A stretch of DNA of 35,484 bases from a bacterium (GTDB lineage: Bacteria > Patescibacteriota > Minisyncoccia > 1-14-0-10-42-19), in assembly GCA_030690215.1 (NCBI GenBank), contig JAUYHD010000030.1:1-35484 (forward strand), read 5' to 3'. The translations under genes and the position numbers were made by a program. The notes beneath the pieces were generated by a model that was not told the DNA's origin, searched no databases, and saw only the letters and a program-made list of their open reading frames with translations. Every line of letters starts with the position of its first letter. The stretch's first letter is position 1. Below are positions 1 through 35,484 of the stretch, piece by piece.

Positions 1-1
1 A

Positions 2-136
2 GAGGATTTACGATACTATCTTAGATTATGGAATATGTACTACAATGACCTTGAACATTGCGGATTGAATGGGAAAACTCCAAATGAATTTCTCGCGAAT
101 TATCAACTAATCAATCCGCCAAATGTGCCTGCCTAA
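2..136 (+). CDS. Integrase-core (rve) transposase, C-terminal fragment
   Basis: The window opens inside a reading frame that runs from base 2 to a TAA at 134-136. The visible 44 residues include YLRLWNMYYNDLEHCGLNGK followed by TPNEF, the typical end of DDE integrase-core transposases of the IS3/IS481 type, where the last helix precedes a short tail. The catalytic DDE residues lie outside the window, so activity cannot be judged. A strong hairpin terminator follows at 155-175. No terminal repeat resembling the CCCCGT ends of the local palindromic elements is visible after the stop, so nothing links this enzyme to them. Family assignment rests on pattern recognition of the tail only. Confidence 0.7.
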   Translation, partial: EDLRYYLRLWNMYYNDLEHCGLNGKTPNEFLANYQLINPPNVPA

Positions 137-154
137 AACACTTTAAGAAAAATA

Positions 155-175
155 AAAAGCCCTGTGTGGGCTTTT
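155..175. terminator. Bidirectional terminator
   Basis: AAAAGCCC at 155-162 pairs with GGGCTTTT at 168-175 around the loop TGTGT. A/T-rich tracts on both sides let it serve the transposase on the plus strand and the small membrane protein on the minus strand. Confidence 0.75.
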
Positions 176-458
176 AAAAATGACTGCCGCCTTCGTCTTC
201 CCAGCGGTCTATATCTAGGGAACCTGATTCGTGTTCCATGTTTTTTTTAAGCGCTCCGCCATCACCATCCTCTCTGGCACGGATTGTTTCTCTTTGATTC
301 TTTTTATACCTCAAAAATGCTTCAAAACTTACCAGTAAACAACATACGCCTACCGCCCACAATATCCAATGCGCATGACTGCCCCATGACCCCAAAAGAA
401 CTATAACGCCTAGTACGAAAAATGACCTGCACGCAACCAAAGCTAAATCAATATGCAT
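174..458 (-). CDS. Small two-helix membrane protein, unknown function
   Basis: This is about 94 residues from the ATG at 458. The open frame continues upstream to 572, but that part runs through the groEL terminator palindrome and encodes an implausible PPPSRRRG start. The ATG at 458 has a G-rich stretch (466-470) at suitable spacing. Two hydrophobic segments (about residues 5-20, and 25-45 from HWILWAVGVCCLLVSFEAF) are followed by a charged cytoplasmic-looking tail rich in K, R, E and D, ending WEDEGGSHF. I recognise no family. It lies downstream of groEL on the same strand but is separated from it by a strong terminator, so it is probably transcribed separately. Expression is uncertain. Confidence 0.5.
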   Translation of the reverse strand: MHIDLALVACRSFFVLGVIVLLGSWGSHAHWILWAVGVCCLLVSFEAFLRYKKNQRETIRAREDGDGGALKKNMEHESGSLDIDRWEDEGGSHF

Positions 459-531
459 ATTGCATACCCCCAACATGGCCTTATCGTTAAAAAACTTTTT
501 TGTAACTATACCGCACAAAAAACATAAAAAC

Positions 532-559
532 AACCCCCGCCTTCTAGAAGGCGGGGGTT
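532..559. terminator. groEL terminator, perfect 28-bp palindrome
   Basis: The sequence at 532-559 is its own reverse complement, with arms AACCCCCGCCTTC around a TAGA-type centre. On the minus strand it follows groEL and precedes a T-rich tract (rc of 512-530). A T-run also follows on the plus strand. Confidence 0.85.
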
Positions 560-601
560 GTTTTTCTATCATTAGAACACCAATTATAAATTACCCATGT
601 A

Positions 602-2478
<1,877 letters not shown>

Positions 2479-2481
2479 CTT

Positions 2482-2790
2482 TTATTCTATAATCGCGAGA
2501 ATGTCCTCCTCCTTCACAATCAAATATTCTCTGCCCGCTACTTTAATTTCGGTCGGACCGTATTTTGAAAATAAAACCCGCTGACCTTTTTTGAGAGACA
2601 TGGGAACGCGCTGTCCGTCTTTTGTCATACGACCCGTCCCCACCGAAACAACTTTGCCCTGCTCCGGACGCTCCTTTTCAGCAGTATCGGGGATAACAAT
2701 ACCCGATGCCGTCTTTCCCTCCAAGTCATCTTTAGAAAGGGGCTCTAAAAGCACGCGATCTCCTAATGGAGTGATGATATTTTTTGCCAT
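2482..2790 (-). CDS. groES: 10-kDa co-chaperonin GroES
   Basis: This is the heptameric lid of the GroEL chamber. The 102-residue product shows the family signature: an N-terminal IITPLGDRVLLEPL, the mobile-loop region GKTASGIVIPDTA, then EQGKVVSVGTGR and the C-terminal strand YLIVKEEDILAIIE. Length is normal. It is the first gene of the groESL pair and starts 50 bp downstream of the CIRCE-like operator. A spacer of more than 200 bp before groEL is unusual, since most bacteria keep the two genes within a few tens of bases. Confidence 0.98.
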   Translation of the reverse strand: MAKNIITPLGDRVLLEPLSKDDLEGKTASGIVIPDTAEKERPEQGKVVSVGTGRMTKDGQRVPMSLKKGQRVLFSKYGPTEIKVAGREYLIVKEEDILAIIE

Positions 2791-2839
2791 ACTATGTTTA
2801 AAAAATACTAATACGCTATTATAAAACCTTTTTTATAAA

Positions 2840-2866
2840 TTAGCAATCAAGACCATAGACTGCTAA
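2840..2866. promoter_or_regulatory. CIRCE-like operator (HrcA binding site) of groESL
   Basis: TTAGCAATC, nine spacer bases, then GACTGCTAA. The canonical CIRCE is TTAGCACTC-N9-GAGTGCTAA, so each arm differs at one position and 8 of 9 bases are still symmetric. It sits immediately downstream of the inferred -10 box of groES, where HrcA binding blocks transcription in other bacteria. hrcA itself is not in the window. Confidence 0.9.
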
Positions 2867-2869
2867 TCC

Positions 2870-2899
2870 AGTGTAGAGGAAAATAAATCAAAATGTCAA
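2870..2899 (-). promoter_or_regulatory. groES promoter (-35 TTGACA, -10 TACACT)
   Basis: Read on the minus strand, TTGACA (2899-2894) is followed after 18 bases by TACACT (2875-2870). The CIRCE-like operator begins three bases further on. The first four bases of the -35 box (TTGA) are also the target-site duplication of the palindromic element at 2900-3038. Confidence 0.75.
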
Positions 2900-3038
2900 C
2901 CCCGTTTGGCTAAATCGAAAGCTGCATCTACGTCTTACGGATACTATATATGATTAAAGAAACAATGGTCCGTTGAGTGTGCTATCAAGACCCACTAGTA
3001 GATGCAGCAGTAAGACGATTCGATTTTGCCTAACGGGG
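2900..3038. mobile_element. Palindromic mobile element, family B copy 1 (139 bp)
   Basis: It begins CCCCGTTTGGCTAAATCGA and ends with the reverse complement of CCCCGTTAGGCAAAATCGA. The inverted arms continue imperfectly through GTCTTAC and GCTGCATCTAC for roughly 45 bases. It is flanked by identical TCAA at 2896-2899 and 3039-3042. The internal block ATCTACGTCTTACGGATACT plus ATTAAAGAAACAA is shared with copies at 6207-6527 and 35380-35484. There is no coding capacity. It lies between uvrA and the groES promoter. Confidence 0.88.
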
Positions 3039-3056
3039 TCAAGCGGTTGTACTACC

Positions 3057-3084
3057 AAAAACAGAGGGCGCATCCTCTGTTTTT
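3057..3084. terminator. uvrA terminator
   Basis: AAAAACAGAGG (3057-3067) pairs with CCTCTGTTTTT (3074-3084). The hairpin overlaps the uvrA stop codon and is followed by T residues on the minus strand. Confidence 0.8.
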
Positions 3085-6007
3085 AAAGCCATTCCCCCGT
3101 ATACGACTGCTTGTTCTTTTTCACGTCTGCCGGGGTTCCTGCAACAATTATCTCCCCTCCGCCATCTCCTCCTTCGGGCCCCAAATCAATTAACCAATCG
3201 GTATTCCGCAAAACATCAATATTATGCTCGGTTACTATAACCGTATTCCCCTTATCAACAAGCGCGCGAAGGACTGTCAGCAGTTTTTGGATATCTTCGG
3301 CATGAAGGCCTGTTGTCGGCTCATCCAATATGTAAAGCGTTTTTCCTGTTGCTTTCTTCGCAAGCTCTGTTGCGAGCTTTACTCGTTGCGCCTCCCCTCC
3401 GGACAACGTTGTAGCCGGCTGACCCAGTTTGATGTAACTTAAACCAACCTGGTTGAGTGTTTCTATTTTTGATTTAATAAGAGGCACATTCTTGAAAAAA
3501 ACAAGCGCTTCTTCTACGGACATATCAAGAACGTGGGCAATATTTTTATCATTATAATGAATGGCAAGCGCTTCACGATTATAACGCGCTCCTTCGCACT
3601 CTTCACACGGCACATAGATATCGGGAAGAAAATGCATTTCAATTTTTTTTACCCCTTGGCCTTCGCACTCTTCGCATCGTCCGCCTTTTACATTAAAACT
3701 GAACCGTCCTGCTTTGTACCCGCGCGCGCGCGCGTCTCTTGTTTTTGAAAACAAATCGCGAATGCCCCCAAATGCGCCCGTATATGTCGCGGGGTTAGAC
3801 CGCGGAGTGCGCCCGATTGGAGATTGGTCAACCACTACCGCCTTATCGATATACGAAAGCCCCTCTATTGCCTGATGCGCTCCCGGCACAGCCCGCGATC
3901 CATAAAAGTGCTGCATAAGCGCGCGTGACAAAATATCGTTAATAAGCGTTGATTTTCCCGATCCCGAAACCCCCGAAATACCGACCAATTTCCCCAGCGG
4001 AATATGTGCGGTAATATTTTTCAAATTATGCTCTTTCGCGCCCCGTATTGTTACTGTCTGAAGTTTTGATTTTTGGGGTTTGCCCCGACTTTGTCCAGAA
4101 TCCTCGATGAAATCGGGATGTGGTATTTGGATTTTGTCATTTGGCATTTGAATGCCTGAAACACCCACCTTCTTCCTTCCTGCCAAATAATCCCCCGTCA
4201 ACGTCTTTGCTTTTTTAAGTTCATCATACGTTCCTTCAAAAATAATTTTTCCTCCATGAACACCCGCGCCCTCTCCTAAATCAATAATCCAGTCGGCTTC
4301 TTCCATTGTTTTCTTGTCATGCTCAACAACAAGAACAGTATTGCCGAGTTCCCGCAATTCTTTGAGCGTCTGAATCAGCCGATAGTGATCTCGCGCATGA
4401 AGTCCGATTGACGGCTCATCCAACACATAAATAACACCCGACAAGCCCGAGCCGATTTGCGTTGCGAGCCGCACCCGTTGGGCTTCTCCTCCGGAGAGCG
4501 TGGTTGACTGCCTCTCAAGCGACACATAGCCCAAACCGACATTCGCCAAAAACTGCAATCGCCGTTCCATCTCTTTTAGTAAAGGGGTGGCAATCGCTTC
4601 TTCCTGCCTGTTCTTTTTTACTTCCTGTATTATTTTTTGCGCAAATCCAATCGCATCATCGGCAGACAACGCCGAAACATCCGCGATAGACGTATTAAGA
4701 ATTTTCACTCCCAATGATTCGGGACGAAGACGCTTGCCGAGGCATGCAGGACAATCATTCATATACATATACCGTTCGACCTCTGCGCGCGTCCATTCCG
4801 AATCGGTTTCGCGCCACCTCCGTTCCAAATTGGGAATTACTCCTTCAAAAAATTCCTTCGGTTTTCCTGTTTCGGTTTCTGTTTTTTCTTCGCCGCGCAA
4901 AATAAGATTAATAACTTTTTTGGGGAGCGCGCCAACAGGCGTATCCAAAGAAAATTTATAGCGCTCCGAAAGATCTTCCAGCATCCACCAATACCATGAC
5001 TGCCTGCCAACCCGGTGTGACGCGCGTGCCCATGGCTGAATTGCCCCTTCGGCAAGCGTGAGTTTTTTATTTGGCATCACAAGATCCGAGTCAACTTCAA
5101 GCTGATGACCAAGCCCCGTACAACGCTCGCATGCGCCATATGGGCTATTAAAGCTGAAAAGCCGCGGCTCAATCGGCGGGAGAGAAACGTGGCAGACGGG
5201 GCACGAAAAATTCTCCGAAAAAAGAACTTCTCTGTTTTTTGAACCCGAAGCGTCTTCTTTATATTCAAGCACCAGCGCTATTCCTTTCGTAAGCGCAAGC
5301 GTCGTTTCCAAAGAATCGTGAAGACGGGCGCGCTCCATATTTTTATCCACGGAAAGACGATCTACCACTACTTCAATAGAGTGCTTCCGCTTCGGATCCA
5401 AATACAAATCAAGCGCCTCTTCAATCCGCATCACCCCGCCATCCAAACGAACGCGCAAAAATCCCTGCTTTTGTATTTCTCCCAGGATTTTTTTATGCTC
5501 TCCTTTTTTTGCGCGAATCACCGGAGCGGCAATCATAACAAACGCTCCTTTAAATTCCTTGCTGATGGTTTTGATCATCTCATCAATGGTCTGTTTTTTT
5601 ACCGCCCGCCCGCATATAGGACAATGGGGCTTCCCAATGCGAGCAAATAAAATTCTCAAATAATCGTAAATTTCGGTGATGGTCCCGACTGTGGAACGCG
5701 GATTTTTTGATACGGATCGCTGATCAATTGCAATTGCGGGTGACAAACCCTCAATCTTGTCTACATCCGGTTTTTCGCGAACGCCCAAAAATTGGCGGGC
5801 GTAACTTGAAAGAGACTCCACAAAACGCCGCTCGGCTTCCGCGTAAATCGTATCAAACGCAAGCGAGGACTTTCCTGACCCGGAAAGTCCCGTAATAACA
5901 ACGAGTTTGTTTTTTGGTATCTCAAGCGAGATATTTTTGAGATTGTGAGTACGCGCACCTTTTATGCGTATAAAGTCCGTTTCATTTGTGATCTTCTTTG
6001 CTGTCAT
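3083..6007 (-). CDS. uvrA: Excinuclease ABC subunit UvrA
   Basis: This is the ATP-dependent damage-recognition subunit of nucleotide excision repair, which dimerises and loads UvrB. Two ABC modules are visible: Walker [16 protein letters not shown] near the N-terminus and [10 protein letters not shown] in the second half, each with a signature (LSGGEAQRV) and Walker B ([11 protein letters not shown] and [11 protein letters not shown]). Zinc-type Cys pairs occur at CPICG, CPVC, CERC, CPAC and CEEC. Length is about 974 residues, slightly above usual. I place the start at the ATG at 6007 (MTAKK); the longer frame begins with a TTG in the flank of a mobile element and covers the promoter. The linker before the second module carries an in-frame low-complexity insert (about 4050-4175). 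It is the first gene after the element array and has its own promoter. Confidence 0.97.
4060..4170 (-). repeat. Low-complexity in-frame insert in uvrA
   Basis: On the minus strand the DNA reads as short repeated units such as CAAATGCCAAATGACAAAA and CAAAAATCAAAACTTCAG. It encodes about 35 residues ([17 protein letters not shown] onward to SKLQT) between the first ABC module and the conserved [13 protein letters not shown]. Most UvrA proteins have a shorter linker here. The same style of sequence occurs inside tsaD and valS. Confidence 0.6.
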
Positions 6008-6035
6008 AACAATGCAGATCGTATTGCAATTATCC

Positions 6036-6064
6036 AGTATAGGGATTTTTGGGGCCGGGGTCAA
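6036..6064 (-). promoter_or_regulatory. uvrA promoter (-35 TTGACC, -10 TATACT)
   Basis: On the minus strand TTGACC (6064-6059) is separated by exactly 17 bases from TATACT (6041-6036), a close match to a housekeeping promoter. The start codon at 6007 would lie about 20 bases after the transcription start. TTGA of the -35 box is also the target duplication beside element D. Confidence 0.78.
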
Positions 6065-6202
6065 CCCCGTCAGTAGAAAATAGCATGGTTGTTCTCACGC
6101 CTCTTTTGTATCAACACAAGGGAACGTGCTTAGGCGTTGGGAAAAGGAAAGAGATATATATCTATCGAACAACAAAGGCGTTATGCTATTTCCACTACGG
6201 GG
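6065..6202. mobile_element. Palindromic mobile element, family D (138 bp)
   Basis: The left end CCCCGTCAGTAGAAAATAGC matches the reverse complement of the right end (CCCCGTAGTGGAAATAGCAT) with one indel and one mismatch over about 21 bases. TCAA flanks it at 6061-6064 and 6203-6206. The interior shares no obvious sequence with families A or B, but the length and terminal CCCCGT are the same. No second copy is seen in the window. Confidence 0.8.
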
Positions 6203-6245
6203 TCAACCCCCCCCCCCGTTTGGCTAAATCGAAGCGTCTTCCTTG

Positions 6246-6382
6246 CCCCGTAAGACACTATCACATAATGCATTCTTGTAAGTCCTTGTGTGGACAATAT
6301 ATGTACAATGAAAAAGAAATCTACTATACACATAATAAAAACGGCGAACGCATGACTTACCATGTGATAGTGTCAAACGGGG
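6246..6382. mobile_element. Palindromic mobile element, family A copy 1 (137 bp), nested in family B
   Basis: It starts CCCCGTAAGACACTATCACA and ends with ATGTGATAGTGTC then AAACGGGG. Arms GACACTATCACAT and ATGTGATAGTGTC pair perfectly, then GTAAGTC with GACTTAC. The internal motifs ATGCATTCTT (left) and GGCGAACGCATGAC (right) recur in copies 2 and 3. It is flanked by CTTG at 6242-6245 and 6383-6386. Because it interrupts a B element, it moved after B was in place. Confidence 0.9.
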
Positions 6383-6479
6383 CTTGCTGCATCTACCGGC
6401 AAGTCTCGATGGCGTGTTCGACAGACCGTTGTTTCTTTAATCATATATAGTATCCGTAAGACGTAGATATTTTGCTTTT

Positions 6480-6506
6480 CTGCCGAAGGCAGATCTGCCT
6501 TTGGCA
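6480..6506. repeat. Short palindrome CTGCC..AGATCT..GGCA inside family B copy 2
   Basis: CTGCCGAAGGCAGATCTGCC followed by TTTGGCA is a near-perfect palindrome centred on AGATCT. It is a variant of the in-gene palindromes centred on GGATCC in uvrC (7156-7185) and valS (32474-32503), so this small repeat also invades the larger elements. Confidence 0.7.
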
Positions 6507-6531
6507 TGACGATTTTGCCTAACGGGGTCAA

Positions 6532-6574
6532 ACCCGTTAGATAGAGCTTCGTAAAGCTTGCCCATCTAACGGGG
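6532..6574. mobile_element. Short palindromic element, family C copy 1 (43 bp)
   Basis: ACCCGTTAGATAGAGC at the left is mirrored by GCTTGCCCATCTAACGGGG at the right. TCAA flanks it on both sides (6528-6531 and 6575-6578). It may be an internally deleted relative of the longer elements. A second copy lies at 21567-21603. Confidence 0.7.
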
Positions 6575-6620
6575 TCAAGACATGTATGCGTGTGGATGGT
6601 GAAATCCGCCATAAAAATAA

Positions 6621-6651
6621 AAAACAGCGGATATGTTTACCTCGCTGTTTT
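6621..6651 (-). terminator. Terminator of the 102-residue orphan gene
   Basis: AAAACAGCG (6621-6629) pairs with CGCTGTTTT (6643-6651), followed on the minus strand by a T-rich tract (rc of 6611-6620). It lies about 50 bp after the stop of the gene at 6703-7011. Confidence 0.75.
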
Positions 6652-6702
6652 GTGAGTTTGTTATCGGCAAGACCCTGGTCCTTTTAAACAATCTAAATAA
6701 TA

Positions 6703-7011
6703 CTAATCCAGGCCGTATTCTCTAAAACACTCTTCGGGGGTTTTCGCATTTAAAATAAAATCGCGATCTGCGTTCTTATTGTCTTTGAGAAAAAAAAGCT
6801 TGTCTACATGATTGAATAAAGAAAACCCTAAAATTGAATTGCTTTTCTTCCACCGTCGAGCAGAATTCTTTAATATATTTAAAGTCTTTGTCACTGCTTC
6901 TTCTACCGTATCTGTGGCAAATGATATTTTTTTTCTGGGTCTCCTTATATGGTCTTTTTCATCATCTGAATCAATGTTCCCAATCACATAATGTCCTGTC
7001 CAATGATACAT
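6703..7011 (-). CDS. Hypothetical protein, 102 residues
   Basis: I do not recognise a family. It begins MYHWTGHYVIGNIDSDDEK, has a central basic stretch (KNSARRWKKSN) and ends TPEECFREYGLD, with no signal peptide or membrane segment. The start has a CCTCC complement (AGGAGG on the minus strand, about 7022-7025) upstream, and a good terminator follows, so it is probably a real monocistronic gene. It sits between the element array and uvrC, divergent from uvrC. The mixed charged composition suggests a small soluble protein. Confidence 0.65.
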   Translation of the reverse strand: MYHWTGHYVIGNIDSDDEKDHIRRPRKKISFATDTVEEAVTKTLNILKNSARRWKKSNSILGFSLFNHVDKLFFLKDNKNADRDFILNAKTPEECFREYGLD

Positions 7012-7104
7012 TTTATAACCTCCTGGATTTTTAAAAAACTATGAATCTAATATACAACATCGATATAATCTTGTAAAATATAAGTTCTATATAATCAATT
7101 CGTT

Positions 7105-8406
7105 ATGAATACAAAATCAAAAAACATCCCCCATACTCCCGGCATATATTTTTTCTCCGCCCGAGGCGGATCCGCCTTTGGCGGAAAAAACAAAATAATT
7201 TATATCGGCAAGGCAAAAAATCTTAAAGAGAGAATTTCTTCATATTTCTCAAGACAGAATACTGATATCCGAAAAATTAATATGGTGCGCGAAGCAACCA
7301 CGCTTATATGGCAAGAAACGCTCTCCGATGCGGAAGCCCTCATACAAGAATCCGAGCTGATAAAAAAATACCGGCCAAAATATAATATTGTCATGCGCGA
7401 CGATAAGCAGTATTTTTATGTACGCTTTTCGGATGAAGAATTCCCCCGCATCACGCTCACCCATCAACCAAATAAAACTCAAAGTTCAAAACCCAAAGCT
7501 CAAAGCTCCTTTATCGGTCCGTTTACCGACGGCGCATCTCTCAAACAAACCCTCAAACTGTTACGGCGGGCTTTCCCATATTGCACATGCAAAGAAAAAC
7601 ACAAACGCATATGCCAGCACGCCTCAATCGGAAATTGTTTGGGTATATGCTGTATAGATAGCGCATACAAAAAAGCGCTCTTCCCCGACTATACGCATCG
7701 CGTATCGCACTATAAAAAAAATGTTCACAGTATAAAAAATGTTCTTTCGGGAAAAGGAAAAAAGATGACCGAACAGATGCAAAAAGATATGGCTCGGCTT
7801 TCGCGTATCCAACACTATGAAAAAGCCGCCCTCATACGCGATCAATTATACGCGCTGGAAAATATTTTCTCCCATAAGCACATACTCAGGCGGGAAGAAA
7901 CCGTATATGCGCACAAAGGCGTTGTGTATCTTAAGAACATTCTCCACACACACGAAAACCCAAAAAGAATAGAAGCGTATGACATCTCAAACATCCAAGG
8001 AAAAGATGCGGTAGGTTCAATGGTCGTATTTACTGACGGCAAGCCGGATAAAAATGAATACCGGAAATTTAACATACGTCTGCCTGCCCGCCCCAATGAT
8101 GTCGGCATGATGAAAGAAATAATTGCCAGACGATTTTCAAACCCATGGCCGCTCCCGGATGTTATGGTCATTGACGGAGGTAAGGCGCAATTGAATGCAG
8201 CGTTGCATGGAATCAAGAATCAAGAATTAAGAATTAAGGTTATTGCGCTTGCGAAACGAGAGGAAGAATTATATCTCCCAAGCGGAAAAATTATAAAATT
8301 AAAAGAGGGGCCAAAACCCCTCCTGCATCTCTTGCAATATATCCGCAACGAAGCGCATCGGTTTGCGATTACTTTCCACCGCAGAAAACGCGGCAAAAAC
8401 ATTTAA
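7105..8406 (+). CDS. uvrC: Excinuclease ABC subunit UvrC, lacking the C-terminal HhH region
   Basis: UvrC makes both incisions in nucleotide excision repair. Visible parts are the GIY-YIG nuclease (PGIYFF then IIYIGKAKNLKERISSYF, residues about 12-50), the Cys cluster CTCKEKHKRICQHASIGNCLG near 155-175, a UVR-type helix region (MARLSRIQHYEKAALIRDQL, near 230-250) and the RNase H-like domain (IEAYDISNIQG, MVVFTDG, DVMVIDGGKAQL). The protein ends at HRRKRGKNI after 433 residues, so the tandem helix-hairpin-helix DNA-binding tail of typical 600-residue UvrC proteins is missing. The GIY-YIG domain contains a palindrome-encoded insert (SARGGSAFGG), and repeat-like inserts also occur at about 7465-7510 and 8205-8240. 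It is convergent with and overlaps the mgtC-like gene by 4 bp. Confidence 0.95.
   Translation: MNTKSKNIPHTPGIYFFSARGGSAFGGKNKIIYIGKAKNLKERISSYFSRQNTDIRKINMVREATTLIWQETLSDAEALIQESELIKKYRPKYNIVMRDDKQYFYVRFSDEEFPRITLTHQPNKTQSSKPKAQSSFIGPFTDGASLKQTLKLLRRAFPYCTCKEKHKRICQHASIGNCLGICCIDSAYKKALFPDYTHRVSHYKKNVHSIKNVLSGKGKKMTEQMQKDMARLSRIQHYEKAALIRDQLYALENIFSHKHILRREETVYAHKGVVYLKNILHTHENPKRIEAYDISNIQGKDAVGSMVVFTDGKPDKNEYRKFNIRLPARPNDVGMMKEIIARRFSNPWPLPDVMVIDGGKAQLNAALHGIKNQELRIKVIALAKREEELYLPSGKIIKLKEGPKPLLHLLQYIRNEAHRFAITFHRRKRGKNI
7151..7190. repeat. Palindromic repeat in frame in uvrC
   Basis: A nearly perfect 40-bp palindrome is centred on GGATCC, with arms CCGCC..GAGGCGGATCCGCCTTTGGCGG. In the uvrC frame it encodes SARGGSAFGGK, splitting the GIY-YIG motif between PGIYFF and NKIIYIGKAKN. 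The valS copy at 32474-32503 is read in the same frame. Confidence 0.85.
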
Positions 8407-8852
8407 GTCTGGTCTTCGTCGTGTTTTCTTATTCTCTTCTCAACTTTTCGGAGTGCCCACAAAATCACAAGTATTAATACCGCAGTAAATACCGCGACAC
8501 TATACATCTGCACGCCTACCGCCATCCCAACTGCCGCAACCGCCCATAGACCCGCCGCGGTCGTGAGGCCATGAACACTCCCGCGCTGAACAAAAATAAG
8601 TCCCGCGCCGAGAAAGCCGATACCAACAACTACTTGCGCGGCAACACGCGCGGGATCCTGCACACCGCCGCCAAATTGCTGAAACGCGCCCACGGAAAGA
8701 ATCGTGAAGAGCGCGGCACCCAATGACACAAGCGCGTATGTTCGCATGCCTGCCGCCTTGCCTTTATATTCCCGCTCAAGACCGATAAAAAGCCCGAGCC
8801 CCATCGCAAGCGCCACCTGAAAGAACATTCGCAATGTTTCGGGGTCAAACAT
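8403..8852 (-). CDS. MgtC/SapB-family membrane protein
   Basis: This 149-residue protein has the MgtC/SapB signature near the N-terminus (GLGLFIGLEREYKGKAAGMRTYALVSLGAAL) and VGIGFLGAGLIFVQRGSVHGLTTAAGLW in the middle, with about four to five membrane segments. Homologues sit in the inner membrane and are tied to Mg2+ limitation and ATP-synthase regulation in pathogens; the role of minimal versions like this one is unknown. The long C-terminal ACT-like domain of true MgtC is absent and a charged tail (RKVEKRIRKHDEDQT) takes its place. It converges on uvrC with a 4-bp overlap. Confidence 0.9.
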   Translation of the reverse strand: MFDPETLRMFFQVALAMGLGLFIGLEREYKGKAAGMRTYALVSLGAALFTILSVGAFQQFGGGVQDPARVAAQVVVGIGFLGAGLIFVQRGSVHGLTTAAGLWAVAAVGMAVGVQMYSVAVFTAVLILVILWALRKVEKRIRKHDEDQT

Positions 8853-8876
8853 GTCAAAAATTAATGAATGATAATG

Positions 8877-8957
8877 CCCCGACGCACATTACAATGTATT
8901 TCAATAATGAAGTCGGGACCCCGATACCCTTTATTATATTTTTTGATGGATATCGGG
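8877..8957. repeat. Two adjacent hairpins in the gap upstream of the mgtC-like gene
   Basis: CCCCGAC (8877-8883) pairs with GTCGGG (8912-8917). One base later CCCCGATA (8919-8926) pairs with TATCGGG (8951-8957). Both begin CCCCGA, suggesting a tandem palindromic repeat related in style to the other elements, but I see no target duplications. Confidence 0.45.
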
Positions 8958-9016
8958 AAATAAATTTTGTTTTAATTTACACATATCGCCTTCGGCTCAT
9001 CTTCACGAGCACATTC

Positions 9017-9592
9017 CTAAATCTCAACTACCTTTTCTTTACGAATAAGCTCAATAACTTTTTCCACAAGCGCTTTGGGGTCTTTATCAAACACCACTTT
9101 GCCCTCTCCACGGTGGGCACGATCAATAATTTCTTTAATCAAATCGGTGGAACCGCCAGCATCCTCAAGAACACCTACCGGCTTATTATCTTCAAATGCG
9201 ATTGTAAATTCGTTCAATGTTCCCATACGCCCGCAACCGACAATCACTCCATCTGAGGCACGCGTGAGAAGAAGGTTTCTCCCCGCATAATCAAAACCGG
9301 TGTATACAATCATATCCATATAATCAACCGGGAGCTTGTATTTTTCAACATGCTCTTTCTCGTTTAACGCGGGAGACAACCCAATAGAAATCCCGCCTGC
9401 TTCTTTGGCGCCGATTGCCGCCCAATAGGGAAAACCGGTAGTTGCCCCCGTCACCAAAATAGCGTTATGTTTTACAATCTCTTTGCCCAGTTCTTTTGCC
9501 CGCTCAAGGGCATCTTTCGGGCAATGACCGGTTTCTGCGGCGCCCGAAACGCAAATCTTAAATTTGAGGTGAGAATGCGGTGATGGCTTCAT
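9017..9592 (-). CDS. LOG/SLOG-family Rossmann-like protein (TIGR00725-like)
   Basis: The 191-residue protein has the nucleotide-binding fold of the lysine-decarboxylase-like (LOG) superfamily: an N-terminal strand FKICVSGAAETG, the glycine-rich LVTGATTGFPYWAAIGAKEAGG near residues 45-65, and GVIVGCGRMGTLNEFTIAFE near 130-150, a variant of the PGGxGTxxE motif. LOG enzymes hydrolyse nucleoside monophosphates, while other members bind molybdopterin or nucleotides. The first G of PGG is replaced here (CGRMGT), so the activity is unclear. It is monocistronic on the minus strand. Confidence 0.8.
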   Translation of the reverse strand: MKPSPHSHLKFKICVSGAAETGHCPKDALERAKELGKEIVKHNAILVTGATTGFPYWAAIGAKEAGGISIGLSPALNEKEHVEKYKLPVDYMDMIVYTGFDYAGRNLLLTRASDGVIVGCGRMGTLNEFTIAFEDNKPVGVLEDAGGSTDLIKEIIDRAHRGEGKVVFDKDPKALVEKVIELIRKEKVVEI

Positions 9593-9627
9593 ATAATCAG
9601 TATACCGAAAAGCAAAAAAATAAAAAA

Positions 9628-9647
9628 GCTTCGTTTTACAACGAAGC
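9628..9647 (-). terminator. Terminator of the HAD-like gene
   Basis: GCTTCGTT (9628-9635) pairs with AACGAAGC (9640-9647), followed on the minus strand by TTTTTTA. It lies directly after the stop of the gene at 9656-10354. Confidence 0.8.
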
Positions 9648-9655
9648 CCTACGTA

Positions 9656-10354
9656 TTAGCCACACGTTACAGGAAAACCATGCTCCTCAAACTGTTTTTC
9701 AAGATGAGTAAGCCCGCCTCCAATTTGGAATTCAATAGCATTGCCGCCCGCTATTCGAAAACCCTCGGTATTTTTAGAAAGATTATCTACAAACATTATA
9801 TGCTCCCTCGAAATACCGCATTCTTTCCATATATGACCAAGAACAACATTAAAAAAAGCGGGGTTTTCGCTTTTTCTCCCTTTCCACTCGCATGAAAAAA
9901 GAACAATATCAGAATGAAAATACTTGAACAAATGCCCAAAACGCGATCTCATATGTTCTGCGTGTATGCAATTTGCGTTAGAAAGAAGGCCCTGGATATA
10001 ACCATCTTCGCTGATTCTCCGTGATAACGATAAAAATAGCGCAGTATGAAGAGGCCGCTCTCGCAATGTCTTGTTAAACGCAATAATAAAATCATCAAAA
10101 TGCGGGCTCTTGCCAAAATGGCGCGAAAGCACGGTGTATATTTTTTTGGGAGTCCATTCTTCGTTCTCTTCTATGGAATGCCAGAATTTCATCGGCGGCT
10201 TATCGCCCAATGCGTATTCACTCTCAAAAAAATCACGGACTTCATATCTGGTTGCGCCGAAAAGCACTCCGTTATCAATATAAAATTCGTCAACATCAAA
10301 TTCTGCCAACACGCCGCCAAAATCAAAAAGAAATCCTTTTTCTTTTTTTCGCAT
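9656..10354 (-). CDS. HAD-superfamily hydrolase-like protein
   Basis: The protein is 232 residues long. It opens with motif I of the haloacid dehalogenase fold as FLFDFGGVLAEFDVDEF, the variant found in epoxide-hydrolase-N/YihX-type HADs, with a nucleophile Asp. A motif II-like segment is GLLSNANCIHAEH, a conserved Lys region is SCEWKGRKSENPAFF, and motif IV is IMFVDNLSKNTEGFRIAGGNAIEF. The pattern is that of a cytoplasmic small-molecule phosphatase; the substrate cannot be inferred. Motif IV has a single D before N, so the metal-binding pair is atypical. Confidence 0.78.
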   Translation of the reverse strand: MRKKEKGFLFDFGGVLAEFDVDEFYIDNGVLFGATRYEVRDFFESEYALGDKPPMKFWHSIEENEEWTPKKIYTVLSRHFGKSPHFDDFIIAFNKTLRERPLHTALFLSLSRRISEDGYIQGLLSNANCIHAEHMRSRFGHLFKYFHSDIVLFSCEWKGRKSENPAFFNVVLGHIWKECGISREHIMFVDNLSKNTEGFRIAGGNAIEFQIGGGLTHLEKQFEEHGFPVTCG

Positions 10355-10412
10355 GGCCTTTCTCCTTTTTTCTGTTTTTAACGAACGTTCTTTATTCTAA
10401 TCAAGAGATCCA

Positions 10413-11777
10413 TTATATGTCAAACGATTCACCCATCTGGGGCGCGTATGCGCGAATCCCCAAGTGGTCGCGAATACGCTGCACAAAAAAGAGCGAGGAC
10501 TCCGCTTCGCCGTGCACCGCAAACACCGTATCAAGCGTATCAATAGAATCATGCACAAACTCCATAAGCGTATTTTGGTCGGGGTGCGCGGAATATCCGG
10601 ATATCTTTTCAACCCGCGCGCGCACCGGGACCTCCTCGCCAAATATATCCACGCTGCGCGCGCCATCCTGCAATTGCCTCCCGCGAGAACCCGCTGCCTG
10701 ATACCCCACAAGCAAAAGCATGGAATTAGGATCGGGCAAATATCGCCGTTCATGATGCAAAATACGCCCGCCTGTAGACATCCCCGAACCCGCAATAATA
10801 ACCTTTGGCGGAGGAACATCATTGATCGCTTTTGACTCTTCCGTTGCAAGCGTAAATTTGAGCATGGGGAATTTGAATATATGCTCGCCCGAATCAATGA
10901 TATAGCGCGTTCGCTTGTTAAAATACTGATCGCTTTTCTTGTAAATTTCTGTGGCGCGAATCGCCAAAGGCGAATCCAGAAACACCGGCACCATGGGCAC
11001 CCGCCCGTGCTCTATTAAATCATTTATTTCGTACAGAATTTCCTGCGTACGCTCAAGAGAGAACGCCGGAATCATAAGTACGCCGCCCCGTTTTACCGTA
11101 TCTTCAATGGCACGCTCTAATTTTCCCTTTCGTTCACTATGCGCTTCGTGATCACGATTTCCATATGTAGATTCAATAACTAAAATATTCGCGCCGCTTA
11201 CCTTTTCGGGTGCGGGCAAAAGCGGCGTTGGGGGATTCCCAAGATCTCCCGTAAAAACAATTTTTTTCTGGGCTTCTTCTTTTTCTTTATACATAATTTC
11301 TACCATCGCGGAACCCAGAATGTGGCCCGCATCAAGCAAGCGGATATGCAAATCTCCGATAACAAATTCGTCCTGATATTCGTGCGCCTCCCAATGTTGG
11401 AATGTTTTTTGAAGATCTTCCTCCTCAAATAATACCGTATTGCCTTCATGCTCTGCTTCCCTCTCCATCAAACTCAAACTATCCTTGAGCATAATCTGTA
11501 TGAGATCTTTTGTTGGCACCGTTGAATGAACATTTTTCTGGAATCCCTCTTTAAATAATTTTGGGATGCGGCCCGTGTGGTCAGTATGCGCGTGCGTTAC
11601 AATAACACCGTCAATGGAAGAGGGATCAAACGGGAATGGCACATAATTTTGTTTTTCGCATACTTTTGGGCACTGAAATAATCCGCAGTCAATCAATACT
11701 TTTGCCTGGTCCGTTTCAAGCAAATAGCAAGAACCTGAAATTTGCTGAGCGCCCCCATAAAAAGAAAGTTTTGCCAT
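10413..11777 (-). CDS. MBL-fold/beta-CASP RNA-processing nuclease
   Basis: This 454-residue protein belongs to the CPSF73/Ysh1-like branch. The metallo-beta-lactamase metal motif is THAHTDHTGRIPKLF (about residue 60), followed by DAGHILGSAMVEI and FTGDLGN. The beta-CASP motifs are PAFSLERTQEILYEI and AGSGMSTGGRILHH. The RMMBL end has GYQAAGSRGRQL and KISGYSAHPDQNTLMEF, with the last metal His probably in the final VHGEAES segment. Bacterial members are RNA endo- or exonucleases related to RNase J. The start ATG at 11777 gives MAKLSFYGGAQQISGSCYLLE, a typical beginning. A family A element lies just upstream at 11817-11955. Confidence 0.92.
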   Translation of the reverse strand: MAKLSFYGGAQQISGSCYLLETDQAKVLIDCGLFQCPKVCEKQNYVPFPFDPSSIDGVIVTHAHTDHTGRIPKLFKEGFQKNVHSTVPTKDLIQIMLKDSLSLMEREAEHEGNTVLFEEEDLQKTFQHWEAHEYQDEFVIGDLHIRLLDAGHILGSAMVEIMYKEKEEAQKKIVFTGDLGNPPTPLLPAPEKVSGANILVIESTYGNRDHEAHSERKGKLERAIEDTVKRGGVLMIPAFSLERTQEILYEINDLIEHGRVPMVPVFLDSPLAIRATEIYKKSDQYFNKRTRYIIDSGEHIFKFPMLKFTLATEESKAINDVPPPKVIIAGSGMSTGGRILHHERRYLPDPNSMLLLVGYQAAGSRGRQLQDGARSVDIFGEEVPVRARVEKISGYSAHPDQNTLMEFVHDSIDTLDTVFAVHGEAESSLFFVQRIRDHLGIRAYAPQMGESFDI

Positions 11778-11816
11778 ACTGTCAGTATATCATCATACGC
11801 GGGCCGGGACACTTGA

Positions 11817-11955
11817 CCCCGTAGAGCAATATCATATGATGCATTCTTATAAGTCATTATGCGAAACAATATTTCCGAAAAAAAATTAGAATGCAATTGT
11901 TTTTGTACTTTAGGCGGCGAATGCATGACTTATTATATGATATTGTCTTACGGGG
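11817..11955. mobile_element. Palindromic mobile element, family A copy 2 (139 bp)
   Basis: It starts CCCCGTAGAGCAATATCATA and ends TATGATATTGTCTTACGGGG. ATAAGTCAT pairs with ATGACTTAT further in, and the internal motif is GGCGAATGCATGAC. It is flanked by TTGA at 11813-11816 and 11956-11959. It lies between the divergent beta-CASP and aminopeptidase genes, so it sits in a shared promoter region. Confidence 0.9.
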
Positions 11956-11982
11956 TTGATTTTTTGCTTTTTTTGTTATAGT
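11956..11982 (+). promoter_or_regulatory. Possible aminopeptidase promoter using the duplicated TTGA
   Basis: TTGATT (11956-11961), whose TTGA is the right-hand duplication of the family A element, is followed by TATAGT (11977-11982) with a 15-bp spacer. TAGTAT at 11979 would give 17. The spacing is suboptimal, so this is a candidate only. Confidence 0.4.
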
Positions 11983-12016
11983 ATTCACAAAAATCGCTTT
12001 TACGGAGGAACGTCCT

Positions 12017-13474
12017 TTGAAAATATATGTAGACTTGGAATTTAAGGGGAACAAAATAGAAGCTCTTGAGAGCCTGCCTTATGGGATAGGCGCGCATTAC
12101 AAATATGAGGGCAATCGCAAAGAAATAATACGAACCCTTCCGGATACCTATACCGTAGGGCTTGGTGAGAGAGACGAACTACGGCTCCACCATATATGGG
12201 ATATCGCGCGCATTGCCGCAGAAAAAGTGACTGGCGAAATAAATGCCGACGAAATATATTTCTATAATATAGAAAAAATACATGGAAGCACTCCGTTCAA
12301 CACGCAACAAATTACAAACGCTATCGTGCTTGGAGCAACAACCGGCTTGTATCGTTTTGACTCATACAAAGCAAAAAAAGACCCAAACAAAAAAATAGCG
12401 AAAATAACCGTGTCGGATGCTTATGCCTACCAAAAAGAGGCGGATGTAATCGCAAAAGCATATGTACAAACACGCACTATGATAGAAATGGCGCCAAATG
12501 ATTTTTACCCCGAAAGCGCCTGCAAGCATGTTGATGAAATGTTCGCGCATCCTATGAGTGTATATGTAGATGACTATGATCCAGAAAATTTCAGGCGGAA
12601 ATCATGGGATACTTCATCTTCTTATATCCGTAGATTTTATTTTACGGAAAAAACAGTCCCGGGGCTATTTCCATCTCTTTGGGCGGTAGGCAGGGGTGCG
12701 GGCAATAAGCCGCGCATGCTTGTCATAGAATACAAGCATCCCGGTACGACATTCAAAAATCCGATAGCGCTTGTAGGAAAAGGTATCTGCATGGACACCG
12801 GAGGAGACGACAGCAAGCCATCAGACGCAAAAAAGAATATGCGCATGGATATGGCAGGGGCTGCAAACGTCATCGGCACGATGAAGACAATAGTTGATCT
12901 TAATATTCCGGTATGGGTAGTTGCCGTATGTCCGTTCGCCATAAACAGTCCGGGTCCGGATGCCTACACCCAGGAGATGGTCATAGGAACATATAAAAAC
13001 GGCCCGACAACAGTCATCCGCCACACGGATGCGGAAGGACGAGTTGTTCTTTCTGACGCAGTTCGTTTTGCGGCTCTTGAGTGGAACCCGAAATACATCA
13101 TTGAGCTTTCAACACTGACAGGAGCCGCACGAACCGCTATAGGCAATTGGGGAAGAACAGTCGCTATAAGCAACCATAAACCTCTGGAAGATACTTTCTT
13201 GCGCGCGGTTGAACGCGCCGGTCAACGCGTAACATTCCTTCCTCTTGATGAAGAAGCGTTGGAAGCCATGCAAGACAAAGAAAGCGGCGCAGATCACAAC
13301 AACATAGGAAGCGCGGGATCGGGTGGCGCTATCACGGGAGGCGCGTTCGTTTTCTTAAAGCTTCCCGACGGAACACATATGATACATTGGGATATCGCCC
13401 CAACGACCGATAAGCCCGAATTACGCGGGCAAGAGATACGGACACTTATAGAATTCATGAAAATGACCGTATAA
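12017..13474 (+). CDS. M17-family leucyl aminopeptidase (cytosol aminopeptidase)
   Basis: This is a two-metal aminopeptidase that releases N-terminal residues from peptides in the cytoplasm, normally as a hexamer. The active-site elements are VGKGICMDTGG (Lys and first Asp, about residues 252-262), MRMDMAGAANVIG (Asp, about 275) and HTDAEGRVVLSDA (Asp/Glu, about 337), then ELSTLTGAARTAIG. The canonical FDSGG is MDTGG and NTDAEGR is HTDAEGR, so it is a divergent member; length (485) is normal. The start is TTG at 12017, chosen because GGAGG (12004-12008) lies eight bases upstream and no ATG fits better. It is monocistronic, with a terminator at 13492-13518. Confidence 0.9.
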   Translation: MKIYVDLEFKGNKIEALESLPYGIGAHYKYEGNRKEIIRTLPDTYTVGLGERDELRLHHIWDIARIAAEKVTGEINADEIYFYNIEKIHGSTPFNTQQITNAIVLGATTGLYRFDSYKAKKDPNKKIAKITVSDAYAYQKEADVIAKAYVQTRTMIEMAPNDFYPESACKHVDEMFAHPMSVYVDDYDPENFRRKSWDTSSSYIRRFYFTEKTVPGLFPSLWAVGRGAGNKPRMLVIEYKHPGTTFKNPIALVGKGICMDTGGDDSKPSDAKKNMRMDMAGAANVIGTMKTIVDLNIPVWVVAVCPFAINSPGPDAYTQEMVIGTYKNGPTTVIRHTDAEGRVVLSDAVRFAALEWNPKYIIELSTLTGAARTAIGNWGRTVAISNHKPLEDTFLRAVERAGQRVTFLPLDEEALEAMQDKESGADHNNIGSAGSGGAITGGAFVFLKLPDGTHMIHWDIAPTTDKPELRGQEIRTLIEFMKMTV

Positions 13475-13491
13475 AAATAATAAAAATACAA

Positions 13492-13518
13492 CGCCATCAT
13501 GCTTTTTGCATGATGGCG
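13492..13518. terminator. Bidirectional terminator between the aminopeptidase gene and thiI
   Basis: CGCCATCATGC (13492-13502) pairs with GCATGATGGCG (13508-13518) around TTTTT, followed by ATTTTTATT on the plus strand. It lies between the convergent stop codons of the two genes. Confidence 0.88.
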
Positions 13519-13522
13519 ATTT

Positions 13523-14665
13523 TTATTCCAGCGCCTTAAGCGCTTTTTCTTCCAATGCTTTCCGTAGAGGGTCTTCAATTTTTTTTATTTCTTCTATGTA
13601 TGTTTTTGTCCGCGGAGAACCTTCTACAAAAAGCGAACAGCAATCGTCATATGGCAATTTTGATATATCATATGTTCTATATTTTTTCGCACGTTCTATA
13701 ATTTCTTCCTTATCCAATCCCGCAAGCGGACGCAAAATAGGGAGTGTGGCAATCTCTGATACTGTTCGTATATTTTCGAGTGTTTGGGAAGCAACCTGCC
13801 CAACAGAATCACCGGTTACAAGCACCAATGCTTTTTCTTTTTCCGCGATACGCTCGGCAATCCAAAGCATCCACCTCCTATAAAGCACGATCCGGAATTC
13901 TGACGGAGCTTTTGTAACAATATATTGCTGGATATCGCTTAATGGAATTTCATGCAATAGAAGCTGTGTGGGGCTATATTCCGAAATCACATCGCGCAAT
14001 TTTCTTACATTCTCCAATGAATCTTTTGACGTATATGGATAACTATGAAAATGAACCAACACAGGAATACACCCCCGCTTCATCATTAAAAGAGACGCGA
14101 TCGGAGAATCAAACCCGCTTGAAAGAAGAACAATTACCTTCCCCGAAACGCCAACCGGCAACCCCCCCAATCCCTCAACTCGTTCCGTTAAGAGATAGGC
14201 CTTATGCTCAACAACTTCTATGCGCAAAATAATCTCCGGGCGCTCCAGCGACACCGGAAAGCCGAATTCTTCATGAATAACAGCTCCGATTTCTTTTTCA
14301 AGGTCATGCGAAGTAAAGGGATATTTTTTTTCCGCGCGCGAAGCGCTTACGCGGAATGGCGCTTTTTCTTTTTTTGAAAATATTTCGCGCGCCTTCTCTT
14401 TTATAGCATCCGCATCAGCAGACGTAACGACACCTATTTCAATATGATGGACGCCGAACACATAGCCCAGCCGTTCTGCCAGCTCCTTCCTTTTTTCTTT
14501 TTTAACATATATGACAATTCTTCCAGAAACACGCTCTGCGGATATGTACAAACCATGCGCCTGCTTCTTTATATTAAAAAGAAGCGCCTTCTCAAAGAAA
14601 GCGCGATTTTTCCCCTTGAGCGCAATTTCGTGATAATGCGCTATGATGCATGTGTTTTCCTCCAT
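13523..14665 (-). CDS. thiI: tRNA 4-thiouridine synthetase ThiI, without rhodanese domain
   Basis: ThiI adenylates U8 of tRNA and transfers sulfur to give s4U, and can serve thiamine thiazole synthesis. The N-terminal ferredoxin-like region has HEIALKGKNRAFFE, then a THUMP domain (about residues 55-165). The PP-loop is LLSSGFDSPIAS (about 180), and LVTGDSVGQVASQTLENI and DISKLPYDDCCSLF carry further conserved residues, including the Cys pair near 340. Length is 380, so the C-terminal rhodanese domain of the E. coli enzyme is absent; many bacteria use an external persulfide donor instead. Its start overlaps the end of the upstream membrane-protein gene by 25 bp, suggesting coupled translation. 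Confidence 0.95.
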   Translation of the reverse strand: MEENTCIIAHYHEIALKGKNRAFFEKALLFNIKKQAHGLYISAERVSGRIVIYVKKEKRKELAERLGYVFGVHHIEIGVVTSADADAIKEKAREIFSKKEKAPFRVSASRAEKKYPFTSHDLEKEIGAVIHEEFGFPVSLERPEIILRIEVVEHKAYLLTERVEGLGGLPVGVSGKVIVLLSSGFDSPIASLLMMKRGCIPVLVHFHSYPYTSKDSLENVRKLRDVISEYSPTQLLLHEIPLSDIQQYIVTKAPSEFRIVLYRRWMLWIAERIAEKEKALVLVTGDSVGQVASQTLENIRTVSEIATLPILRPLAGLDKEEIIERAKKYRTYDISKLPYDDCCSLFVEGSPRTKTYIEEIKKIEDPLRKALEEKALKALE

Positions 14666-15075
14666 AGAAAAAATAATGCGGCGAATAAAGCGCCTGCCAC
14701 ATCCATGATTAAATCAAGAAGAGTATCTGCCAGAAGCGCTTTGCCGGAAAGACCGATACCAAGAAACGGAACATGGATTGCATCCATCGCGAATTCAAAA
14801 ATTTCCCATCCGATTCCCACAAACGCCGCTCCGCTTACGATAATAAAAACAGCAAGCGGGAATGACGCGCGGAAGCTCTCGCGAAACGAATAATAATACA
14901 GATAAAACAAAAAACTCCCCGCCCAAAATCCGCCTGCAAAATGAAGTACGATATCAAGCCACCAAAAAGTGTAATACAACGACTCAACTAACGCAATGAT
15001 ATGTACGCCAAAAATACCAATGAGCGAACCAAGAAGAATGGCCGGGAACGCATCATTCTTTTTTTTAAATAACAT
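14641..15075 (-). CDS. YjdF-like (DUF2238-like) integral membrane protein
   Basis: It has about 144 residues from the ATG at 15075 or 15078 (MMLFKKKNDAF); GAGGGG stands a few bases upstream. A longer frame from a TTG at 15126 is possible, because AAGGA precedes it right after the ndk stop. Four to five hydrophobic helices carry conserved polar residues in the order WWLDIVLHFAGGFWAG, GIGWEIFEFAMD and ADTLLDLIMDVAGA. That D..H..GG / WE.FE / DT..D...D pattern is what I associate with the YjdF family, whose function is unknown. It is placed between ndk and thiI on the same strand and overlaps thiI. Confidence 0.75.
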   Translation of the reverse strand: MLFKKKNDAFPAILLGSLIGIFGVHIIALVESLYYTFWWLDIVLHFAGGFWAGSFLFYLYYYSFRESFRASFPLAVFIIVSGAAFVGIGWEIFEFAMDAIHVPFLGIGLSGKALLADTLLDLIMDVAGALFAALFFLWRKTHAS

Positions 15076-15131
15076 CATATACCCCTCGCTGCATATATAT
15101 CGCTTGTAAAACACATACGCAAACAAAATCC

Positions 15132-15728
15132 TTAAAACATTATATCTTCTTCCGCCCGCTTATATGCATGGATTTCTTTATCCGTAAACCAATGAGTAAG
15201 TTCGTGTGCCGCCTCCTCCGGATCGCCTGACGCGTGCACTACATTATGGATAGAGCGTTTTTGGATGTTTGCCAATGTCGGCGAATCTACCGAAAAATCA
15301 CCGCGTATTGTCCCCATGTCTGCAAATGCAGGAATAGTTTTACCCACAATCTTTCGCACCATATCAATTGCGTGAATGCCCTGCACTACCATTGCAACCA
15401 TAGGACCTGACGTAAGAAAATCAACGTTCCACTGCGCAACCTGTTTCCCTATTTCTATCGGGTCATCGGTGCCGACTTCTTTTTTAGGATCCTTGCCGTA
15501 TTTCTGATAATTTTCAAATGTTTTTTCTCCTATGCCGCGAAGCCATGGTTCCGTGTTCGGATAGTGGCTATGCGCATGCTTACGCGAAGCTAAAATCATT
15601 TTAATCGCGATCACTTTTAAGCCGCGCATTTCAATCCGCTTGATTACTTCACCAATAAGACCCCGCTTTACGCCGTCCGGCTTGATAAGTACGACGGTTT
15701 TTTCTTCTGCTGGGTGGCTCATGCTCAC
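15132..15728 (-). CDS. ndk: Nucleoside diphosphate kinase, extended form
   Basis: It transfers gamma-phosphate from ATP to nucleoside diphosphates through a phospho-histidine. TVVLIKPDGVKRGLIGEVIKRIE is the standard N-terminus, GPMVAMVVQG and GTIRGDF follow, and the catalytic histidine lies in NVVHASGDPEEA (about H165). The protein has 198 residues against about 140-150 for most NDKs. The extra 45-50 residues fall after SHYP (about residues 57-105, TEPWLRGIGEKTFENYQKYG and beyond), the region of the Kpn loop that influences oligomer form. The frame begins with GTG at 15728, and the in-frame ATG at 15722 is an alternative. It lies upstream of the YjdF-like gene and thiI. Confidence 0.93.
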   Translation of the reverse strand: MSMSHPAEEKTVVLIKPDGVKRGLIGEVIKRIEMRGLKVIAIKMILASRKHAHSHYPNTEPWLRGIGEKTFENYQKYGKDPKKEVGTDDPIEIGKQVAQWNVDFLTSGPMVAMVVQGIHAIDMVRKIVGKTIPAFADMGTIRGDFSVDSPTLANIQKRSIHNVVHASGDPEEAAHELTHWFTDKEIHAYKRAEEDIMF

Positions 15729-15765
15729 ATACTAATGAAACCCGGCTTTTTTGGCAAGACATAAA

Positions 15766-15797
15766 AAAAGACTCGTAGGATTATCTGCGAGTCTTTT
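15766..15797 (-). terminator. Terminator of the prs-nadA operon
   Basis: AAAAGACTCG (15766-15775) pairs with CGAGTCTTTT (15788-15797), followed on the minus strand by further T residues. It begins seven bases after the nadA stop. Confidence 0.85.
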
Positions 15798-15803
15798 GCA
15801 TAT

Positions 15804-16775
15804 CTAGTGGATTGAAATCATCAGATCTATTGCTTTTTTCGCTTTGTTGGCAACGCGCTCAGTAACCGTAATTTCATACTTCTCTTCTTCCAACGACCGA
15901 AGAACTTTCTCAAGCGTTATTTTTTTCATATACCCGCACACGGCTCCTGCGTCAAGCGGTATGAATTCTTTTTCTGGATTTTCTTTTTTCAGCCGATATA
16001 TAAGACCCGTTTCGGTCCCGATAATAAATTTTTGCGCGGAAGATTTTTGTACATATGCAAGCATTCCGCCCGTTCCCAAAAATCTCACATGCGGTACGCA
16101 TTCACTTACCATAACAAGCGCCTGTGACGTACATCCGCACTCTGGATGAATAAGCACCTCTGCATCCGGATATTCCCCGATACGCTTCATAATATATTCC
16201 TTGCGAAGCCCGGCATGTACATGGCATTCGCCGGGCCAGAGATGCATATTCATACGGCCTGTTTTCTGTCTGACATAATACCCAAGAAACATATCCGGCA
16301 AAAAAAGAATTTCCTTTTCGCGAGGAATCGCATGTACTATCGCTACAGCATTCGCGGACGTACAGCAATAATCGCTTTCCGCTTTTACTTCTGCTGTTGT
16401 ATTTACATAAGAAACCACGATAGCCCCGGGATGCTCTTTTTTCCATCCGCGTAATAGATCTGCGTCAATCGTATCTGCAAGCGAACACCCCGCGCCCATA
16501 TCAGGGAGAAGCACCTTTTTTGCGGGGGATAGTATTTTTGCGGTTTCCGCCATAAAATGCACACCGCAGAAAACAATTATGTCTGCGTCCGTTTCCGCCG
16601 CCTTGCGCGAAAGCTCCAATGAATCGCCGACAACATCCGCAACATCCTGGACTTCCGGTACCTGATAATTATGGGCAAGAATAACCGCGTTTTTTTCTTT
16701 TGCGAGCGTTTTTATTTTTCGTATATGCGCTTCTTGAATGGATACATCTTGTATGCCTGCGGTTTTTTTGTTCAT
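15804..16775 (-). CDS. nadA: Quinolinate synthase NadA
   Basis: NadA is a [4Fe-4S] enzyme that condenses iminoaspartate with dihydroxyacetone phosphate to quinolinate in NAD synthesis. Visible marks are ILAHNYQVPEVQDVADVVGDS near the N-terminus, the three cluster Cys contexts VFCGVHFMAE, SDYCCTSANA and HPECGCTS, and GTETGLIYRL near the end. I choose the ATG at 16775 (MNKKTAG), 322 residues long, because AGGAG stands just upstream; the longer frame overlaps prs. It follows prs after 13 bp. No nadB or nadC is in the window, so the iminoaspartate source is not visible here. Confidence 0.95.
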   Translation of the reverse strand: MNKKTAGIQDVSIQEAHIRKIKTLAKEKNAVILAHNYQVPEVQDVADVVGDSLELSRKAAETDADIIVFCGVHFMAETAKILSPAKKVLLPDMGAGCSLADTIDADLLRGWKKEHPGAIVVSYVNTTAEVKAESDYCCTSANAVAIVHAIPREKEILFLPDMFLGYYVRQKTGRMNMHLWPGECHVHAGLRKEYIMKRIGEYPDAEVLIHPECGCTSQALVMVSECVPHVRFLGTGGMLAYVQKSSAQKFIIGTETGLIYRLKKENPEKEFIPLDAGAVCGYMKKITLEKVLRSLEEEKYEITVTERVANKAKKAIDLMISIH

Positions 16776-16788
16776 CTCCTTGTTTCTC

Positions 16789-17694
16789 CTACAAAATTTC
16801 TTTTTGTATACAATCGGCAATAAGACCCGCAATGGAGTGAATCTGAAATATAGAAGGATGCGGTAATTCAATCGTGTCTGTCCCGTGCAAACTCGTAAAT
16901 AGTTCGCTCAGATGTAAAAATCTTTTTTTACCCCTCCCGCTTAACACCAGATGCGTTGCAAATAAATGGATATCGCCGGCGCCCTCTTTTTTTAAAGCAC
17001 GCGCTCCTTGTATAACAGTCCCGCCCGAATCAACAATATCGTCAATCATAATAACAGTTTTGCCGCGCACATCTCCAACCACGTTCATAACTTCTATCTG
17101 GCCGGGTCCTTCACGGCGCTTATCAAGATATACCGTGCCAACTTTAAATTCTTTTGCATACGAACGCGCAATACCCAGCCGCCCGACATCAGCTGCCGCG
17201 AATACAAAATCTGAGGTAAGATCCATACTCCGTATCACATCCAAAAAAACTGTTTTTGCATACGGCTCCATATTACGAATGCGCGGATCAAGTGCCGTAC
17301 ACTCTTTTAAAGAACTATTATGCAAATCTATCAAGACAATCCGATTTGGCCGTTCACACGCTATTACCTTCATCTGCATACGACCGGCCTTATCTTGCCC
17401 TGGCTCGTTAGCGCGATCTTGCCTTCCTGCGCCAAAATAGGGAACCACTACCACCGTTTTCTGTACGCTAAAGTCCTGCACCGTATCAAGCAACGTAAGC
17501 AACTCCACCAGTCCGTCAGATCCCAAAGTGTTCCCGACCACCAGCGCAATTTCATTGTGCGGCAGATCAATAATCTTGTTCCAAATCTGACCATCAGGAT
17601 ATTTTCCTATATCTACCGCGTGTAATTTTTCTCCAAGGTGACTTGCTATTTTTTTCGCGAATGCCTTTCCGGAATGTGTTGCATAAATCTTCAT
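16789..17694 (-). CDS. prs: Ribose-phosphate pyrophosphokinase
   Basis: It makes PRPP from ribose 5-phosphate and ATP. The 301-residue product shows YPDGQIWNKI (the flag region), PYFGAGRQDRANEPGQ in place of the usual RYARQDRK, LIDLHNSS, and the PRPP-binding loop VIMIDDIVDSGGTVIQGA. The substitutions in the ATP loop mark a divergent class. The order prs-nadA on one strand links PRPP supply to NAD synthesis, since quinolinate is later joined to PRPP. Confidence 0.93.
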   Translation of the reverse strand: MKIYATHSGKAFAKKIASHLGEKLHAVDIGKYPDGQIWNKIIDLPHNEIALVVGNTLGSDGLVELLTLLDTVQDFSVQKTVVVVPYFGAGRQDRANEPGQDKAGRMQMKVIACERPNRIVLIDLHNSSLKECTALDPRIRNMEPYAKTVFLDVIRSMDLTSDFVFAAADVGRLGIARSYAKEFKVGTVYLDKRREGPGQIEVMNVVGDVRGKTVIMIDDIVDSGGTVIQGARALKKEGAGDIHLFATHLVLSGRGKKRFLHLSELFTSLHGTDTIELPHPSIFQIHSIAGLIADCIQKEIL

Positions 17695-17724
17695 TTCAAC
17701 CCCTGTATATAATTTTTCTTACGT

Positions 17725-18573
17725 TTATTTTAAAAGTACATTGCTTCCATTTGAATGCAAAATAATTGTCTTGTCAATGTCGGTACGAAAAATTTCTGCG
17801 CCGGCCTTTTCTAATACATTAAGTATAATCTGATGCGGATGACCGTATCGATTTTCTTTTCCCGCAGATATAATCGCTATCGCAGGAGAAACCGCACGCA
17901 CAAATGCGTCACTCGTAGATGTTTTTGAGCCATGATGACCGACCTTAAGAACCTCGCAATCTATATCATCATACAAAAGCCGCATTTCTGAATTGCGTTC
18001 CGCGTCTCCGGTCATTATAAAACACGTATCGCCATATATAAGCTTGCCCACAATTGACGCGTCATTTGGATTCTTCAATCCTTCCACGTGTTGTGGCCAC
18101 AATATGTCAAAAAACACATGTGTATCAAGTTGCACGCGCATGCCCCGTTTTGCAAACACAATATCAGCGTCCTCGCCATCGCGCGCGCGAACCCATTCGG
18201 CATATACTCCCGTTTCCCCAACAAAGCCGGATTCAATGATCGTGCCGACATCATAGCGTTCTAATACATCAATTAACCCACCGATATGATCTTGGTCTGA
18301 ATGTGTCGCCATCACAACATCAATAGATCTGTCGGAAAACGGCAATATGTCTCCCAATTCGGAAAGAACTTTTTTATTCGGTCCGCCGTCAATAAGCATC
18401 TGTGTTCCGTCCGGCGTTTCAATAAAAATAGCGTCCCCCTGTCCTACATCCAAAAATGAAACCTCCATTATTGCATCTTGTCCTGATACAATAATGCTAT
18501 TCCATATTAAAAAAGCCGCCCCCAAAAGCAACAACATAAAAATAAAAGAAAAATAATTTCGTATATATTGCAT
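17725..18573 (-). CDS. ComEC-type metallo-beta-lactamase domain protein
   Basis: The 282-residue product has one N-terminal membrane anchor (about residues 7-28, FSFIFMLLLLGAAFLIW), then the MBL domain of ComEC/Rec2 proteins: MEVSFLDVGQGDAIFIETPDG, MLIDGGP, THSDQDHIGGLIDVL (the HxDxDH motif), IMTGDAE and LKVGHHGSKTS. The HPH near the end (GHPHQIIL) completes the metal ligands. In many bacteria this domain is fused to the DNA-uptake channel; here the channel domain is a separate gene at 21664-23127. Its role may be degradation or processing of the non-transported DNA strand on the outer face of the membrane; that is inference. Confidence 0.9.
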   Translation of the reverse strand: MQYIRNYFSFIFMLLLLGAAFLIWNSIIVSGQDAIMEVSFLDVGQGDAIFIETPDGTQMLIDGGPNKKVLSELGDILPFSDRSIDVVMATHSDQDHIGGLIDVLERYDVGTIIESGFVGETGVYAEWVRARDGEDADIVFAKRGMRVQLDTHVFFDILWPQHVEGLKNPNDASIVGKLIYGDTCFIMTGDAERNSEMRLLYDDIDCEVLKVGHHGSKTSTSDAFVRAVSPAIAIISAGKENRYGHPHQIILNVLEKAGAEIFRTDIDKTIILHSNGSNVLLK

Positions 18574-18626
18574 AATTTTTCACATCATATACTATATAGA
18601 AAGTTCTTTAAAGTAAGGGGGCGTTC

Positions 18627-19037
18627 ATGATAAGTATCGGCCTTGCGTGCATATATGCGTTTTTCTTATGGCTTTCTAAAGTAGAAGGTCCTCGCATTTT
18701 CCAACGAGCAGCAAATTTTTTATTCTGGTGGTATATAGTTGCCCTATCCCTTGCAAGCGTACTGCTATTTTTTGTTTTGACGGGTTATTTTACCTTAGCA
18801 TTCTCTAGCGGGTCATTCTCATTCTTGAATCTTGCTCTTGGGACTTTTGTGGGTGGGACTATCAGCATATTCATTTTCACACTGTTTGGTTTATTGATGC
18901 TAGCCGAAATTATCGGAGCGCATCTTTTGCGCACATCTGTTGAAAAAAGGGGAGATATGTGGGTATGGAATAATGGAAGAATAATTTTTGGTTTTCTCCT
19001 TATCATTATTTCGCCCATGTTAACTTTTGGCCTATAA
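18627..19037 (+). CDS. Small four-helix membrane protein, unknown function
   Basis: This 136-residue protein is dominated by four hydrophobic segments (about residues 2-16, 30-55, 62-93 and 115-133), with few charged residues apart from the loop RTSVEKRGDMW. AAGTAAGGGGG just upstream of the ATG is a good ribosome site, and a clear terminator follows at 19045-19069, so it is likely expressed alone. I recognise no family. Confidence 0.65.
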   Translation: MISIGLACIYAFFLWLSKVEGPRIFQRAANFLFWWYIVALSLASVLLFFVLTGYFTLAFSSGSFSFLNLALGTFVGGTISIFIFTLFGLLMLAEIIGAHLLRTSVEKRGDMWVWNNGRIIFGFLLIIISPMLTFGL

Positions 19038-19044
19038 TCCGCAC

Positions 19045-19069
19045 AATCCTGCATGTATGATGCAGGATT
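19045..19069 (+). terminator. Terminator of the small membrane protein
   Basis: AATCCTGCAT (19045-19054) pairs with ATGCAGGATT (19060-19069), followed by TTATTTTT. Confidence 0.85.
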
Positions 19070-19088
19070 TTATTTTTAACATATATAT

Positions 19089-19119
19089 AAAACGGTTTCG
19101 CGGGAAGCGAAACCGTTTT
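19089..19119. terminator. Terminator of the SDR gene
   Basis: AAAACGGTTTCGC (19089-19101) pairs with GCGAAACCGTTTT (19107-19119). It lies 14 bp after the SDR stop on the minus strand and is followed there by an A/T-rich tract. Confidence 0.82.
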
Positions 19120-19132
19120 GTCTTCTTATTAT

Positions 19133-19894
19133 TTATTTTGCAGTATATCCGCCATCAACAGGAAGGATAACGCCGTTCATATATTGATTATTCGCAAGAA
19201 AATATACAGCATCTGCTATCTCTTCGGGTTTTCCTTTTCTTTGAGACGGTACGCGCATATAATACTGCTCCATATATTTCCCATGAAGCCCCTCCGTCAT
19301 GGCTGTTTCAATAATTCCTGGCGCTACCGCGTTCACCGTGATGTCAAATGGTACACCGTCTTTATTAAATGGAGCTTCATGCGCCAATGTTTTTGTAAAG
19401 CTGGAAACCGCTGCTTTTGAAGAGCTATATACTATGTTCCCGGGATCGGCGCAGCCAGCCATTATAGAACTGATATTAATTATTCTCCCGTATTCTCTAG
19501 CACGCATATGAGGAAGAACCACATAACAACAATGAAACGTCCCCCAGTAATTTATATTCATTACTGATTTTAACTTTAAAAGATTTTCTTTTTTCGTTTT
19601 TGCAAGTACGCCGTCAGAAACCAAAATTCCCGCCGCATTCACCAAAACATCGATACGCCCGAAGGAATTCATAATTGGATCAATCATCCTCCCCACATCA
19701 TCGATATCACTTACATCACCCAATAAACCTAAAATACCTAACCCCGTTGTAATTTTGACTAATTTTTCTTTCGCCGAAAAATGGTCTACCGCTATCACTA
19801 TTGCATGAGCCTTATGGAAGCGCTTGGCAATCGAACTCCCAATTCCCCCAGCCGCACCCGTAACGACAACTACCCTTTCTTTCATATCTCCCAT
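19133..19894 (-). CDS. Short-chain dehydrogenase/reductase (FabG-like)
   Basis: A classical SDR of 253 residues: cofactor motif TGAAGGIGSS (about residues 12-21), NAAG (about 88-91), the catalytic Ser in INISSIMAG, YSSSK with catalytic Tyr and Lys (about 156-160), and the family ending ILPVDGGYTAK. It could reduce 3-oxoacyl groups or a sugar/alcohol; no fatty-acid genes stand nearby, so the substrate is not inferable. GGAG at proper spacing precedes the ATG at 19894. It is monocistronic between two terminators. Confidence 0.9.
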   Translation of the reverse strand: MGDMKERVVVVTGAAGGIGSSIAKRFHKAHAIVIAVDHFSAKEKLVKITTGLGILGLLGDVSDIDDVGRMIDPIMNSFGRIDVLVNAAGILVSDGVLAKTKKENLLKLKSVMNINYWGTFHCCYVVLPHMRAREYGRIINISSIMAGCADPGNIVYSSSKAAVSSFTKTLAHEAPFNKDGVPFDITVNAVAPGIIETAMTEGLHGKYMEQYYMRVPSQRKGKPEEIADAVYFLANNQYMNGVILPVDGGYTAK

Positions 19895-19962
19895 GGTGGT
19901 CTCCTTTTGTTAATGAATATGCCGCAATAATATACTAAAAAAATGGAAAAGTCAATAAAAAT

Positions 19963-19987
19963 CCCGTTCCGCAACATGCGAAACGGG
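19963..19987 (-). terminator. guaB terminator
   Basis: CCCGTTCCGC (19963-19972) pairs with GCGAAACGGG (19978-19987), with one non-Watson-Crick position, followed on the minus strand by ATTTTTATT. Confidence 0.8.
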
Positions 19988-20001
19988 TTTATTTTTTATT
20001 A

Positions 20002-21465
20002 CTAACGCGTCTGATAATTCGGGGGATCTTCTATCATAAGCACATCATGCGGATGACTTTCTCTCAACCCCGCGCTTGTTATCCGCACAAGATTAGCTGT
20101 CCACAATAATGGAATTGTCTTTTTCCCCGTATACCCCATGCCGGCGCGAAGTCCCCATAAAAGCTGATATACCGTATCTTCGAGTTTGCCGCGATATGAT
20201 ACACGACCCTCCACGCCTTCAGGCACCAGCTTAGAATCAATCATATCGTCTTGGGCATACCTATCGCGAGCGCCTTTTTTCATTGCTCCCACAGACCCCA
20301 TACCCCGATATACTTTATATGTTCGTCCTTGATAGAGCACTGTATCACCCGGAGCTTCATCGGTTCCCGCAAAAAGATTCCCGATCATAACAGACGAAGC
20401 ACCCATAGCAAGCGCTTTTGCGATATCTCCTGAATACTTGATACCTCCATCCGCAATGACTGGGATATTATGCAGACGCGCGACAGATGCGACTTCACGG
20501 ATTGCAGATATTTGAGGAACCCCAACACCCGCTATCACACGAGTTGTGCAAATTGAACCCGGCCCTACACCGACTTTGACCCCATCAGCTCCCGCCCCAA
20601 TCAAACGCTCTGCGGCTTCTTTTGTGGCTATATTGCCTGCGATAATTTCTATCTTGGGAAAATTCTTTTTCGCTTCCTTTACAGCATTCACCACCCGAAG
20701 AGAATCCCCATGAGCCGTATCAATAACGATTACATCACAGCCAACGCCAATAAGCTCTTCTATCCGCTTCATCCTATCTTTATCTACGCCCACCGCAGCT
20801 CCACAGCGTAATCTTCCCAACGCATCTTTAGAAGCTAACGGAGACTGCGCGGTCTTTTCTATATCTTTTGCGGTAATCAACCCGCGCAAACGCCACGACT
20901 CATCAACCACAGGAAGTTTTTCTATCTTTTTTTCATCCAAAAGCTTCTTAGCGTCTTCAGGCGTCGTATCTTCTCGTACCGTAATAACATGTTTGGTCAT
21001 CACATCCTGGATGCGCGTGTTATCATCTTTTACAAACCGCACATCTCTGTTACAAACAATACCAATAACAACATCGGATTCATCTGTAACCACAAGACCA
21101 GAAATCCCTTGATCGTTCATAATCTTTCGGGCATCTTTTACTCGTTTCAGAGGAGAAATTGTCTTGGGACGGATTACCATTCCGCTCTCATATTTTTTTA
21201 CCTTTTCAACTTCTTCAGCTTGAGAACGAATTGTGAGCCCGCGATGGATAATGCCGATACCGCCATCTTTAGCCATCTTTATTGCCATCTTTGATTCAGT
21301 AACCGTATCCATTGCTGCGCTCATCAAAGGAATATTAAGCGTAATCTTAGGAGTAAGCTGTGTTCGGATATCTACCTCTCGTGGCAAAATATCCGAATAC
21401 GCGGGCTTCAGCAATATATCATCAAATGTTAAAGCATTTTCAATATCCATCTCTTTTTCCGGCAT
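20002..21465 (-). CDS. guaB: Inosine-5'-monophosphate dehydrogenase
   Basis: It oxidises IMP to XMP with NAD+, the committed step to GMP. The 487-residue product has the N-terminal [17 protein letters not shown], two CBS domains (about residues 95-205), [24 protein letters not shown] with the catalytic Cys, [16 protein letters not shown], and the flap [15 protein letters not shown]. Length and order are normal. AGGAGG stands just upstream of the ATG, and a good promoter lies at 21511-21539. No other purine gene is adjacent. Confidence 0.97.
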
Positions 21466-21510
21466 ATACCGCCTCCTGTCTCTTTATTTCAAAAATCTAT
21501 ATTGCAAAAA

Positions 21511-21539
21511 ACAATACCACAAAAAATAAAAAAATGCAA
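21511..21539 (-). promoter_or_regulatory. guaB promoter (-35 TTGCAT, -10 TATTGT)
   Basis: On the minus strand TTGCAT (21539-21534) and TATTGT (21516-21511) are 17 bases apart. The start codon is 46 bp downstream of the -10 box. Confidence 0.6.
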
Positions 21540-21566
21540 TTATTTCGTATGCCGAATTACCCCCCA

Positions 21567-21603
21567 CCCCATTAGATAGAGCGTGCGCGCTCATCTAACG
21601 GGG
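21567..21603. mobile_element. Short palindromic element, family C copy 2 (37 bp)
   Basis: CCCCATTAGATAGAGC and GCTCATCTAACGGGG form a hairpin around GTGCGC. It matches the copy at 6532-6574 in both arms. Flanks CCCA and CGAA differ, so no target duplication is preserved. It lies between guaB and comEC. Confidence 0.65.
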
Positions 21604-21663
21604 CGAAACTCATTTCATAAAAAATTGAGACACCCATACCACGTAAACTGGCTATCCTATCTT

Positions 21664-23127
21664 CTATCGGCGGACGTGCCACCCCATCATCACGTATAAA
21701 AATATCATCACAATCACGGGAAACTCCGGAATAGAAAATTCCGCAAACGGAAGCGATGAAAATAGCTCAACTATTTTAAGTTGATATTCAAGCAAAAGAT
21801 ACGCAATCCATGCGAATGGAAACGCGATTGTATGTGAAATAAATCCGAGCATGCCTGCAAGCGCGCCGAAAAACATCGCATATGGAACCGCAATCAGCAC
21901 AAACATGTTTACCGGAAGCGCAACAATGGAAAATGTCCCCATAAGCGAAAGAATAAGCGGGGTTACTGCAAGCTGTGCGGATAGTGTCGCGGTAGCGGCT
22001 TCGCGGAGTCCAAATCGTTTTGGAATCCATGAAAGACGTTTTTCAAAACGCGGAGCAAGATAAATAAGCCCAAGCGTTGCCAAAAAAGAAAGCTGGAACG
22101 ATGCATCAAAACGGAGAATTTTTGGATTCATAAAAATCATTCCCGCCCCCGCGATCAATAAGGCAATAATAACGCGGTTCACCCGCCCGGTTGCCTGTGC
22201 CGTGTAAATAAGAATAGCCATGATGGACGCGCGTACCACGGGGGCGGCTCCTCCCGTTAAAATTGCGAAAAGAATTATCCCCAATACACCGGCAAAAACA
22301 CTCACCATCCATGGAAGAAAAAAACCCAAAACCCCCGCAAGCGCACGCGCAATAATAGTTACGTTATACCCGGACAATACGACAATATGAATCACGCCAA
22401 CCGCGCGGAATCTATCAAGCAAGTCTTCGGGTATTGCGCGCCGCGCTCCAACAGTAAGCCCGCCCAAAAAAGACGCGTGCGGTTCCGGCAAAAGGATTTG
22501 AATGTTTTCAAGATATGCGCCCTTCAAAGAAAAAAGCCAGCGTTTTAAAAAAAATCCTCCATGTTCTATAAATTGAACTTTGGGATACGAAACCTCAAGA
22601 TAGATTTCGTCTTTCGCAAGATATCCCTCCCAATCAAAGCCAGAATCCTCAAAATTTTCTGGGCGGCGAATATCCCCGCGCACCTCAACAATATCCCCGT
22701 ACGAAAAAGAAGGATAATGATTCGCAGTTACAAGAATTTTTTCGGGCGGCATTGCTTTCCATTCCTTTTTTGCCCAATCAAATAACTCACTACCATCTAC
22801 AATAAGACGCGTGTAACGCTCGCGTTCATCAGGTTCTTCAATAATTGTTCCGCGAAGCATAACCGATGTCCCCGCAAATACTTCCCAGCGCGGGTCCGCG
22901 CCCCCCTTATCTTTTACATCAAAACGAATAATGCCGATGCTTGTTCCAACCAAAAAAAGGCCCACAAAAAAGAAAAGCGCATTGTTGCGCACGCGCCAAA
23001 ATAAAAACAAAAAACACCCGAGTGCTACAACAAAAAACGCATACACATATGGGATATCAAAAAAAGAGCGAGACATGGTGCCCGCTCCAAACCCCGCGAT
23101 ACAAATCAGTAATATTTTTTCTCTCAT
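21664..23127 (-). CDS. comEC: ComEC/Rec2 competence channel, membrane portion only
   Basis: It has 487 residues with many membrane helices and an N-terminal OB-like periplasmic segment (about residues 75-170, VMLRGTIIEEPDERERYTRL and GDIVEVRGDIRRPE). The competence-domain core is recognisable from GLTVGARRAIPEDLLDRFRAVGVIHIVVLSGYNVTII and TGGAAPVVRASIMAILIYTAQATGR. It would form the inner-membrane pore for single-stranded DNA import. The usual C-terminal MBL domain is absent and occurs as a separate gene at 17725-18573. The start overlaps the rnhA stop by 4 bp (ATGA), so it is translationally coupled in the recJ-rnhA-comEC operon. Confidence 0.93.
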   Translation of the reverse strand: MREKILLICIAGFGAGTMSRSFFDIPYVYAFFVVALGCFLFLFWRVRNNALFFFVGLFLVGTSIGIIRFDVKDKGGADPRWEVFAGTSVMLRGTIIEEPDERERYTRLIVDGSELFDWAKKEWKAMPPEKILVTANHYPSFSYGDIVEVRGDIRRPENFEDSGFDWEGYLAKDEIYLEVSYPKVQFIEHGGFFLKRWLFSLKGAYLENIQILLPEPHASFLGGLTVGARRAIPEDLLDRFRAVGVIHIVVLSGYNVTIIARALAGVLGFFLPWMVSVFAGVLGIILFAILTGGAAPVVRASIMAILIYTAQATGRVNRVIIALLIAGAGMIFMNPKILRFDASFQLSFLATLGLIYLAPRFEKRLSWIPKRFGLREAATATLSAQLAVTPLILSLMGTFSIVALPVNMFVLIAVPYAMFFGALAGMLGFISHTIAFPFAWIAYLLLEYQLKIVELFSSLPFAEFSIPEFPVIVMIFLYVMMGWHVRR

Positions 23128-23573
23128 AGCAGAGTATCTTGCTCTCCCGCGTCTAACGCCCTATTTACCAATCTATCCGCTTCTTTGTTTTTCTCCCGCA
23201 CAAGATGGACGTACGACACACTCCCAAAAACAAATTCAAGATTATGAACCTTTATAAATAATGGAAATAGTCTTTCCTCTTCTATTTTATATCTGCCTCC
23301 GAGTTGCCGCGCAATCAATTCCGAATCCATACGAATTTCAACATGCATTTCTTTTGTTTTATCTTTGCCGAAAATCTGTTTTGCTTTTTTTAACGCAAAA
23401 ATAACTGCTTCGTACTCTGCCTCATTATTCGTCCGCCTCCCAATGTGTTCTCCATATGTTTTTATCGTATTTCCTTTTTCATCCTGAAAAACGACGCCGA
23501 TTGCGGAAGGTCCGGGGTTGCCGCGCGATCCTCCATCCGTATATATAATTGTTTTTCTTTTTTCTTGTTTCAT
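23124..23573 (-). CDS. rnhA: Ribonuclease HI family protein
   Basis: It cleaves RNA in RNA-DNA hybrids. The four acidic active-site residues are visible in order: TDGGSRGNPGPSAIG (Asp), TNNEAEYEAVIFAL (Glu), IRMDSELIARQL (Asp) and NKEADRLVNRAL (Asp). At 149 residues without an N-terminal hybrid-binding domain, it resembles the short archaeal/Bacillus-type enzymes. It lies 36 bp after recJ and overlaps comEC by 4 bp, grouping it with DNA repair and uptake functions. Confidence 0.94.
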   Translation of the reverse strand: MKQEKRKTIIYTDGGSRGNPGPSAIGVVFQDEKGNTIKTYGEHIGRRTNNEAEYEAVIFALKKAKQIFGKDKTKEMHVEIRMDSELIARQLGGRYKIEEERLFPLFIKVHNLEFVFGSVSYVHLVREKNKEADRLVNRALDAGEQDTLL

Positions 23574-23609
23574 AACTCTCCTTTACTCTACTCACTCCCC
23601 GCGCGACAA

Positions 23610-25316
23610 TCAATCGCGTCTAACGCGATAATCAATGATGCGCAAACGGATTTCTTCGGTATTCCGAAATGAAGAATATTCAATGGACGCAACAATGTCA
23701 ATACACATCCCCTTTTCTAACGCGTCTGCGCCTCCGCCGAACAAAACCGCCTTCACTATATTTCCGCTTGACTGTTTGCACAGTATCTCCAAATGGCCGG
23801 CTCCGTTCCCAAAGCGCCTGATATTCGCGACAGGCACCCCCAAAAATAAAAACGCCGGGTTCGGATTATCTGCTCCAAACGGCTCAAAACGAGAAAGCAA
23901 TGTATAGGTATCCCACGACACCTCATCAATAGAAATTTCTTTTTCTATCTGGATATCTTCAAAAAGATTTTCTTTCTTTTCTATTTTTTTGTACGCGTCA
24001 TTGAGCGCATGCGCGATATCTTTTTCCTTCCCTTCCACCAATGTAAACCCTGCGGCCATCGTGTGCCCTCCGTATGCCGTGAACAACTCTTCGCCCGCCG
24101 CCTTCATAAGTTCTACAAGATTTACAGAACCATCGCTCCGAGACGAGCCCTTATACGCACTACCCTCGCCCTTTCCAAACAAATACACCGGCCGCGCGTA
24201 TTCCTCAACAAGCCTGCTTGCGGCAATCCCTAATACGCCCGGAAACCATGCCTGATCCCCGAGCACAATGACCGGAGGGACTTTCTCTTTCTTATATATA
24301 TCATCAATTGCGGCAACAATGTCTTGGGTCATTTTCTTTCGTTCCATGTTTGCCTGCTGGAGACGAAGCGAGAGCCAGCGCGCCTCTTCGGCGTGTTCGG
24401 CCCGAAGCAATTCAACTGCGGTATTTGCATGGTCAATGCGTCCAGCCGAATTAATAAGCGGGCCCACGGTAAACGAGATGTCGTTTGAGCTGATGCGTGG
24501 AAGATTGATATACGGCTGACTTCTTAAAAGTATCTGCAAGCCCGGACGCCGGTTCTTTTTCATCACTTCAAGACCCCAATACACGAGCATCCTATTTTCA
24601 TCGCGCAAAGGAACCATATCGGCAACCGTCGCGATAGCGACTACATCAAGCATCCATTTTTCATATCCTTCTTTGAGGGGCCAATCGCCTTTTTTAAAAA
24701 GCGCTTGCACAAATTTAAACGCCATACCGGTTCCGCAAAGCCAGGGGAATGGATATTTGCTGTCTTTACGCTTGTGGTCAATTACCGCGTATGCCGGCGG
24801 CAATTCATCCCCCGGCAAATGATGGTCGGTCACAATCACATCAACACCTTTTTCCTGAAGCGTTTTTACTCCTTCAACATCTGTAATCCCGGTATCTACC
24901 GTCACAACAAGCGACGGTTTTTGTTCAAGCACCGCTTTCATCACATTCATAGTCAGACCATACCCCTCTTTATATCTGTCGGGATTGTATAAAAAGAAAT
25001 TCTCATACTCCACAAAACGAAAGAAGTCCGAAAAAATAATAGACCCGCATACGCCGTCGGCGTCGTAGTCGCTAAAAATCAGGATTCGCTCGTTTTTTTT
25101 CATCGCATCTAGAAACCGGCCTACCCCCTTCTCCATATCGGGAAGTAAAAAGGGATCATGCGTATCGCGCCCGTAATCAGGCAAAAAAAATCTATCGGCG
25201 TCTTCTTGTGTTTGAACCCCGCGATTAAAAAGAAGCTGGAGCGTCAATGTGTCTCCATGGATTTTTTCTGCGTATTCCTTTGGGTACGGATCTTTAACGC
25301 TCCACTGTTTTTTCAT
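23610..25316 (-). CDS. recJ: Single-stranded-DNA-specific exonuclease RecJ
   Basis: RecJ degrades ssDNA 5' to 3' in recombination and mismatch repair. The DHH motifs are FSDYDADGVCGSIIF (about residue 80), VDTGITDVEG and VIVTDHHLPGDELPPAYAVIDHKR, with GTGMAFKFVQALF and NSAGRIDHA following. The DHHA1 part has AYGGHTMAAGFTL. Length is about 568, near the family norm. I prefer the ATG at 25316 (MKKQWSV) over the TTG at 25325. A family A element ends only 18 bp upstream, so the promoter is probably inside or created by that element. Confidence 0.95.
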   Translation of the reverse strand: MKKQWSVKDPYPKEYAEKIHGDTLTLQLLFNRGVQTQEDADRFFLPDYGRDTHDPFLLPDMEKGVGRFLDAMKKNERILIFSDYDADGVCGSIIFSDFFRFVEYENFFLYNPDRYKEGYGLTMNVMKAVLEQKPSLVVTVDTGITDVEGVKTLQEKGVDVIVTDHHLPGDELPPAYAVIDHKRKDSKYPFPWLCGTGMAFKFVQALFKKGDWPLKEGYEKWMLDVVAIATVADMVPLRDENRMLVYWGLEVMKKNRRPGLQILLRSQPYINLPRISSNDISFTVGPLINSAGRIDHANTAVELLRAEHAEEARWLSLRLQQANMERKKMTQDIVAAIDDIYKKEKVPPVIVLGDQAWFPGVLGIAASRLVEEYARPVYLFGKGEGSAYKGSSRSDGSVNLVELMKAAGEELFTAYGGHTMAAGFTLVEGKEKDIAHALNDAYKKIEKKENLFEDIQIEKEISIDEVSWDTYTLLSRFEPFGADNPNPAFLFLGVPVANIRRFGNGAGHLEILCKQSSGNIVKAVLFGGGADALEKGMCIDIVASIEYSSFRNTEEIRLRIIDYRVRRD

Positions 25317-25334
25317 ACTATCCAATATAGCACA

Positions 25335-25472
25335 CCCCGTGAGACAATATCTCGTGATGCATTCTTATACGTCATTGAACGGAACACAATCAAAATAGCA
25401 AGCAAAAGACATAAAGATTTTGTGCTTGGTAAGGCGAACGCATGACGTATTACGCGATATTGCTCTACGGGG
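25335..25472. mobile_element. Palindromic mobile element, family A copy 3 (138 bp)
   Basis: It starts CCCCGTGAGACAATATCTCG and ends CGCGATATTGCTCTACGGGG. ATACGTCAT pairs with ATGACGTAT further in, and the internal motif is GGCGAACGCATGAC. It is flanked by CACA at 25331-25334 and 25473-25476. It lies immediately upstream of recJ. Confidence 0.9.
25364..25393 (-). promoter_or_regulatory. Possible outward promoter inside family A copy 3, facing recJ
   Basis: On the minus strand TTGATT (25393-25388) is followed after 18 bases by TATAAG (25369-25364). Transcription would start about 40 bases before the recJ ATG. No better promoter fits between the element and recJ. Confidence 0.45.
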
Positions 25473-25518
25473 CACATTGCCTATGGAGACAAGGTTGGAG
25501 CATCACTCAATACAAAAA

Positions 25519-25537
25519 ATCCCGTGTGATACGGGAT
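25519..25537. terminator. Terminator after the 159-residue hypothetical gene
   Basis: ATCCCGT (25519-25525) pairs with ACGGGAT (25531-25537), with T-rich sequence on both strands. It lies 18 bp after the stop of the gene at 25555-26034. Confidence 0.78.
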
Positions 25538-25554
25538 GTTTTTATTATAAAAAT

Positions 25555-26034
25555 TTATTTAGCAGATTCATTTTTTGAAACCGTATACTTCATCCACCTT
25601 CCTTCTTTATCCGTTTCAAAACTAAAATGATATTCGGGATGTTTTTCTTCAATTTCTGCCGCAATGCGATATAGCTCTTCCGGAGTATCTGCTTCTCCAA
25701 TGAAAACTGGAGAGCCGTCAAGACGTTCAACTTTATCAAAACGACCGTCAGATTTAATTTTGAAAGTTTCGGAGTAAGGGTTTTTACCCTCTAGCATATA
25801 AGCAAAATGTTCTTCGGCCCAATCAGCCGGAGTAAAATCTTTGGTGCGTTCTGACTCCTCCTGGTATCTGATTTCGGTTTCTTTTGTTTTCTTTTCGGTA
25901 GACTCCCCGGGTCTTGCTTCTACCGAAGGAGAAGGATAAAAATCCGACGAGGAATATGGCTTTCCCTTCATCGTAAATCCTTTGCCATGAATGGATTCAT
26001 CTTTTTCTTCTTTTTCGGGTCTTTCTATGCTCAT
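25555..26034 (-). CDS. Hypothetical acidic protein, 159 residues
   Basis: The start is the ATG at 26034 (MSIERPEKEEKDES); the open frame extends upstream only because it reads through tRNA-Leu. The N-terminal two-fifths is charged, low-complexity and probably disordered (RPGESTEKKTKETEIRYQEE). The C-terminal part looks folded, with DWAEEHFAYMLEGKNPYSE, then TPEELYRIAAEIEEKHPEYHF and a final strand GRWMKYTVSK. I recognise no family. It lies 20 bp after tRNA-Leu on the same strand, so it may be cotranscribed with it. Confidence 0.65.
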   Translation of the reverse strand: MSIERPEKEEKDESIHGKGFTMKGKPYSSSDFYPSPSVEARPGESTEKKTKETEIRYQEESERTKDFTPADWAEEHFAYMLEGKNPYSETFKIKSDGRFDKVERLDGSPVFIGEADTPEELYRIAAEIEEKHPEYHFSFETDKEGRWMKYTVSKNESAK

Positions 26035-26053
26035 AAAATTATTTTTATTAGAC

Positions 26054-26140
26054 TGGTGCGCAGGAGAGGATTTGAACCTCCAAGCCTTTGCAGGCACTAG
26101 CCCCTCAAGCTAGCGCGTATACCAGTTCCGCCACCTGCGC
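26054..26140 (-). tRNA. tRNA-Leu (anticodon GAG)
   Basis: The acceptor GCGCAGG pairs with CCTGCGC. The anticodon stem CTAGC/GCTAG encloses TTGAGGG, giving GAG. A long variable arm (TGCCTGCAAAGGCT) marks a class II tRNA, and the T loop is TTCAAAT. CCA is encoded. The length is 87 nt. It lies between rplS and the hypothetical gene at 25555-26034. Confidence 0.95.
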
Positions 26141-26204
26141 AAAATGGAATGTATCATCACTATAACAAAATATGTTGAATTTTCAATCCTTCCTTTTGAA
26201 AAAT

Positions 26205-26225
26205 AAAACACCTGTCAGGCGTTTT
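26205..26225 (-). terminator. rplS terminator
   Basis: AAAACACCTG (26205-26214) and CAGGCGTTTT (26216-26225) form a stem with one G-U pair, overlapping the rplS stop. Confidence 0.6.
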
Positions 26226-26712
26226 ATTTTTCTTCTTTCTTTTCTTTGGCGGCACTCGCTTTTACGGTATCAGTTGCTTCGGCTGTTTCTTTTTTCTCGT
26301 CGCTTGCTTCTTCCGGCTTTTCTTCCGCTTTTTCCAGAATAGTTTCTTCAACCACCCTCATCTGCTTCATTTTCTTGCGGGCGGCACGCGCTGCCTTTTC
26401 GCGGATGTAATAGAGCTTTGCCCGACGAACTTTAGAACGCCGTACGAGTTCAATTTTTTCAATAGTCGGTGAATATAATGGAAAGATTCGTTCAACGCCA
26501 ATACCGCCCACCACTTTCCGAACAGTAAATGTCCCGCCCGGTTCTGACCCGTGCTTTCGGGCCAAAATAAGGCCCTCAAACGCCTGAAGACGTGTTTTGT
26601 TTCCTTCTTTGACCCTCTGCCAGACACGAATCGTATCACCCGGACGGATATCCAGTTTTTTACGATCTTCTATCTTCACGGGAGAAAATTTAATTCCATG
26701 GATATTGCTCAT
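26224..26712 (-). CDS. rplS: Large-subunit ribosomal protein bL19 with charged C-terminal tail
   Basis: bL19 sits at the interface between the subunits. The core is typical: [34 protein letters not shown], then [35 protein letters not shown] and [24 protein letters not shown] (residues about 20-120). About 45 further residues form a Lys/Glu/Ala-rich tail ([20 protein letters not shown]), which most bacteria lack. It follows the rluD-like gene after 25 bp on the same strand. Confidence 0.96.
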
Positions 26713-26737
26713 AGTATTTCATCAAGATACCACCATT

Positions 26738-27433
26738 TTAACTCCTGCGCAATCCCTTAAGCACCGTCTCCAAATCAGAAGGCATATCGGCCTCCAGACG
26801 AATTTTGCCGCCTTCCGGAAGCGTTAATTCCAGAGCAGACGCGTGCAGGAAGTGGCGCGAAAGCCCAAGAGGACACACATACCGCTTTCCTCCATATAAT
26901 TTATCGCATACAATCGGATAGCCAATCGTTTTAAAATGAACCCGTATTTGATGAGTGCGGCCTGTTTTTGGGGATGCGCGCATATATGTAAAATCATCGC
27001 CAAAGTATTCAACAACCTCATAATCGGTGCGCGCATCGCGTACAACACCCCGCATACTCCCTTCGGCAACTCGCTTGGTAGGATCATTTTTTGAACGGCC
27101 AATCGGCAAATTGATAGTCCCTTTCTTTTCTTTTACCCTACCTACCACTAAGGCAAGATATTCTTTTATTATTTTTCTTTCCTGGAACTGTTTTTTTAAA
27201 AATTCAAACGCTTTTTTATTTCGCGCAACCACAAGAACGCCGGATGTGTCTTTGTCCAGACGATGCACAAGTCCGGGACGCGCCGGGTCTTCTCCCACTC
27301 CTTCTATTTCAGGAAATTGCCCCGCTATCATTTGGATAAGCGTGTCTTCTTTATGATATTTGTCCGGATGCACCGAAATGCCCGCGGGCTTGTTTACCGC
27401 AATAATATCCTCGTCTTCATAAATAATTTGCAT
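26738..27433 (-). CDS. RluA/RluD-family pseudouridine synthase
   Basis: It converts uridine to pseudouridine in rRNA or tRNA. The catalytic motif HRLDKDTSGVLVVA (Asp, about residue 60) and SPKTGRTHQIRVHF are clear, as is the strand IIYEDEDIIAVNKPAGISVHP at the start. There is no N-terminal S4 domain, and at about 231 residues it is shorter than RluD. I prefer the ATG at 27433 (MQIIYEDED), five codons inside the longest frame. Its position directly before rplS suggests rRNA as target, but that is inference. Confidence 0.92.
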   Translation of the reverse strand: MQIIYEDEDIIAVNKPAGISVHPDKYHKEDTLIQMIAGQFPEIEGVGEDPARPGLVHRLDKDTSGVLVVARNKKAFEFLKKQFQERKIIKEYLALVVGRVKEKKGTINLPIGRSKNDPTKRVAEGSMRGVVRDARTDYEVVEYFGDDFTYMRASPKTGRTHQIRVHFKTIGYPIVCDKLYGGKRYVCPLGLSRHFLHASALELTLPEGGKIRLEADMPSDLETVLKGLRRS

Positions 27434-27466
27434 GCCCCATAGTGCCATAATTTTTCTAAAATAAAA

Positions 27467-27487
27467 AATCCCGCGGGAAACGGGATT
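27467..27487. terminator. Hairpin between the 107-residue gene and the rluD-like gene
   Basis: AATCCCG (27467-27473) pairs with CGGGATT (27481-27487), with T-rich tracts on both strands. It is six bases after the stop of the gene at 27493-27816. Confidence 0.75.
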
Positions 27488-27492
27488 ATTTT

Positions 27493-27816
27493 TTACTTAT
27501 TTATCTCTTCCAAAAATTCTGCGTACATATCAACGTCTCCGTTTTTTTCTATTTGCTTGTCTTCGTATGCAACGCCTATACGGCGGTACATTTCGTCTGC
27601 GGCATTTTTGAATACACCCGTTATCGTTGCAATAATCCAATAACGAAACTGTCCGAACCGCAGTTGGACAACCGTAAGTGCAAGGCGAGTACAACTGTAG
27701 TTTAACAACCCCGCAAAGTCGGTATCGTTGTTTTTTGATAAACGCGCTATTTCTTCCGCCAACGCATTAATATGTACATCTAAGTCTTTTCTGTCTGCTT
27801 GCTTAATATACGGCAT
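27493..27816 (-). CDS. Conserved-looking small protein, 107 residues
   Basis: The sequence begins MPYIKQADRKDLDVHINALAEEI and continues with GLLNYSCTRLALTVVQLRFGQFRYWIIATITGVFKNAADEMYRRIGVAYEDKQ. This MPYI-start, LNY, and FKNAADEMYRR pattern resembles a family of short phage/bacterial proteins of unknown function (DUF6899-like); I am not certain of the number. The product is helical and soluble by appearance. AAGGAGG precedes the ATG. It follows tRNA-Val by 29 bp on the same strand and may be cotranscribed with it. Confidence 0.7.
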   Translation of the reverse strand: MPYIKQADRKDLDVHINALAEEIARLSKNNDTDFAGLLNYSCTRLALTVVQLRFGQFRYWIIATITGVFKNAADEMYRRIGVAYEDKQIEKNGDVDMYAEFLEEINK

Positions 27817-27844
27817 TTCTATGCCCTCCTTTTTTTTAAATATC

Positions 27845-27919
27845 TGGTGCGCCCGAGAAGGATCGAACTTCTGGCCTTTTCGATGTCAACGAAACGCTCT
27901 ACCACTGAGCTACGGGCGC
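27845..27919 (-). tRNA. tRNA-Val (anticodon GAC)
   Basis: The acceptor GCGCCCG pairs with CGGGCGC. The anticodon stem TTTCG/CGAAA encloses TTGACAT, giving GAC. The T loop is TTCGATC and CCA is encoded. The length is 75 nt. The first eleven bases plus the preceding T are duplicated 89 bp upstream at 27998-28009. Confidence 0.95.
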
Positions 27920-27977
27920 AATATACAATATTTTAAAAAAAATTAAAATCCCATTTTCTTCTAAACTCGAATACTGA

Positions 27978-27997
27978 CCTGCCTGCCGGCAGGCAGG
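27978..27997. repeat. Perfect 20-bp palindrome beside a duplicated tRNA-Val 5' end
   Basis: CCTGCCTGCCGGCAGGCAGG is self-complementary. It directly abuts the second copy of the tRNA-Val start (27998-28009). Confidence 0.85.
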
Positions 27998-28009
27998 GCT
28001 ACGGGCGCA
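27998..28009 (-). repeat. Duplicated 5' end of tRNA-Val (12 bp)
   Basis: TGCGCCCGTAGC here equals 27909-27920, the T plus the first eleven bases of tRNA-Val. It also supplies the last codons and TAG stop (MRP-stop) of the frameshifted small gene upstream. Confidence 0.8.
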
Positions 28010-28206
28010 TTTGTTTTATGATTTCTTCAACTTCTTCGCGGCTGATGAGATTGCGTTTTTTTTACCTCTTCGTCAATGATTTTTTTAATCTGTTCTTCCA
28101 ATAATTTTTGGCTTTCTTTCGCTTGCTCCAAAAGCTCCTTCATCTGTGAAGGATCCATATTTTTCATCATATTAGCGGCAAGCTTTGCCTGATCAAATAA
28201 TCCCAT
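27999..28206 (-). pseudogene. Small helical protein gene with a one-base frameshift in an A8 run
   Basis: From the ATG at 28206 the frame gives MGLFDQAKLAANMMKNMDPS, a coiled-coil-like KELLEQAKESQKLLEEQIKK, then stops at 28027 after 59 residues with an unconvincing TQSHQPRRS. Skipping one A in the run at 28056-28063 restores KKRNLISREEVEEIIKQMRP and a stop at 27999, for 68 residues of consistent character. Either this is a frameshift (mutation or sequencing error) or transcript slippage in A8 makes both products. The restored frame ends inside the duplicated tRNA-Val start. The family is unknown. Confidence 0.6.
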
Positions 28207-28252
28207 AATATTCTTTAAATTTTAGTTCTTTTTTTATTAATTAAAAGCTGGG

Positions 28253-28957
28253 CTATGTATTAAATTTTTGAAACAAAGCCAAATATGAATTCGGCTTTCG
28301 GTCTCCGTGATATGAGGGATGTGGGGCTATAAAAATCAATGACCGAGGATTCTGAAGTAAAACTTGACCCAACAAAGATTTATATTTTTTATCATAGAAA
28401 GTACGGCTCTGAAAAACTATAAGCTTTGGTTCAAAAATTTTAATTTCATTAAGCAGCAGTTCCTCCTCTCTGTCTTTAGAAATATGCCTTCTATTCTCCC
28501 CGCCCAGTCTATAAAATCGTTTTAGAGTAACATATTTAAATAAATTGGTAAAAGCAACACAAGAAAGCATATTGGGGTCATTTTTCATTTGAAATAACTT
28601 AATAGCTGCTTTGTAGCTTTTTGCTAATCTTATCCCCTCCCATGCTTTTTTTCTTAAAAAATAAATCGCAGTAATATACGTACCGGCGATATGGACATTC
28701 ATTTTTTTTAGATTGTCATTCATTCCTTCAACAACTCTTCTTTTTTCAGAAAATCTTAAAATACCCCTAGATTCATCTTTCCCCAAATCTAGACCGATAA
28801 AAAGAACTCCTTTCTTCGTTCTATATCTTGAGCCTATAAATGGATAGGTGGCGAATTTTAAATCGTGCCCATTAAGTTTTCCGTTCCTAAAATTTATCCC
28901 GTTCTTTTTGAAAAATTTTTTATAGAGAATCTCTATGTCTCGCTCTAATCTATACAT
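28253..28957 (-). CDS. Possible uracil-DNA-glycosylase-superfamily protein
   Basis: The 234-residue protein begins MYRLERDIEILYKKFFKKNG. GVLFIGLDLGKDES (about residue 50) sits where UDG-like proteins have their GxxPG motif, and LIFIAPHPSYHGD near the end resembles the second UDG motif (HPS). NEIKIFEPKLIVFQSRTFY resembles the strand before it. These are suggestive, but the first motif lacks the usual Pro, so I give the family at moderate confidence only. It is richer in A/T than its neighbours, which may mark an acquired gene. It is followed closely by tRNA-Glu upstream on the same strand. Confidence 0.5.
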   Translation of the reverse strand: MYRLERDIEILYKKFFKKNGINFRNGKLNGHDLKFATYPFIGSRYRTKKGVLFIGLDLGKDESRGILRFSEKRRVVEGMNDNLKKMNVHIAGTYITAIYFLRKKAWEGIRLAKSYKAAIKLFQMKNDPNMLSCVAFTNLFKYVTLKRFYRLGGENRRHISKDREEELLLNEIKIFEPKLIVFQSRTFYDKKYKSLLGQVLLQNPRSLIFIAPHPSYHGDRKPNSYLALFQKFNT

Positions 28958-28961
28958 ACTG

Positions 28962-29036
28962 CGGTCCCACTGGGATTTGAACCCAGGTTACTAGGATGAA
29001 AACCTAGCGTCCTAGACCAGACTAGACGATGGGACC
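28962..29036 (-). tRNA. tRNA-Glu (anticodon UUC)
   Basis: The acceptor GGTCCCA pairs with TGGGACC. The anticodon stem CTAGG/CCTAG encloses TTTTCAT, giving UUC. The T loop is TTCAAAT. The 3' end reads G then CAG, so CCA is not encoded, unlike tRNA-Leu and tRNA-Val. The length is 75 nt. Confidence 0.95.
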
Positions 29037-29093
29037 ATATATTGCCAAAACTCAAATTATTATACATTATAAACATACTTTGTACATAAAGCT

Positions 29094-30332
29094 ATGAAAA
29101 TTCTTGCCATAGAAACGTCATGCGACGAAACATCAATCGCAATAATTGATACTCGATCCTTCCGCAAAAATTCTACCATTGCGGTACTCGCGCATAACAC
29201 AAGCTCACAGATAAAAATCCACCAAAAGTTCGGGGGAGTTGTGCCGAACCTCGCAAACCGCGAGCACCAAAAAAATCTGGTGCCGATTCTTGTGAAATCG
29301 CTGAAAGAAGCAAGCTTATACAAAGAAGCAAGAAGCAAGAAGCAAGAATTAAGGAGAAAACGACCTCAAAAAAATCTTAATTCTAGATTCTTAATTCTAG
29401 ATTCTATTCTTAAACGCGAGCAGGAACTATTCGCGCGAATTAGAGAACATATACTACCTCTGAAAAAACCTCACATTGATGCTGTGGCGGTTACTATCGG
29501 ACCGGGGCTTGAGCCCGCGCTCTGGGTGGGTATTAATTTTGCGCGCGCGCTTGCAACACTATGGGATCTCCCCCTTATCCCAATAAACCACATGGAAGGG
29601 CATATCTTTTCTGCTCTCCTCAAAGCAGAAAAGACAAATGCCAAATTACAAAAACCAAATTACAAAAAAATAAAAAATTATAAATTCCAAATGCAAAAAT
29701 TTCCGGCGATAGCTCTGCTTGTAAGCGGTGGGCATACGGAGCTCGTTTGCATAAAAGGAATCGGGAAATACAAAATCATCGGGGAAACACTTGATGATGC
29801 AGTGGGTGAAGCGTTTGATAAAACTGCGCGCCTCTTGGGGCTTCGCTACCCTGGTGGGCCTGAAATCGCAAAACTGGCCGAAAAAAAGAACATAAAAAAT
29901 ATATCAATTTCATTGCCGCGCCCAATGATCCGTTCAAACAATTTTGATTTTTCTTTCTCGGGGTTAAAGACGGCGGTACTCTATGCGGTGCAAGACTTAA
30001 AAAAACAATACACACTCAAAGACATACAACCGGTAGTTGCGCGAGAATTTCAAAACGCGGCAGTTGAAGTCCTCATTACAAAAACAATCGCTGCCTCAAA
30101 AAAATATAAAACACGCGCAATTCTTCTCGGCGGAGGAGTATCCGCAAATAAAAAATTGCGGGTTGATTTAACTAAGGCATCAAAACAAAACAACATTCCG
30201 CTTCTCATATCCCCCTTGTCTCTTACGGGCGACAATGCATTAATGATTGCCATCGCCGCATTTTTTAATCAAAAAAAAGCGAAGAAAAATATTTCTTCGC
30301 TCAAAGCTAACGCGCATATGCGCTTATCATAA
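29094..30332 (+). CDS. tsaD: tRNA N6-threonylcarbamoyladenosine synthase subunit TsaD
   Basis: TsaD transfers the threonylcarbamoyl group to A37 of ANN-decoding tRNAs. Family marks are ILAIETSCDETSIAIID at the start, FGGVVPNLANREHQKNL, the metal site NHMEGHIFSALL (HxxxH), LVSGGHTELVCI, GETLDDAVGEAFDKTARLLGL, YPGGPEIAKLA and LLGGGVSANKKLR. The length, 412, exceeds the usual 330-350. The surplus comes from two in-frame tracts: about 29318-29425 (KEARSKKQELRRKR onward) and 29635-29700 (NAKLQKPNYKKIKNYKFQMQK). The last 60 bases overlap the terminator of the convergent HAD gene. Confidence 0.96.
   Translation: MKILAIETSCDETSIAIIDTRSFRKNSTIAVLAHNTSSQIKIHQKFGGVVPNLANREHQKNLVPILVKSLKEASLYKEARSKKQELRRKRPQKNLNSRFLILDSILKREQELFARIREHILPLKKPHIDAVAVTIGPGLEPALWVGINFARALATLWDLPLIPINHMEGHIFSALLKAEKTNAKLQKPNYKKIKNYKFQMQKFPAIALLVSGGHTELVCIKGIGKYKIIGETLDDAVGEAFDKTARLLGLRYPGGPEIAKLAEKKNIKNISISLPRPMIRSNNFDFSFSGLKTAVLYAVQDLKKQYTLKDIQPVVAREFQNAAVEVLITKTIAASKKYKTRAILLGGGVSANKKLRVDLTKASKQNNIPLLISPLSLTGDNALMIAIAAFFNQKKAKKNISSLKANAHMRLS
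29318..29415 (+). repeat. Repeat-derived in-frame insert 1 in tsaD
   Basis: AAGAAGCAAGAAGCAAG and TAATTCTAGATTCTTAATTC are tandem short units with partial inverted symmetry (GAATTAAG..CTTAATTC). They encode a basic, low-complexity segment between SLKEASLY and the conserved region that begins before LPLKKPHIDAVAVT. A similar GAATCAAGAATTAAG unit lies in uvrC near 8210-8240. Confidence 0.6.
29635..29702 (+). repeat. Repeat-derived in-frame insert 2 in tsaD
   Basis: Units of the form CCAAATTACAAAAA repeat here and encode NAKLQKPNYKKIKNYKFQMQ between GHIFSALLKAEKT and FPAIALLVSGG. TsaD proteins normally have only a few residues at this place. Confidence 0.65.
30279..30301 (-). terminator. HAD-gene terminator inside the 3' end of tsaD
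   Basis: AGCGAAGAAA (30279-30288) pairs with TTTCTTCGCT (30292-30301) and is followed on the minus strand by TTTTTTTT. It terminates the gene at 30343-30981 while coding for the last part of tsaD on the other strand. Confidence 0.75.
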
Positions 30333-30342
30333 CGAGCCCTTC

Positions 30343-30981
30343 TTATCGGAAAAATTTCATTAACTCAAGAGGATTATATTCTTTAATAACAAAATCAGCT
30401 TTTGATAAATCTTGCCCAAGATTGTTATCTTTAGCTATACATAAAAATCCTCCCATTTTAGCGGCTTCGATACCACTTTCGGCATCTTCAAATACTATGC
30501 AATCGCTGCTTTTCATGCCTAACATTTCGGCTGCTTTCAAAAATATTTCAGGATTAGGCTTTCCTTTGTGTATATTTTCTGCAAATATTTTCACATCAAA
30601 AATGCCAATCAAATCCCCCGCCAAAAGAACTGCTGTTTTCTGGGTCGCAGATGTAGCAAGGGCAAGCTTAATGCCATTCTCTCCCAACAATTTTAAAAAT
30701 TGTTTTATACCTTTGAAATATCGCGACGGCTCCTTTCTTAGACCCTCTATTACTATTTCATCTTTTTCATGAGACAGCTTTCTGGGGTTTAAGTCTTTCC
30801 TATTTCTCCCCTTAAGAACTAGGTTAATAAAAAGAATGTTCTTTTTGCCGCTTTGTTTTTTAAGCTCCCCGTCTGTGAGTGTAATATCATATTTTTGGAA
30901 CAATTCTATCCATGCCTTTTCATGCAGTCCTATAGTACCGACCAATGTTCCATCAAGATCAAAAATTGCACCCTTCCTCAT
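30343..30981 (-). CDS. HAD-superfamily phosphatase (beta-phosphoglucomutase-like)
   Basis: The start is the ATG at 30981 (MRKGAIFDLDGTLVGTI), because motif I then lies at the usual distance. Motif I is DLDGT, motif II LALATSATQKT, motif III KGKPNPEIFLKAAEML with its Lys, and motif IV VFEDAESGIEAAKMGG. This set is that of the beta-phosphoglucomutase/phosphoglycolate phosphatase group, about 212 residues. The cap sequence (residues 15-85) is rich in Lys and gives no substrate clue. It converges with tsaD. Confidence 0.85.
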   Translation of the reverse strand: MRKGAIFDLDGTLVGTIGLHEKAWIELFQKYDITLTDGELKKQSGKKNILFINLVLKGRNRKDLNPRKLSHEKDEIVIEGLRKEPSRYFKGIKQFLKLLGENGIKLALATSATQKTAVLLAGDLIGIFDVKIFAENIHKGKPNPEIFLKAAEMLGMKSSDCIVFEDAESGIEAAKMGGFLCIAKDNNLGQDLSKADFVIKEYNPLELMKFFR

Positions 30982-31126
30982 ATTATCAGTATATAACATC
31001 ATTAATTTAGCACCTCTTTTTTTATTATTTTTTTAAAAATACCAAAAACAGAATAGCGTCTTAAATTCTATTTGTCAATAAAAACTCCTCAAAGCTCGTA
31101 TTCCGTGTTATTCTAAGAATAATTTC

Positions 31127-33460
31127 ATGCCCAAAGAATTAGAAAAGCAATACAACCCCCACGATATAGAATCAAACATTTACCGGATATGGACAGAATC
31201 CGGCTTTTTTAATCCGGACAATCTTCCGCCTCGCCACACAAAGCCATTTACCATTGTCATTCCTCCCCCGAATATTACGGGCTCCCTTCATATGGGCCAT
31301 GCCCTCAATGCAACGATTCAGGATATTCTTATTCGGAAAAGGCGCATGGAGGGATACAAAACGCTTTGGCTCCCCGGAACAGATCATGCGGGAATTGCAA
31401 CGCAAAATGTTGTTGAAAAACAGCTGAAAAAAGACGGAACAAGCAGGCATACTCTCGGAAAAGAAAAATTCATTGAAAAAATTTGGGAATGGAAAGAACA
31501 ATATGGAAACACGATTCTTGAACAATTAAAAAAGCTTGGGTCCTCTCTTGATTGGTCGCGAACCCGCTTTACTATGGATGACGATTATCAAGAAGCGGTC
31601 AAAGAAGCGTTCCTTCACTACCACAAAAAGGGACTGCTTTATAAAGCCGAAAAAGTAATCAATTGGTGCACAAGATGCGCTACCTCTCTTTCCGATTTGG
31701 AACTTGAATACGAAGAAGTAAAATCAAAGCTCTACTATATTAAGTATCCGATCAAGAATTCAAAAGATTATATTACTGTCGCCACCACCCGCCCCGAAAC
31801 AATGCTCGGGGACACCGCGGTCGCAGTCAATCCGAAAGATACCCGCTACAAAGACATGGTCGGCAAAACGCTTATTCTCCCAATTCACCATCGTGACATT
31901 CCTATTATCGCCGATGAAAAAGTAGAAAAAGAATTCGGAACGGGAGCTGTCAAAGTAACGCCCGCGCACGATCTTTTGGATGCCGAGATAGGAGAACGGC
32001 ACAACCTTCCGATACTAAAAGTAATCGGACCTGATGGGAAAATGACTACGGAAGCGGGCGCGATATGCAACGGATTAAAAGTAAACGAATGCCGGAAAAA
32101 AGTTATAGAAGCGCTCAAGCAAGAACATGCTTTTGAAAAAGAAGAAGATTACACTCATAATGTCGCGCGATGCCACCGATGCGCGACGCCCATTGAACCG
32201 ATGCCAAGCATGCAATGGTTTTTAAAAATGAAAGATCTTGCCCAGCGCGCAATAGAAGAAGTAGAAAGCGGACGCATTGTATTTCACCCAAAACGCTGGG
32301 AAAAAGTTTATTTTGACTGGCTCAAAAATATAAAAGATTGGACTATCTCGCGCCAAATTTGGTGGGGACACCAGCTTCCTGTTTGGTATTGCATGCAAGA
32401 CCAAACGGGAAGAATTTCTAATTCTCAATTTCCAATTTCCAAACCAATGTCTAAAAATGAAAATTTAAAATTGTCCGCCGAAGGCGGATCCGCTTTTGGC
32501 GGAAAAATTGAAAATTCATCGGCAGACGAACAATTTATGGTTTCCTTAAAAAAGCCGGAGCAATGTCCTTTCTGCGGGCACTGTAAAATGGAACAATCTG
32601 CCGACGTCTTAGATACGTGGTTTTCTTCCGCATTATGGCCGTTTGCAACACTTGGGTGGCCTTTCGACTTCGCTCAAGGTAAACCCAAGCCGGGCTCTAA
32701 TCTTGCAACATACTACCCCACCCAAGTCCTCTCAACAGCGCGCGATATCGTCAATCTCTGGGTTGCGCGCATGATTTTTTCAGGGATGGAATTTATGGGA
32801 GATAAACCGTTTACCGATATCATCATACACGCAACCGTTCTTACCAAAGACGGCAAACGAATGAGCAAATCTCTCGGCACCGGCATTGACCCCATGACGC
32901 TCATAGAAAAATACGGCTCGGATGCAACGCGCTTTGGCCTTATCTGGCAGACTATGGGCAACCAAGATGTTCATTGGTCCGAAGAACACGTACGCGCAGG
33001 AAAAAAATTCCTAAACAAAATATGGAATGCAAGCCGATTTGTATTACAACAAATCGGAATTTCCAATGAGCAATTTTTAATTTCTCCGCCAGAGGCGGAT
33101 CTGCCTCAAGCAGACAATCAATTTCCAAAATCCAATTCTCAAAATATCACAAGTAGCGATAAAAATGTCCTTGAAAGATTCGAACATACAAAAAAGACGG
33201 TCAACATGCACATTGATACATACGAATTCGGGCACGCACTGCATGAGTTATACGACTTTTTTTGGCACACCTATTGCGATACATACCTAGAGCACATAAA
33301 GACAACCGATAAAGAAGAAAGCAAAAAAGTGCTTCTCTATGTTCTTTCGGAATCTCTCAAGCTCCTCCACCCCTTTATTCCCCATATAACAGAGCATATT
33401 TGGGCGATGCTCCCCCATAAAGACAAAAAAATGCTTATAATAGAAGAGTGGCCCGAATAA
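31127..33460 (+). CDS. valS: Valyl-tRNA synthetase
   Basis: A class I synthetase charging tRNA-Val. The HIGH box is PPPNITGSLHMGHALN (about residue 48), the editing domain has TTRPETMLGDTAVAVNP, and the KMSKS box is DGKRMSKSLGTGIDP (about residue 585). A zinc-type site (CHRCATPIEP and CPFCGHC) is present. At 777 residues it lacks the C-terminal coiled-coil arm of most ValRS; it ends MLIIEEWPE after the anticodon domain. Three in-frame repeat-like inserts are visible: SNSQFPISKPMSKNENLKL with SAEGGSAFGGK (about 32410-32530), FDFAQGKPKPG (32661-32693) and SNEQFLISPPEADLPQAD onward (33060-33155). It is the first gene of valS-prsW-hsp20. Confidence 0.96.
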   Translation: MPKELEKQYNPHDIESNIYRIWTESGFFNPDNLPPRHTKPFTIVIPPPNITGSLHMGHALNATIQDILIRKRRMEGYKTLWLPGTDHAGIATQNVVEKQLKKDGTSRHTLGKEKFIEKIWEWKEQYGNTILEQLKKLGSSLDWSRTRFTMDDDYQEAVKEAFLHYHKKGLLYKAEKVINWCTRCATSLSDLELEYEEVKSKLYYIKYPIKNSKDYITVATTRPETMLGDTAVAVNPKDTRYKDMVGKTLILPIHHRDIPIIADEKVEKEFGTGAVKVTPAHDLLDAEIGERHNLPILKVIGPDGKMTTEAGAICNGLKVNECRKKVIEALKQEHAFEKEEDYTHNVARCHRCATPIEPMPSMQWFLKMKDLAQRAIEEVESGRIVFHPKRWEKVYFDWLKNIKDWTISRQIWWGHQLPVWYCMQDQTGRISNSQFPISKPMSKNENLKLSAEGGSAFGGKIENSSADEQFMVSLKKPEQCPFCGHCKMEQSADVLDTWFSSALWPFATLGWPFDFAQGKPKPGSNLATYYPTQVLSTARDIVNLWVARMIFSGMEFMGDKPFTDIIIHATVLTKDGKRMSKSLGTGIDPMTLIEKYGSDATRFGLIWQTMGNQDVHWSEEHVRAGKKFLNKIWNASRFVLQQIGISNEQFLISPPEADLPQADNQFPKSNSQNITSSDKNVLERFEHTKKTVNMHIDTYEFGHALHELYDFFWHTYCDTYLEHIKTTDKEESKKVLLYVLSESLKLLHPFIPHITEHIWAMLPHKDKKMLIIEEWPE
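32474..32503. repeat. Palindromic repeat in frame in valS (same type as in uvrC)
   Basis: TCCGCCGAAGGCGGATCCGC followed by TTTTGGCGGA is a near palindrome centred on GGATCC. It encodes SAEGGSAFGG, in the same frame and orientation as the uvrC copy (SARGGSAFGG). Confidence 0.85.
32660..32680 (+). repeat. TCGACTTCGCTC repeat in valS
   Basis: TCGACTTCGCTC (32664-32675) is read as FDFAQ within a short insert after TLGWP. The same 12 bases occur in reverse orientation near 35181-35192 in non-coding DNA. Confidence 0.6.
33083..33114. repeat. Second GGATCT-centred palindrome in valS, other frame
   Basis: TCTCCGCCAGAGGCGGATCT and GCCTCAAGCAGAC form a degenerate copy of the same palindrome. Here the frame is shifted, giving SPPEADLPQAD. 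It lies in a variable stretch before the anticodon-binding domain. Confidence 0.7.
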
Positions 33461-33476
33461 GAAAGCCGCTCTTTGC

Positions 33477-34223
33477 ATGAATGAATCTCTTCTTATTATT
33501 TCAACGTCTGCGCTCTACGCATTTTTAGGGAGCATCATTCCCGTCATCATTTGGCTTTGGTTCTGGCTGAAAGAGGACCCGCATCCGAATCCCCGCAAAA
33601 TTCTCATCGCAACTTTTTTTGGAGGCGTACTTGGAGTACCGGTGGCACTCATGGGAGAAATTGTTGCGGCAGAAACAGCGGGCTATCTTGGGCTTCTTGC
33701 CGAAAACAGCTACCCGTTTATCCTCCTTTTTGTCTGGGCGGGCATAGAAGAATTCACAAAGTACAAAGCGGCAAGTTTTATTGCCCTCCACAGACTCGGG
33801 TTTAACGAACCCATTGATGCGCCAATTTATTTGGTGACTGCCGCTCTTGGGTTCGCGGCATTTGAGAATACAATTTTTCTTTTTAACGCGTTCCAAGAAG
33901 CCCCCATGCTCGGCCTTATTACGGGACAATTGCGCTTTTTGGGAGCAACATTGCTTCATGTCACGGCATCCGGGATTGTCGGGGTAAGCATTGCATATTC
34001 GTTCTTCCATAAGGAATCAAGAAAGCGAAATGTGTTTGGCGGGCTTTTCACAGCAACGTTATTGCACGCGCTTTTTAATTTCTTTATACTAAAACAAGAG
34101 AGTGGCGGCGCATTACAGGTTTTTATCGGCGTATGGGTAGCGGCAATTATTCTTATGGTGCTTCTCGAAAAAGTAAAACGCATACGCCCCCCCTATAAAC
34201 TGCCTCGCATGCATTCGTCGTAA
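33477..34223 (+). CDS. PrsW-family intramembrane metalloprotease
   Basis: The protein has 248 residues with seven to eight membrane helices. The PrsW/CPBP-like catalytic signatures are AGIEEFTKYKA (EExxK, about residue 90), GFAAFENTIFLF, GATLLHVTASGIVG and LLHALFNFF, each with the expected acidic or His residue. B. subtilis PrsW cleaves the anti-sigma factor RsiW; whether such a partner exists here is unknown, and no sigma/anti-sigma pair is in the window. It starts 17 bp after valS and is followed 17 bp later by hsp20, suggesting one operon. Confidence 0.88.
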   Translation: MNESLLIISTSALYAFLGSIIPVIIWLWFWLKEDPHPNPRKILIATFFGGVLGVPVALMGEIVAAETAGYLGLLAENSYPFILLFVWAGIEEFTKYKAASFIALHRLGFNEPIDAPIYLVTAALGFAAFENTIFLFNAFQEAPMLGLITGQLRFLGATLLHVTASGIVGVSIAYSFFHKESRKRNVFGGLFTATLLHALFNFFILKQESGGALQVFIGVWVAAIILMVLLEKVKRIRPPYKLPRMHSS

Positions 34224-34240
34224 CCTCTCTTTATATTTTT

Positions 34241-34723
34241 ATGTCCAAAACACGATCTTTTTTTGAACGACTTACGGGGAGCATTCCTGCAGATGAATTT
34301 GACGACGTCACCACAGAAAACGAAAAGCCGATTATGTCATCTCTCGGAAGGCATCATACCCCAATCCAAGAAGAAACGCCTCTCCACGAAGAAGAAGCGC
34401 AATTGACCATTGATATGCACCAAACCCCGGACGAAATCATTATTGAAGCAATGGTTGCGGGAGTAAAACCGGAAGATCTTGATGTTTCTATAACGCAAGA
34501 CATGGTCACCTTAAAAGGAAAACGGACAAAATCAGCAACCGTACAGCAAGACAATTACTACTACCAGGAATTATATTGGGGCGGGTTTTCGCGCTCTATT
34601 CTCCTCCCGCAAGAAGTAGACTCGGAAGAGGCAGAAGCAACAATGAAACACGGACTGTTGACCATACGGCTTCCGAAATTAGACACAATGAAGGTGCAAA
34701 AATTAAAAATCAAAAACGGCTGA
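34241..34723 (+). CDS. Hsp20/alpha-crystallin small heat-shock protein
   Basis: A holdase that binds unfolding proteins. The alpha-crystallin domain runs from about residue 50 to 150: QLTIDMHQTPDEIIIEAMVAGVKPEDLDVSI, LKGKRTKSATV, then RSILLPQEVDSEEAEATMKHGLLTIRLPK. The N-terminal 50 residues are polar (SFFERLTGSIPADEFDDVTT). The final LPKLD is followed by a lysine-rich end; an I-x-I tail motif is weak. It stops at TGA. It is the last gene of valS-prsW-hsp20, with a terminator at 34751-34770. No CIRCE is seen in front of it. Confidence 0.93.
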   Translation: MSKTRSFFERLTGSIPADEFDDVTTENEKPIMSSLGRHHTPIQEETPLHEEEAQLTIDMHQTPDEIIIEAMVAGVKPEDLDVSITQDMVTLKGKRTKSATVQQDNYYYQELYWGGFSRSILLPQEVDSEEAEATMKHGLLTIRLPKLDTMKVQKLKIKNG

Positions 34724-34750
34724 TTCCGCCGATGTGTATATGGTATAAAC

Positions 34751-34770
34751 ATTCCGCGTACATGCGGAAT
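34751..34770 (+). terminator. Terminator of the valS-prsW-hsp20 operon
   Basis: ATTCCGC (34751-34757) pairs with GCGGAAT (34764-34770), followed by TTTTTTG. Confidence 0.85.
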
Positions 34771-34842
34771 TTTTTGTTCTCATCATACTAAACGTTGCCC
34801 AAAGAAAAAAAATTTGCTATATTTTTCAATATACTTATATGC

Positions 34843-35036
34843 GCCGCGGTAGTCCCGACACTCTATTATTACATAATAAAGAAGTCGGTCCGATGACTCT
34901 CGACGAGTCGAGAGTATCGAGACTCTGTCGGAGGATCCCGCTATCCATGTATTCTAAATATATGGATAAATAGCGGGACTCAGTGACCACATTTTTTGTG
35001 CCAATGAGAGCGGGGAAGTATAATACAAACATATTT
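34843..35036. repeat. Structured insert between a duplicated tRNA-Phe start and tRNA-Phe
   Basis: GCCGCGGTAG at 34843-34852 repeats the first ten bases of tRNA-Phe (35037-35046). Between the copies, AGTCCCG (34851-34857) can pair with CGGGACT (34974-34980). ACTCTCGAC and GTCGAGAGT form an inner hairpin, and ATCCCGCTATCCAT pairs with ATGGATAAATAGCGGGA. About 130 bp is thus nearly fully paired. The last 35 bp carry the tRNA promoter. No ORF fits. Confidence 0.6.
34996..35024 (+). promoter_or_regulatory. tRNA-Phe promoter (-35 TTGTGC, -10 TATAAT)
   Basis: TTGTGC (34996-35001) and TATAAT (35019-35024) are 17 bases apart, and the tRNA begins 12 bases after the -10 box. Confidence 0.65.
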
Positions 35037-35108
35037 GCCGCGGTAGCTCAGTGGTAGAGCGAAGGCCTGAAGAGCCTTGCGTCGGGGGTCCAATTCCCTC
35101 CCGCGGCA
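35037..35108 (+). tRNA. tRNA-Phe (anticodon GAA), with C at T-loop position 55
   Basis: The acceptor GCCGCGG pairs with CCGCGGC. The anticodon stem AAGGC/GCCTT encloses CTGAAGA, giving GAA. The T stem GGGGG/CCCTC closes a seven-base loop TCCAATT, in which the nearly universal U55 is C. CCA is not encoded (discriminator A, then CTT). The length is 72 nt. Confidence 0.9.
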
Positions 35109-35153
35109 CTTGCACCCCACAAGCAAACTGCTTTGCTTGTGGGGGGAATTGGA
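35089..35153 (+). repeat. Long hairpin spanning the tRNA-Phe 3' end and the following DNA
   Basis: CCCCACAAGCAAA (35115-35127) pairs with TTTGCTTGTGGGG (35132-35144). Outside it, TCCAATTCCC of the tRNA T arm (35089-35098) is complementary to GGGAATTGGA (35144-35153). A second independent hairpin, GGCGAAACGC/GCGTTTCGCC, lies at 35218-35246, and a CCCGAGCGAAGTCGAGGG repeat at 35177-35194. Apart from these, I see no gene between 35109 and 35379. Confidence 0.6.
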
Positions 35154-35379
35154 TGCCGCAGCGATGCGCGAGCTGTCCCGAGCGAAGTCGAGGGAAAGGC
35201 GAGCGCCGCGAAAAGGGGGCGAAACGCGTTTACATAGCGTTTCGCCGGAACTTCACAAATAAATTTAATTCTAGTTCCGTGGACGCAATCTATTTCCGTC
35301 AGGAAATATATTCGTGGCCTACGGCAACCAATAGAGGAGTGTTGCACTTACTTGTTGAAATAACTTTACGCGGGGTTGA

Positions 35380-35484
35380 CCCCGTTAGGCAAAATCGAAA
35401 GCCGCATCTACGTATTACGGATACTATGTATGATTAAAGAAACAACAGCCCATTGTCTATACTGTCGAGGATTGCTGGTAGATG
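35380..35484. mobile_element. Palindromic mobile element, family B copy 3, cut by the window end
   Basis: It starts CCCCGTTAGGCAAAATCGAA after TTGA (35376-35379) and then follows copy 1 closely (GCATCTACGTATTACGGATA, ATTAAAGAAACAA). The right arm lies beyond the window, so the second flank cannot be checked. Confidence 0.8.

Follow-up and report, generated by a model that had tools for sequence, protein, structure and literature searches.

The window analysed here, the entire 35,484-bp contig C9 of a 1.02-Mb genome (G000; 38 contigs, 96% complete), carries an array of short palindromic elements between uvrA (3083-6007, minus strand) on one side and a small ORF followed by uvrC (7105-8406) on the other. 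Three elements lie directly next to one another, bounded and separated by four copies of TCAA. On direct reading, the left outer TCAA (6061-6064) is followed by element D, a 138-bp palindrome on the plus strand (CCCCGTCAGTAGAAAATAGCAT...ATGCTATTTCCACTACGGGG; 6065-6202), the D/B junction TCAA (6203-6206), element B (321 bp, plus strand; 6207-6527), the B/C junction TCAA (6528-6531), element C, a 43-bp plus-strand hairpin whose first base is mutated (ACCCGT; 6532-6574), and the right outer TCAA (6575-6578). The junctions read CCGGGG-TCAA-CCCCGT, ACGGGG-TCAA-CCCCCC, ACGGGG-TCAA-ACCCGT and ACGGGG-TCAA-GACATG, and the boundaries agree to the base with those of a first-pass annotation made from the sequence alone. 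Its term "head-to-tail" is a weak description, because the elements are near-palindromes from different families. The small ORF adjoining the array (102 aa, 6703-7011, minus strand) has no Pfam match and lies in a region missing from a genome of the same genus, G002.

Element B, previously taken as a single element, is a composite: a B-family element, in which the first run of C is lengthened to 10 (6207-6216), holds a nested 137-bp family A element (6246-6382, plus strand) between CTTG repeats at 6242-6245 and 6383-6386, the left and right target duplications of the nested copy. The B family numbers 11 in the window genome, where a B-type composite is also found at C30:15102-15382. Element D has a 96% copy at C15:9577-9726 as well as relatives whose flanks are TTTA and CAAA, and its hairpin folds with a z-score of -3.75; element C, from a family of 11, has a z-score of -5.6. 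Solo elements occur elsewhere in the window: a B-family element downstream of uvrA (2900-3038; 2896-3042 with its TCAA on both sides) and two family A elements, at 11817-11955 (TTGA on both sides, 11813-11959) and 25335-25472 (CACA on both sides, 25331-25476), all three on the plus strand, together with a minus-strand B-family element (35376-35484) that has TTGA at its left and is cut off by the contig end. Contigs end or start inside or exactly at elements (here, and at G000:C6:1-5); the repeats therefore interrupt the assembly, and their copy number is underestimated. A second short palindromic repeat, TCCGCCGAAGGCGGATCCGCCTTTGGCGGA, is present at 7153-7189, 32471-32507, 33082-33118 and, within B, 6476-6512; it lies in frame within uvrC (ARGGSAFGG) and within a valyl-tRNA-synthetase-like ORF (AEGGSAFGG).

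The junction pattern is not a product of chance. The 1.02-Mb genome contains 15 instances of ACGGGG-NNNN-CCCCGT, with TCAA/TTGA, CATA, CAAA and TGTG as the spacers, and none of a reversed control pattern. A BLAST search with the array as query gave 81 matches in the genome, and element ends were paired over the 149 kb of stretches around these matches without using the flanks. Identical 4-mers flanked 38 of the 78 blind-paired CCCCGT...ACGGGG ends (permutation mean 5.1, maximum 13 in 2000), and flank identity peaked at k=4 (37/77; k=3 gave 2 and k=5 gave 5). Each of the 38 identical-flank pairs in the window genome is of the form YNNR, and together they comprise 11 different 4-mers, with at least eight different 4-mers seen within one sequence family; the 17 copies of family A carry TTGA/TCAA, TACG, CAAG/CTTG, TATG, TTTG, TTTA and CACA, each on both sides. 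TCAA is a 4-bp target-site duplication that lies outside the elements and is simply TCAA at the window array. As in a MITE, the duplication has a fixed length of exactly 4 bp and a variable sequence, terminal inverted repeats are present (CCCCGT...ACGGGG, 10-14 of 14 terminal bases matching), and the elements are short (29-351 bp) and non-coding, the long ORFs at them being host genes or chance frames. When all loci are taken together, solo targets are YNNR in 54 of 54 cases, and since 45% of them have G at -1 and C at +1, the junction ACGGGG-TCAA-CCCCGT itself fits a favoured target.

As single-stranded DNA, the elements fold with z-scores of -3.7 to -9. Family A has conserved ends and a variable middle, with double compensatory changes in 7 of 27 stem pairs, a pattern compatible with selection that keeps the ends matched or the hairpin intact, and one that arm-to-arm gene conversion would also produce. 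Strong folding, compensatory changes and the intergenic position of nearly all elements (1 of 44 in the window genome lies inside a long ORF) could suggest structural or regulatory hairpins, such as terminators or RNA elements, maintained by selection with TCAA as a conserved flank. We consider this scarcely credible, as whole elements are missing at orthologous sites in G002, which contradicts it, and as the nested insertions and a 4-mer that both varies and is duplicated also stand against it. No Rfam family scored above its gathering score for the elements.

At the array site, G002 reads CCCGGG-TCAA-GATATG with a single TCAA, where the window has CCGGGG-TCAA-array-TCAA-GACATG; the longer right flank after TCAA upstream of uvrA is GATATGAATGTG in G002 and GACATGTATGCG in the window. 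Most of the ~500 bp that follow the array on its right are missing from G002, so that a clean comparison is limited to the immediate junction. G002 also has ~1.26 kb of other DNA (L148:233-1496) between the single TCAA and uvrA, which is missing in the window genome. The site of the solo element at 2900-3038 is likewise empty in G002, reading AAATG-TCAA-GAGAATAT with one TCAA, and in another genus two element sites of G126 each face a single TCAA in G349. For the nested element, the empty site is paralogous: an un-nested B copy at C6:87678 reads GTCTTC-CTTG-CTGTATC, with one CTTG where the composite at C30 has CTTG-element-CTTG. An unbroken array in relatives would speak against independent gains; the same-genus site carries no unit at all, and no relative was found to have some but not all of the units at the uvrA site.

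Arrays elsewhere in the genome mostly keep to one 4-mer each, with the 4-mer differing between arrays, as repeated insertion into a standing duplication predicts. TCAA arrays lie on C9, at C30:1541 and at C30:14916; others use CATA (C8:50490), CAAA (C6:20990), TGTG (C15:13302) and TTGA (C15:9442). Two are one base off, C6:5-586 ending in CATC and C6:106994-107268 in TGAA, and one, C18:54920-55211, is discordant (TTTC/CATA/TTCC). In the set of 44 elements, selected for their similarity to the array, 25 abut either a CCC run or the end of another element; tandem contacts are rare in the unselected terminal-repeat map of G201. The alternative that arrays grow by tandem duplication, or by integration of excised circles at ACGGGG-NNNN-CCCCGT through a site-specific recombinase, gains something from near-identical neighbours in some arrays (the CATA arrays, C18:56885-57180), and homology within the 4-bp spacer would also keep the 4-mer constant within an array. 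It nevertheless appears improbable to us. The arrays in the window, at C30:14916-15382 and at C6:20990-21273 join different families, and with such neighbours in the window tandem duplication cannot explain the array, whereas insertion into a standing duplication does. Strand exchange across a spacer, moreover, does not yield what is seen at new sites, a new 4-mer duplicated on either side, and no recombinase was identified. The first-pass annotation had left two options for the array; a site-specific mechanism is disfavoured because the 4-mer varies, and insertion into the TCAA of earlier copies is supported by a 4-mer that is equal on both sides, differs among copies of a family and is single at empty sites.

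Across the class, TCAA/TTGA outnumbers every other junction, in line with the enrichment of TCAA expected at other junctions; TCAA is the commonest spacer, with other arrays of the window genome using CATA, CAAA, TGTG, TTGA or TAAA. Exact junctions were found in 22 of 384 genomes of the class, some of them by chance, because the reversed control pattern occurs in ~20 genomes too. Counts of element ends reach 118 (G281), 109 (G209) and 94 (G201), against 0-3 in controls, and can differ within a genus (25 in G126, 0 in G349). A scan of GTDB genomes gave 12 contigs, from Paceibacterota, Parcubacteria, Sungiibacteriota, Terrybacteria, Kazan, other Patescibacteria, Omnitrophota and Planctomycetota. 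Elements built in this way are widespread among Patescibacteria, and the ends in other genomes read CCCCGTTAGAA...TTCTAACGGGG. In the Planctomycetota and Omnitrophota, 33 of 52 pairs have identical flanks (5.8 expected). Contamination of metagenome-assembled genomes with CPR sequence could explain some of these cases, although all three genomes concerned hold 55-134 ends. The remaining 19 of the 52 pairs, and several in G201, differ in their two flanks, each of which nevertheless keeps to YNNR; recombination between copies could account for these and for the discordant array on C18. Unequal YNNR flanks are also seen at L113, L118, L119 and L122, and the combination of CTCG/CGAG with TAAA recurs in Sungiibacteriota and Planctomycetota genomes. 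One 128-129-bp element in Terrybacteria is found in both TTGA and CTTG, and a 29-bp element in G209, with a 13-bp stem and a 3-nt loop, sits in TTTA, TTTG, CAAA and CTTG. The latter, together with its 4-bp duplication, makes 33 bp and thereby an in-frame 11-aa insert, NPVRNAISNGV, near protein N-termini (L092:5431-6000, L091:1402-2379). Two matches in viral contigs were each a single hairpin, terminator-like and located behind a small heat-shock-like gene, and not an element.

Our search for a mobilising enzyme covered several kinds of candidate and did not find one that moves the elements. No pair of terminal repeats 0.5-5 kb apart with matching flanks, as an autonomous copy would have, was seen in the maps of G126 and G201 or in the listed parts of G209, G384 and G386. 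The one long pair examined in G201 (~1.8 kb) consists of two separate small elements, and candidates in G209:C42, G209:C121 and G201:C7 are just neighbouring small elements or ordinary genes. PF01609 (DDE_Tnp_1, IS4/IS5-like) was absent from the 6 genomes searched for it, and PF13701 (IS1380-like) from 11. Either an enzyme acts in trans that does not itself carry these ends, or an autonomous copy has decayed, has been lost or lies in DNA that the assemblies do not cover.

A rival reading invokes a Y1 (HUH) transposase. IS200/IS605 elements cut 3' of a fixed tetramer and carry a matching tetramer at their right end, and a REP/RAYT-like single-strand transposition of this kind would give direct repeats without a true duplication. 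The elements are indeed hairpins, the window genome does have two Y1 genes, one of them with a C-family element 54 bp downstream, and the GGGGWSAS motif described in the terminal repeats that flank tyrosine-transposase genes (PMC3733652) resembles GGGGTCAA. Yet a single family here has many 4-mers, equal on both sides, which a carried tetramer would not give; Y1 genes with clear repeats have their own ~20-bp palindromes (for example CAAGACCCGGTCTTG), which differ from the elements, and none lies inside CCCCGT ends; and no Y1 gene was found in G021 or G030, both of which bear elements. We therefore reject Y1/RAYT as the mobiliser and hold transposition of this type to be unlikely, about as much so as growth of the arrays by recombination. 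The CPR Y1/RAYT genes at L066, L067, L068, L069, L070 and L072 each have a palindrome of their own and look like REP/RAYT pairs; the palindromes flanking Y1 genes further include GTCAAAAGTCCGACTTTTGAC, AACACCGAGTGTT, CAACACCGGGTGTTG and TTGGTGACGGCGTCACCAA.

We conclude that the array very probably consists of three mobile elements, or four with the nested copy, all of them non-autonomous near-palindromes belonging to one superfamily, which have stacked by insertion into a resident duplication. They form a real and apparently undescribed family of MITE-like palindromic elements, whose parent IS was not found among the genomes searched, and the family behaves as would a MITE whose transposase cuts with a 4-bp stagger and strongly prefers its own scars. 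We infer staggered-cut chemistry, an order of insertion and a trans-acting enzyme. An integrase would make a 4-bp staggered cut at YNNR, with G|TCAA|C as a favoured context, and join the element, and gap filling would then duplicate the 4 bp. The first insertion would have entered a single TCAA upstream of uvrA, and later elements would have entered a resident TCAA copy exactly, giving TCAA-D-TCAA-B-TCAA-C-TCAA; the G|YNNR|C context made by the element ends presumably draws new copies into the duplication. Against this account stand the sizeable minority of pairs with unequal flanks, the discordant array on C18 and the failure to find a transposase with these ends in the maps examined; nor does ordinary DDE transposition of a double-stranded linear element easily accommodate elements of 29-35 bp. 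More speculatively, a trans-acting, possibly host-encoded enzyme might mobilise hairpins down to 29 bp with a 4-bp staggered cut made on an extruded or single-stranded hairpin, its own scars being favoured targets that lead to stacking, and such a system might be spread over Patescibacteria, Omnitrophota and Planctomycetota; we regard this broader proposal as possible rather than probable.

Few mobile DNA elements that truly duplicate their target would be as small as these. In several ultra-small bacteria they influence the intergenic DNA and the points at which assemblies break, in one genome they add 11-residue protein inserts, and their 4-bp scars record the order of insertion. The self-targeting rule, insertion into their own duplication, offers an entry to a transposase common to several uncultured phyla. 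Our full-text literature searches turned up no account of elements like these from CPR bacteria, no relevant paper on the peptide NPVRN and, as the first-pass annotation had stated, no described family with this arrangement, though absence cannot be proven.

As regards integron cassette arrays, the units here hold no cassette genes, and elements are also scattered singly with new 4-mers. Tandem junctions of IS30, IS911 and IS21 likewise abut inverted repeats a few bp apart and form a reactive junction; those junctions, however, join copies of one IS, whereas different families without a transposase gene are joined here. Bacterial MITEs such as RUP and Correia (PMC10969869) share the short non-coding sequence, terminal inverted repeats, target duplications, high copy number, intergenic position and nested insertions; the present elements differ in having no parent IS that we could find, in reaching down to 29 bp, in stacking into the target duplication and in having ends that are shared between several phyla. 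Rickettsia palindromic elements and CGTC-tagged repeats (PMC3733652) are also palindromic, lack a known transposase and insert in frame into some genes, as does the 11-aa NPVRNxISNGV insert of G209, but they have one fixed tetranucleotide tag (CGTC) at one end, in contrast to CCCCGT/ACGGGG at both ends and a variable YNNR duplication. Similarly, REPs and REPINs with RAYTs, and TIRtrons with TIRYTs (PMC3733652), are hairpins found in singlets and clusters, some TIRtron ends having a GGGG motif; here the examined Y1 genes are not enclosed by CCCCGT ends, and the flanking 4-mers vary and are duplicated. The SaTar multimers of guayule and rice (PMC5907723) join unrelated non-autonomous elements end to end, an arrangement of non-nested elements that their authors in 2018 held to be undescribed in eukaryotes or prokaryotes; those plant elements are Mu-like, lie in microsatellites, make 10-bp duplications and are not nested, whereas nesting occurs here too. 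Rickettsia palindromic elements and REPs (PMC3733652), which differ in having fixed tags, and the plant SaTar multimers are closest in spirit to the arrays described in this work.
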